From: Capitulum mitella
Lineage: Eukaryota > Arthropoda > Thecostraca > Pollicipedomorpha > Pollicipedidae
Assembly (NCBI GenBank): GCA_030062745.1
Contig: CP099847.1
Coordinates: 24,786,923-24,850,922 of the forward strand
Length of the DNA: 64,000 nucleotides
Reading direction: 5' to 3'
The translations under genes were made by a program, and so were the position numbers. Under the pieces are notes generated by a model, which saw only the letters and a program-made list of their open reading frames with translations, was not told where the DNA came from and ran no database searches. Of this stretch, positions 1 to 64,000 are shown one piece after another. Every line of letters starts with the position of its first letter. The first letter of the stretch is position 1.

Positions 1-596
1 CAGCTGCAAGGAGGGAAGGCTTTGCTGGGGCCACTGTGAATACTAAGCCTTATTATTTGAAGGACAGTTGGATGTGTTGATTGGACAAAATATTGATGGT
101 GTGTTGAACAAGTTTGATGAATTGGAAATTTGCAGAGAGAATGACAGGACAGACATTGCTGTATTAATAGGATGTATCCTCAAAGTTCAATGCAAACCTT
201 TGTCATTGGCTATTTTTCCTGTGGGTGATTCATACCAACTGTCCCCCAGTTTTGATCCTGAGTATCCCAAATGGGGGGGGGGGGGTCTGGGAAATGTGGA
301 GCAGTAACCCTGGCTCATCAGCCCTTGAATCCTGTCCAGTTTCCCTTGAGATAGACTTTCAGGAGACTCTGTGAATAGAGTCAGGTCTGTGTAATGATGA
401 TTGCCACCTTCTGGGGTGAGTGTATGGGAGTCCAAGTGCTGAAGGTCATCAGTCATCTGAGGCTGACTGGTGGGAGTCATGCATCACCAGTGTATGAAAT
501 TTTCCACTGAATGTTACACATCACTACAAAATGATAAGGTTCCTAGGAAGGATGTTATGCACCCCACAAAGTGCAAATATGCCCATTAGACCAGAT
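1..596. other. CpG-free segment at left edge, no gene assigned
   Basis: The first CpG of the window occurs at 597-598; none is found in the 596 bases before it, whereas CpG is common in most of the rest of the window. Two reading frames stay open here (plus 68-307 and minus 187-480) but neither product is recognised and there is no splice or start evidence to choose. Such CpG loss is typical of DNA methylated in the germline, for example an invertebrate gene body or an old silenced repeat. A run of 13 G lies at about 273-285. Confidence 0.7.
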
Positions 597-648
597 CGGT
601 TTTAGACTTGTCTTCAGGGGAGCATCCCCCGTGCATAACTTACATTAA

Positions 649-1898
649 CCCGTCCCGGACTGGGGGGGCAGTTGACTGCCCCCCTCTGAGGTTTTTCTGG
701 CATTGCGAGAGAACTAACAAACACAGAGCCACGAAACTTGGTGTATCTTTTACTCCATCAATTTTACGCCTCGTGTCAAAATTTTGACCTCAGGTCAGGT
801 CAGGTGCCTGGCCTAGGTCAGGTCAAACAGACCTGTGTCGAAAAAAGTTTAGCGCCCTCTAACTTTTTCGCAAAACAAGATATCTCAATAATACTTTCAG
901 GGAGTAGTGACCGTGATAGATGCAACAAATCTGCTATCTCAGATTTTTCGGAATTTTCCGGGTCATTGACCTAAGGTCAAGGCCATTTTTAAGACGTATC
1001 GCTGTTTTTTCGGAAATTGACGGAATATTCCATAACATTTTTAGTGTGGAATGAAGCAGACATCTAATTACCGTCATTGGGCAAAGTATCAGTGACCTCC
1101 AGCCATTGACCTGGGATTGCCTGATGGGATCCAGCCATTGATCTGAGGTCAGGTCACGAATAACTGTAGTGGGCCAAAATGTACCACCGTCAAAATCGAC
1201 GATGAACTACTCAGAATGCGTAGAAAATGGCAGAACTAACTTGCACAGACGTAATTAATACCAGGAACCTCAAAAAGTTTAAAAAAGTAGCATATTTTGG
1301 AAATAAATAGGCTCTCGCGAATAAAGCTCCGCCAACTTTGTAGATTGGCAACTAATCAATTTTCCCAAAATTTAAGCATGAGAAACCATCACAAGAACCA
1401 CAAAGATCAATAAAATTGACATAGATTGTTCTTTTTCGCGAAAATAAAGGAACGCCAAAATTAGTTCCCGTCAATTTGGTACCGCATACGGCAGCGGCGC
1501 ACACTGACGGCCGACCGGGAGAATTACGGTGTCTTTAACTCAACGTTTCGGCATATATATTGAACAAATCTGAGGAAATTAGACGTGTATCGGCATCCGC
1601 GGACATTTACTTGTGCGCTGGCGCCTTTACCTATGCGTTATTAGTGACAGCCCTTGAGATTCAGGCCATTTCTCGGTCTCATGCAGTCGGCTATGAGAAA
1701 ACATATATAGGGCGGAAATTGGCTTACATATTATCTAAAACTAAAAATGAGACCAGTTTCGAGCTCTTCTCGTCACAGGCTTTCGAACGGTATGCTTATT
1801 TTTATCGTGCGACCAACCGTTCGTGAGTTAGAGGGGGGCAGTCAACTGCCCCCCCCCCAGTCGCCGATGTTCGGGACGGACCGACGGTCGTGCTCTGG
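649..1898 (+). mobile_element. Non-autonomous TTAA-flanked transposon, copy 1
   Basis: A 1,250-bp element bounded by TTAA on both sides (645-648 and 1899-1902). The two ends are related inverted repeats: a C-rich start with CCCG and GACTGGGG followed by a hairpin that reads GGGGGCAGT-TG-ACTGCCCCC near 665-690, mirrored near 1835-1860. Relatives in the opposite orientation lie at 32453-33652 and 60831-61598, sharing the interior. TTAA duplication is the habit of the piggyBac and Kolobok superfamilies; which one applies cannot be decided, because no transposase is encoded. The 88-aa frame at 1560-1826 has counterparts in the other copies, but this follows from DNA similarity and is not evidence of a protein. 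The interior holds several AGGTCA/TGACCT motifs. Confidence 0.75.
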
Positions 1899-1902
1899 TT
1901 AA

Positions 1903-4244
1903 ACCGTGAAACAATGGGAAACTTTAAAATAAATATTCTGTAAAATATTTCTGGAGTGTCAAATTTTCGTTCAAAACGCCATGTTTTGCGCTACTGAGAC
2001 ATTAAAGTCTGCAATGGCATTAGCGTGCAAAACGGTAAGATAACACCGAGAACTATCATCGTTTGTGTCACGCGGAAACTGGAAGTGTCTGGATGAGAGG
2101 GCATTACCTGTTTAGGGCATTGAAGTGCTTGGGGAATACGCCCTGAGACTGTTTGACGGATATTGAGTGATTTCGTGTCCTGCGTTTGTCTGATTGTTGT
2201 ACGATTTGGCGTGCACAGTGCCCTGCGTGCCTGCTACACATCAGCGTAGTTTTAAATTGCCTGACCGTAAAGGTCAAAGGTCATGAAACTCCATCACCAG
2301 TCGATCCTTTCCACCCAAATCTGACTTATTCGTTCTTCATATTTATACGAATGTGAGTCTGTGGGGTGTTTTTAGGCCTTACAACTAACCAAGATAATCC
2401 TTGTCGTGCATCTAGGCCTTTGAAAGGTCAAATGATGTCACTGACATCGGTTTACCTTGGATAGCCTGTTTTGGCCTCGGATCATTTATAGATTTTGGGG
2501 GTGCTGACTTCGAACTTCCCCTTCATTTTACACTCATCAAGTCATTTATGCTAATTCCATGTCTTGGATAAAAGTTAATTTTCTGCTTGTTTGGGACACG
2601 TATCTCAATCATCACTTCTGTCGGCTTCTTTACAGTTGTCGTTTGTATTGTAACTGTTCTTTTATTCAGAGGAGGGCTTCATGAGAAGAAAATTAACGCG
2701 CTCTAGCTAACATGGAATCTTCGTTACGTGCAAGCTGCGATACGTCAGTATTGTGTGTGAAATTCGGAATCAGTGTCCTTGAAAATGCAATGAGTGGTCC
2801 AAGACCAGCAGGTTATTCAATGTCGAGTTCAGTGATCTCGGCTGACCTTCAAAAGGCCCGACATACGACTAAAGTTGTTTCATTTGGCGTAAGGGACTAA
2901 GAACTCCCAACAGACCTACTTTCGTGGAAATGTGAAGAGCATGTATGTCACATCTGGATGGCAGGGGTCGATTGGCGATGGGTCATCATGACCTCTGACC
3001 CGGCTGACTTGTGGCACCAAAGCTTGATTTCTGGTCAAGCAATTTAAAACTAAGCTGATGTGTAGCAGACACGCAGGACATCGTGCATATGTACGAAATT
3101 AACCAATATTCGCCAAATAGCCTCGGGCATGTTTTTCAAGCGCTGCTTGGCAACACTGAATTTGAGGTATCTGAAAAAGTTTCAGTTTGCCCAGAAATGC
3201 TTTCTGCCTCGCTAATGGTAGCTACCTGGGGACATATTGTGATACAACCGATATGCGGACCTATCCCGCGAAGATCACGGTTAAAACCGAAAATGCTCCG
3301 TGTGACCTAGTCAGGTCAGAGGTCGTCCCAGGGCTATCGAAAAAATGAACCTGGTTTATGTAAGTGGGAACATTAATATTTCGAATAGCGCCAGTCTGAC
3401 CTTTCATGACCTGAAGCGTTGACCTCAGAGGTCACCCAGGGCTAAAAATTTGTAGCTGGCTTTTTTCGATTATTACTATGAGTGTACCAAATCTCATCAA
3501 AATCTAAGGGGTTCGGGTCAGTTTTTGTGCGATTTGACGTGGCATGACCCATTTATGACGATTAGCTATCCACGTTGTTTAAAATATGTGTGGAGACTGC
3601 CAAAGGGATGCAGGGAACATCATGAAGGGTAGTGCAGCATCAGTTGTGTTGTGTATGGGCTTCTGTGGGCTGAAAAAGGCATGGCTCGATACTCAAACAA
3701 TTTTAGGTGGCATAACATTGAAACAAATGATGTAGGTCGCAGTGGGAACATAAATAAGGACCAATGGTGGAACCAGGTGCAGAAATTTGGTAGGTTCGGA
3801 CTTCGATCAACACCTGCCAATGGTTTACGTCACTAATATAAAGCTAGTAATGACATTTATGGGAAGAGCATGAACATCGTTGGCACATGCATTGACACGG
3901 TCGGGTCCCTGAAAAACAGGACAAAAAATGGCTAGGCTGGTTTTATAAATACATAATTGACACTTTCATTAGGTGACAGTTACCCCCTGTTTTGGTTTTC
4001 TTATCTGCCATTGCTACTCCTAATATATTGTTCCCATCACCTCACGTCAGTTGGTTTGGGAATTGGCGTTGCCAATCGGACAGAAGTAACAGAAAATAGT
4101 CTGAAGTTCGTAGAGAACTGTCCCTTCAGTTTGAGACTTGGAATTCACCACTGCTGCAAACATGCTTTCTCACAAATGCTTGCACTGTCGCATGCCAGGC
4201 GACGGAAAGAGTCTATTTAACGTGTTTGGTTCTCCCGAAGGCTT
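1903..4244. other. Intergenic, no gene seen
   Basis: No reading frame here resembles a known protein. The stretch is scattered with AGGTCA/TGACCT hexamers (for example near 2275, 3315, 3410-3435), the half-site sequence of nuclear receptors, which seem to travel with repeats in this genome. Confidence 0.5.
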
Positions 4245-4600
4245 CACGTTACGCTCGTCCGTCGCCGTCCGCTTCAGGATCTTCTCAGAAGGTAAACCGA
4301 GAACTTCTGGATCCCAGGAACGAGCCTTTTGTTTTGTTTCTTTTTTGTTTGTTTTGTTTTGCTTGTTTTGTCACGTTACGCTCGTCCGTCGCCGTGCGCT
4401 TCAGGACTTTCCCAGAAGGTAAACCGAAAACTCCTGGATCCCAGAAACGAGCCTTTTGTTTTGTTTGTTTTTTGTTTGTTTTGTTTTGTTTGTTTTGTCA
4501 CGTTACGCTCATCCGTCGCCGTCCGTTTCAGTTCTCAGAAGGTAACCGAAAACTCCTGGATCCCAGAAATGAGCCTTTTGTTTGTTTGTTTTTTGTTATC
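4245..4600 (+). repeat. Three-copy tandem repeat, 127-bp unit
   Basis: Units start at 4245, 4372 and 4499, each opening with CACGTTACGCTC, continuing with a moderately conserved core around AGAAGGTAA and CTGGATCCCAG, and ending in a T/G-rich tail of TTTTG repeats. The spacing is exactly 127 bases for both steps. The open frames over this stretch (4226-4693, 4329-4826) are repeats of the same peptide and are not considered genes. Confidence 0.9.
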
Positions 4601-4928
4601 CTTAATCGGCCAGACCAACAGAAATACAGCTCACTGTCGACGAAGCAACCCGGCTCGCCACAAACAGATCTGTGGCTTGTATACCTCCACTAACAAAATG
4701 AGAAAGGAGTGTGCGAGGGCATGTCAGGGAAGGAAAGGGAGTGCGCCTCAGAGATTAGCCCTGAGCCAGCGCGCACGGGAGCAAGTCGGGAGACCGACTG
4801 CCCATCGCTCGCCGACCCGCTACTGATGTCAGCTTAGGGTCACGTGGTAAGGAGTCAACCGGCGAATGAGGGTCGGGGAGAAGTGCGGGAAGAAAAAGCG
4901 CACGCCAGCGAAGAAATATCACAGCTGT
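4601..4928. other. Short spacer without gene
   Basis: Nothing recognisable apart from the 3' neighbourhood of the tandem repeat and the start of the tRNA-derived segment that follows. Confidence 0.5.
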
Positions 4929-4997
4929 GGCCGGGAATCGAACCCGTCTCACTGTCATCAGAACCGAGCATCCTACCACACCTCTAACAAATCGTAC
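4929..4997 (-). repeat. tRNA-derived SINE head (candidate)
   Basis: On the minus strand a D-arm-like GTGTGGTAGGATG is followed about 25 bases later by an exact B-box GGTTCGATTCC (complement of 4934-4946 region). This is the order of an RNA polymerase III internal promoter in a tRNA. A paired acceptor stem and proper anticodon arm are not seen, so it is more likely the head of a tRNA-derived SINE or a tRNA pseudogene than a working tRNA. Confidence 0.45.
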
Positions 4998-5104
4998 ATG
5001 GGCATTGAGGCTGCGACAGAACACAACTACTTTTGCATGTATGCAAAGTTTGTTGAAATCAAAAGCTTTCCTTAAGCCCCAATGCGTCGAAATCTGTCCG
5101 GTAC

Positions 5105-5205
5105 ATCGCGAGATCTGGGATGGGGATCGAATCAACGCAAGACGTGGATTTCAACGAAGTCCACCCTATCAAAATAGGGTTGAAGACGCTTACCGCGCCT
5201 TTTCG
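5105..5205 (-). repeat. Second tRNA-like segment (candidate)
   Basis: Minus-strand sequence contains GCGCGGTAAGCG, resembling a D-arm/A-box, and downstream GATTCGATCCCC, a near B-box. Two short hairpins (CCCTATTTTGATAGGG and GTGGAC/GTCCAC type) lie between, which would fit a long-variable-arm tRNA ancestor such as Leu or Ser. It could equally be chance in a repeat-rich area. Confidence 0.3.
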
Positions 5206-7369
5206 TTGGGTGCTCAGGGAAACTGACTCTTCCATCCGTCCGGGCAACGAGGTCGGTGTCTGCACTCCGCACTACAAGCTCTGGTATGGACCGTGACATC
5301 GGCGCCGTCCGTTTGAGCAGATTGGTCTGAGCAGATTGGTCTGAAAAAGTTCGTGCGAAAGTATTGTTTTGGAAAAAGCCCGGGCGTCGGACCTGCGGCA
5401 GACGTACAACCGATTAGGTCCAAGGCAGCCACCATACCGTCTGTGCTAGATGTAACAGAACGTCTCTGCAGCAAACGATGTACAGTGCATACAGCATCTT
5501 CAGAACCATCTCTGCAGACGCCTTATGCGGTAGAAGAAATGTCTGCCGTCTCCCGACGGCGTTTTTAGTTTGCCCACGAAGCCGCGTATGCACTTGTATT
5601 GGTCCAGTGCGATGATTTCCTGTACGTTTGTGTCATAACAAATATCTCCTTTCAGAATGAAGTACGCCATGACCAGCACCACTTTCCTACGCCGATTCAC
5701 ATTTGGAAGGTGGGTTCGTCTGGACGTTTTTTTTTTAAGGAGAAGCTCGCTTTCGTCCTTTAATTGGATCTTCCGCCGCGTAGGAATATGTTGTACTGAC
5801 CGTGGCGCGGAAAGAGTATTTTGAAATATTATGCATGAGTCGGAAACACGATGGCCGAAGCACTTTCACGACCCAGGTTTGAAAATTCTCTGATCGCCCG
5901 GTTCCTTTAAAGGATTTCCCAAGGGATGCGACGACTTTCTTTGTCAGCAGCTTGGAGAAACCCAAATTTTGATGTTAAGCCGGCTCTGAGCGGGATATTT
6001 CGCGACATTCCATTGACGGGGGGACGTTTAACACCCCCCCCCCATCTGTCTCAAGAACCAGTCGCCCGATTTAGCTGATTCAGACGGCAGGCGATAGCGC
6101 CGAACCGTCCAATGGTGCGACCCAAATTTTGACTTTTGAGTCCACGCTGGCGTCACAGGTCAAGTCACACCCCTGCCAAATGACCCTTTCCTCTAGAGTC
6201 GCGTAATCACAATGAAAAGCATACCGGGACTGCACTTTGAATAGCAGTATGTCCCAGGACAGCGATACCTCGTATTCGGAGTGGCACGTGGCCGAAGGTC
6301 ATTAAAGGTCAAGGTCATAGGCAAGGTCGGATTTGAACTGTGTGCCAATGATTCATGTAGTACATGTTTCCGAGTCCATTTTACACGATGATTCTCAAGA
6401 AGCGTTTTCAAAGACGCTTGTGCACACAAAAAATTGACATTGCTCCCCATAACTATGCACATGCAGTATTACAACATTTTGGAGTGTCAGATTTATGGTA
6501 TTACGAGCATGCTGGTCAGGGGCGGATCAAGGATTTCGCCAACGTGAAGGGGGAGGCGAATGGTCAGCTCGGGACCCTCTCCTGGCCGGGGCCCCCCGTT
6601 TTTTGCTCTTCAGATATGAAAAGGCGTTGATCTGGTCGGGTCCAGGAAGAAGCATTTGATGTAATTTGGCGTTCTTACTGTATAAAGTACCCGAAAAAAG
6701 TCATGCGCGTCACCTCTTTTCAGAAAATTTTGCTTTTTGTTGCCATACAAGGTGGCCGAAACAACAGCGGGGTTTTAGGCGGCTGCGTCCCTCCCTCTAT
6801 TTGAATTGTGTTGTTTGTATGTGGTCCGGGAGCCTCTCTGCCCCTCGTAGCTTGTGGAGACTTTTGCTAGCTTTGTGATGTTCTCGGGCCATCTGCCGTG
6901 CTGGGACCTTGTTGTGGTGTCAGGGGCCCTTTGTGAGCTCAGGGGCCCTCCAATGCGTGTCAGGGGTTATCTAACCCTCTTAAAGGCTTCCTGACTGCAT
7001 CAAGAACCCGTCACGTTTTATCCCGTGAAATCCCGTGAAGCTCGTACAGGGCGCCTTCGGGGTCCCTTTTAAGTGTAAGAATCCTTTGGGCCGGCCCGAA
7101 AGGATCCCCTTCGGGACCCTTCTTGTGGGGCCCCGTCTAAGGCCTCGGGAAGGGGGAAGGGGACGGGGCGGTCGCCCCCATCGCCCTCCTTGGATCGGCG
7201 CCCGAAACTGGTGGTCTTCGTATGGCACCCGTGGGTAATCTTACGAGCCAGTTTTGGCCCATGCTGCACATTTTACCAGAATGTTTCACGGCGTTGGAAG
7301 GGCTGATATCTCCACGCCGGTTATCCGGAGCGTCAAACGGTCGCCGCCAGTTTACTCAGCAGTCTGAAA
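5206..7369. other. Intergenic, no gene assigned
   Basis: Several minus-strand frames of 60-90 aa (5500-5700, 5735-5965) and a pair of overlapping frames at 6980-7269 are open, but none resembles a known family. At 6519 the sequence CAGGGGCGGATCAAGG looks like the end of a hAT-type miniature element; a similar motif occurs at about 10899. No matching second terminus was found. Confidence 0.45.
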
Positions 7370-7800
7370 CTAAGTGATGCGAACAAATAGGGCATATGAA
7401 AGTCAAGTTGGGTCATCCACCGAAGTTGACCTCAGGGCCAAAGGTCAAGGTCAAAATGAGTGTTGAAAAGTTATGTACCATCTTACAAGTAGGTGGCGCC
7501 ATCTATCACTAAGTGATGCGCACCAATATATAGAGCACATGAAAGTCTAGGTAGCTCATCCACGGAAATTGACCTCAGGGTCAAAGTTTAGGTCCAAAAC
7601 GAGCGTTGAACATTTGCAACATACCTTTTTACTCGAAGGGGGTGCCACCTACCACCACGTGATGGACACCAATAGAAAAAGCACAAAAATCTAGGCAGGC
7701 CATCCCCCGAAATTGACCTCAAGGTCAGACGAGACGTCGAGGCGAAAATGAGTGTTGAAAATTTACGTATCTTGTTACCAGTGGCGCCATCTCCTTTAAA
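7370..7800 (+). repeat. Three-copy tandem repeat, about 140-bp unit
   Basis: Units begin at 7370, 7509 and about 7654 with CTAAGTGATG or its variant CACGTGATGG. Each continues through a TCATCC..CGAA block, a TTGACCTCAGGGTCAAAG block and GAGTGTTGAAAA, and ends in GGTGGCGCCATCTAYC. Each unit therefore carries nuclear-receptor-like TGACCT/AGGTCA half-sites. Confidence 0.85.
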
Positions 7801-7852
7801 TGGCGCTATCTACTCGTAAAAAGATACGCAAATATATACGTTTAGATAGATA

Positions 7853-9074
7853 CGTTTTTGAAATGGCTTTCCTATTTCTCATCTGACCATCATGTGTACT
7901 GCAATACGCGCAACCACCCTGTCCAATCATCTATATAAATAAGACAAACGATACTCACATCAGTCAAAAGGCGTTAATGTTCGTTGCGAACCAATGTCAG
8001 CCGTAGAATGGTCTGAAATCGGACGATTCATCATCATTCAAGGCGTTAGTTTGTGAAAAACAATTGCCACCTTGGTGGGCTTAACCCGTAGCAGCCTAAG
8101 GGGGTTAAAAGCAACCCTTTCCGTTTTTTGTCGATTACGTCCGAGCCATACACGATGAGATCGACTGTCGGTATGTATTAGCTAATTAACTTGACACACC
8201 CTGACATCGAAAGCTTTCTGTGCGTTGCCTTTGTCGAAATTTGGAACAGAAAACTCCCACGATGCTGGACGACTGACGGCTTCGGGCATTGGCCGTAGCG
8301 CAGTAGGCGCTTATTCGGAAGTGGAGCTGCTCGTCCAAACAAATCATGGCAAAAGGCAACACTGTCTTGTGGAGAATAAAACGGGCAATCAAACGGCGTA
8401 AACACTTTTTCATTTACGTGGCCACATTAAGCAATGGAAGGCTAATGTGACTGTCTAAATATGTTACGAATTCCCAAGAACATCTCACGACTGAGATTCA
8501 ACAGAGAACTATGACATGACGTGACAATTTTATGACCGTAACGTAACCGAATAATTCGTCATCAAACAGTACGAAAACCCTCACATTATTAGCGTCTGGC
8601 CATCGCTGCCACGCATCCGGCCTTAACTTCTCAACTGGGAGCTGCAAAACTCTCCTAGAGTGTGCTGGGATGGCGTTTCTGTACTGACTGCATAATAACA
8701 GATACGCCGAACTGTAATTCTTCGTTTGATACTAAGTTCGAAACTCCCACTCAACTACCACACTTGCTAGATACCACATTTAAAAGTGTCAGACATTTTC
8801 CGGTCACAATTTGTGACATTTTCATGACCTGTGACGTCGTAAAAGACGATAAGGGGTAACGTTCAACATCCTGGGGCGAGAAAGGCACGCCCTATCGATT
8901 TCCGTGAGAATCGTTTGGATCAAACTCTTAGTATATGAGATACGAGGAGATGTTGATTTATCCCCCCCCCCCCCAACGTCCACGGGTGAGTCAGTATCCC
9001 AAGCGGCGCTGAGCCAAACGCCTCCCAGAGGCCAGGATGCACCGGTGTCACCGTGGCAAGGCTCAACTGGTTTG
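7853..9074 (+). repeat. Dispersed repeat family A, copy 1
   Basis: From TTTTTGAAATGGCTTTCC to CAAGGCTCAACTGGTTTG this 1.2-kb stretch is co-linear with 28289-29754, roughly 90% identical by eye. Copy 1 lacks a 241-bp block present in copy 2 (junction at 8580/8581). No inverted ends, TTAA or long duplicated target were found, so it may be an unclassified transposon (for example Helitron-like) or a segmental duplication. Overlapping minus-strand frames at 8178-8413 recur in copy 2 (28643-28849), but nothing shows that they are translated. Confidence 0.85.
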
Positions 9075-9094
9075 TTATGTTATGTTCTGTTTGT

Positions 9095-9455
9095 TATCAA
9101 TATGACTGCGGAATTAATTATTTTTATTTCTCCCTTGATCTTTCTGTTCGCTGCACAAGCTTTCGCTCTCTTTCCTTCAGGCAAAAAAGCAGTCCTCCAA
9201 AATCATGCAACGTTTCGTTAATTTTCCATGAACATCATCAGGCAGACATGTAAGCTCATTACACGAACACATGGCATATCTAGGAAACAACGTGATTAAA
9301 ACAGTCTGCTTGAATATTTGCCTCATGATGTTCATGGTAAATGAACGAAACATGATTTGGGAGGACTGCTTTTTTGCCTGGAGGAGAAAGAACGAATGGT
9401 TGTACAAAGAGCAGAAAGTTTAAGGTAACTAAAATAATAATGATAATAACTAACT
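9095..9455. mobile_element. Foldback (hairpin) element
   Basis: Left arm about 9095-9247 and right arm about 9312-9455 are inverted copies: TTCAGGCAAAAAAGCAGTCC with its surroundings on the left reappears complemented on the right (9350-9385), and the arms stay alignable for roughly 140-150 bases around a spacer of about 65 bases. The plus frame 9053-9253 and the minus frame 9332-9565 encode the same short peptide because of this symmetry. This fits a foldback element or the inverted junction of two SINE-like copies. Confidence 0.75.
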
Positions 9456-9529
9456 CTATATATATACATACGTGATAGAGGAACGTGTATGTACACGATA
9501 GAGGAAAGTGACTGTTGAACGAAAAGCTG

Positions 9530-9600
9530 GCGTCGATGAGAATTGTACTCGAGTTGTACCCTCATCGTACTTTGATGTTAACCACTAGACTACCTCGAAA
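9530..9600 (-). repeat. tRNA-like SINE segment (candidate)
   Basis: Read on the minus strand, GGTAGTCTAGTGGTTAACAT is a good tRNA D-arm/A-box. About 30 bases downstream GAGTACAATTC is a degenerate B-box. It adjoins the foldback element and may be part of a SINE. Confidence 0.35.
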
Positions 9601-12010
9601 ATTGAATCCCGGCCCTCTTGAAGTCTCCGCTGTGACGTCGTTGGCTGTCACCCCTCAACGGTGGCGGTCGAAAATTTCCACCCCGTGTGCCTGTTGACTA
9701 GGCTAAGCCCAGTAGCTCTGGCTTGCCACAATAACAATGTTATTGTGCGCATTTCATGTAAGTTATGACAGAAATTACAGGTGAAGATTTACACAGTTAT
9801 CGATGCTCGACAATTCACGTGAAGTCCGCGCCTTCAGCACCAGTTTTGTTGGCAGCGTCATAATTGAATCGCCCGCAGCAGCATCCGCAACGTTTTGGAA
9901 CTTGGTTGACCAGTCGCAGCCACGCATTGCAACTAGTGAAAGGTTATACCATTACAAACGCTTTGTTTGACGTGTATATTTATGTTCGTACATAGCTATG
10001 ATCAACTTTGCTATATCGTAAAGAGTCATTTTGCCCTACATTCGTGCGATACAATTTTTATGGACATCATCATACCTTTTCTGATGCCCGTGGAACTGCG
10101 ACTGCGATATCGAAGTAGTCGAATTTGGCCAGTCAGACGCCTTTTCGATGTGCATTTTCGGCGGGTCGCAGTCTCATTGGACGATAACACCGTCGTTCCG
10201 ATGCCTAGTCGACGAAATGAACCTGCCGAATGAACCACCGTGCGGCGGTCTTGACCCAGTTCCGGTGGGGGTGGCTTAGTAAGTCCCCGTGAGGTCTTTA
10301 ACTGCCATTTCTGAGCGGTTTTAGATGGAGTCATGAAACTTGTAGTCTTTTCATGAACCTTGTAGACTTTTCAGGACATTCTTCCTTGCATATACTTTGA
10401 AAAATTTGAGTTGGTAACTCTATCAGGGACGGGCCGAGAACGAATTTTCAGAGGGCCTGTTCGGTCGTTTTTCGTCACTTTTCGAGGTAGATCACTCGAC
10501 GTGCTGTGTTCCACGTTATGAGAATTAGGGCACCATTTTTTGCAAAGCACCTGTTTATCTCATGTGTCATGACCCTGTTACGCTGTGTCAACTCATTGGC
10601 GGATCCAAGGGAAACGGGCACTCAGGATATTCTTCTTGTCAAATTAGGTGATGTACATTGCCTAATTAGGACAAATATAATATTTCTTTTTACGCTTTAT
10701 TCCTATAATTGGTTTATTTTGAGATATAACGGTAGCATTCTGACATTCAGAACCAAGAGACCGAAAATGGGAACACAACAGACCACGTTGCGAACCTAAC
10801 GCTCATATAACACGACTCCAGAGACGTCTTTAGACTGGTCTACGACTTCGTGTGAATAATATGTCCTTTCACATATAACCTGTGGTGAATATATGCAGGG
10901 GCGGATCCAAGGAACCCTTACTTGGTGCCCATATATGGCGCCAGGCACCACGGTACCGTTCTGATCATTATGAAGAAGAAATATTGCACAAGAACAATGG
11001 TTTTAGTCGCCTTTTTGAGACACCTGGCACCGCTTTTGGTAGCTACTGTTTCTATGAAAATGTGCGTCGGGTAACAATAACTGTTTGCAGGTTGTGTTAA
11101 GCCCGATCAGCCTATAAAAATATCCAGGCAGGAGGGTAAAAAACATGGCCCTCCATGCGGGGTTCCTGGCGACGCCATTCATGTGTGCCATAATGTGTTT
11201 GTCAGCATGACTCTCAGACCACGGACGTTTGCAGTCATTAATATCCGCACCGATAAAGACACTTCCGCCAGCAGTACAAATCATCCAGGCGCAAGGCCCC
11301 CCCACCCCCATTGTTGATCCCTGGCACCGCCATTCTAAACCAATCATAGTTTTGTGCTGTAACACGAAAAAAATGTAGAACAAGGCCACTTTGGCTCATT
11401 TCGGGTCCCTTCAAGCGGGAAGAGTTCGTAAACTACAAAAAGGATACCTTGTACATTACTCCATCCCCCCGTATATTCCCTGGATGCGCCATGGATACGT
11501 GTTTGAAGATATTTTGACCCTAAAAAGTGTTTTTGATCTCTACGTGTCATTTCCATTGATTTGTGAGAACCTCCAACTAACTATATTTCATCCAGTGGCG
11601 ATCATTGAACATATTGCAGAATCCCTTTTGGTTTCGGGCACTATCATCGAAGCTTTTTGGCATTTTGAAGCAACTAGAATTGTAAACTAGGTCGCAAGGA
11701 TTCGTTTGAGCCGTCTCGCAGCAAACTCGGAAGTCTTGTCCCCCAGATAAGAAGGGGCCAAATATGTTCTCACCCCCTTCCTCTCCATTCCAGCTAGATT
11801 TAAATCTAAAAGCTAGGTCCCGGAATAAGATTAAGGCCTGCGTTTCGTGTTCTTTTTTTTAGTCAACTGATGTGGATTCACTGTGAACACGTACGAAACT
11901 ATACAGGTCACATCATCGTCTTGTTTCAACTGCTCTTTACAGTCTTTTTGGTGCAGGCTTGTGGTGATGTTTGTCCACATTTCACACGCGAATGGTATTA
12001 ATCTGGTGTG
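9601..12010. other. Intergenic, upstream of fucosyltransferase
   Basis: No recognisable gene. Short frames (for example plus 10506-10799, minus 11003-11389) have no known relatives. The motif GGCGGTGCCAGGGATC recurs in several forms (complement near 11155 and 11325; plus near 15150), and GGGGCGGATCCAAGG occurs near 10899. These look like hAT miniature-element ends without pairing partners. No convincing core promoter was identified directly upstream of the gene at 12011. Confidence 0.45.
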
Positions 12011-12298
12011 ATGCGTGTCTTCCACAGGGGACTTCCGGCTATTTCCAGAAGGTGGCAAGTCCTCCTCGCTATGGTTTTGGTTCTTGGACTCCTGGTGTAT
12101 ACGTATATCAGCAACAGAAAACCTGATGTGATGTCTGTTCTGTACATGCTGCGGAATCGACATTACCATCAAATGTTTAATCTTGCACCGGATCTAACCG
12201 GCAATCTGGAAAATATCAGCATTGTACTCTATTGGACACCTTTCTTCCAAAATGTCGCCTATAACGGCTTTGGTGGAAAACCCTTCGCACACTGCCTG
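12011..12298 (+). CDS. Fucosyltransferase exon 1 (residues 1-96)
   Basis: Carries the start codon, the membrane anchor and the first conserved block up to AHCL. It ends exactly before GTAAGT. Third codon positions are mixed AT/GC, unlike exon 2. Confidence 0.9.
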
Positions 12299-14007
12299 GT
12301 AAGTGGCCAAAAATGTCTTTTCATTGTCTGTGGCGCACGGTTGGAGTTCTCTTGCTGTTTGTCAGCTGTGCATGCCTGGTTATCGGTGACAACTCCAGAG
12401 CCTTTTATCGTTGAAACCATGATCTGTTTACGGTAAAGACGCTTTGCACATTGTGCATGTCCACTGGTTTCTAGAATGGTTGAGAGGCCAAACACAGTGC
12501 GTTCAAAGAGAAAATGTACATCTGCTGCCAAAAACTGTTCTCGGCAGCTGACGACGCTTGTCATCAGCATGACGAGCATCCTGATGCGTCGTTCGCATGC
12601 GTCGCAAATGGGAAGAAACCTGTGGAAGGTTTGTAATGTATGCGGACTTTATTGAGGTTTTCGATCCCGAATCTCCCTGAAACCTCGGCAACCTTCCCGA
12701 CTGTGATAGAAGTGCCGAGATATGGTTTTAGTGTGGATTGGCCAGTCCAGTTTGGAATCAACCCATGAAACGGAACTTGAGCTGATCAGTCCACAGTGAC
12801 GAAAAATGAACCCTCATATGGTTCATCGTCCGTGAGCCGGGCGCTTTCACTCGTGATGGATTTATTCTACCGTGTGTGGTTTAGTACATCTAAATATACT
12901 CATGATGAGTGGAAAAATCCGTCCTCACTATCTTGAGCTGCTGCGACCTTAAAGACAGGCGTAGCTGAAGGTGAATATCATGTGGGCAGAGTGAGGCGCA
13001 GCCGTCGATGGCATTGCATGCAACAAACGCGTGTGACGAACTCCACCGTGTCAGCGCCAAGGTTTCGATGTTCGCGTATGCTGGTTTAAGTCACACCGTT
13101 GTTCGGCCCTGTCCCCCAGGTGAACAACTGCGTCGCCACTAACGACAGGCGCTACCTGCCCAGAACGAGAGCCGTCATCTTCCACGCTGCCGACACGAGC
13201 ATGTGGGACTTGCCGCCGGAGCGGACGCCCGACCAGTTGTTCGTGTATCTCACGATGGAGGCGCCGCCGCTTCTGGATATGCCACTGGGCGCACTCAACT
13301 CCGCCTTCAACATCACCATGACGTACAGGCGCGACTCGGACGTTGTCATGCCGTACGGGCTGACGCGGCGCCTGAACGGAACCGCCGCGACTCCTCCGAC
13401 GGACGCGTCTCCGGCGCGACCGGCCGGGGCGGCGAGGGCGGCGACCGTCGCGTGGGTGGTGTCCCACTGTCGTACCTCCGGCGGACGGGAGCAGTACGTG
13501 GCGGAGCTGCAACGCTACCTGCCCGTTGACGTGTACGGCGCGTGCAACAACCGTCCGTGCCCGGAGCGTGGCGTCACGGCGTGCTACCGGTACCTGGCGC
13601 CGACGCACATCTTCTACCTGGCGTTCGAGAACGCGCTGTGTCACGACTACGTGACCGAGAAGTTCTTCGAGGCGCTGGAGGCCGGCATGGTGCCAGTAGT
13701 GCGCGGCGCCTCGCGCGCTGAGTACGAGGCGGTTGCGCCGCCCGGCTCGTTTGTGCACGTGGACGACTTTGCCGGTCCGCGGGAGCTGGCCGCGCACCTG
13801 CGCTACCTGGCGGCTAACGCGTCGGCGCTGGCCGAGCTTACCGCCTGGCGGAGCCGCTACCGGGTGACAAGGGTGTCGGCCTGGTGCGACCTGTGCGCGC
13901 TCATCAACCGGCCGACCGTCTCTCGGTACGACGACATGCGCCGGTGGTGGCACGACGGTTCCCAGTGCAGCAACGGTGACGCCTCCTCCACCTGCGGCGC
14001 ATGTTAG
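12011..14007 (+). CDS. Alpha-1,3-fucosyltransferase (GT10), complete two-exon gene
   Basis: Transfers fucose from GDP-fucose to GlcNAc in alpha-1,3 linkage on glycoproteins in the Golgi. Coding exons 12011-12298 and 13120-14007 join in phase 0 across an 821-bp GT-AG intron (GTAAGT / CCCCCAG) and give 391 residues, a normal length for this family. Residues 15-33 are one membrane anchor after a short basic tail, as expected of a type II Golgi protein. Family hallmarks follow: VLYWTPFF (72-79), FNITMTYRRDSD (159-170) and FYLAFENALCHDYVTEKFF (261-279), the last being the donor-binding signature. N-glycosylation sequons include NIS (68), NIT (160) and NGT. An Ala/Pro-rich insert (about 182-203) separates the N- and C-terminal halves. 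The GTG three bases before the ATG was rejected as a start. A FucT-C-like member is likely, but the exact acceptor cannot be told from sequence. Confidence 0.93.
13120..14007 (+). CDS. Fucosyltransferase exon 2 (residues 97-391)
   Basis: Begins after a CCCCCAG acceptor and ends with TAG at 14005-14007. It contains the acceptor-side motif and the whole donor-binding domain. Third positions are almost all G or C, which also keeps a long antisense frame open (see rejected items). Confidence 0.92.
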   Translation: MNNCVATNDRRYLPRTRAVIFHAADTSMWDLPPERTPDQLFVYLTMEAPPLLDMPLGALNSAFNITMTYRRDSDVVMPYGLTRRLNGTAATPPTDASPARPAGAARAATVAWVVSHCRTSGGREQYVAELQRYLPVDVYGACNNRPCPERGVTACYRYLAPTHIFYLAFENALCHDYVTEKFFEALEAGMVPVVRGASRAEYEAVAPPGSFVHVDDFAGPRELAAHLRYLAANASALAELTAWRSRYRVTRVSAWCDLCALINRPTVSRYDDMRRWWHDGSQCSNGDASSTCGAC

Positions 14008-14095
14008 GGTCGGCCGGCTCGGCACATGCACCCCACTGACTGCAGCCATCACAGAGTTTGTTTCTCTGTCTTTCCGTCACAGGTACATTTTTAAT
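14008..14095 (+). other. Proximal 3' untranslated region of fucosyltransferase
   Basis: Follows the stop codon directly and has no open frame continuing the gene. The true transcript end is unknown. Confidence 0.5.
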
Positions 14096-14302
14096 GCAGT
14101 ATTTGATACGTCACAGGATAGGGGGAAATTTCATTCCATTCCTTTATAGAATGCGTCGACTAATGCATTTGATACGTCTCAGGAATAGGTGTAAACTTGA
14201 TTCTGTGCTCTTATAGGAGACGCCGACCATTGCAGTATCCGATGTCTGAAGAATAGGGGTAAACTTGACTTCATGCGGTTACAAATGACGCCGACCAACT
14301 AT
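14096..14302 (+). repeat. Three-copy degenerate tandem repeat in fucosyltransferase 3' flank
   Basis: Units start at 14096, 14162 and 14230 (66-68 bp). Each reads roughly GCAGTATTTGATACGTCWCAGGAATAGG, then AAACTTGATTC, then TTATAGGA.ACGCCGACC. It probably lies within the 3' untranslated region. Confidence 0.85.
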
Positions 14303-17300
14303 CTCCGCAATGATATTTAATATTACATTACCATTCAGTTTTAACTATATATATTTATAAGTGCCGTTCACATTTTGGCACTTAAAGGGACATTTGCTGC
14401 GCTAATTTGCCCCTCTAGGCCTTTTGTCACTCCGTGACGTCATGCCATGCCAGTGCTGATTGCTAGTCTTAATCCATAGCTTTTGATTTGATGCTGGTGA
14501 GCCATATTTGTCTGGCATTGTTCGAAGACACGCTGCTTGGAATCGAAGAGAGAACCGCTTAGCTAGTAGACCCCTTTGTGTAATGACTGCATGATTTTGT
14601 TTTTATGCTTACGTATATATTTTGCCGTTTATGTATCGATGCCTTTTAAAATGTGATGTATGCCTCCTTAAAGCCCTATTCCCGGAGGGCTAGACGGTAT
14701 GATCGATTCCCGGCAGGGGGAGGATTGCCCCCCTTCCTGAGATCTCGAGAACTACACTGATTTTATCCGATTTAATCGCAATAAACGGCAATCGATTTGC
14801 CATGACGTGAGCTACATTTTTCTAAAAAGGAATCTTCAAAATTTTGAAAGGGGTGGATATAGGGGGCAAAAATGTAAAAATCATGGTTATTTGTGGACTT
14901 CTAATTCCGTTGTTTATGTACCGATTTTGATGAAACTGGTATGAATCGAGAGGTTATGGATAGGAATTTTGCCGTTGGTACACACATCCGAAATTTCGAG
15001 AAAATTCGTGGGCGTTCACAGGGTTTCGAAAATCGGATTGGTTTTTTAAGAACTGAATGAACGAAAAGGTAACAGCACTTTTTGGCTTCTGAGTCATGCT
15101 GTGCTAAAGAAGTACAATTCGCATTACAATGTTTGTAAAATGTTAGCATAGGCGGTGCCAGGGACATGAAAAAATGGGGAACTGTCATGGTCACACGTTC
15201 TTCAGATCAACTTGTGATCTTTGAGCGTAAATGACCTCCAGTGACCTTGGAGCCACTTGGAATGATTCTGTGTGCATGTAATATTATCTGTAAACGTTTT
15301 CAATCATTTGAATTTACTATTTCAAAAATTTCATTTTATGGCTATTGCGATATAGGGCTGTGACATTTTATGTCATAGCTCCGTGACCCGACTCGATGTC
15401 AGGCTGAAATTTGATACACAAGTAGAGGACACCGTTCTACGTGATATATATTCCGGCTTTGGCAGCTGAACAACAGCGCCAAAATTATTGCTATACAACC
15501 AAATTTTGACTTGACCTTCACTTGACATTGCAAAGTGACCTCCCATGAACAAAATTGTATCTGCATGTTGTCCAAGTATTTTGCTTTGCATCCATTTAAA
15601 GTTTCAAGTTTTATCCTAAAAACGCTGTTTTTGGCAGTCATTTTCTTTTCACCCTCAACAGGGCCAAAAATGGCGTGAGGTGCCTTCCAAAAACGTTGCC
15701 TGACTCCGACCCCGTGCAAAATAGAATTTTGAAAGTTTGTCACGACACGCAGGAGGAATAGCTAGGAAAAGTCACCAAGCTTCCTGAAGCTGCGCGTAAA
15801 AGCCTGGAGTTGGCAAGAAAAAACTCGAAGGGAACGGATTTACCCCCCCGTTGGGAACAGAATTTTAACCCGGTTCCGCCTGGCGTGTTTTCGAATCCGC
15901 GACTGCTTTGGGGTGTCCAAAAAAACACCTCCCTGCTATTTTGGGGTCTAACCGTCGGATCTGAACCGGCCTGCCATCAATCTACCATCAATCGATAGTG
16001 AGCCTTGCAATTCAGAAAATACATGTTAGCCCTGGGCACGTGGCTGATGACGTCACAGGTCACGTAAGATGCATAACACGACGTCTGAAAAACTGACATC
16101 GGTTTGTACATCTTATCATCGGCAGTAGTGGTCACAGAGTCTTCAGTTAGGCATCAAACGAAAGGTTACGATCTTCTGTATCAAATTCTTGGCAAAGTGC
16201 TAAAAAATGTCAGGTCAAGGTCAGATGAAATATTAGTTTTACTTTACATGCCAAAGCTCGATACTTAGTTGCAGCTGTTTTGATTTACGTAACAAAAAGG
16301 ATGAAGTGAAACCTTATGATCACTTTTGCATCATCTTTGTTTCATTCAGTCAAGGTCAGTCTAGGTCAGGTCAGATAAGGGTGTTTTATTTTTCCTGACA
16401 AAGAGCGATAATTACTCGCTAGACGTCATAGCGGGGTCAAATGCAGAACTGAAATGATTTGTCGTGACAGCTAAATCTGCTCCGTCCGCTCTTGGTCTGG
16501 TGAAGGTTCAGCCAGGTCACGACAGATAATCATTTTCCATTTTCTGTTTGGGAACAATAATTGCTCTCTGCTGCTACCGAATGATCATCTATAGCCAATG
16601 TATTACGTTGTTTCGTTTTGGTATTTACCTGTAACGTGACCTGGCATGACCTCGCGTTGCATTGGAAGAACCTTGCTAAGAGGCGGATATGGGTTGGCTT
16701 GCCTGGCTTGGATTATAGGGAAGGTCAGCGGGAACCACTTCTTTTATCCAGAATGTAAATCAATCCAATTGTCATCATGCATGTGACCTAACATGACCTC
16801 TAGTGTTGGCGTGTCATGGTTGTATATCCTTTTGGTGACCGTATCCTATGTAAATCCAAATAATTGTGCATTATATTCACGAATATTATGTAAGAATAAA
16901 CCAAGCATGTTCGCGCCGCCGCCTGATGAGGCCCAAACATGTATGCAAGGGTTTGTTTATGACGTCATGTCCCCATGACGTGACCTAGCATGGAAATGTT
17001 TTTGATGTCAAAATACGTCGAATTGATTGTTGGACAGGTACTGATAATTTGGTTGAGCTAACTTAAACGGTTCATAAGTTATCCAAGAAAAACCGAGGGG
17101 TGCCTTATTCGACAATCCCCAGCCAGTGCAGCGTTCAAGAGGCTTGGAAATCTTGCTTGCATATGTGTTGGTTTCGATGCGCGTGTGCCCGTAGGAAAAG
17201 AAAGATATCACTGCCATGCAGCACGTAATCTGTAAATCGAATGTTGTGACCGTACATACCAGTAGTGTCTTACTGAAGACAATCTTAGAGAACTGATTTC

Positions 17301-19059
17301 ATTTTAGGCACGTCTTTCGTGTGGTCACATTTCACGATAATGCGTTGCGTGCCAAGCATATTTCGGCATAGATCCCTTCATGCTTTTTCCAGTGAACACA
17401 TTCGCACACCGTGTGCCTCCGGAGCCCTTGGAGTCCAAAGGGTTCTTAGTACAGATTTCTCATTTTGGATTGGAATAGTCGAGGTCTTATATCTTAATAG
17501 AAGTCAAATGGTATTTTTTTTTTGGCCCCCATTATCATTGCTGTATACCAGGCCTGGTTTGTTCCTAGCGGCTCTTACAGCTCGTCTTCGTACTACACAT
17601 GACACCGCACTGGTGACATCACAGGGAACCAACACAGTACGTATCATTGCTATATTTTTTCTGTACTTGTAAATGCATGTATGTCTATAATGTATGTATA
17701 TTTAACGTATCTGTATAAACGCAGTTGTGTCATCGTCACGGGCAGAGTACCAAGTACTCCGACTGGCATCCTTCAGTCCCTCAGGGCCCCGACTAGCCGG
17801 CTGCACCGACGTCTGAGCGGCGGCGGCGGTCGGTCCCCGCGGCGAACAGACCGCTCGCCGACTGTTTGCGGTCGCGACGCTTCTCAACACGTTCTCAGCA
17901 CTGGCCTCGACCGCGACCACGGCGCTGGGCCCCTCTGTAGCCCCCGCTCGGTCACAGAACAGGCCAACACGGCCGCCTCGGCACTGTCCCCCCCCCCCCC
18001 GGCCTGCTTGCAATCGATGCGGCTTCTGCGCACAGTGCGCTGACCTCTCCCCAGCCCATCACGGCTGAAGGCGATCCGACCGCCGATTGCGACCTGCCAA
18101 ACCGACAGCACCTCTCGGCGAACGAGCCGACTGCTGGCGTTCCCCGACCGACAGCCTGCCTCCTGGACGCTGGCGAACCACCGCACAGACACCCATGTGA
18201 TGGAAAATGGGTGGTTCCTGCTTCAAAGGCTCCCCCGCGAAGGTCCCCGATGAAGGATTATGGCACCTTATTCCGCAAAATCGCCCTGGGAACATAAAAG
18301 AGGCACCAACGTTTTATCAGGAAGCGCCCTTTTGCCAGAAGAGGTCCCTTGTGTCACAGAGACACAGTTCCATACCTCACGTTCAGGCTGTTGCTGGATA
18401 CATTTTCACGGGCGACTTCTGTCCGCTGATACAAAAACGCTCTGTCGTTACAGAGCTCACATTTTGACGTCGTGCGCTCTTGGAATAGGACATGGGTGCC
18501 ATTTTGTTAAAAAGGCACCCTTGTAACACGGAGGAAGCGGCCATGAAAATACATACATACAATATACTACGCCCACGTATAACACGGGCATCCGGCTGTC
18601 AACTGCATAATTGTCAAAACGTCCTCGTGAGTCGTTTTGATGTCGCCCGTCACGCACAGTTATACGCTTCGGTGGAACTACGCGTTATTACGGTAGAGTT
18701 TGGTGCCCTCCCGATGCAACTTTGCTTCCTTTTCGAAGCAGTTTTGGTCCTCCACTATCGTCATCGGGCCCCCCCCCCCCCAAACAAAAACCGTGGCAGA
18801 ATCCTTTGGGCACAGCTTAGTTACAGGTCGTAATGGAAATTGTTAGCCTTGAGGTACATACGCGATGCTATGGGAACTCTGGACTGTGAAAAAGCCATGT
18901 TAGCAGTGTTGTGACGTAAGGTGAAATAGCCATAATAGCAGTGGAGTAACGTTTTGACAAAATTATCGATTGCCACGAAACTTTTCTTATTTATAGACCA
19001 TGACAAATGGAAGTATTCTGCTATTTCGAATTTCGCTTTTCGGGAATTTGAAGATCATT
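14303..19059. other. Long intergenic region, no gene seen
   Basis: No frame resembles a known protein. Features noted: a G/C hairpin-like AGGGGGAGGATTGCCCCCCTT near 14716; many AGGTCA/TGACCT half-sites between 16030 and 16990; a CpG-rich block at about 17750-18060; and poly-C runs at 17989-18000 and 18769-18781. Frames in the CpG-rich block are open on both strands and are judged to be compositional. Confidence 0.45.
14780..14785 (+). terminator. Possible polyadenylation signal of fucosyltransferase
   Basis: An AATAAA hexamer 0.77 kb after the stop codon, the first canonical one found on the coding strand. No downstream GU-rich element was verified, so the assignment is tentative. Confidence 0.3.
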
Positions 19060-19900
19060 GGTCTTACGTATTGTAAACTTTGTGCCTTTTTCCGTTTTTT
19101 CTTGTTTTTGTACTGGGATCGTTGGTCTGGTTTGGTGGTTTTGGAGCTTAAATATACACTCTGATGTTCCTCACGTCCTTTGCGCACGTAATTGTACCTA
19201 CTGGCTTGTGAAGTGTGGACGGGTCGTGCTTCATACAAAATTTTTGGCCCCACAACCAAACGTCATCCATGGGTTTACAGTCTTAGAATGGTTATTGGTA
19301 CTGATGTACCTCGGAACCACTAATATATGGCAAAAACGTACCTGCTAAGGGTGACATAATCTCATTTGACCCAGGCTGAGCTTATTTGGCCTTATGGAAA
19401 AAGTATTCTGTTTGCAGTGCAAACGCACTTTGCATGGCAACCAGTGATAAGAACTACACCGATGCCTTCTTTCCATACAGTTCGTGTAGCCCCAGCCCTC
19501 TATTTTTGGTCGCCAAAAAAATCTCGACATCGCGAAAATCACTTCCCAACAAATATGGGTCATTTACATTGTGGCCGTGCCCACCGCTTGGCATCTTTGT
19601 GGCTTTGTGAAAAATGTTTTTGGCACTGGTTTGATGATGAAGGGATAGTATATGAACTCATGTTAAAGAGTTTTATGCCGTATCGTGTAGGGCCAATGGC
19701 AATGCGGCAGATGATGCGGTAGACACCAGAACCGACCGACGTATAGGTTGCAGCACCTGACTTAGGTTGGCCTTGTTGGATCTTCATATGGATAACTGCA
19801 GACTTCATATGCGTACTGGGCACAAGTGCGGCGTATTCAAACCAGAACACATAAGTATGCATTAGAGTTTGCCACGGTCCCAAAATGACAAGCCCTTGCC
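19060..19900 (+). repeat. Dispersed repeat family B, copy 1
   Basis: Shares, in the same order, CTGGTTTGGYRGTTTTGGAG, CCACAACCAAAC, GGCAAAAACGTAC, TTTGACCCAGGCTGA, TTCCCAACARATAT and a final GCAGACTTCATNTG block with 31010-31830 (same strand), and with 33990-34565 (opposite strand). The family is diverged and no coding capacity or termini were recognised. Confidence 0.65.
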
Positions 19901-21749
19901 TGACGCTAGCCCGCAAATGTGAAGCCCAGGCCTACCCGGGCCCTTTCAGTTTAATGTATATAAAGACCAAGTACAAGCCTAGATCTTTTACTGTCAAAGA
20001 AGGAGTGCAGGAAGTCTGAAAGGTGAAGTCTAATGCTGTGCTAAACAACTGCTAAACATTCACTCAAAGTTCCAATTAACTTTCTCTTCAGGCACAACTT
20101 AGTCAGATCCTGGAACTCGGGGTTTCAAATACAATTTTAGAGAATAATTGGGCCCAGGCCCGGCCCGGCCCCTACGGATTTGGGGATTAGCCTGCCTAGC
20201 CCTACCCGAGCCCTAGGGACAGCCCTAAACCCATAGGGCTGGCCCGGTCCGTCACGCCACCAGTATATATATTAAAAAAAACGCGTCTCCCGCCTTTACA
20301 AAAAGACATTTTCTGATTCAGTTTACGATTTCCTTGAAATGAACGATTTTGGCCCCAAATGCCTTTTTTCATCCACGTAGGTAAATCAGTTAAACCTTTT
20401 TTGCTGCTAACAGTTTTGAAGTGACTTAGGAATGTCAACAGGGTAATTTGACCTAAGATGTTCCCTTATGACCCTAATACAAACATTGCTGAGAAAAACG
20501 AAATGTTGTCTTCCGGTTTCGCCAAAGGGTGCTTCAACGATGCTTTTACTTTTTCGGTAGGACTCATAGTCCTCGAGATGCTGGGGTGTTCATGAACCAT
20601 CCCTCTGTTTACCCACTTAAGTTTGTTGACTGACCCAGTTTCAATGCCCTTACCAAACGCAATGGTTATAAGCCATTAGAAGCATCAATGGCGACCCCAG
20701 GAAACCAAAAAAGGGTGACCTGAGTTAAATGACGGTGTCGATGGCTTGTTCATGAAACCAAACTGTATTTTTCAGCCAAACAATTTCGTACATGCTGTTG
20801 CAACAAATACCATTAGTAGGTTGAAACTAGTGATGTAAACCATTGGTACAAATGGATCGCAGTGTAAGCCAATAAATTTGTCGTGTCTGGCTCTGCCCAT
20901 GATCCTTATTAACGCTCCCTCTCCAAAATGTGCCTTTCAAATCAATATGATGGCATGTAGAAACGTGTTCGTATCGCGCCATACATTGCTTTCACAACTA
21001 AGAACCCATTTAGTTGTTATGGCGTTGCATTGCCCCTTTATGATGTCTCCTGCTCCGCCCCTGGTAGTTCCCCATATATTTTGTTGGGGTGTTATAAATG
21101 TCCTGCGCTAACATCGCATAATTGCCAAATATAGACTTATATCGCCGATGTGTAAAGGAGCGAGTATTCGTCTGGAGGGACCGCAATGAGTGGCGATACC
21201 TTGAACCCGCGCAGAGGGAAGGGGTTTCGCGCTAACGAGCACTGGAAGGGGGTCCAAAAGGACAACCACCGGTCTCGGAAACGGAAAGAGCTAGAAATAT
21301 GAAATTTTGTGGACAGGGTAGGGCCATAACGGTTTACATTGTGTACAATTCTGATGACCCTAGATCGATGTCTTTAAGATCAAATGGGGTCAAAAAGGTC
21401 AACTTTGGACACTTTCTCTGCCCGTACAGTCCATTCCGTACATCTTTCGAACAAAATGGGAAAATGGTGTTTGTTTGAGCGTTAAAATAATAGGATATAC
21501 GTGGAACACAACAACGTCCATTCATCTGACGTCTTAACTGAGGATTTTGGGCCGAGGTCGTGTCAGGCCATTGGCCTATGGCGTCATTTTTTCGTCCTTT
21601 GCAGCTCAGATTTCCAGGAACACGGGATAGCTTGAGTGTAAATGAGAGCGCTATAGGCATCTTTTGGCATATTTTCAGTGAAAATAGTCAACATCGGTAC
21701 ATTTGATCACTTTCAGTCTTTATATTTATGTATGTATGTATATGTATAT
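19901..21749. other. Intergenic, GCCCGGGCC-rich patches
   Basis: Blocks of CCCAGGCCTACCCGGGCCC (near 19925) and GGGCCCAGGCCCGGCCCGG (near 20150) with CCCTACCCGAGCCC downstream resemble the ends of some hAT miniature elements, which would make 19920-20240 one small element. This was not resolved further. No genes. Confidence 0.35.
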
Positions 21750-22375
21750 ATGTATATACATATGAGTATCAACGTGCCAAACGTGTTTTTAGTAGTGTCT
21801 TTGAAAACATATTTCACACAAATCGACATATTGCAAAGCATATCTTGGCCAGGCCACAAAATATTTACCCCTGATCTTTGATGACCTTGACCTGCGCTGA
21901 CCCTGGTACATATCAGCGTATCCATGTGCGCATACGTGTTTTTATTAGGGTCTTTGAATGCATATTTCATACAAATCGGCATATCGCAAAGTCAGTCTGG
22001 ACCAGGTCACAAGATATTTGACCTTGACCTTTGATGACTTTGGCTTTCACTGACCCTGGTATATATAAGCCTAAGTATATGAGTTTTTACACACATGTTT
22101 TTATTAGGGTTTCTGAATGCATATTTCATACAAACCGACATGTTGCAAAGCACATCTGGGTCAGGTTACAAGTTGATTGACCTTGACCTTTGATGACCTT
22201 GACCTACACTTACTCTAGTACATATAAGCGTGTCCATGTGTGCACACGTGTTTTTATCAGGATCTTTGAATGCGTATTTCGTACAAATCAACATGTCGCA
22301 AAGCAGATCTGGACCAGATCACAAGATATTTGACCTTGACCTTTGATGTCCTTAACCCTCATTGACCCTGACTTT
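21750..22375 (+). repeat. Four-copy tandem repeat, about 153-bp unit
   Basis: An ACGTGTTTTT anchor occurs at 21781, 21934, 22093 (ACATG variant) and 22246. Each unit holds TCTTTGAATGCATATTTC, ACAAATC, GCATATCGCAAAG, a GGACCAGGTCACAAGATATTTGACC block and TTGACCTTTGATGACCTTGACC, with several overlapping AGGTCA half-sites in opposite orientation. Short TATG/TA runs precede the first unit. Confidence 0.9.
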
Positions 22376-24020
22376 GGTCTTAGTACATCCATCACTTATC
22401 CCCAAATGACGTTGCCTGATTGTGCTCAAGCGGTAATCTTAGGTAGAACGCTAATCCTTTCACAAAGTTCCCATTGTCAGCGACAACCGTTATTTTCGTT
22501 ATGCTTGCTTGACTTCAAATGCTTGAAACTTCAAAAACGTCCGGCCGATTTCGATTTTCCTGCGTCAGTCAACGAGTTATTCAATTGCTATAAATGTTAC
22601 CAAGTAACAGCAAGCAGCTCCGGTTCGTTTTCAATATTTTCAAGAAAAACAGGTGGGGTAGGGGCACAAAAAGACCTCTTCCCCTTCCAGTGAGCTTGTT
22701 AAGAGTAATTGGTTCGAGATGACCTGGACAGCCAGATGTAAGCAATAAACCAATGAAGGTTAATCCTTAGCACTGGGTTGCGCATTCCTTACACCATTCA
22801 AACGCTGCATGGCCTGAAATAAAAGAAGCACTGCGCCAAAATACAGCTTCCATCCCAAAGGCTTCGTTCTGTGGGCTGATCCAGGTGACAATACAAATTA
22901 TATTAAAATAAGCATAAAAGGTTTTATGTCCCATACTTTTCAAGGTTAAACGCACAAAGGCTTATTTTCGCACAAAACAAAGTTGGATTTTTCACTGCCC
23001 TCGTATTAAGGTAGGTGACGTGTTTTAAACTCACGAGGCCAAGAGATCAAAATCTGCACACAATAACAAACAAAAACATGGAGAGAAATCCACGTACCAC
23101 TGAGTGTCTACCGATATATAAACTGGCCATATTCTCTACATTATTATAGGAGATCGAGAGCGTTAAAAACAACCATTCATCATGATTTCCATGCAATCTT
23201 GGTCAAGTTAGATGACGTGATCTAAGGTCACGAAGTTATTGGGTCAAAATTTGCTACACAAATGAAGAATAGTCTTTGCATCATTGCGAATTTAATGGTA
23301 GCCAACTTATCATATTTCTTGCAATATTGTAGGCGATACAGGTCGTTAAAGACGACCATCTGTCGTGATTTCTAAACAACTTCCGAAGCTATAACTCCCT
23401 TATGCCGAATGAAACTAAAAATTGCACAGATTGATTTGGAGTATCGGATAATCCATGGAAACAGAAGTCTGTGTCAAAATACGGGATAACGGGATGTTAA
23501 TTTTTTCATTTCAGCGGTCGATTTGTCGTGTAATGCCTCCAAGATTACGCTGCTTTTCATGTTTTGAATCAAGCCTTCCTGCAATGTAACCAATTCTGAT
23601 TTTTCGTCGGATTTTGGCCTTTTCATTGTTTTGCTTTTTAACAAAAAATATATGGTCATATGGCATAAGGCAAACTACCCTCTAAATCTGAGCTGGCTGT
23701 ATCCAGCTTATGAAAAAAATGAGGGGAGGCCACTCGTCCCCGTAATAAAGGAAATGGCTTGAGATTAACTTTCCCTGTTGTAAACGAACGGCTCCATGTC
23801 ATGTTCTGAATCTTTGACCAGCATGCTGTCTTGTCCCCAATCTTATAGATATGCGTCCATGTCGCCTTATTTTCGCGTCAATGCATCACTGGACTAAAGA
23901 AAAAGCGGTTGATTTTGGATCGAGAGTAACCGTGAAATTCCATCGAGTAACTAAAACATCTTGCACGTGTATCATCATAAATAAGAAAACGGTGTGCTCC
24001 TCATTCACACCATGTAAGTC
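22376..24020. other. Intergenic, no gene seen
   Basis: AT-rich single-copy-looking DNA. The minus frame 23474-23659 and the plus frame 22343-22693 are open but unrecognised. Confidence 0.4.
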
Positions 24021-24030
24021 GTGCCATCAA

Positions 24031-24335
24031 CCCAGCAAAACCAAGGTGGAAATCCGCACTGGAAAAGCGCGGCTGCCCCCCAATGTAACCCCGGTCCAAC
24101 GGCCTCCTATGAACCCTTTGCCGGGTCACTTTGTACCGGGTGCCAAGACATCGATCACGTGACCGATCTTCCCTCACAGAGAGGGTGGTATTGGCGGAGG
24201 AAATGCCAAGATCCGCCCCGGGCTGCCCCGTCACGGAGTTGCCAAAACCGCTCTATGGTGATGTTTTCAGACATAGAAATGTGCCACTGTGTGGTGCACA
24301 CCAATCGAACCGTACCACAAAAGCGCATCACGTGA
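24031..24335 (+). CDS. Cysteine-rich candidate terminal exon (uncertain)
   Basis: After an acceptor-like CATCAACCCAG an open frame of about 100 codons runs to a TGA at 24333-24335. It contains spaced cysteines, CTGC, KCQ, SCQ and MCHC, around a WYWRRK segment, with NRS and NRT sequons, an appearance reminiscent of a secreted disulphide-rich domain. I do not recognise the family, and no upstream exon with a signal peptide was found. It could be a chance frame bordering the CpG-rich block at 24430-24760. Confidence 0.2.
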
Positions 24336-27300
24336 ATACCATTAAGGATCCAAAACGGAACAGAATACAAGTCGTGGGCAGAAGCAGATCTGACCCGAGT
24401 CATGATTCAGTCATTTTAGCTGCTGGTCCCTGCACGTGCAGCAGCCGCCGGCCGCCGCTGCGCCGGCGCCGGCCAATCAGAACCGCTGCTCGCTCCGGCG
24501 CCGGGGAGGCCGGACCACAGCGAGATGCGGCCTGCTGGGCCGGCCAGCAGTCGACCGCCGGCCGCGCGAGCGTCGCGCCGCGTCGCACCACGGATCCCGC
24601 CGAGAGGCCCGGCACGGCAGCTACGAGAAGCCGGCGGCGCGGCGTCTCGAACGAGATCGGTCGGAAATCGTGCCCGGCGCGCGGACCGGTGCTGCCAGTG
24701 GAGGCATCGCTGAGGTACGACTCCGGCACCTGGCCCGTGGCTGTGCGTCGGCACTCATTGGTCTCGAATGAGCGACCATTTTCCCTTTTGCTCTTCGAGT
24801 CCAGGAAAACGTTCGGTGAATAAGGCGTTCAAGGTTTACGTGACTTGCTAACGTCCTCACAGTGATGTGGAACAAAGTGCTGTTTTCTTCACCTGAGCAG
24901 TCACTCTGCTCCAGGTGTTGAACCCAGTGATCACAGATATGGAATGACCTACGCCCGACATACTATTGAAGAACACAACAGGACGTCGTGTCAGTCCAGC
25001 AGGCACAAACTGTGGCCGTGGTACGGTGACTGCACAGTTTCTTCACACTCTTTCAAGGACCACTGTGACTCGCGTCAGCGGCTCGCGGCTGAGGCAAGGC
25101 ATGGAGGTTCGGTCCCCACTGGCCGCCGGAGCACGTTTTCGGTCGACGGCTGCCGGTGCTGATGGTCCAGCACGCGCCGGAGCAGCCCGACAAACCGCGA
25201 CGGAGCAGTCGCGTCGCTGTGGATGCCAAAGGCCAAGGCTAGAATCGTTCTGCCGCGACCTGAGGCTGATGAGAGGGAAACGAAAAAATGGGAGCAGAAT
25301 CGAAGTAAGGTGTACCTTTGGATGTGGCGAGTGTGACAAGTGTGCATAGGCCAATAATGAGAACAATATTTACAGGTTGCACAGTTAGATTTATCTGTAC
25401 AGTTACAGCCTGAACTGAGGGAAATTTCACTTTGTTATTTGCAAATAGGCTACAGGCTGATAATCTTGATGTGTGATAAACAGGAAAATAAGCATTAAAA
25501 AGTAAGCATCATTACATTGGGACAGTTGGATGGATGTGCAGAGCAGGGCTCTTTGTTTACTTGAGAATAAATTAACTGATTTCACTCATTTCAGCGATAA
25601 CGAACACCTACGTTTACGTGGTATCGTTATCGTTATTTAGTCCCTGCTGAAGAATGGCAACAAAGACAACGATATCAAAGAACTCAAGCCGAAAGGTAAC
25701 AAATGCGGATATTGGTACATACCTGCGAGAATGAAAATATAGGCCTGAGTTAATACGAAGGGCGTATTTCCAAGCACGGACATATCAATGTGAACGACTT
25801 GATATGTCATGACATGACATGACTGAGCTGTCGGCGCCGGCCCAGGCTGCACGCGGTCTCTAAACACTCAACGTGCTTTCGCCGCGACTTGCCGTCGTCC
25901 GACCGCCCCGTCCGCTCTTGCACCGCTGCTCGCATCGTAAGGCCGACCCGCCATTATCGGCCCGACCCCGCTGCTTAGGACCGTACCGCAGGAGCTTAGG
26001 AGCATCAAAACCAGTGTGTAAAGGAAGAGAAAACGCGTTTTCCCCTATAGTGCTAATGTTAAATTTCCAAAAAGTGGGGTCATACCCTGCTCCCCCCCCC
26101 CGTTCCTTTGCCTATGGCCTGTCATTTCGGCTTCTGCGGGACCGCCGAAATGGGAGGAGCCCTCGCCAGTCTCGCTGTCGTGTTCTTGGCGACTGGGATG
26201 CTGCGATTTGCGACTGCGAGTTAGGGCACTTTGGCCTCTGCCGGCGGGTTCCGGTCTGAACGAATGAGTCTACACGCCGTCAGACTGCGGTCTTCCAATG
26301 ATGCAGCGGCTGCCTGGAATCCCCCTGGACTGTTTGGTGTTCTGGACTCGTACGCCAAGCTGCTTTTTCGGCACCGCGAATTTGTGTTCAGATTCCCTGT
26401 CTTACCCTCCCATGGCCTTCCATGCCCGCGCGATGCAGTTACCTTGTTTTCCAAACCGGAGCATTCGGAGGCTCTAAGATCAGATCGCTCCTCCGCTCGT
26501 TTTGCGTTACTGACATGACTACCCATCATCAATATAAATATGTAGGGAACTCTGTTAGGACAGATAGTTAACTAGTAGAGGCTAATCACTTATGTTAAGG
26601 GCATTGCGGAGCACAGCAGATCGATATCAAAGCTTTTGATGTGCAAATGAGAAGAAAACACAAGTAAATGAAAAAGGTACTAGCGGCGTGCTATGTATAT
26701 ATAAGCAGAAAAAGGAAATAATGTTGCAGAACTACCCAAGAAGACCTGTGCGTCATTGATTTACCAATATCATTGGCCTCATCTTTTCTTTTACTTCTCA
26801 GCCTGTATTGTTACAGTATTAAAGGTTCATTATTGAATGAACAAGCTTTTTGTTTTCTTTCTACGACGAAGTTACTTTTAATGGTATCTGTGGCGTGTTT
26901 ATAAACTTTGCTGTCAATGAGCTTCCGAAGTGTTGGTGAAGCGAACAGTAATACAAAACAAGAGTCATCGGTAGGATAATACATTTACCGCAATATACGT
27001 ATTATAATATTTTAGCCTGGTTCTTGCCGGGGTATGTTGCCACCTTCCGCTTCCTGAGGGAATGGGAGTGGATGCGTCAGACGCCCCTACTCAGTAACCC
27101 GGAAACCAACCGACCGATGCGAACGATTTAAACGACGGGTACAACTATTTACCGTCATATTTTCTACTTTATTTTGTGGGTATAAGGTCACAAACTACGT
27201 CATAGTCAAAATTTTTATTGTTTCGAGAATTTCTTGTGCAAATCAGAGATTACAGACATCGCCAAGCCAAAACTCCTCCGTTGCCACTGAGAAAGCCAGC

Positions 27301-28288
27301 CCGTTCACAGCTGCATCGGAACATGCAGGCCCGCCGCCACAGGACCCATACCGCGCTCCGGCGGCGTACAGCCCTTGCCCGGCCCGGCCAAAGATTTACG
27401 GCCATTTTTGTTGGTGCCCGTCAGCAGATGGGCCGTTGTATTTTCCCTGGCGGGCCTGAGGGCCGCCCTCAGCGGGCCGTTGCAGCGGCCGGATAGTTAT
27501 CGACGCCGGTTATTGGGGCCGTAAATTCGCGCCCGCACGTCCGACGGTCGGCCGGCCGGTCCGCGGGCCGCCTGGCGGCCTGCACGCGGCGGCTGGCGGG
27601 GGGAGGAGGCGGCGAGGTCCGCCACACGGCGCCGCTCGGCGCTGGCACCGGCTCCGCTAGCGCCGTCCACTGGCGGTGGAGGGACGGGGCTTCGCCTGTG
27701 CTGGCACGACGCTTGTGGTCGCTTCAGATCAGAGGGTTTGCACGGGTCGCCTGGCAGGCACGCACACATAAGGCCGGCTTCATTTCGAGGTGGCTATCAA
27801 GAGCATGGCACATTTTGGGAGTCCGGCGTCAGTGCCGGTGAAAGACGTCATCGAGTGTGCCGGGTGAATGATGCCCGGGCTAAACGCGTGAAAGTGCAGC
27901 ACACGCTGTTTGCTCGTGCTCTGGGGTTGGCAGTTCTTTGAGTGTTCTTGATGATTTTGCTGGGTCAGCCCCAAAACATTTTGCGGTTACAACCATATTG
28001 CCCCGGATAAGGGAAATGCTGCAATTCGTCTTTCTTTAACTAAAAACTAACTAATTCTTCCGTTTTAAGGATTTTTTTGCCGCGAGTTTGACGATGCATT
28101 GCTGTCTTAATTCGACTTATCGTGGAACAAAAATGCCAAAAACATCCAACATTGTACGAGGTTATGTTCCGCTGTTTGTGCTCATTCCATGTCGAAGTAT
28201 GTGTGAGGATATTCAGTCAAAAAAAAAAATATTGTCATGATTCATCTCTTTTCCTTGCTGACCTCTCAGGCTACACTTCCCACAAATG
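24336..28288. other. Long intergenic region with CpG-rich blocks
   Basis: Two CpG-rich blocks (about 24430-24760 and 27290-27750), open on several frames because of composition. In contrast, 25330-25594 has no CpG. A plus frame at 26231-26518 (95 aa) was considered as an exon but has no recognisable similarity. 26530-27210 is AT-rich with nothing identifiable. Confidence 0.4.
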
Positions 28289-29754
28289 TTTTTGAAATGG
28301 CTTTCCTATTTCTCATCTTCTGACCATCATTTGTACTGCAATACGTGCAACCACCCTGTCCAATCATCTATATAAATAAGACAGACGATACTCACATCAG
28401 TCAAAAGGCGTTAATGTTCGCTGTGAACCAATGTCACCGTAGAGTGGTCTGAAATCGGACGATTCATCATCATTCAAAGCGTTAGTTTGTGAAAAACAGT
28501 TGCGACCTTGGTGGGCTTGACCCGCAGCATCCGAAGGGGGTTAAAAGCAACCCTTTCCGTTTTTTGTCGATTACGTCCGAGCCATACACGATGAGATCGA
28601 CTGTCGGCATCTATTAGCTGATTAACTTGACACACCCTGACATCAAAAGATTCCTGTGCATTGCCTTTGTCGAAATATGGAACAGAAAACTCCCACGTTA
28701 CTGGACGACTGGCGGTTTCGAGCATTGGCCGTAGCGCAATAGGCGCTTATTCGGAAGTGGAGCTGTTCGTCCAAACAAAACATGGCAAAAGGCAATGCTG
28801 TCTTGTGGAGAATTAAACGGGCAATCATATGGCGTAAGTACTTTTTCATTTACGTGGCCACATAAAGCAATGGAAGGCTAATGTCGTGACTGTCTAAATA
28901 TGTTACGAATTTCCAAGAACACCTCACGACTGAGATTCAACAGAGAACTATGACATGACATGACAATTTTATGACCGTAACGTAATCGAATAATTCGTCA
29001 TCTAACAGTACGAAAACCCTAGTAATCTGACCAAAACTAGTGCCGATGACCTGACGTTCAGTTTACGGACGGCCAGGCTGGGAGGGGCGCCGCTTTACGC
29101 TGACGGGTGGCGCCGTCCGAACGCTGGTGCTGTTCACTAAGCTACTTATCAGCAATGCGAAACGCATATATCGTGTCGCGCGATGTGCCTGTCATGGTTA
29201 GTTAAAACAGCACAAGGAGAGAGAGTCGAATCTGACGAAGAAAGCGCGGCCTGGAGAATAATCACATTATTAGCGTCTGGCCATGCTGCCACGCATCTGA
29301 CCTTAACTTCACAACCGGGAGCTGCAAAACTTTCCTAGAGTGTGCTGGCATGGCGTCTCTGTACTGACTGCATAATAACAGATACGCCGAACTGTAATTC
29401 TTCGTCTGATACTAAGTTCGAAACTCCCACTCAACTACCACACTTGCTAGATACCAGATTTAAAAGTGTCACACATTTTCCGGTCACAATTTGCGACATT
29501 TTCATGACCTGTGACGTCGTAAAAGGCCATAACGGGTAACGTTCAACATCCTGGGGCGAGAAAGGCACGCCCTATCGATTTTCGTGAGAATCGTTTGGAT
29601 CAGGTTCTTAGTACATGAGATACGAGGTGTTGATTTATCCCCCCCCCTCCCAACGTCCACGGGTGGCTCAATATCCCTAGCGGCGCTGAGCCAAACGCCT
29701 CCCAGAGGCCAGGATGCACCGGTGTCATCGTGGCAAGGCTCAGCTGGTTTGTTG
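28289..29754 (+). repeat. Dispersed repeat family A, copy 2 (longer form)
   Basis: Co-linear with 7853-9074 from TTTTTGAAATGGCTTTCC to GGCAAGGCTCAGCTGGTTTG. It contains an extra 241-bp block at 29021-29261 relative to copy 1. The right end is immediately followed by an unrelated CpG-rich block, which marks the boundary of the repeat. Confidence 0.85.
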
Positions 29755-30962
29755 CCTTGCTGGACAGCCGGAGAGCAGCGTCGGCGGGCCGTCTCGGCAG
29801 AGCCCCTCGCCGCCAGACGGCCCGAGCCGGCGCCTGGCGGCCGGCCGGCGCGCCTGCGTCCGGCGCCGCCGCCGGGCGGCTATCGCCGCGGCATCGGCGC
29901 GGCCGCGTGCCGCCCCGTGAACCGTGCCGAACGGGGCCGATCGTATCTGGCCGCGCGACGGCGCGTAAACGGTCGGCGGACAGGGCCGCCGGGCGGCGGC
30001 GACCGCGGCGGCTCGCGGAGGCTGTCGGACGGCTGCGGCGGCTCGCCCGGCGCCGCGGCTGCCGGCGCCGTCAGGGGGCGAGCTACAGCGTGCCGGCGTA
30101 GGCCGGTCATCGCCGCGGCGGCTGTGGCCGACGGTGGTGATGTGAGCGGCCGGGCGGCCAGTGGTGATGAGAGCGGTGGAGGTAACCGGCGGTACTCAGG
30201 CGGCTCAGGTGGTCGGTGGCGGGGTGAGAGGGTGAGGTCATCGGTAATCACTTCAGCCGTTGAGGTGATCAATGGAGGCGTGAAGATTGTTTTTGAGGTC
30301 TAGAAATGTACCAATCCGGTAGATTCAGCCTGTTCAGTAGCTTAGCCAGCGAGTGTTCGTGTAACAGTCTCTCATTCAATACCATCATCAATACCATTCA
30401 AGTCAAAACTTACCACCGTTGTCCGTCAGTTCTAAAAGTCGGTACGGATCGGTACGACATGTTTTCATTTCATTCTGAAATACTACCGAGCCTCAAAAAT
30501 AATGGAAACATGCACTGTGTGAAGACGGTGCATGATTCACGATTCGTAGCTTTGGGTTCATGAGAAGTACCTCCGTTTTTTTTTGGAGATAAAAACAAAA
30601 AGAAAATACGCAGAGATACGAAATATGGGGTATCTTTTATACGTCTTTTTACAGCAGGCATAACTTTTCGGATTCGGAATCTTCCCAGGCCACTGGCTTA
30701 GGACATGTAAACTTTTACCGTGTTCCAAAAAAGGAAAGTCGAATAAAACGTTTCCACATAAATCGATTCACATCAAACTTGTTACATTGACAAAACATTA
30801 CAGATGAACGATTAGGCCATCTCGAAATTTTTAGGAATTTCAAGGATGGCCTTTAATCGGGCAAACATTCTGCGTTTCTTACGTTGATTATTAAAACTGA
30901 GTTTGTGTTTATTCACACTGTCGCCAAGGGAATTACCTCCACTGCGAGGCGAAGTCACACGG

Positions 30963-30996
<34 letters not shown>

Positions 30997-31009
30997 ATAC
31001 AAAAACAAA
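29755..31009. other. CpG-rich block then AT-rich spacer
   Basis: 29755-30240 is extremely rich in CGG/GCC triplets and open in several frames on both strands; no protein family is recognisable. An (AT)15 microsatellite lies at 30964-30993. Confidence 0.5.
30964..30993. repeat. (TA)n microsatellite
   Basis: Uninterrupted TA dinucleotides, 15 units. Confidence 0.95.
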
Positions 31010-31830
31010 AGCAATAGTGGGCCTGGTTTGGCAGTTTTGGAGTTTCGTTATATGCCCGGGTGCTTCTTATGTCAACTGAATCAGTAATTTTACATAATGA
31101 CCCGTGAGCCTCGGTCAGCCCACATTTTAGACCGATTTTCAGGTCCACAACCAAACATATCTCCTTTTCATTCCTGGAATCCTTATCCGTAGTCACATTT
31201 GCCTTGGAAGGGCCAATATTTTGGTGTTTAATGTAGTCTTACTTACCATTTACCAATATCACTTAATCCCATGCAACCTAAGCTCACTTGGTTTTGCGAA
31301 ATGACCGCAGTAGCCGAAGCGCTGCATAAAACCCAATCACCATCACCACTTGGTTTGACCTATAAAGATATGCTTTCTGTTTTCTACAAGCACAAAAGTT
31401 ATCCGACCACAGGCAGTGAAAACTACCCCAATGCTGACTTGTTGTACAATTTTTACTGCTTTAGCTCTCCTGTTTGGTTCCTAAATAAAAACCCTTTCCA
31501 TGCAAATAACTTCGCGCCAAACCTCAAATCTTTGTGTTGCAATTGCACAGCCGCTCGGTACCCAGTTTAATTACGTGGAAAATTCTTTGGAGTATGTTAA
31601 GAGGTGAGAAGGACATGACTCGCACATGAACCAATTTTATGGGATTTTATGCTGCTTCGGGTATTATCAGCGGTAATTTGGTATAAGACGCAACATACCA
31701 GAAACCCACAATTTATAGACGTGAAAACCTCGAACTTGATTGGCCTTGTTCGACAGTAAAGTGATCGATGCAGACTTCATCTGTGTGCCGGACACATTTA
31801 TGCTGTGTTGCGTCCAAAACGTATCCCTAT
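31010..31830 (+). repeat. Dispersed repeat family B, copy 2
   Basis: Same block order as 19060-19900 but strongly diverged: CCTGGTTTGGCAGTTTTGGAG, CCACAACCAAAC, AACCTAAGCTCACTTGG, AAAACYACNCCNATGC, then GCAGACTTCATCTGTG. No gene. Confidence 0.5.
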
Positions 31831-32448
31831 AAATGGGCAAAAAACTCGGGTGCTGCCCTTAAAAATTGGTACATTTCACTCTGATCCTTAGTCTTGTCTG
31901 AAATGGCCAACTTTCACCTACATTACCATTTTGTTGCACCGCATAATGGTAACGCGTGTATAGATGAATCGGGCCTTGTCTGTTCCTTGCGATTTATGGA
32001 GTCACATACAACACTTGATTTTGAAAGTTGTCTGCCAAAAATGGCAACGAACAATTTGACTTTAGATGAACTCTAGAGACATGCTGAATATATTGAGCAG
32101 ACTGCAAAAAATTTAGGTACGCCCGTCTAGTTGTTACCAAGACATTTCAAACGGTGTTTTTACTTACCCTGCAACGCAGTTCTCGGGATTTCGTTTTTTT
32201 CTGATCCCCTTGGGGGCGAAGGTTAAAAGGCAGATCATAATGGAAATGGGGGTTAGAACCTTACCTGCAGCCTGTGGTTAGTGAAGACTGGAGAGCCGGG
32301 GACGCCATCGCAGCTCCAAGGCGCTTGGGTGAGTGTTTTCAGCGCTGATGGAAAACGGCTGCTCCTTGCGTGTGCAAGTGTCGCACCACACTGCAGAGCG
32401 CGGTGCCTGCTGAATAGTCCCGTGCAGTGGCCCGGCCTGTGTATCGAT
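31831..32448. other. Spacer without gene
   Basis: No recognisable coding sequence. It ends at the TTAA border of the next element. Confidence 0.4.
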
Positions 32449-32452
32449 TTAA

Positions 32453-33652
32453 ACCCCCACCCCACCTGGCAATCGGCGTCGTGCACGCCCGACTTGGGGG
32501 GAGGGGAGGCGGTTAACCGTCCCCTCCCAACTCACGAACGGTTGGGCGCACGATAAAACTAACGTGCCGTTGGAAAACTGGTGACGAGTAGAGCTTGACA
32601 AACTGGCCTCATTTTTTGTTCTGGATAATATGCAAGCCATTTGCGCCCATCATAGGTCTGTTTTTCCATTGCCGGGTACATAAAACCATGGAACGGTCTG
32701 GATCTCAAGGGCTGTGATTAATAGGTAACGGCACAACGAATAGATAGAAGTCCGCAGATGCCGACACATGTCTAATTCCTCTGATGTAAACGCGTGTAAA
32801 CGCATGCAAAACATGTAAACGCGGAAACACTGAGTTAAAGACACAGCGGCACTCGTGTCACTGCACGGCGGTTGCCGGCGGATGCGGATGGGATTAACGG
32901 AACTAATTTCAGCGCTCCTTTATTTTTGCGAAATGCTAGTGATTTTTGTCGTGGTTTTCCATGTTTAAATTCTTGAAGATTTCAGCAGGTATCAATCTAC
33001 ACAGTTGGCGGAACTTTATACGTTCAAGACTGTTTATTTCCAAAATATGCATTTTTTGAAACTTTTTGAACTTGTTGGTATCATTCCCAGCTGTGAGAGC
33101 CAATTCTGCCGTTTTCTACCCGTCCCAAGTCATTCGTCGGCGATTTTGACGGCGGTGCAATTTGGCTCGTAACAGTTACTGGTGACCTGACCTCAGGTCA
33201 ATAGCTTGAGGTCATTGATACTTTGCCCGATGACGGCCATTGGATGTCTACATCACCTCGCACACGAAATGTTGTGAAATAAACCGTCAGTATCCGACAA
33301 AGCGACGACTTGCCTTGAAAATGGGTCTAACCTTGGGTGAAAAAACGGAAGTCTTTGAAAAATGCGAAATAGTGGATTTGTTGTACCTTGCAACATCTTC
33401 AGTTTCCAGAAATTTTACTGCGATGTCATGTTTTCCGAAAAGTTACTTAACTTTTTTAGACAAAGGTCCACTTGACCTGACTGAAGTCAGACATCTGACT
33501 CGAGATGAGAGCAAAACTGCGCTATAAGATATGAAAAGGATCAAGCAAAAGGTACACAAAATGTCGTGGCGCTGCGTTTGTTCGCCCCCTTGCAATCTTG
33601 GAAAAACCTCAAGGGATGCGGTCAACCGCCCGTTTCCCCAGTCGGGGCCGTG
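32453..33652 (-). mobile_element. Non-autonomous TTAA-flanked transposon, copy 2
   Basis: A 1,200-bp relative of 649-1898 in inverse orientation, with TTAA at 32449-32452 and 33653-33656. The GC hairpin near each end has changed in step on both arms (GGCGGTTAACCGTCC on the left, GGTCAACCGCC on the right), so the fold is kept although the bases differ from copy 1. The interior shares CTCACGAACGGTTG, TCTCAAGGGCTGTGA and TTGAGTTAAAGACAC-type blocks. No transposase. Confidence 0.7.
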
Positions 33653-33656
33653 TTAA

Positions 33657-33989
33657 CTCACGCCGGATTGGCCTCCGGATCCACTTTCACCGGGCCGGGG
33701 GTATGAGAACTCCACTCAAGACCTCGATAATTTCGATAATTATACGTCCCACCGCAAAAGTAAAAACACCGTCCGAAATCCGTGGACGAAACCAGAAAAA
33801 AACACTCGGATTTGTTTTCAATGCGGTCAACGCTAAGCTCGCGAGGGGTCATCTTGGTCAAACTACCCTTCTGACATTTTAGTAGTTAGCAGTAAAGTTA
33901 GTCAGCAGTAAAAAAAAAGGCCGAATTTGCCTGTGTGGGACGCTAAAAAGGCATTCAAATTCAAAATTGATCATTTAAAACAAACAGGA
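33657..33989. other. Spacer without gene
   Basis: Nothing recognised. The minus frame at 33658-33861 is unremarkable. Confidence 0.4.
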
Positions 33990-34565
33990 AAATGAAGAGG
34001 AAAAATCGCCCTTTTGTAAGAACAGTAATTGCTTTTGGATAATATACAAGCCATGGTATGTGTTTTGGTTTGAATACGCCGTAACGGTGTCTGACACGCA
34101 TACAAGGTCCGCAACTATCATATTAAGGCCAAAAAGGTCAACGTAGGTCAAGGTATTGATGCATATATGTCGGTCGTTTCTGGTGTATGTTGCTTCACCT
34201 GCCGTATTGCCATTGTTCAGACACGGCATAAAATCACGTAATATCGGTTCTTGTAATATCCCTTCTAGATCATGAAACCGGTGCCACAAAACAGTTTTTA
34301 GTCACACAGCTGCCGGGCGGCGGGTACGGCCATAGCATGCAAGGCCGATATCTGGTGGGAAGTTGTTTTTGCGATTGCAGGGGTTTTATTTTGACGGCTA
34401 AGAAAAGAGGGCTGTGCCAGTACGGACTGCATAGAAAGAAGGCGTGGGTGCATTGCAAATAATCATAATATTTCGAAAGGTCAAATCAGGTCAGCCTGGG
34501 TCAAACGGGACTTGGTCACCGTTTGCAAGTACGTTTTTGCCACATATTAGTGATTCCGAAGCACA
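33990..34565 (-). repeat. Dispersed repeat family B, copy 3
   Basis: Reverse complement matches 19315-19890: CACTAATATGTGGCAAAAACGTAC, TTTGACCCAGGCTGA, the TTCCCACCAGATAT block and the TTGCCATTG..CACGGC region. It is a truncated inverted copy. Confidence 0.7.
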
Positions 34566-35625
34566 TATAACTAACAATAAACATTTCAAGACTGTAAATC
34601 AATGAACTGCAGTTGAATCCGCCTATTGCAACGCTCAAGCTTCCGAACCTGTTTTTCTGCTATTTCCGTAAAAATATGTACAAGTCAGTTTTTGACCAAT
34701 TTTGGCAAACTTGCTGTCAAAATGTAGCAGATAACATTGGCTATCGCGTACAACTAAAAGCTGTCTATAATGTTCACAAGAACTGCGCCATTTTGAAACT
34801 TAAAGCTGAAAAAATGCTTAGCATCACCCTTTTGCAGGTAAAAAAACCTCACTCACATGTCAGTAGCCATAGCACCTCTGCAAGCAGCTCGAAGGTGCTC
34901 ACACATGGCATGCTTTATTGGCCGTTTATTGTACTTTCGGGCTATTCTGGGGAAATCTGTGTTTCTCGAACCATTTTGGCACTGTGGTGGCCCATATCCT
35001 AACCGTCGTAAGTTAAAAATCAGTTGCGAATGACCATTTCCGCGTAGAGTTTCCACAAACCAGTCAGCTTAGATACAGTAACCTATAGATCTTTGAATAT
35101 ACTGGGTTATAGATCAGTGAGATGATGCCTATGCGTGAAATGCACGCAAGTCACATCCTTGTCACAACCAATGTCAACGTCAACTGTAGCTAACGACCGG
35201 AGTTTGTACAGAAAATCAAGACTTGGGCAAAAAAGCATCGCTGTCTTGGTGGGACTCACATGAACCAAAAAGACTATAGGTACTGTAGGTACACATCTAG
35301 GCACGAGTGTCTATTGGTTTTGCAGTCCATCTGAGGCCCCTGAAGAACATGTTACCTTTTGTTTGCATTGCTTGTGCAGTACCAAAATCGCCTCAAATAT
35401 GTGAGCTCCACCATGTGATGCTGCATAATGTATTATCTCCCTTTTGTTTTCACTTCACTTTCGTGTGACATTTCGTTTAATTCATTATCCCATCTCAAAA
35501 CATCCCGGCTGATCCTAGTTTTGTCACCTGTGACGTCACACAGAGGTCATAAGTGAAATCTGGTCGGCTGACATGGTTTACTCTGGGTCACTCTAAAAGC
35601 CACAGTTCTACTCGAATAAGCTCGA
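34566..35625. other. Intergenic, no gene seen
   Basis: The plus frame 34613-35002 (129 aa) is open but unrecognised. AT-rich. Confidence 0.4.
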
Positions 35626-35667
35626 AACCGCCACTAAACGATTGGTGGCGGTTTGCCATGTATTAGT

Positions 35668-35718
<51 letters not shown>

Positions 35719-35786
35719 TACATATGACCACTAATACATGGCAAACCGCCATTAAACGATTGGTAGCGGTTTGCCATGTATTGTGG

Positions 35787-35787
<1 letters not shown>
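35626..35787. repeat. Palindrome split by (TA)n
   Basis: AACCGCCACTAAACGATTGG followed by TGGCGGTTTGCCATGTATTAGTGG (35626-35669) is repeated in inverted form at 35728-35780, on either side of a TA tract at 35670-35715. Each arm also folds on itself (CCGCCAC/GTGGCGG). A second TA tract (35788-35850) follows directly. It is probably a miniature palindromic element into which, or out of which, the TA tract expanded. Confidence 0.85.

Positions 35788-35850
<63 letters not shown>
35788..35850. repeat. (AT)n microsatellite
   Basis: About 31 uninterrupted AT units adjoining the palindrome. Confidence 0.95.
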
Positions 35851-35854
<4 letters not shown>

Positions 35855-38739
35855 CTCGCATCAGATGAGTGGTCACAGGGCATGCGTGGACCAAGGCCAC
35901 GCAAAGGTTATGCCAGCTCAAATTATTGTCAGGTCAGGTCAGGTTGCAAAATGTTACGGAACCGTGAACTGATGATGATCATGTTGTTTTGAAATGGCTT
36001 CAGCCGCAAGATGCCGATTACAACGCAACAGAACCAACGCTCTGTTGCGTTGTAACCAACGTTCACAGTATCAGGTCACGCTGGGTCACATTGTCTCTCA
36101 ATCGCCTTAGATAGGCCAAGTTTGGTTGCGTTCCCACAAAGGGCTCGGAAGTTATCGAGAAAAATTGGATGGGGTCGGATCCGTCCTCCAGGTGGTCGCA
36201 GTCAAATGTTAGAGATGTTGGCACATCTCTTCAATCTCTGTGTAAACAGTTACTTTCGTACTATTTTTATACCAGCAATGAATTTCTGACAAAATTCTGG
36301 TCTCAACAGATTGGTTTTTCAATGAAAACTGAACATGAAAGTTTGACCAAAACTGGCAGGAAAACTGGTTCAAAAGCTTCAGCACTGTCTCATAACGAAT
36401 TTATGTGAACTTTTGTTAATATTTGTTATAGGCGATTTTCGCTATACCCGAGGCCACAAAACAAATATATTTTTATTAAAATGAAACGATATGGATTGTC
36501 AAAAGATATAATAAAAGCAAAGACCAACGACAATAGTTTTCTTTTGATGTCATCCTTGCTCTTAAGATTTGTCCACAATGTCCTGGACGTTCTGAACTAT
36601 GCTGAGTCCAAATCCCGAGATCTCCAACAATTTTACTTTTCTTGGCCGCAGGATCCGCAACCTGCCTTCTCAGCTGTCGGTAACGTTTTAAGCTTCTCTT
36701 GCTTCACGTCGCTTGATGCTCGGTACAGTGACCGTGGAACGAGCATATCCTGGGAAAAATACTGGGGTGCATTCGCCTCCGCCTGCTCGTCGTATCCTTG
36801 TACCAAGCATACTGCTTTGGATGCCGGCCTCACTGCCGACACAGCCTATCTAGTGACTGAATTTCGCACTGATGAGTGCGAAAACCGCCCACCCCTCATG
36901 CTTCTCTGGGCGCCGAATGACCCTGCAGTCGGTGCGCCCATAAGCCCCAATAACCAACCAACCAACCCCTCATGCTTCTCCGAGGACAGCATCCGCGGGA
37001 ATGCAGCGAGGACGAGGAAATTTCGTCTGTCTATTGTCGAACTCTTATCTTTTTACACTTTTAAATTTCGACATCGTACGGTAACTTTTGTCACTACAGC
37101 CCGGCGAAGCCGAGAGACCGATCTTGCGGCCGATCTTTAGTCGGCGACGAACGACCGCTTGCGTGTCGGGCCGAAGGAAGGATACCATTGGTTTCTGTAC
37201 GGAATATATCCTACCGGACAGCCAGCTGCAAAACAACGTGGTGAATTAGTCTTTGTGATACATTTACAATTCTTAAGCACAGGTTGCCTGGGTTACGTTT
37301 ATCGAGGTCAACCGGGGCCATGTGTGACGAAATGCAGTGTTCTAGAAATGGGTGACTTGGGAGAGTGATGGGAACGTTCAACAAATCATAAATTGCAATA
37401 ACCTCACAGCGCGACGAAGTCAGGTCAGATCAACTGAGGTATCTAAGGCGAATTAGTGCATATAAAATCACTTATTTTTGTTTGGATACAGCCGAATGAT
37501 CTCAGTCTCATTTTGCGAGAATGTATTTTTTTGACCTCCGATGACATCGAATGACCTCAAGTAACCGAAACAAGCCACCTAACGTACAGCTACATAAGGC
37601 TATCCTATCTACTAACAGCCTACCAGATTGCATTGTGATCGATTTCGACGAAATGCAAAGTTTTCGGATAATGACGTGGGGTGACCTTATTTGATCTGAC
37701 CTAGGTCAACCTCGTTTCGGGGATGTAAGGCCACGGTATGGACTAAGCCTCCACATTTTTTTTGCCATCGGTTCTGTAGTTTTGGAGAAAGGAGGACCGC
37801 TACTAATTCGACAGCTGATTCGTTTATCCTTGAAATACGTCACCTGTGTCTTCTTTTTTGAGGACTGTAAGTTCACTATGCAAACTTCCTTCCCACAAAA
37901 TATTATTGCAATCGGTGAGGAAAGTCAGAAGACATGGGGGAAAAGTATGACCCATCCCATCAGTGCACGATATTATGAGGCCCAACGGTATGCGTGCTAA
38001 GGGCAAATTTCTGCAGGCCAGAAGCGAATGTGCCCTCATCAGAAAGTGCCTCTCTTGGTAGCCTCACCAAAGGAGTGCAACTGTATTATTCTTGTTCTGC
38101 TTCACGCTTTCCAGAAGATTGGAAGTTTTCAGCTTGGCCAAAAATTGCCCTAAATCTCGCAAAACTAGAACTTATGTCAAAAATGGGTTTTCGTTATAGT
38201 CCGTTTCGTTGTGTTGTACTCTGTACAATGAATTTCGAAGGAACCGGACAAATTTCTTGGCCATGACCGAATTTTGTTATAAACGTATTCAACGGTGTAT
38301 TCGGTTGTGGAGTCGAAAAGTCTCTATAAAGCGTCACCTGACTCCAGGTCACAGGTCAGTAGGTACAGCTAGTGCGCAAAGGACGGGAGGAGAGCCAGGG
38401 CGTATATTGAAGGTCCCACACCGCAGAAGCAGGCCCAGAATCTTAACAGGAAACGTAAAAAAACCGAAAGATTAGCTGACCTAAGGCAAAAAACTGGATA
38501 TTTCCGGAGAAATCAAGGTAACAGAATAGGTCCATTTGTCATGTTCTACGAATGTCACAATTTAGTGTCAATCGTTACAGTCCATAAAAAGTTATGCCAC
38601 TTCCATTTTTTAAGGACATGGTCGTACTTGACCTGACGTAAGTCAATGACATGAGGCGACCCTCGCCTCACGCCTCAAGGCATGTTACTGGGCAAATTAC
38701 TTAAAATTAAATACATCCAGAACTCAATATGCAATTTTC
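35851..38739. other. Intergenic; one unexplained 219-codon frame
   Basis: A plus-strand frame from the ATG at 36481 to TAG at 37138-37140 is longer than expected by chance in this moderately AT-rich DNA, but it has no recognisable domain, start context or splice support. A perfect 15-bp hairpin sits at 36018-36055. AGGTCA/TGACCT motifs recur at 35930, 37540 and 37685. Confidence 0.35.
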
Positions 38740-39425
38740 CGTGCCCAGTAAATGCGATGGCAGATTCCCAACGACACCCCGATGCACAGCGACGCAGAGG
38801 TGCCTCCTACTCCCTCCTTAAAAAATTTGGCGTCACCATGAACCACAATTTTACCTGGGCTCAGCATGTCTGTGAGACAGCACAAAAGCGTAACAAAATT
38901 GTGTTCCCTCCCGCTAAACATGGTAAATCACTATCTCATTCTGTACTAGCGAAGCTAAGACAAGTCCCGTTACTCTTCATTTATCACATTGCACACCTAT
39001 CCGGGGCGGTCTCTGTGCCAAACAACGCCGGCATCCCCCAAAAAAGCTCTAAATAGAGCTGCGCGCGTGGTCATCAAAACACCACGCAGTGCGTATGTGC
39101 CCCCGTGCTGAAGCAGCTAGGGTGGAGGTCAGTTGAGAACACGGTTAGAAATAAGGACGCCATGCTAGTGTTTCACGTCGTGTATTCGTCGTCCGCTCCA
39201 TGTGCTTAAGATTATTATTTAAACCGAGAACGGAGGTGAGCCGGAGGCGAACCGGGGCTAAGCGCGTTTCGGACTTGCCGTCGGTCAAAACAGAACTGGC
39301 TAGACGCTCCCTGCAGTGAAGGACCACTGCGGTGTGGAACGGTGTACCCGAGCAGACTACGGGCGTGGCACCACAGGGAGCTTTGAAGTCCAAGCTACCT
39401 TTTGAGCCCAAGTTTTTTTGCATAC
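38740..39425 (+). pseudogene. Decayed LINE reverse transcriptase, C-terminal end
   Basis: The conceptual translation shows the usual tail of a non-LTR retrotransposon polymerase: GVTMNHNFTWAQHV near 38830-38870, then AARVVIKTPRS near 39060, LKQLGWRSVENTVRNKDAM near 39110-39165, and TTAVWNGVPEQ near 39325. These blocks fall in different frames with intervening stops, so at least two frameshifts have occurred and the copy is dead. The catalytic FADD region is not present. The Jockey/CR1/RTE-like group cannot be narrowed down from the tail alone. Confidence 0.75.
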
Positions 39426-42400
39426 GTCGCTGACTTTCTGGTTGTTTCTGCGCGGCTGCCTGTGTGCGTGACGCTGCCATGACGTACTGTTGTTATGCGA
39501 TGACCCATGTCTCTTAGCTGTTTCACACCCTTATTCGGCTTGTTTAATTTATTTCCGAGATGTCTGTCCAGAACTGATTTTTGGACAATGCACTCGACAT
39601 CTACATCGACATCGACCATAACTTCAAAAACTGACACAAGGCGTAGAAAAGATGAATGGAGAGGCACGTCAGCTTTCATGGCTGTGCGCCTTTTCGTTTT
39701 TTCCTACTGACCTCAGGAAGCCGGAGGGGATTTTCTCATGACCCCGGCGAAGGTCAACAGCGCCCAGTGGCGTATTGCGGGAACCCTTTGTCCTCTTCCG
39801 GGCGGCGGCGTTGTCGAACCCCGCTCATGAGAGCGGACCCGAAGCGGTCCGACAAGCGCCGGGAGCCGGTCTGAGCGGCAGACGTCGGCGTTCTCAGCGC
39901 CGTGCGGGCGGACACAAATTGCCAGCCCCTTCTGGGCCCGCCGCCGCCTTTGCCGTGCCGCTCTAATTGAGACAAATGGCCCGCCTAACGACGTAAACAC
40001 GGAGGACCGGGCCCTGACGGCTCGTGTTTGGCGGCTCGGGCCACTTCCAGCTGTCGTCCGGTCCGCCCTGCGAAGGCTAGGGCAGGATGTACATGGGACG
40101 TGGGGCGCGCGGACGAGGATTGATAGCGCAGCGTGACAGAAGCAGAAGTCCTGTGAAAGTTCTCAGAAAAATCGAGTCCTTTGAGGGCGGTTTAGCCTTT
40201 CGCTGTCGTCAGTGAGAGGCTGGAGCCCGATCTGCCGAAACAAGAGCGTCGGCTTCGTGCATCATGCAGTCCTTTTTATGGGACAACCGGTGGGATATAT
40301 TGAGCATATCGAACCAATTCATCGTTCCTGGCGATAGATGAAACCGCATCCAGCCCTTGCGACATATTCGCCATGCCTATGCACCAATCTGCTGGACTAA
40401 AGACATTACGTCATCTGTTTGTGGCGCCAATGAGTCATCGCTCTCTGGTCCCGTTATGTCATCCGTCGTTGCGTGCAAACCGGCGGGGACCAATGAACCG
40501 TTTGATCAATTTCTGCACAACCCACTTTCACTCCTACAGTTTCTTGTTATAAGCAGCTGAGGAAAAATGCCAGCACGGGCTCAGCCCACAGGCTTTCTCA
40601 TTATTTGGCTGCTGATACAAATTTGGAAGGACCGGTGTGCAAGATTAGAATGTGCGACGAGACTACAAAGCTCATTTTCGTTTTATTATTTTCGCTCATT
40701 TTACAAACTCGTTCCTCGGCGATTATATCTCTGTTTCACTTCATAAACATGGACGACGTGTTGCTTCTGCGACGAAGATCGATGTTGTCTTGAAACAATC
40801 TCTTAGCGAAGAACACGAGTAAACGCACCTCGATACTATTGCGGTCGTGCGCAGACTTGGCAGGGCAAAGTACGTAGACTAGAGCCAGTATGTCTGCAAA
40901 ACCATGGACTCACCTCCTCCCATAGGTTTGCCGCGTGCATTCGAGGGTGTCCGTCGGCTCCGCCTGTTTTGACGCCTCCTTCAGATGCACGAGTGCTCAG
41001 TGTTATGCAAACAAACATGAAAGTGTGTCAAAACAGATGCATCCGCGCGCCAGCATGGCAACTTGTCGAGTTTACATGAGCCAACAAGCTTGACTTTTAC
41101 GATGAGATGCACTTAGTTTTGATGTCCGGAGATTTTGGTGGCCAAGCTGAAAGTGAATGCGCGGGGATAATTTTGTTCCAATGACTCATTCATGTTCAGC
41201 ACAAGTCAAAGGTGGCATGGATTATAGGAGGACGAGCTACCAGTTCATCCTCCTACTAAGTTTTCCGCTACTAAGGTTTTCTCCGAGCGGGCATCAGCAC
41301 ATCTCCGCATCGCATGTCACATGCAGCATACCGCCACGGTCCGAAGTGGCGTCGTCGCGACGCTGAAGCGGAAGGCGGTGTCGATTCCCCGGCAGAGCGC
41401 GGGATCGCGAGCGGACGATCCGCTGACGATGCCTGCGGCGTCAGGCGACGTGCGGGGCTGCGTCCGCCGTGCGCTGTGTGTGGGGCGAGGTGGTCTGGTG
41501 GTCGGCAGGTTCGATTCCCGACAGCGGTGTTCGGCGGACGGCGGTTTTTCTCTCCCTCCCCCCCGGTCACCGGCGTCAGTGGACGTCGGAGGAAGACCTT
41601 GGAAGTGGTGAACGACGAGGCGCATGCAGTGCGACCGCACGTGGTCGGGAAGCTGGCTGTGTACGCTGGTTGGCTGGTTGGTTACCTTGTCGGCTGGTTG
41701 GCTATGCCGAAACCAGGGACTGTCGTATTTTCTGGTGGTGGATGGCATCTGAAGCGGAACAAGCAGGGAGCTCCGACAAGCGGAAACTATCCTCGTATTT
41801 GGTGCGATGCACGTGATGCTTAGGATTTGATACCTGATGCGTGGCGCTTACGACTTGATGCGTTATTTGCACGGATCGAAAAGAAGGATGATACTGGCAC
41901 ATAAATGATGATGCCACTGCGTTTCTGCATATCTGGTATCCCTCCGTAGACTGCGTGATGAACCAGACATGGGAACCAAATGTCTCACGCCAGCAACATG
42001 TTTTAATGACGCTTCAGGAAAGTGCTGTGTAAGCAGGGGCAAATTCGGTACACGAAGACATTGAATATGACGACCTGGAAACGTTCGAAGGAAAATGAAA
42101 ATTCCGTCTTCTTTCCGTTTTTCTTTAGCTGAGCTGTGCGCTGCTGCGATCGTGGTCCGGTCTGACGGCCTGCATTGCAAAGTGACCGAGTCGTTCGTCA
42201 GCAAACGCCGGCTGACTTCTGGCAGCCACCGTTCACACCTCGGCAGAGCGCGGCGGAACTTGATGAATGGGCGAGCGCTGCAAAACAAAGACCGTGACAG
42301 ATGCTCCTCGTCGCGGTGAAAGAATGCCACTCTTAGGTGCAGAACAAATGGCCCTGGTGCTGCAGCGCTAATTTAGGGCCGGTCGTCTGCATAAAACTTG

Positions 42401-42489
42401 TTCGCTTCTCTCTGTCGCCATGAGCGAGTGGAAATGCCAGCGATCTCGGAGTCCGGCTCTTGGTGACCTTCTTCGTGACCTGACCTCAC
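39426..42489. other. Intergenic with CpG-rich blocks
   Basis: CpG-rich stretches at about 39770-40090 and 41320-41560 are open on several frames but encode nothing recognisable. 40100-41300 and 41830-42480 have no features that I can support. Confidence 0.4.
41485..41525 (+). repeat. tRNA-like B-box segment (candidate)
   Basis: GTGGTCTGGTGGTCGGCAG followed by an exact B-box GGTTCGATTCC (41508-41518) looks like a collapsed tRNA. The A-box to B-box distance is too short for a real tRNA, so it is at best a SINE remnant. Confidence 0.3.
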
Positions 42490-42497
42490 CTATGCAC
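42490..42497. repeat. Left 8-bp target-site duplication
   Basis: CTATGCAC directly outside the left inverted repeat, identical to 46042-46049. Confidence 0.85.
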
Positions 42498-42687
42498 TAG
42501 GGTGGATCAAAAAAAATAAATCATTTTCTTAGGGGTCAAAACGCGTGCGCGTGAATATGGAAAAAAGAAAAATGAGGACCAAAAAAATATTTAAAATATT
42601 TTAGATAGGGCGCACGAAGCATTTTTGGGACCAGAAATACGCTTTCTAGGCGTTGAAGTCTCCATTGCTTAAAACATTTTGCACAAG
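42498..42687 (+). repeat. Left terminal inverted repeat
   Basis: It pairs with 45840-46041. Shared blocks in order: TAGGGTGGATC, CTTAGGGGTCAAAACGCGTGCGCG, AGGGCGCAC, and a final CCATTG. By eye roughly two thirds of the bases match, with short gaps. Confidence 0.85.
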
Positions 42688-42806
42688 AAGGTAACCCTTC
42701 AGAAATCTATGTGAATCCTGTGAGTGATAATTTTCGGCGTTTAGCGCATGCGCCGAACAAACGCTGTTTGCGTCATGTCGGCAACCATCGAAAGATATCA
42801 TAATTG

Positions 42807-42817
42807 TCATCGTCATC

Positions 42818-42848
<31 letters not shown>

Positions 42849-42859
42849 TCATCATCATT
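42807..42859. repeat. (CAT)n microsatellite inside the transposon
   Basis: About 17 CAT triplets with a few CGT interruptions between the 3' end of the transposon gene and its terminal repeat. Confidence 0.9.
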
Positions 42860-42914
42860 GTTATCTTCACCATTCATCAAACGCCATCCCAGACACAACG
42901 TTAAACCAGAACTA

Positions 42915-42920
42915 TTTATT
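42915..42920 (-). terminator. Polyadenylation signal of transposon gene
   Basis: AATAAA on the minus strand, about 50 bases beyond the stop codon of the second coding segment, at the position expected for the transposon's own transcript. Confidence 0.5.
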
Positions 42921-42971
42921 TGTGATGAATGACATTCCACAACAAACTCCGCTGCCACTAATAAACCAGCC

Positions 42972-43562
42972 TCAGCGGTCACTTGTCACTCGAAGCCAGT
43001 CATAGAAGTCCCTCCTCGTGTCCATCACTGGCAGATCAGTCCTGGACCGGGCTTTTGCCAGTATCAGTGCATGACGTCCACTGTGCCCCGCCTTCTTCTC
43101 TACCGTTTGTGTGACTTCTTTCACCCATCGTTCGACCCCTTGAGAGTGGCAGGGAAGGTCACTGAAGTCCATTGGTGCTTCCACAACAGCCGCGATGGTC
43201 TCGTCTGACATTTCCATGACCAAAGGTGGCTCCGTTGTATCTTGCCAGTCAATCATATGGTGGTACTCCTCGGCATGGAAGCTGATGTCAGGGATAACGA
43301 ACTGGCGTATGTCATCTGGATCCTGGTCCTGGCATCTTCTGGTTCGACATCTCCTTATGCGCTCTACCGCCAGCATCCTGTTCTCCTGCTGATCGTCGGC
43401 CAGCATAGCGATCAGGACATGCTCACTGTGGCCCCAGAACCCGTTGCGCTGAAGCACCTTTTGCGTGATGTTACGGTCTCTCTCCAGCAGCTTTCTTGAC
43501 AGCAATATCAGAAAGAACAGGTTCTTCGCTCCGTCGCTGATATTTGAATGAAGTCCACCTGA
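42972..43562 (-). pseudogene. Transposase-like protein, C-terminal segment (out of frame)
   Basis: This continues the protein encoded at 43627-45333 in a different frame. It is open from about 43562 to TGA at 42972. It contains DGAKNLFFLILL, QRNGFWGHSEHVL, a YHHMIDW..TEPP block and CHSQGVERWVKEV. I recall corresponding blocks in the unnamed invertebrate family, where CHTQAVER is strongly kept; its Glu is a candidate third catalytic acid. The first in-frame ATG (43503-43505) is internal to the ancestral protein, so the 177-aa frame is not a natural gene start. The frameshift against the upstream segment lies between about 43536 and 43563. Confidence 0.7.
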
Positions 43563-43584
43563 ACCATCCGGGGCCGTACTGATT

Positions 43585-43601
43585 TAGTATAAAATATACT
43601 A
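43585..43601. repeat. Perfect 7-bp hairpin in the interrupted coding region
   Basis: TAGTATA-AAA-TATACTA lies between the TAG lesion and the frameshift of the transposon gene. It may be incidental to the codons there. Confidence 0.6.
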
Positions 43602-43626
43602 GCCGTACAAGCGCCGGTGCTGGAGC

Positions 43627-45333
43627 CTATGTGGACACGTACAGTCTGAGTACTCTATTTGCAAGTGTAACCCAACGGGCTTGATGGATGGCCCCTGGTT
43701 CTAAGGCCAACAAGCACTGGGTAACACCTTCTGCTCCTGCCTGGACGGCCGTACACATGTCATGCAGGTATTGCTGATCTTTGCTCATCTCATTTCGAAC
43801 TTCTACCGGAATTGAAGGAGCTAGTTCCAGCACTGGCTCAAACTTAGCCAAAGGCAGTGTGGTCAGATCTCTCTGAAAGGCTTTGTCAGCTGGTCCGTGG
43901 AAGGATGCTGGACCACTCGTTCCACCATCAGCATCCTTGAACACATGTCTCAGCGTCAGTTCGTTGATGCGGATACCGCATATAGCTTGCTGGAGCGGAC
44001 GGCCTACACCCAGTTCGATTCGCCTGTTCACACCACTGTTGCGGCCGGTATTTACCGCTATGCCGTCTGATCCAAGCACCACTGGATGCGCATCGTTGTC
44101 CCGTATCACGTCCAGCAACTCCTTCGCGATATCTGCAGCACTTCCGCTATTTGGAGACACGTGATCGACATACCGATGGCCGGGCTCAGTAATCACTATC
44201 TCGTGCAGTTCTTTGGCAAACGTCAATTTCTTACCAACTTTCTGCAGCGTCTTGTCCTGCCTACCGTCGTAATAGAATCCTGCTAAGCGGTCACGTCGGT
44301 TTTGCAATGAGCTTTCAGCCACCTCTTCTTTACCCCATTTGTCTCTCTGTCGCTGGATTTTGCTGCGGTCTGTCAGCTCAGCCTTGTTGTGCTCTGTGAT
44401 TATCCCATAATCAACCAAAGCTGCGTTCAGCAAGCAAGCCGCGGAGCGATCAGAGTGACCGTACCGATGACACATCCGTGAAAAATTCGGAAGCTGATGT
44501 CGGTTCTGTCCGACGACATCGTCCGCGTCATCATCGGAACTAGGTGAATAAGAGCGGCTTGCATCAGCTGCCTCCGTATCACCCGTCTTACACTTTTCAC
44601 TGCTATCATCGTCGTCATCTGCATCCCCTTCGGCCAGTTGCCTATCTTCAGCATCGTGCTGCCTGTTCCTCTTCTGTCTCTTTTCCGCTAGTTCCATTCT
44701 TTTCCCCCTTCTCTTCTGCCTTCGGACATTTTCCTCAGTTGTCTTCCGGTCAACGCCGCCTATGTAGAGCTTTTTCTCTCCTCGCTGGTCTTTGAGGAAA
44801 GCTACTTGTTGAGCTGGCACCCTTTTAGAAGCTGGACACGTGCCACAGGGGACATCAGCAAGATCGCATCGGCACCACATGTCAAATAAACCATCGTACT
44901 CTCGCTGCGTACTCACGGAATTTCGACCCTTGCCCCGTTCGCGTTTCGAAGACCATTTCATGAGGTTCTTCCCCGTTATGGCCAGTCTTTCTACGCTCTG
45001 AACTATCCTGTTCTCCGAAATCACATTTGACATCTCTCTCTCGGTCTTACCTGACGTGCCACCCATTTGGGATGCCTCTCCGTCGACCACTGGTATCCAC
45101 GTAATAAGACTGGCGCTGTCCCAGATGTCTACTATGGCATCCTTGACTGCTTTTGCTATTTCTCGTTTTGTCCGCTCCTTTCCAGAAGGCGTTGTCCTTT
45201 CACTCCGTGTCTTCACGTAAAAAGCATACACTTCTCTTTTCCACGGTAGCTGGTTTATGGGAAGAGCGTCCGGGCCTGTTTGCAGCAAAGGGTGTTTCGT
45301 TCTCTGTCTTGTTGATGGTCCTGGATTACTCAT
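43627..45333 (-). pseudogene. Transposase-like protein, main segment (568 codons)
   Basis: Likely catalytic protein of the surrounding element. Reading from the ATG at 45333: a basic N-terminus; a C-x-C-x6-C-x2-C cluster (C154, C156, C163, C166) that could bind zinc; AFLKDQRGEKKLYIGGVD (178-195); a run of basic residues (203-224) suited to nuclear entry; an acidic Ser/Asp linker (235-272); then a C-terminal region with FYYDGRQDKT (D356), LGSDGIAVNTG (D423) and CGIRINELTLRH (452-463). The Asp-Asp spacing and the C-x2-R, where relatives as I recall have C-x2-H, suggest an RNase H-like DDE core (inference). The frame ends at TAG 43627-43629 in the middle of a conserved block, since the next 20 or so codons still match the family pattern (YGPGWF). 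A short intron removing the lesions is possible but has poor splice sites. Confidence 0.75.
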
Positions 45334-45349
45334 TTTAGCCCAGTTCAGA

Positions 45350-45385
45350 ATGTCACTGTGTCACAGAATGTCACAGAATGTCACC
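45350..45385 (-). repeat. Short direct repeats upstream of the transposon ORF
   Basis: Three copies of AGAATGTCAC or TGTCAC-type units (TCACAGAATG repeated) just upstream of the main ATG. On the minus strand the frame upstream of the ATG is open for about ten codons to a TGA inside this repeat, so translation or splicing may begin here. This could be a regulatory site for the transposon. Confidence 0.5.
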
Positions 45386-45464
45386 CCCTGCGATCCGAAT
45401 GCTGACGGAACACACCCGAGTAGTAAATTTCTGGTCACCACGCCACAGTCCAGGGACCAGCGCG

Positions 45465-45668
45465 CTACTCTTCTGACGTGTCTGTCTGACTCGACCGCTC
45501 TCTGATGACAACAAAGCGCTTCGCTGCGAGGTACCGTTTACCGGCACCGATCAAGGTTTTCAAGAGCGTCCTCAGAGATGAGCAGCGTGGAGCAACGATA
45601 TGTGTGGAAAGCCCACGAATTCGACTCGGACTCTGTAGTCCGCATCTATTGCAGGTCGTGAGGCTCAC
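45465..45668 (-). CDS. Small Cys/His frame upstream of transposon gene (candidate first exon)
   Basis: A 67-codon minus-strand frame inside the same element. It holds C-x2-C-x13-H-x5-C near its start, a zinc-finger-like spacing, followed by a basic segment. Transposases often carry an N-terminal DNA-binding finger in a separate exon, so this may be spliced to the main frame, for instance to the short open stretch just before the ATG at 45333. No strong donor was found, so it may also be chance. Confidence 0.3.
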   Translation of the reverse strand: MSLTTCNRCGLQSPSRIRGLSTHIVAPRCSSLRTLLKTLIGAGKRYLAAKRFVVIRERSSQTDTSEE

Positions 45669-45839
45669 TGGTGCGCGGTCTTAGCTCGTAAGGGCTACTG
45701 TCTGTCTACCACTTTATTTTCCCTGGCAGTCTCCTGTTATTTGCTGAAATCCATGCTCATCACCTATCCGTGAACTACAGACACCAAAAGGCCCACAAAG
45801 CTACGCACAGCTACGGTGGATGGTGACCGAGGTGCTATC

Positions 45840-46041
45840 TTGCTATGCGCAATGCTAAACCAATGGCGACTTTAATGCTCGGGAACGGCGAAACTCACTT
45901 CAAAGACGCTAGGTGCGCCCTTTCTAGAATATTTTTAATATCTTTTTACTCCTTATTTTCCGTGTTTTCAGATCCGCGCGCACGCGTTTTGACCCCTAAG
46001 AAGTTGTTTTGCGACAAAAAATATATTTTCGATCCACCCTA
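45840..46041 (-). repeat. Right terminal inverted repeat
   Basis: Reverse complement of the left repeat. It ends GATCCACCCTA at 46031-46041, directly before CTATGCAC. Confidence 0.85.
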
Positions 46042-46049
46042 CTATGCAC
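46042..46049. repeat. Right 8-bp target-site duplication
   Basis: CTATGCAC, identical to 42490-42497. Confidence 0.85.
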
Positions 46050-46169
46050 GTCTGCTAATCAGCCCAGCACCAGAAACTGTCGTCCGTCCGCCGAGAAGTT
46101 ACAGACTCGTTCGACTGTCGGGATCTTCTCGGCTGAAGCCTGCGGCGCTCCAGGCCCGCTGCTGATCAG

Positions 46170-46535
46170 CGAGGAGGCTCAGCCGCTGGATGAAGCTCAG
46201 CCGCCGCGTGAAGCTCGGCCACTGGATGAAGCTCAGCCGCTTGATGAAGCTCAGCCGCCGCGTGAAGCTCGGCCACTGGATGAAGCTCAGCCGCTTGATG
46301 AAGCCCAGCCGCTTGATGAAGCTCAACCGCCGGGTGAAGCTCGGCCGCGGGATGAAGCTCAGCCGCCGGGTGATGCTCAGCCGCCGGGTGAAGCTCGAGC
46401 CGCTGGATGAAGCTTGGCCGCCGGGTGAAGCTCTGCCACTGGATGAAGCTCAGCCGCTTGATGAAGCTCAGCCGCCGGGTGAAGCTCGGCCGCTGGATGG
46501 AGCTCAGCCGCTTGATGAAGCTCAGCCGCCGCCGC
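46170..46535. repeat. 15-bp-period minisatellite
   Basis: About 24 units of the type TGAAGCTCAGCCGCC, alternating with TGAAGCTCGGCCGCT. Because the period is a multiple of three, every frame stays open, giving false frames on both strands (repeats of DEAQP/REARPL on plus, HPAAEL on minus). It starts 130 bases beyond the transposon's right end. Confidence 0.95.
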
Positions 46536-47379
46536 GCACGATTTCGCGACCAATGAACGCGGACAGCGATCAGCCAACTCCGAAGCGCCGTGTGAAGCCC
46601 CGGGTGCTCAGACGCGGAGGCTCTGAGTGGCGGCCTTTGTTCGGCAAATGCAGTGACGTCACCGGCGCCGAGACGGCAGTTTTGATTAACGAGCACTCTG
46701 CCCTCTGTTGGCCGGTGGTCCTCGCACCGTCCCATCGGGGGTTCCGTGTTGGCTTAGCGCAGCTGGAAGAACCATCTCCTAGAGCCGAATCATGCGACAA
46801 GCATCAGTCATGGGAGATTATACAAAGGGCCTCTTGAGGTTCACATTGAGCTGAGATTGCTCCTTTGTTTCTTTTCGGCGATGGGCCTGACTTGTTCATC
46901 TCCCCAGGTTGAAATGAATAAATGGTGATACTGCGAGACAGGCGCGCAGAAACTTGGGTGGAGATTCAGCAAATGAGCGCAATCCCTGCCAGTTTTTTGA
47001 CTGAGACTGCCTGTGCATTACACAAAAGTAGATTTATGCACTACACGAAAATATGCCTTTTTGTAGATCGACATCTCCCCAAGTAAAAACAATATCTCTG
47101 GCTCATGCCGCACTGTCGCTGCTATAACCTAGTAGTTACTTTTCCTTGTCGGAGTTGTCCGTTTAGCGATTCCTAATTTTGACGCCACCTTTTCTTGTGA
47201 GGGTTGACCTCTCGTCCCTACCTGGATGCCGTGGTCCTTTGTTGCAGACGCTTTGTCCTTTGACTTTGTCCCCTGTGCTCTATTTTCGCCTCAAGCTATC
47301 ATTCTCTCCCGCAACGAAACGCCGTCTGGCACTCCCTCTCCCTCCCTCCTCTCGCCGCTCTCTCTCCCTCTCTCTCTGC
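46536..47379. other. Intergenic, no gene seen
   Basis: No recognisable feature. The CT-rich end leads into a CpG-rich block. Confidence 0.4.
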
Positions 47380-48545
47380 CTCCTCCGGGGCGCGGCGCCG
47401 CTCTGCAGGGGCCGGCAATGTCTCAATCGGCGGCCGGACCTGTTTCTGACACGGCGGCCCGCCGGCGGAACATGACGGCCCGATTAATAGCGGCGATTTA
47501 CGGCGGCCGCGCGGCCGGCCGGCGATCCTATCGCGGCCGCGGGCCGTTCCGACCAGCCCTCGCCCGGCCGACGGACGCGGCTCTGAACCCCGCTCCGCCA
47601 CCGCGGACAGACGGCGCGCCGGCGCGGCGGCCGCGGCGACGAAGGGTGCGCGATAGGCGGGGCCGTCCCTCAGCTCCGGCACGCGCAGTCCCGTCGATCC
47701 GCGCCCGCCGCCCGCCGGCACCAGCGTTGGACCTGTCGGGAGCGCGCCGGCAGTGCGGACGAGGCGGCGGCTGCGCGCCTCTGCCTGGCACGCCGCGGCG
47801 GCCAGCCGGTGCCCGGGCAGTCGCGCTGTCGGCGCCGCCGTCGTCGTCCATAAATTCGACAGGCGGCGAAATGGGATTATGCAGATGCGGCGCAATGGTC
47901 TGGAACGGTCGGCCGGTTTACGAGACGGGTTTATTGGACTGCGCCTGCGTGCCGCCCGCCGGCCGGTCGTCCGGCGCGGGGTGTGATTGTCGGACGGTGT
48001 TGGCGCGCCGGGTGTGACCGCAGCTCGGCCCCCGAGGCGCCGTCAGCACGCTCGGCCGCCCCGGGTCGCGTGATGAGGAATGCCGGGCGTGCGATCGCCA
48101 ATCAGCAGCGGTCACGGACGCGATGGTCGTAAAAGCGGGCGGCTTTTCGGGCGACGAATAAGACGTCTCCGCTGCGAGAAGCGGCAGAGCCAGTTCGCGA
48201 GATCGCAGACGGTCTCTGACGCGGCGGGCGGCTCTTAGCTTTTCCCGCTGGCGTGTGAGCTGCCGCGTAGATGCGGCAGCTCTACGCCGACAATGCCGAC
48301 AGCTCTCACTGCGTGACCAGTGTGATCAGCGTCTCACGGGCAAGACACGGCCACTGCAGCAGGCCATCGCCACCGTTCAGGGTGCGCGGTCCGGGAGCTC
48401 GTCCGACGTGATCTACTGTCGCGGACGACGCTGGGCGCGACGGACTGCGCGCCGCCGCGTCCGCGCCCCTCACCTGACACCCTGGGAGGCACCGCTGGCA
48501 GCGGCCGGCTGCGCCGGCCGCGCCGCCTGCAAGATACCGCGCTGA
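47380..48545. other. Long CpG-rich block
   Basis: More than 1 kb dominated by CGG, GCC and CCG with open frames on both strands (for example 47226-48017 plus, 47299-47895 minus). None contains a recognisable domain, so I treat it as a CpG-island-like region. It could be the promoter of an unrecognised gene. Confidence 0.55.
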
Positions 48546-51500
48546 GAGCGAGCCGGCCTCGGCGTCGGCACAGGACGATGTCTCTGGAGGTCAGGGCGCA
48601 AACCTGCGTGGTGCCCCCTCCCCGCCCCCTCCCCTTCCCGAGTCACGTGGCACCGCTGCGTCGCGGCTGAGCATGGGGAGAGACGTTCGCCGCCGCGATG
48701 GCGGGGAGGCGATTTGAGCGCCTCTGTGCCTGTGCGGTGCGGAGGTGGGGGGGGGGAGCAGGTGCATGACTGGATTATCTCTGTATTTATGGCCGTGCAG
48801 GAGGGACGCAGCGCTTGGCGCCACTGCGGCAGGCTCGACGCGTCTGTTCCCATGTCGGGGCCGGATGGATGTCCCGATGAGCAGATTACCGGCGGGAGCC
48901 GCAGCGACCCTGGTCGGTTACGGTCGAAGGATAAGGAGCCGTAGAAGCATCTCCTGAACGTCTGATGCCTATCTTTGTACAGTATAGAGGTTGCATCACA
49001 GGACATGGATGGTGTTTCCGAATCAGAGGTATATCATGACGGATTCCAGTGCGTCTGATGGTCGTATGTAAAACGCTTCGGCAGCTGCTGGGCGCAATGA
49101 AGGTCGACATTCGGCGTGTGACAGAGAACACCAGGTCATTCGTGACGAAGGCAGGTGTGTCAGAGGATATGCACGCTGCTTTCAATACATCTCGGCGGCC
49201 TCCTAGTAGATAGAAAGGATGGGGCAGTTAGCAACAAGCCAAGCAGCATTAGCTTGCTATTTCCCAAGGCTACGTCACTACATTTTTTTAACTGTGGCTA
49301 CCACTAATAATTCCCGTCAAACATTCAAAGCGCGTATTTTCATGAAGAGCAACGATGTTCTTCTCCGGCCGATGCTTTTTTTGGAAACAATTTACGTTTC
49401 CACCAACAGTGAAATATTGGGACGTCGATATACGAAATGTAGCCAGATTTTATTCGCTTGTACCTCAGTAAGAGAACCCGAAATTTTTTGTTGCTGTCCG
49501 GGACGGTTAAGGCCCACCCGTGTAAAAACCGGTGAAATATGTTTTTTCCGGAAAATATCTTGATCCGTTTTTTTCGCTGCCCTTGCCGCGTTCAGAGAGC
49601 ATTCGCGCCTTAACGGTCAGCGCCGAACTTCACTATAGTATTTGCATGCGGCCAGTTGAATTCGCAAAATGTTTCCTGTACCAAGATTGCATGATCTTGC
49701 AGGAGTGCCTATTCCGCCTATTTGGATCCTATTACCCGATCTTAAGCACCGAAGAAATGTTTTTGTATACCACAGCCTCAGAAAGAGCATAATGACGACT
49801 ACTCTGTGACATTTTTTGCGGTGGCTGTATGGTGGCCTGGCTCCCCACTGGCTATGTTCTCGGCTCTGGTCCCTCGGCTGTTTTTTGTTGACATACCTTC
49901 TTCCCTCTTTTCCTGGTACATTGCCCATTCTTGCGCACATAGCCGAACCGAAATTATAAAAAATATGTTACTTTTATCCTGACCCCGCATATTTGTCATT
50001 TCATAGCATAGTATCCGAAACCGTATGAACATGTGCCCTCCCCATCCTCAGTTAGGCCGAACGACCCTCTACTGCACGCATTCACACAATCCAGTGGACC
50101 ACTGGCTGAAACGCCACGCCATAAGGTGGTGAAAAACGCAGATGTGTGCCCAGTTATCGGCAGGTGGATCGGCACATTTTCCAAGGGCCGTTGGCTACTT
50201 TAGCTGCAAACACGGCGTTTGGCGGCTGCCGATAACGAGAAGACTAGATCACTCTCGCCGCCCAGTACTAGAACAGTACACACCCAGTCCCCGGGGCCGT
50301 TTGGGTGGCTCTCGGGACCTGTGCATGCTCTCTGAACGGCACGGACTACGCGCGGGCCTCTGCGACGTGCTGGCCGTTTCGGAAGCCGTGATCCTGAGCA
50401 GCTGCCGAGAAGTCATGAGGGCGAGGACAGCAATAAGGAGCTGCTCCGTTTCCGCTGCCATTTTAAACCGGTCTCCGCAGGCGCTCGCCCGCGGCCCCTT
50501 CCGGCCATCAGCCAGAGTCTGCTGGACTTGTCAGGCCCGTCCCGGACCGTCCCGGTGCGATGACGTTTCACTGCGCCTCGGCCGCCGCCAAAGCCGCCCT
50601 GCTACGGTCTGTGGCGGCGGCCGCCGTCACCTGGCCAAATCGGCGCCGGACTTCGCCCTAGTCCAGCGCCAGGCCGCGGCACGGACCGCGCGGCAGGACC
50701 CCCGGCGGACGGCGGCCAGGAAGTCTCTCCCCTCCCCAGGGACCAGGGTCGGGACGGTTACCGTTGTGTCGCGTGCACGCTGCGGGGACAGAGCGACGCT
50801 GAAAACGTTTCGTTCTTCGTCCTGTGGAGTTCTCGGTGCCAGTGACGTCGACGCCTTCGGAGGTTTTTCTGGCGGGAGAGAATACCAGTTTCATATGGAC
50901 GGTGATTCTCGGAACTGTAGGTATAAAGGCGAAGCCTGATGTCACAGTTCCGGGGTCCGACAGATCACTGTCCGGCTAAGACAGCCTTATCCAGCCGTTG
51001 CGTTGACGACGCTGAAGCGACGAGCGGTTACCACACTACGTCATCAGTACCTGCAACTTCCCCCTGCGAGCTGCATCAAGTGCGCGCCACTCGGTTATAG
51101 TCGTCCCCCCTCCCTCTGCCGGGCGCGCCCACACGCCGACCTGCACGAGCCGCGGCCAGCGGCCGGCCTGTGTGGTCCAGGGCCGCCGCCCGGGCGGACA
51201 CCGGCGACCACGGAGGGCTGCCGCCCCCGCCCGGTCCTGGCGGCGAGACGCGCCTGAAATAATACGCCGCCCCGACGAAATCGGCGCCGAACCCGGCAAT
51301 CGTTTGCCTCATTAATTGCGAGCAATTGCTAGTGAAATGAAGTTGGCACTACGTGCACGCGGCCATTAGCCGCCCTGTAACGTTAGACAAGAGATAGGAG
51401 TTGGTCTTGGCCGATCGCTACGAGTTCCCAGAATGTTTGCATCAGGCCACGGAGTGATCTCGCTTTGGCTTAGCGTTACAGGTGAGGGACTTGTCAACGA

Positions 51501-52059
51501 CTGAGTGCAGGCGAATACCGATGTGTGCTTGATCTATGAAATGCTTCGTATGTGGGAAGTGGGCCTCGCAGTTTTTTCCGCCTGTAAGAGAAGATGTGAT
51601 AAAGTCTTGGTTTGGGACGAATGGTTTTGAAGGAAAAGACGCGAATGAAACGTAAACCATCGTGTGCGGGCTTTTCGTGGTCTTTGGACTATCCTTGGTG
51701 TCTGTCACGTTGTCCAGCTGCTTCGTGAACTATGCCCTGTGAGTCCATGGTCTAGCCATGTGTCGTTTTCCCGTGCCGTCAAATACATCAACACAGTTCT
51801 CCTTGCTCTGAAATGGTGCGTTCTGCGCTCATGCGAAATATTCACTGCTTGGTGGACAAGCCATGTTCTGTAGGTATAACCTCTTTACCCACGGCACATC
51901 GAATCCGGACGGTCACACGCACCCCGCCACTGCAGCTTTGTGCAGGCGCTGTCTGCTCGCCACATGCAGGCCTCCCGACACTCTCGAGTATCTGGCGCCG
52001 TCCAGACCTCGGCATCGCGCGCAGCCATGGCGGACAAACTGCGGCCGACACGCTGATCG
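48546..52059. other. Intergenic with further CpG-rich patches
   Basis: CpG-rich patches at about 50460-50760 and 51100-51300; AT-rich DNA at 49200-50040. No supported genes. Confidence 0.4.
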
Positions 52060-52360
52060 CCGTCAGCAGCGGTCAGCAGCCGCCAGCCACCATCAGCCAC
52101 CGACAACAGCCCAGCCGTCAGCAACCGTCAGCAGCCGTCAGTAGCCGTCATCGGCCGCCGACCACCATCAGTCACCGACAACAGCCATCATCGGCCGCCG
52201 ACCGCCATCAGTCACCGACAGCAACCGTCGTCAGCCGTCAGCAACCGTCAGCAGCCGTCAGTAGCCGTCAATAACCGTCAGTGGCCGGCTGTAGCCGTCA
52301 CCAAGCGGCGCCGTTATTCATCAGCAGCCTTCAGTAGCAGCCGTCAGCGCCCGTGAACAG
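52060..52360. repeat. Minisatellite of GCCGTCAGCA-type units
   Basis: Tandem array of roughly 10-bp CCGTCAGCA/CCGTCAGTAG and related longer CCGACCACCATCAGTCACCGACAAC units, degenerate but continuous. Confidence 0.85.
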
Positions 52361-52499
52361 TCGTCAGCTGCCGCCGACAGCTGCGTTCAGCAGCCGGCCT
52401 GCGCGTGTTTACGTCCGGCGTCCTCCGCTGGCGCAGCGTGTGCGCCGCTCGCCGCCGGCAGCCCTCCCCGGGCCGGCCCAGGCCGGGCCGAGCGGCGCC

Positions 52500-52770
52500 G
52501 TGTCGCCGGCAGTGCTGTGTCCGGGGGCGGGGTCTCGTCAGATGACGGTACTGCGTCCGTAGGCAGTGCTGTGTCCGGGAGCGGGGTCGCGTCAGCGGTC
52601 AGGGCCGTGCTGGCGGGCAGTGCTGTGTCTGCGGGGCGGGTCCGTCTCGACGGTGATACAGGTGGCCAGTCAGCTGACAACCGTAACCGTTGTCGCCCAT
52701 CAAGGATTAACGAGACATCCGAGACGTGCGGCCAGTCGGCTGACAACTGCAACCATAGTCGCCCGTCGAG
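52500..52770. repeat. Two small tandem duplications
   Basis: GGCAGTGCTGTGTCCGGG-GCGGGGTC occurs at about 52508, 52562 and 52616. Next, GGCCAGTCAGCTGACAACCGTAACC-type sequence of about 63 bp is duplicated at 52661 and 52730. Confidence 0.75.
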
Positions 52771-54060
52771 GATGAACATTTTAAAACCTTGCTCTTTGTC
52801 TGCGATGCAATATGAACCGACTCCGTGTGCCGAAGCCCTGATCCAGGACGATGCAGCGTAACGCCGAGATAAATCTGTGTGTGGGGTCCCTCCTTCAGCC
52901 AGTACATTGTCGGCAGGCATTGGAACCAACGGAACCATTTGTCTCGCGTCGAAGTCGCGCCCTTGCCGAGCTGCCACGTCGGCTCGCGTTGGGTCCGAGT
53001 TGCCGTTAATGTCATTTGCAGCTCACAAAACGCTGCCAGACAAGCGTGATAACGGTATCTCTCGCCTTGTCATACTTCTCTGATTACGCCGTCGGCATGG
53101 GTAACATGTCGGCACGTTCTGGCATACGTCTAGCAATAGTGTTTGCAAGGACGCCGCTCTGTTAATGTGACTGATACTTCGAGGCTCCACAAACTTCAAT
53201 GAATGATGCTGTTGTTCCGGACAAGCTCTGATCGGCAGGTCTCGTCGTGAGCTGTATCTCGCTCGGCACGCCCAGCTGACGGGGTGGGACGGCGGGTGGT
53301 TGCTGCATATGCGTATGCCGTTCAGACGTGTGGGCAAGACTGGGAGTCGTTGGCTGGCGGTTGGCGCGGTGTGCTCGGCGCAGTGTGGTCGGATGAAGGA
53401 TGTTTCTGACCACGCGTCTCTTACCCGTCGAGGGGGTCATTCGCGCACTAGGATACCGCGGTATTGACATTTTTTATTACTGTGGTACGAAGTGACAATG
53501 CCATCGATTACTGGCTTGCGGCAATAGTTGTGTACCGTACATCATAGGATTCTGATCAACTATGGATAAGTTGGTGAGCCCCCTCGAAAACGCTGACATG
53601 ATCTTACAAGTCTGGGAATAAGTAGGAGAACCTCTGGCAGTGAACCGTGATTATCGGGCGATCTACTGGTATGGCCATGACGTACCTAGTGGCCATATCT
53701 CTTGCCGAAGTACAAACAACTTAACCACAGGCTTCAGTTTATGTTTGCCAGATAGCATTTCAAGCCCATAATTTGCAAAGGCTTACGTTGATTGAGTGTC
53801 CAGCATTCCCCGACTCAATGAGTACCATTGAGATACAAGACCGCGTATGCATTACGATCTTGATAATGCAATGGCGCCGAAATCCCTTTCAAGCGGGTGG
53901 GGTGTGGTCACGAGCAGGTTTCGAGGCAGCCCTTTCTGCTCCAGTTACCACGGCATATTACACGACCAGTTTAGGCGGACTAAAGTTGTGGCCCCTCCTC
54001 GCCCCCCCCCCTCGACGTTCCTGCGCCGTGCTATGACTCACCGTAACGACCCTGTCGAAG
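52771..54060. other. Upstream flank of the receptor gene, no gene seen
   Basis: No recognisable coding sequence. A poly-C run at 54000-54010 precedes the putative promoter. Confidence 0.4.
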
Positions 54061-54076
54061 GAGATTCGCCGTCATG

Positions 54077-54085
54077 TTTTATAAA
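54077..54085 (+). promoter_or_regulatory. Possible TATA box of the Ig receptor gene
   Basis: TTTTATAAA about 190 bases before the start codon, at the upstream edge of a CpG-rich block (about 54110-54270) that would be the 5' untranslated region. The distance and composition are plausible; no initiator was verified. Confidence 0.3.
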
Positions 54086-54270
54086 CGAGCCCGGCGAGCT
54101 ATTGAATTATTTGCCGTTTGGCGGCCGGCCGGACCGTGCGGCGCCACTGGCCCTGCGACTGAACCGACCGCTGCCGTTCGCAGGCCGTGCCGACGCCGCC
54201 GCCGCCCGACCAGGGACGCCGCTGCCTCTCGCCCGGCAGGAGATGGACGCCGGGCGGCGGCCGCTCTGAC

Positions 54271-54331
54271 ATGTCCCCGCTCTGGCTGCTGGCCACCCTC
54301 GGCTGGATCTCCCTGACCGCTGCTCAGCAAG
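54271..54331 (+). CDS. Receptor exon 1: signal peptide
   Basis: ATG, then a hydrophobic core (LWLLATLGWISL) and AAQQ, ending in phase 1 before GTGGGC. The donor lies inside the first unit of a minisatellite that repeats the same donor sequence downstream. Confidence 0.7.
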
Positions 54332-55668
54332 GTGGGCTCAGCAGGGAGTTACCCTGACCCCTGCTCAGCAAGGTGGGTTCAGCAGGGAGTCACCCTCACC
54401 GCTGACCAGCAAGGTAGGCTCAGTAGGGAGTCACTCGGACCGCTGTTCAGCAGATGGGCTCAGTAGGGAGTCACTCGACCTCTGCTCAGCAAGGAGGACC
54501 CAGCAGGGAGTCACTCTGACCGCTGCTCAGCAAGGAGGACCCAGCAGCCTGGATGGAGCGGCGCATAGGGCAGGCAGGGCATCTGCCCATCAGCTTCGGA
54601 TAGCTGTGACATGAACCCTGTGGTACTGCATGGAAACAATGCTCTAAATGGCTGTGGTTATGACAGCTTACGAACACTCCCTGGTCAGCAGGGTTGTTTG
54701 TTCCCGATTGCTGCCCTGCGCCTGTATGGTCAGCAGGGATGTCCCTGACTGCTGTTCAGCAAGGTAGGGCCAGAAGAGAATCTTCCGGGCTGGCGCTTAG
54801 CAAGGTCAACAGGTGCACATCTATTTTGGGGTTCTTGGATGCTCTGCAAGCGTTAAGGTAACGACCGAGGTTGTTGATAGTTAATCGTGACAGATTGAAG
54901 GCGAGAGTATGAGTATTCGTGACTTCTTGTCTCCGTGCCTGTAGCAGGTGAATCTCTGGAGCTGACTGTTTGCATGACTTTGTGGCGTGGTAACAGCTGG
55001 GTATTTTGCTTCCCAGCTTAATCACGTGAACTACATTATACCTTTGCACCAATGCCTCACATGTTCCGCTGTGCAGCACCTCGAAAAGAAAGGTTTGGCG
55101 CCTGAATAGCAAACGAATTATTGGTACTTCATTTGTTTCGACGTGAATATATTATTCGAGTGATTGCCTTTAAAAATTGCGCTGTTGTTTGGCTGCCGTC
55201 AAACCATAAATATCCCGCCTTCATCGCCGTTGTATCTTGTTTCCATGCATGTTTAATGACGGCCAGGAGTCGCCGCCGCTCGCCGCCACGGTGACTTGCA
55301 TCAGGCTTCAGAAAACGCCTGTCAGCTGTTCATCTTCTCAGGGCGACCGCGCTGCGTGGGCTGAACGGGCCAAACGCCCCTGACTCTGAGGTGGTAGCTG
55401 GACTTCACGGCACTAGAACCGTCATGTCCGCCACACCGGACTCCACGGTTCTCAGAACATTACGTCCTCACGTACTGGTCTGAAGGGTCGAGGTCGATCT
55501 CTCAAAGCGTCACGTTCTCACAGCACCGGCCTCTGCGGCAGTTAAACCGCCATGTCCTGAGGGGCTCATGAGTGCCGAGGGCCCCGTTCTGTCCTCTCTC
55601 CAGCTCTGGCACGCGGCACGGCCGTCCGGCGTCATCAGCACAGAGCCGGCTTCGACCCCCGGCCCCGG

Positions 55669-55732
<64 letters not shown>

Positions 55733-58700
55733 CGGAGAGCCGGCGGATCCCTGCCCCCCCCCCGCCGGCCTCTTGATCTCTCGCCGTGAAGACCGGATGT
55801 ACCGTCACAGCTGCCCACAGGCTGCGTTCCAAGCGTCCTCCTCTCGGATTCGGGTCGCTCGCCTCCGAAATCTTGGCACTCTCTGAAGAGGCTCTTACGG
55901 TTTCTCATCACTCAGCTTTGCTTGAATGACTGAGCCAGTTTCATTTCTGCCACGTGGTACGATGGTTACAGTCATACACGGCGGAAGGTTTACATTTGGA
56001 AGTCGATTGAGTGATTATTGGGGCTTAGGGCGCACCGACTTCGTGGTCGTGCGGTTCACAGCTCATACATTTCTCACGGCCGATTTCCATGCATCGCCAT
56101 AGGGTTAATAATAAATTTTCTACATTATGATTGGGTCAGGGGAGAGGGGGCAATTGCCCCGCAGCCCCCCCCCCCGCGCTTCCGCCGTCACTGGCTACAG
56201 TCTATCAGAAAAACCAATGACGGATCTCGGAAACCAAAGTAAGGGGCGACTGTCGCGCACTGAAATTGTCTATGGTGTCTTCCGAAAGCCGAACCATCGG
56301 TCTTATTTTCTTGCTTGACCCCTTAATTTCCCTGGATATTCTCCTGCCAGTGCATGCGGAAGCGTTTATTGTACGTGTATTTTCCTGAACTGCCATTGGG
56401 TTGGAAATGATGTAGACCAACATAACGGGAAGGTCGAAGTGTTCCTCCCAGGTTTCCATAGTTGGATTGGTTCTCAGTCGTTATTTGTGTTCCCTTCGTA
56501 AAGTTGGTTCTTTGTCTCAGTGCTGTGGCACGTGAAGACATTTAATTATCGAGACATACCGTATTTTCTTCACGCAGAACCCACTTTTACATGACGTTTC
56601 ATTCCCCTATTTTGCACCTTCCAGCCGGCCTTGAAAGTCTACGAACATTTTTTTAGGCTATGCGGATGGTCACTGATGAAATTTGGTATGCATTGTGATC
56701 CTAATACTGCCAGTTACTTGTTTACATCGCCGATATTTAAAGGATGGGGCATGCGCTTGGAACGGCCGGAAAATGGCCTGGCATACCTCCCAGAAATGTC
56801 TATTGAGCCGTTCCTTGTCCATGCAGAACACTCAGATTTCGAGGTTTGAAGATGCCTGAATCGGGTTGCAGAATGCAGGGTTAAAGAGCGAGGCCACGGT
56901 ATGGCTCCGAGTACAGGCGTTCCCCACACTCCGTACACGAGCTCCGGAACTCAGCAGCCGGCCACTGCCACCTCGGAGGCCCGCCCGCGGCCGCTGCAGC
57001 TCGGGCGCCGGCCGGCAGCCGATCTCTGATGACTGATGACTGGCCGGACTCGGTGACAGTGACGGACGGCGGTCGGCCGCGCGGGCACGCCCGCGAAACC
57101 CGTCTCGTCGTCGCCGCCGCCGACGCGCCACCACCGCCGCCGGCGGACTCCTGCATACGGAGCGGGGACTTCACGAGGTTTTGTTGCGACGCATTCACTA
57201 GTATCTTGGTATTAATCTGGTGATTTTCTTGGGCTGAAACGTCTCGTGGGGACGGGGTAGACGGGCGATGCTTACCTGGGCTCCGATGATTCGGTAGCAG
57301 AAGGGGCTTTCGATTTTTTTGCGATGACGTGAATCTTGGAACGGTGGCCGGGACTGCTTGAGAAAAAATGACGTCTTCATTTCACTTTTATGGGCTTCTG
57401 GTGACCATTACTCAGACAGGCGACACGACCGCTGTGCACTGCCAGATGCAAGCCATTTTTGTGAGCCTTACGTCGACCGTCAGGTCTCGGATGAAATACG
57501 ATGATGTGCAAAGCGTTTCCGATCGGGAGTTTGGTCGGTAAGGCCGGCCGGGGTCAGGACATGATTTGATACATACTGATCGTATCTGGGGTTGGTATGC
57601 TCCTGCTCGGCGGTAGGCATGTCCTTCGACCAGACGGCAACTCGGTGAAATGTCATGAGCGATGGTGCCTTGCGGAGCTGCGGTCCCCTGGAGCTGGTTG
57701 GGTGCTGAAAACAAATGACTTCTGAATTTCGGCCATCGAGGGGCGTGCTCTGTGTACTCCGGCTGGTCTTGGGCTTGCCCGTGCCAGCAGTGTGACTGAA
57801 TTTGGCATGCTGTTGCTGCAGATCGAGAGTTGTCAGTGGCTTCTGTTGTCTGCTTTTTTGAACGGGCACGAGTGCTCAGCGATGGGAGGTTACCGACTGA
57901 TGGCCGTATCGCGATCTTGTCGCTGCGAGGGCGGCGCGCTGTTTGAACCGTGGGTTCAAATACCAGCGCGCCAGGTAACGGGGGCCACTGCGTGCGGGTC
58001 GCCAGGTAACGCGATCAGTAGGACTCCTGCCGCTACTGCAACATTGATTTAGCTAGTCGGCGGCCTCATCGGCTTGAAAAACGTTGCGGAGCTTATGATA
58101 AAGGGTTATCAGACAATTTGAGGGAGTATTGTAGCCCAAAATAATCAGAATACTTTGATAACGTTCTGGGTCCGTTGGGTTCCATCACTGTATTCCATTC
58201 CGTGCACATCGCCAACAATGTGCAAAGCTCTGCCCATCAGCTGTCGGACAACGGCCAACAGACTGTCGGCCAGCTGCTGACAGTAAACATTTTCTGTGAT
58301 GGCGAAATCGTAACTTGAGAGTGCGTACATTTCCACGCAATAAACTCGACTCCTTGAAGCGCTTCAGCTAAGGAGTATGACACTCATTGTTTTTCATCTT
58401 GAAAAGGTTACCGACGGCTGACAGTTCGCCTTAGTGGCAGTCGATGGCCTCCTGACGGCTGGCAGTCTGCCTTCACGGAAGTCGATCGTCTGCCTTCATG
58501 ACGGCCGATAGCCTCCTGACGGCTGACAGTCCGTTTTCATGACATTCGATAGCCTCCTGACCGCTGACAGTCGGCTTTCATGACGGTCGATAGCCTTCTG
58601 ACGGCCGACAGTCCGCCTTCATGACAGCTGACACCCCGTTGATGGCTGACAGCCTGCGCGGCTGACATTCACGAGCGTCTCGACAGCTGCCCGCATGCGT

Positions 58701-61700
58701 TTCTCAGCGCCGGGAGCCGCACCAGCAGCCTGCCGACACGTGACAGCTGGCCGTGCGCCTCCTCCGGCGCCGGCGACCGGGGCAGGCAGATAACAGCTGA
58801 CGTCTGACAGCCTGCCTGCCCGGCGCTGGCGGCCGGCTGGGTGCCGACAGCCTGCTGAGGACAGGCGGCGCAGCCTGCCGGAGCTGGCAGCCGGCCGCGG
58901 CGCCCGGTGCCGGCCGGCGGCCGCCTCTCCTGCAGAGGCCGTCACTCAGAACGCTTCCGACGTGGCCCCGGCCGGCCGCTTTGATCCAGTCACGCCGGTT
59001 GTCACGGGCCATTCACGCCCCCCCCCCCCACTCCAGGGCTCCCGCGGTGACGGTGGAAACCTGCCTGTCCCCCTGCGGTTCACACAGACACCGCCCATGC
59101 GGAGGGGGCCGTAATTCTTCGAGGCAGTGTTACGAGCGGTGATTTAGTGGTGTTTTCTCTGCTGCCCCGCGCTCTGGAGGCGGGGCCGAGCCGTCCGCCG
59201 CCTGAGCAGAAGTCGGAGGCGGCCGAACCGTACCGCCCTGCAGTGGGCCGTGCTGCGGGTGCTGTAGCGGTCGTGTTGCAGATATTGTGTTGCCTTGTTG
59301 CAGGTATTTTGTCTTAAGCGCGCGGTGAATTGCTTGCATGTCAAGCTCGCTATTAGACAGTTATTTGAGAAATGACGGCATTGTTCGGAGCCCGGCCGGA
59401 GGCCACCCCACCGGCTGAGGCAGTCTGGTTTCCCCGGTTTGGCGCTTCATTCGTCTCCACTCCGTTTAATCCCCTTTGCAGGTTGGGAGACGATTTTAAG
59501 TGTCAGTCTTGTTGGCGATGGTGCCTGTTATGGCGACAGTCCTGCGGCTGGGCGTAATACCTGCTGTGACGACAGTCCAGTTGATGGTGCCTGCTGTGAC
59601 GCCAGCCCGGCGGGCTGGTTGACTGGCGCAGACTGTGCAGACTGAGGCCGTACTGCGGCGACGGCCGCCGGCGGCCCTCCGAATGAGGGCGCGGCTCCGC
59701 GGGCCGGCCCAGGGCTGTGCGGGGCGTCAGCTGATGGCCGTATCGCGATGTTGTCGCTGAGGGGGCGGCGCGCTGTCTTTGTTTGAACCTTGGGTTGAGA
59801 TACCAGCGCGCCAGGTAACGGGGACCACTGCGTGCGGGTCGCCAGGTAGCGCGATCAATAGTGGGACTCCTGCCGCTACTGCAACATTGATTTAGCTAGT
59901 CGGCGGCCTCATCGGCTTGAAAAACGTTGCGGAGGTCATAATGAAGGGTTATCAGACAATTTGAGGAAGTATTGTAGCTCAAAGTAATCAGGATAGCCCG
60001 TTGGGTTCCATGGCTGTCTTCTATTCCGTGCACAACGCCAACAATGTGCAAAGCTCTGCCCATCAGCTGTCGGACAACGGCCAACAGACTGTCGGCCAGC
60101 TGCTGACAGTAAACATTTTCTGTGATGGCGAAATCGCAACTTGAGAGTACGTACATTCTCACGCAATAAACTCGACTTTTTGAAGCGTTTCAGCTGAGGA
60201 GTGTGACCCTCATTGTTTCTCATCTTGAAACCAATTGTTTCGCAAAACGTAGGCGAACAGTGCAGTATTTCGCGTCTGGAAGCGTCAACGGAACGCGTCT
60301 GAATGTTTCTAACGGCGTCGTCGCTGCTGGACAGGCCTGGGGATCTTCTTCGTGGAGGAGCCGCGGTCACAAGTGGCGCTGCCCGGGGCCGAAACAGTGC
60401 TCACCTGTGCTACAAACCTGGCCGTCGACCACCTGGGGTGAGGGCAGCTGACATAGCAAAAACGCGAGGGAAGGTTACCCGTCCTGCAGCCATGCAATGG
60501 TATATTCATGGCATTTGTATGGGAAGCAAGTACAGGCAGTAATTTCTTTGATCTGAGCGATACAGAAGTATGGCGCAGATTTAGTGATATTTTTTTCCTA
60601 CTCAGTTTTGCGACTTTAACATTGTTCAACCATTACCACCATTCGACACAGCCCGAATTCTCGCGCATCTTTGGATGGCAATAGTTCTCTGCAGATCATT
60701 GGTGTGGTGTATGAGGCTGACGGTGCGTAATGCACTCAATGTAGAACGATGCGACGATATCTGTACCTCCGATGATCTAGTGTGATCGGTGTACCTAATT
60801 AATTTTCGACTGTTAGTTAAAGCATTTTAATATATCCCACGCACGGCCGTGGGTCGGCGGCGATCACGCCCGACGGGGGGCAGTTGACTTCCCCCCCTCC
60901 AACTCACGAACGGCTGGTCGCATGATAAAAATAGGCACATCGCTGGAAAGCTCGTGACGAGCAGAGCTCGAAACTAGTTTCATTTTTAGTTTTGGATAAT
61001 ATATAAGCCATCTACGCCCTATATATGTTTTCTCATAGCCGACTGCATGAGACCGAAAAACGACCTGAATCTCAAGGGCTGTGAGTAACAACGCATAGGT
61101 AAAGGCATCAGCGCACAAGTAAAGGTCCGCAAATGCCGATACATATCTTATTCCTCAGATTTGTTCAATATATACGCCGAAACGTTGAGTTAAAGACACG
61201 GCAATTTTCACGCCGGTTGTCGGCGGGCGTCGCAGCCGTACGTAGTAAGAAATTAACGAGAACTAATTTTGGCGTTCCTTTATTTTCGCGACATAAGCCT
61301 ATCCATGTACAACTGTATTGATTTTAGTGGTTCTTGTGATGGTTTCTCATACGTAAATTGGGAAAAATTCATTCGTTACCAATCTACACAATTGGCGGAG
61401 CTTTATTCGCGAGAGCCTGTTTGTTTCCAAACATATGCAATTCCTGAAAGTTTTTGAGATTCCTGCTATTCCTTGTGTCTGTGCAAGCCAGTTCTGCCAT
61501 TTTCTGCCCGTTCTGAGCAATTCATCGCCGATTTTGATGGTGGTGCATTTTGGCTCACAACAGTTATTCGTGACCTGACCTCAGGCCAATGGCTGGAAAC
61601 CCCTTAAATCCAAAAACCCAAAAAAAAATTTTTTCACCCCCACAAAAAAAAAAAAATAAAAAAAATTCCCTTTTAAAAAAAAAAAAAAAAATAAAATAAA

Positions 61701-61719
61701 AAAAAGGGTTTTTAAAAAA

Positions 61720-61763
<44 letters not shown>

Positions 61764-61766
61764 TTT

Positions 61767-61817
<51 letters not shown>

Positions 61818-61888
61818 AAAAAAAAAAAGAAAAAAAAATTAAAAAAAATTTTATTTAAATTATTTCTTAAGTAAAAATTAGGAAAAAA

Positions 61889-61952
<64 letters not shown>

Positions 61953-64000
61953 GTTATTTTTTTTTTGGGTTGTTTTCCCCCACCCAAAAAAAAAGGAGGG
62001 GGGTGGGTACAGCATTTTAATATGTGACAGGCATTATTCTTGATTGTTGGTCATAACATTTTAATATGCGATATGCATCATTTCACCTCACCATATTTAT
62101 ATGTGACCGATTGGAAGGACTGGCAGGTTTGCAGTTTCATAACCTACGCTTCCAAAGGAGCGGTCCATACTGCAATCGTCTCACGCGTGAACGGCCATCT
62201 TACTGCTGACTTTTGAAGAAGCAGTGTTTGCTTTCACCACCAGATGGCTGCGGGATTGGCGGCCGCTGGAGCCGGGAAGCGACCCGACGATGGAAGTCCA
62301 GCCGGGCCGGCTGCTGATCCGGGTCGGCCGAGATCCGGATACCTATCGGTCTCAGATGGGGCAATACAGGGTAAGTTGGCGCCGTTGGATCGAGAGGTGG
62401 AGGAATGCTGGACGAATTTTAGTTGAATTAGGTTTCGCAGCAGAGAGCGTCAAAGAAAACGGAGTATTGAGGTAGTGAGGAAAACCAAAGGTCGACGCTG
62501 AACCCCGAGAATTAAAAAGCGGTCGGACTGTGGGTCTAAACGCAGGTGCTTGTAACTTTGTCTCAGTGCGCTTCCGATCATAGGATCACTATAGTTTACC
62601 GAGCACTATTTCGGTGGGTTTCCACAATTAATCAAGAAGCACGATAAGTCAAGGAGCAGTTAATCGTCTGGTGCTGAATGGATCGTTCGAAAGGTCTGCA
62701 AAGAACGCGTTCATGTCCGTGCCTGCGTCTCGAAAGGTCGTGTCGGTCTGTGCGTCCCGGCGTCTACTGGAAAAGGTCACGGACCTCAGGCCCGTCCGTT
62801 GTCCGATGACCGGCCGCGGTGACGTCACACGCGCGCCGCCGCGCCTGCAGTGCATGGCCTGGATCGCGCCGATCGGCCTGTCGTCGTTGCCGGCCTCGCT
62901 GGGAGTGGCGCACATCGAGCCGTTCGCGGCGCGGGCCAACACGACGCTGGTGGCGCCGCCGGGCGGCACCGTCTCTGTCCGGTGCCCGGCGCCGGCCAGC
63001 GAGCCGCCGGCCTCTGTCCAGTTCTACCGCGACGGCCAGCCGCTGCCGGAGCGCGGCGGTGAGTGGGGGCTGGGGGAGGGCAGGTCGCCGGTGGTACTTG
63101 GATGGAGGCCTTGATCCCAGAGCTGGCCAGAGACTGGCTGAGCCTGACCCAGGTCGATTTCTCGTGCTTGCGGTGTGGTTCTGTGTGATTCTGGTAGAGC
63201 TGGCCAACAATCTCGTCATCGTCTGATCAGCTAGATACTGATTATGATGTCTCAGTAACACGTTCATGCGTATCACTGCTCAAAATTGGCTGGTTTCCGT
63301 CCTGAATTTCGCGTGACCGGCTTCGTTGTTTGCATGCACTGTCCCACGCAGTGCCGTGCAGAGCATTTATCACTGGGTTTCTCGGATCGTCGGCTTAGTC
63401 CCCCGTCTTACGCTGTCTTGACTCGTCCTTCTCAGAGTCGCATCTCGTATTGCCCGGAGGCAGCCTCCACCTCTCGGACGTGCGCAGCAGCCAGGCAGGC
63501 GTGTACTCGTGCTCGGCTCGTAACTCCCGGACCGGACAACAGGTGGCAGCACCGTTCTTCACGCGGCTCGAAGTGGGCGCTCCGGAACAGATGGCACCAC
63601 CGCGGCTGGTGGTGGCCCCCAAGCCGGTGTACCGAGCGGCGGTGGGAGGCACAGTCAGGTTGGTGCTGCTGTGTGCTGGTTGGCTGGGAGGTGCCCGTAG
63701 GTTTTTTAAGGATGTCTGGGGCTGTACCTTAATAAAGGGTCCATCGAGTGAGTACTAGTTTCTCGCCGGTCGCTGAATTACCCAAGCAGCCAAAACGCTC
63801 TTTAACCCATTTGTGCCCGACGCCCTATGGATGTGACGCCAAAAACGACCGCGTTTAAAATAGCTATGAAATGAATTGTATGAACATATTACCTCATGGG
63901 GAACCAGAGGATACCCAGAACAATAAAATCATGCCAAAATTGGTGTTCTTTACTACGTCACCTCTGGCCCGCATGGCATGGAAATCAAGTATTTTTGGGC
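54271..64000 (+). CDS. Ig-superfamily receptor, Ihog/Boi (CDO/BOC)-like, 5' part of gene
   Basis: Probably a plasma-membrane co-receptor of the Hedgehog pathway. Five exons (54271-54331, 60335-60437, 62244-62370, 62851-63058, 63436-63658) join at GT-AG introns with phases 1, 2, 0, 1, 2 and give 240 codons before the window ends. Residues 1-20 form a signal peptide. Ig domain 1 has Cys45, Trp56 (WLRDWRPLEP) and Cys98 (GQYRCMAW). Ig domain 2 has Cys142 and Cys192 (GVYSCSARN), with Phe or Tyr instead of the core Trp. A third domain starts near 218. The TNL...WLRD and YRCMAW...LPASLGVA pattern is what I remember of the Ihog/Boi group; another Ig receptor such as a Sidekick- or Robo-like protein is less likely. 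Fibronectin repeats and the membrane segment would lie beyond 64000. No stop or frameshift is seen. Confidence 0.72.
54310..54540 (+). repeat. 41-bp minisatellite copying the exon 1 splice donor
   Basis: Six units of CTGACCGCTGCTCAGCAAGGTGGGCTCAGCAGGGAGTCAC type start at about 54312, 54353, 54394, 54435, 54475 and 54516; isolated relatives lie near 54690 and 54750. The first unit is the 3' end of exon 1 with its donor. Units 2 and 3 keep AAGGTGGG or AAGGTAGG and so remain potential donors; later ones have lost the GT. Confidence 0.85.
54541..57895. other. Receptor intron 1, left part
   Basis: No exon recognised. It contains the (CT)29 tract at 55672-55729, a poly-C run near 56164 and a CpG-rich block at about 56930-57165. 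Confidence 0.45.
55672..55729. repeat. (CT)29 microsatellite
   Basis: Fifty-eight bases of uninterrupted CT. It explains the SLSLSL and REREREE frames on the two strands. Confidence 0.95.
57896..58409 (+). repeat. Intronic direct duplication, copy 1
   Basis: From CTGATGGCCGTATCGCGAT to TTCTCATCTTGAAA-like sequence it matches 59731-60234, with few differences and small indels. A long hairpin lies at 57933-57972 (GGCGCGCTG TTTGAACC / GGTTCAAA TAC CAGCGCGCC). A GGTTCAAATACC segment inside the hairpin resembles a tRNA T-arm. Confidence 0.9.
58412..58640. repeat. 51-bp minisatellite in receptor intron 1
   Basis: About four to five units of CTGACGGCTGACAGTCCGCCTTCATGACGGTCGATAGCCTC type. Confidence 0.85.
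58641..59730. other. Receptor intron 1, CpG-rich part
   Basis: 58660-59000 and 59150-59240 are CpG-rich with no recognisable exon; a poly-C run lies at 59019-59030. A short duplication of GTGCCTGCTGTGACG type occurs at 59520-59600. Confidence 0.4.
59731..60234 (+). repeat. Intronic direct duplication, copy 2
   Basis: Second copy of 57896-58409. The hairpin stem GGCGCGCTG/CAGCGCGCC is kept (59766-59812), although the inner stem has changed. It ends about 100 bases before receptor exon 2. Confidence 0.9.
60335..60437 (+). CDS. Receptor exon 2: start of Ig domain 1
   Basis: Enters after GCTGCTGGACAG and leaves before GTGAGG in phase 2. It encodes residues 21-55, including GIFFVEEPRSQVALPGAETV and the first disulphide Cys in LTCATNLAVD. 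The phase links exactly to exons 1 and 3. Confidence 0.72.
60438..60830. other. Receptor intron 2, left part
   Basis: No feature seen before the TTAA border at 60827-60830. Confidence 0.4.
60831..61598 (-). mobile_element. TTAA-flanked transposon, copy 3 (truncated)
   Basis: In inverse orientation to 649-1898. It starts after TTAA (60827-60830) and carries the GGGGGGCAGTTGACTTCCCCCC end hairpin, the CTCACGAACGGCTGGTCGCA block and the rest of the shared interior up to TGACCTCAGGCCAATGGCTGG. There it stops abruptly in A/T homopolymer sequence. About 480 bp of the element is missing relative to copy 1. Confidence 0.75.
61599..61995. other. A/T homopolymer sequence, probable assembly or consensus error
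   Basis: About 400 bases that are nearly all long A runs broken by T runs and a few C/G runs, unlike anything else in the window, beginning in the middle of a transposon copy. It looks like low-quality consensus rather than true DNA. The frame of F/K residues on the minus strand is meaningless. Confidence 0.7.
61996..62243. other. Receptor intron 2, right end
   Basis: Holds a short duplicated motif ACAGCATTTTAATATG / ATAACATTTTAATATG (about 62012 and 62046); a third relative, AGCATTTTAATAT, is at 60821. It ends with a pyrimidine-rich acceptor TGCTTTCACCACCAG. Confidence 0.5.
62244..62370 (+). CDS. Receptor exon 3: middle of Ig domain 1
   Basis: Residues 56-97 (WLRDWRPLEP ... SQMGQYR). The acceptor is at 62242-62243 and the strong donor GTAAGT at 62371. 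It ends in phase 0, one residue before the second Cys. Confidence 0.75.
62851..63058 (+). CDS. Receptor exon 4: end of Ig domain 1 and start of Ig domain 2
   Basis: Begins after GCGCCTGCAG with the TGC of Cys98 and ends in phase 1 before GTGAGT. It includes GGTVSVRC (Cys142) and VQFYRDGQPLP, and an NTT sequon near residue 127. The exon is very GC-rich. Confidence 0.78.
63436..63658 (+). CDS. Receptor exon 5: end of Ig domain 2 and start of domain 3
   Basis: Enters after GTCCTTCTCAG. It encodes LVLPGGSLHLSDVRSSQAG and VYSCSARN (Cys192), then a linker and APPRLVVAPKPVYRAAVGGTV, the first strand of the next Ig domain. The donor is probably AG|GTTGGT at 63659. Confidence 0.75.
63659..64000. other. 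Receptor intron 5 (continues beyond window)
   Basis: No further exon identified up to the right edge. Confidence 0.45.

Follow-up and report, generated by a model that had tools for sequence, protein, structure and literature searches.

The stretch of Capitulum mitella contig CP099847.1 analyzed here (64,000 nucleotides in full, referred to as the window) contains a 3,544-bp element at positions 42498–46041 that, read directly from the sequence, has CTATGCAC on each side, a perfect 8-bp duplication exactly as given in the preliminary description of this DNA (Table 1). The inverted ends of the element, 245 nt on the left and 255 nt on the right, are identical at 181 of 236 aligned positions (77%), and a repeat search of the window breaks them into a 16-nt tip (94%) and a segment of 110 nt (81%). 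In two intact copies of the element the ends are identical at 163/198 and 156/192 positions over about 200 nt, which makes the repeat length of about 190 bp first proposed a fair estimate, with about 245 bp in the window. Each terminal repeat has 40 scored genomic matches, at 93% identity or more for the left and 95% or more for the right one, and the tip of the family is TAGGGTG.

Table 1. Features of the element, in window coordinates (E736 numbered as in the intact protein).
Feature	Position	Strand	Basis
Left 8-bp target-site duplication, CTATGCAC	42490..42497	.	Read from sequence
Left terminal inverted repeat, tip TAGGGTGGATC	42498..42742	+	Alignment with right end; genomic matches
Putative transposase gene, C-terminal part, in a frame different from the rest; ER motif (E736)	42972..43505	-	Reading frame; intact relative L030; conservation in distant rows
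Putative transposase gene, N-terminal 568 aa, premature stop at end	43627..45333	-	Reading frame
Right terminal inverted repeat, ending GATCCACCCTA at 46041	45787..46041	-	Alignment with left end; genomic matches
Right 8-bp target-site duplication, CTATGCAC	46042..46049	.	Read from sequence

A single minus-strand gene had been proposed to lie between the ends. Its strand holds, whereas its intactness does not: the gene is broken into reading frames of 568 and 177 aa that lie in different frames, with a premature stop. The N-terminal part contains the Cys cluster, D357, D424, C453 and the RW motif, and the histidine of the CxxH motif is replaced by R in this copy. Most copies in the genome are broken among the matches listed, and several have stop codons in common, yet at least two are intact, L030 with one open frame of 788 aa and L031 with 787 aa; residue numbers used here are those of the intact protein. 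The Cys cluster, of the form CxC..CxxC, is found near the N terminus (residues 155–167) in the window family. Conservation was counted in the distant rows of the alignment (23 rows of 24 places), where the acidic residues D357, D424 and E736 are kept in 5/5, 14/19 and 9/10 rows, C453 and H456 of CxxH in 18/22 and 18/23, and R554, W555 and R737 of the RW and ER motifs in 14/16, 10/14 and 10/10, respectively. The set of residues kept in this way resembles that of a DDE enzyme. Besides E736, the acidic residue E639 is conserved as well (10/11) and could be the catalytic one in its place.

Genomic copies, target sites and an empty site

The element is multi-copy in the host genome, with near-identical copies at different sites. 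We took 27 copies with their flanks, the window copy included, and paired the tips blind to the duplication, which was possible for 26 of them. Identical 8-bp duplications were found in 24 of these 26, in line with the prediction of many copies with TAGGGTG ends and such duplications; one of the remaining pairs matches at 7/8 positions and the other exactly after a 1-bp slip. As mismatched left and right ends have identical 8-mers in only 2 of 650 pairs, the duplications are far beyond chance. Copies other than that in the window mostly have other 8-mers, which fit the target pattern nTRTRCAn, with T at position 2 in 25/25 and A at position 7 in 24/25. An empty site, which the preliminary description had proposed to seek, was found as well: a nested copy has CAGGGCAT on both sides, and the paralogous L061 and L063 carry a single CAGGGCAT. 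This target has no T at position 2 and stands outside the 25-copy count.

Two findings had been named that would speak against the protein as the transposase, namely copies of it lacking such ends and ends that flank an ordinary hAT transposase. Of the 80 ends scored, 79 (39/40 left, 40/40 right) have the family protein on their inner side and oriented as expected, and none of the 54 places with the hAT domain PF05699, among the matches listed, lies inside the spans of these ends. Both results bear on the idea that the protein is captured cargo and that an ordinary hAT transposase encoded elsewhere moves the element via its ends. The host genome indeed has hAT transposases, as those 54 PF05699 places document, and most copies being broken among the matches listed makes movement in trans probable; however, family protein at nearly every scored end and a hAT domain inside none led us to reject this reading, which is further disfavored by the DDE-like residues of the protein and by a second family with the same kind of ends, and which we regard as extremely unlikely.

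A second family and a third group

Several distant groups of the protein, about 25–45% identical to P0001, exist in the host genome. One of them, the second family, encodes a protein about 27% identical to that of the window family and is bounded by long inverted repeats of its own; these measure at least about 400 nt and carry YAGGGTGACCC tips, YAGGGTG being seen in the better-kept ends. We obtained 13 inverted end pairs and read duplications from 10 of them plus L057. The 8-bp duplications of this family are decayed: an 8/8 match without slip was present in 2/10 pairs (mismatched pairs, 0/90), and at least 7/8 with a slip of up to 1 bp in 5/10 (4/90). Three of the 10 pairs reach 7/8 with a slip of 1–2 bp outside TA repeats; L089/L090 (slip 1) and L087/L088 (slip 3) do so solely in TA-rich sequence and were left uncounted. 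Another three pairs fall short of 7/8, and L057 has 5/8. When a slip of up to 2 bp is allowed, mismatched pairs attain 7/8 in 9/90 cases, and single slipped matches are therefore weak evidence. In a third group (L112–L114), recognizable ends were present in none of the three stretches.

Database searches

That the protein shows no familiar domain, as noted initially, was borne out by Pfam, NCBIfam and PDB sequence searches, none of which gave a credible match. Pfam yielded weak unrelated matches only, whether searched with the fragments from the window, with the intact protein, with 29 rows of the alignment or with two pieces of L057, and sequence and profile searches of the PDB returned nothing credible. 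Neither the hAT dimerization domain PF05699 nor any other transposase model was among the matches listed for P0001 (to E 10, with HMMER filters dropping most matches above E 0.1) and the 29 rows, and no BED domain was among the Pfam matches listed. Pattern-based scans found no relatives of the protein in viral contigs, a result likewise obtained there with a host hAT query, and none in prokaryote genomes. A description of the family was not recognized in the literature among the matches listed; Repbase may already have such elements, either as hAT or as unclassified.

Comparison with hAT and other superfamilies

At the level of motifs, which is not a homology statistic, the protein resembles hAT transposases: the order D, D, CxxH, RW, ER is the same in the window protein, two host hAT proteins and Hermes. 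With the catalytic residues of the compared hAT proteins being those we presume, the D–D spacing is 67 in the window protein versus 67, 66 and 68 in the two host hAT proteins and Hermes, whereas the stretch from RW to E comprises 181 residues versus 261 and 283. In hhalign comparisons of the window family with hAT sequences, E-values ranged from 0.06 to 0.88; shuffled sequences reached the real score in 16/60 (P0003), 3/60 (L092) and 57/60 (Hermes fragment) cases, and reversed sequences scored 17.3, 20.0 and 12.6 versus real scores of 18.8, 21.0 and 11.4, in the same order; the real scores do not stand clearly above these controls. With P0003 the best alignment was in register on D2–CxxH, as it was with L092 in two runs out of three, at non-significant scores; it lay outside the catalytic region for the Hermes fragment and in one L092 run.

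The 8-bp target duplication is common to hAT and the window element, and the preference for T at position 2 and A at position 7 is also that of Hermes, for which the target is given as nTnnnnAn (PMC10368747) and T2/A7 (PMC8721813). Likewise, the TAGGG of the Ac terminal tip, given as C/TAGGGATGAAA (PMC3260210), recurs in the window family and as a YAGGG-type tip in the second family. The size of the element falls within the range of 2.5–5 kb stated for hAT elements, but the inverted repeats, about 200–400 bp, are much longer than the 10–25 bp given in the same source (PMC3942097).

The long repeats are one reason to consider a separate, unnamed superfamily whose RNase H-fold transposase has hAT-like features through convergence or from a very deep root. 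Similarity to hAT at the sequence and profile level is not significant and PF05699 was not detected in the protein; the window family has the N-terminal CxC..CxxC cluster and no Pfam BED match, and several distant protein groups coexist in one genome. On the other hand, three independent hAT hallmarks occur together, namely the target pattern, the tip, and ordered motifs with equal D–D spacing, and the D2–CxxH region aligns in register for P0003 and L092 (2/3 runs), albeit without significance; we hold a separate superfamily to be possible but rather doubtful. The preliminary description had favored such an assignment: the lack of a database match stands, while the hAT-like target site, tip, motif order and D–D spacing argue against it.

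A P-superfamily or KDZ element, which we rate as very unlikely, would account for 8-bp duplications, since both can make them. Those of the window element are shared with the P element (PMC7776569) and with Zisupton of the KDZ group (PMC12730594), and Galileo, a member of the P superfamily, is described as having unusually long inverted repeats, as the window element does (PMC3688188). Kyakuja, also KDZ, differs in its CA..TG ends, its 7-bp duplications and its lack of inverted repeats, as given in PMC12730594. No THAP, P or KDZ model was among the matches listed for P0001 to E 10, the KDZ model PF18758 has one genomic place, elsewhere and not in the window family, and the tip is YAGGG, all of which speak against either assignment. 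Pfam includes THAP and P-type RNase H/GTP-binding models, the P-element tip differs from that of the window family and, to our knowledge, P lacks a CxxH after the second D.

Discussion

The element is a genuine cut-and-paste DNA transposon, and its description as complete is upheld by its ends, duplications, multiple copies and empty site. The ends, the duplications, the position of the protein inside the ends, the empty site and the second family make it very probable that the protein is the transposase, as initially proposed. We are confident, short of certainty, that we are dealing with a cut-and-paste transposon with a putative DDE-type transposase, most likely of a very divergent hAT-allied branch rather than one with an entirely unrelated mechanism. 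The lineage is read as deeply divergent and hAT-allied, placed either inside hAT or as its sister. Because the target site, tip, motif order and D–D spacing are hAT-like, the probability of such a branch is no lower than that of a separate superfamily. A superfamily of its own, which would then be characterized by long inverted repeats, hAT-type nTRTRCAn targets and, in the window family, the N-terminal Cys cluster, is a proposal that we can make only tentatively.

Judging from the motifs, the transposase probably adopts an RNase H-like fold. The single gene would encode a DDE-type transposase of 788 aa, still encoded intact by two or more other copies, that may bind the inverted ends of about 200–245 bp starting with TAGGGTG and then excise the element. 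Catalysis would be carried out by D357, D424 and E736, with the CxxH just after the second D. Transposition of hAT elements makes hairpins on flanking DNA, and by analogy the same route may be taken here. Joining across an 8-bp staggered target, preferably nTRTRCAn, and subsequent filling-in would then give rise to the 8-bp duplication. Since several copies share stop codons, intact copies probably mobilize the defective ones in trans. That nearly identical copies occur at different sites suggests that the element moved recently.

The ends, duplications, empty site and second family link to mobility a family of proteins that went unrecognized in the Pfam and NCBIfam searches; such proteins in other genomes could therefore be annotated as transposases. 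The range of likely DDE transposases with the hAT target pattern is thereby widened. If a separate superfamily were the true assignment, its transposases would include many invertebrate proteins now described as 'uncharacterized multi-copy'.

Ends, copies and target site

The window element is a real transposon that makes an 8-bp duplication, has a protein tied to its ends and is matched by an empty site. The preliminary description had proposed terminal inverted repeats with a perfect 8-bp flanking duplication, and both are present: the inverted ends share 181/236 identities, aligned across ~245 nt, and CTATGCAC stands at both flanks. The single gene that it also proposed does lie on the minus strand, but is broken in the window copy, which has frames of 568 and 177 aa and a premature stop; intact frames are found in copies L030 (788 aa) and L031 (787 aa).

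Features in the window
Feature	Position	Strand	Details
Fucosyltransferase open frame	13099-14007	+	Glyco_transf_10 (E 1e-52) and Glyco_tran_10_N; glycosyltransferase family 10; ordinary host gene or exon
Tandem repeat	21766-22370		~153 bp, 3.9 copies
Transposon	42498-46041		Start TAGGGTGGATC, end GATCCACCCTA; CTATGCAC flanking either side
Tip-like motif	45812-45822		TACGGTGGATG, ~220 bp internal to right end; CGCACAGC just before
Tandem array	46177-46531		18/54-bp unit (GCTCAGCCGCTGGATGAA); begins ~130 bp past element

The genome (477 Mb, 16 contigs) was searched with either end, the best 40 of 245 left-end and the best 40 of 244 right-end candidates being scored, so that all counts are lower bounds; the protein search gave at least 85 matches from the best 77 of 637 candidates. 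As the preliminary description had anticipated for other copies, the family protein is flanked by such ends at 79 of the 80 scored ends, lying in the expected span and orientation at 39/40 left and 40/40 right ends (sole exception C11:2990137), where several copies contribute both ends and 80 ends are thus not 80 copies. That the ends might instead flank an ordinary hAT transposase, with the open frame as cargo, was rejected: among the matches listed, none of 54 places with a hAT dimerisation domain fell inside the spans of the scored ends, and the one nearest to any family protein was 7.4 kb away.

Twenty-seven flanked copies (L029-L055, window included) were analyzed, a non-random sample in that all were among the best-scoring matches and 15 were chosen for having both ends listed. 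Twenty-six were pairable; L032, without a detectable right tip, looks to have lost its right end. The duplication was exact in 24/26 paired copies, agreed at 7/8 in one more and was exact in L052 after a 1-bp slip. Blind pairing of tips, ignoring the duplication, led to the same outcome, while mismatched left/right control pairs were exact in 2/650. The target consensus is nTRTRCAn, with T at position 2 in 25/25 and A at position 7 in 24/25 duplications; the Hermes target is given as nTnnnnAn in an excerpt of PMC10368747 and as T2/A7 in one of PMC8721813. The tip-like motif recurs in 8/8 loci listed and could be a subterminal binding site or the leftover of an inner end.

Empty sites with one target copy, likewise anticipated, were found. 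On contig C13 a copy is nested in another family's relic with CAGGGCAT, a target without T at position 2, at either flank, whereas the paralogous relics L061 and L063 run unbroken with a single CAGGGCAT, which shows that insertion created the 8-bp duplication. The rejoined 200-nt site could be aligned in full to L061 and across 199 nt to L063.

Protein and relation to hAT

The family protein has no credible match in NCBIfam or PDB, nor in Pfam at a listing cutoff of E 10. Conservation was assessed in 23 rows from 24 places, distant and mostly decayed relatives, a row being counted only where the residue was present. The acidic residues D357 (5/5), D424 (14/19) and E736 (9/10) are kept, as are C453 (18/22), H456 (18/23), R554 (14/16), W555 (10/14) and R737 (10/10); E639 is a second candidate acid (10/11 rows). 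We infer a DDE transposase acting by the hAT route.

Motif order matches that of two host hAT proteins and Hermes, and the D-D spacing is 67 versus 67, 66 and 68, respectively. From the second D to the C of CxxH there are 29 residues versus 19, 28 and 17, and RW and E lie 181 residues apart, compared with 261 and 283 for the host hAT pair. In hhalign comparisons, the host hAT protein P0003 placed D over D and CxxH over CxxH, the host hAT protein L092 did so in 2/3 runs and aligned elsewhere in the third, and a Hermes fragment aligned elsewhere, all with scores not clearly above shuffled or reversed controls; for these reasons homology to hAT is only suggested by the sequences. We call the element hAT-like, not a hAT member, because the hAT dimerisation domain was looked for and not found. 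A separate superfamily, as originally claimed, is the main alternative to our hAT-like reading, possible although we consider it somewhat improbable.

Among the papers listed in literature searches, none was recognised as describing this family. Comparison drew on excerpts of papers on Ac ends (PMC3260210, for the tip), hAT element size and inverted-repeat length (PMC3942097), P element domains and 8-bp duplication (PMC7776569) and KDZ features (PMC12730594); for Galileo, of the P superfamily, PMC3688188 gives unusually long inverted repeats. The coral MITEs of PMC2872659 are piggyBac-like and unrelated. KDZ transposase has a single genome match, G000:C9:28059752-28060075 (-), E 8.6e-9.

Related families and mobility

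A second family, represented by L057, encodes a protein ~27% identical to the window-family reference P0001. The L057 inverted repeats span ~400 nt (76%), with other DNA intervening between repeat and tip on the left; the tips are CAGGGTGACCC and TAGGGTGACCC, and the flanking 8-mers agree at 5/8. Searching the genome with its end gave 39 matches forming 13 inverted pairs (spacing 1.9-8.2 kb), six with a protein match within. Among 10 pairs read, two showed duplications agreeing at 8/8 with no slip (ATGCACAT, CTGGATCG; 0/90 for mismatched pairs), five reached 7/8 or better with a slip of at most 1 bp (one TA-rich; 4/90), and six did with at most 2 bp (9/90). By these tips and duplications the two families are alike in tip, duplication length and target pattern, their proteins being homologous but distant. 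In a third group, recognisable ends were found in 0/3 stretches; one of its relics, L113 (G000:C16:10213600-10218200), occurs as two inverted 1.2-kb copies, 95% identical, on either side of a ~0.5 kb spacer.

The most similar window-family copies among those examined, L038 and L040, differ by 0.2% yet occupy separate target sites, which suggests recent movement. Stop codons recur among the 27 copies, at codon 140 in 8/27 and at codons 214-217 in 6-7; such same-codon stops are what movement of defective copies in trans would predict, and this is probably how those copies are mobilised.
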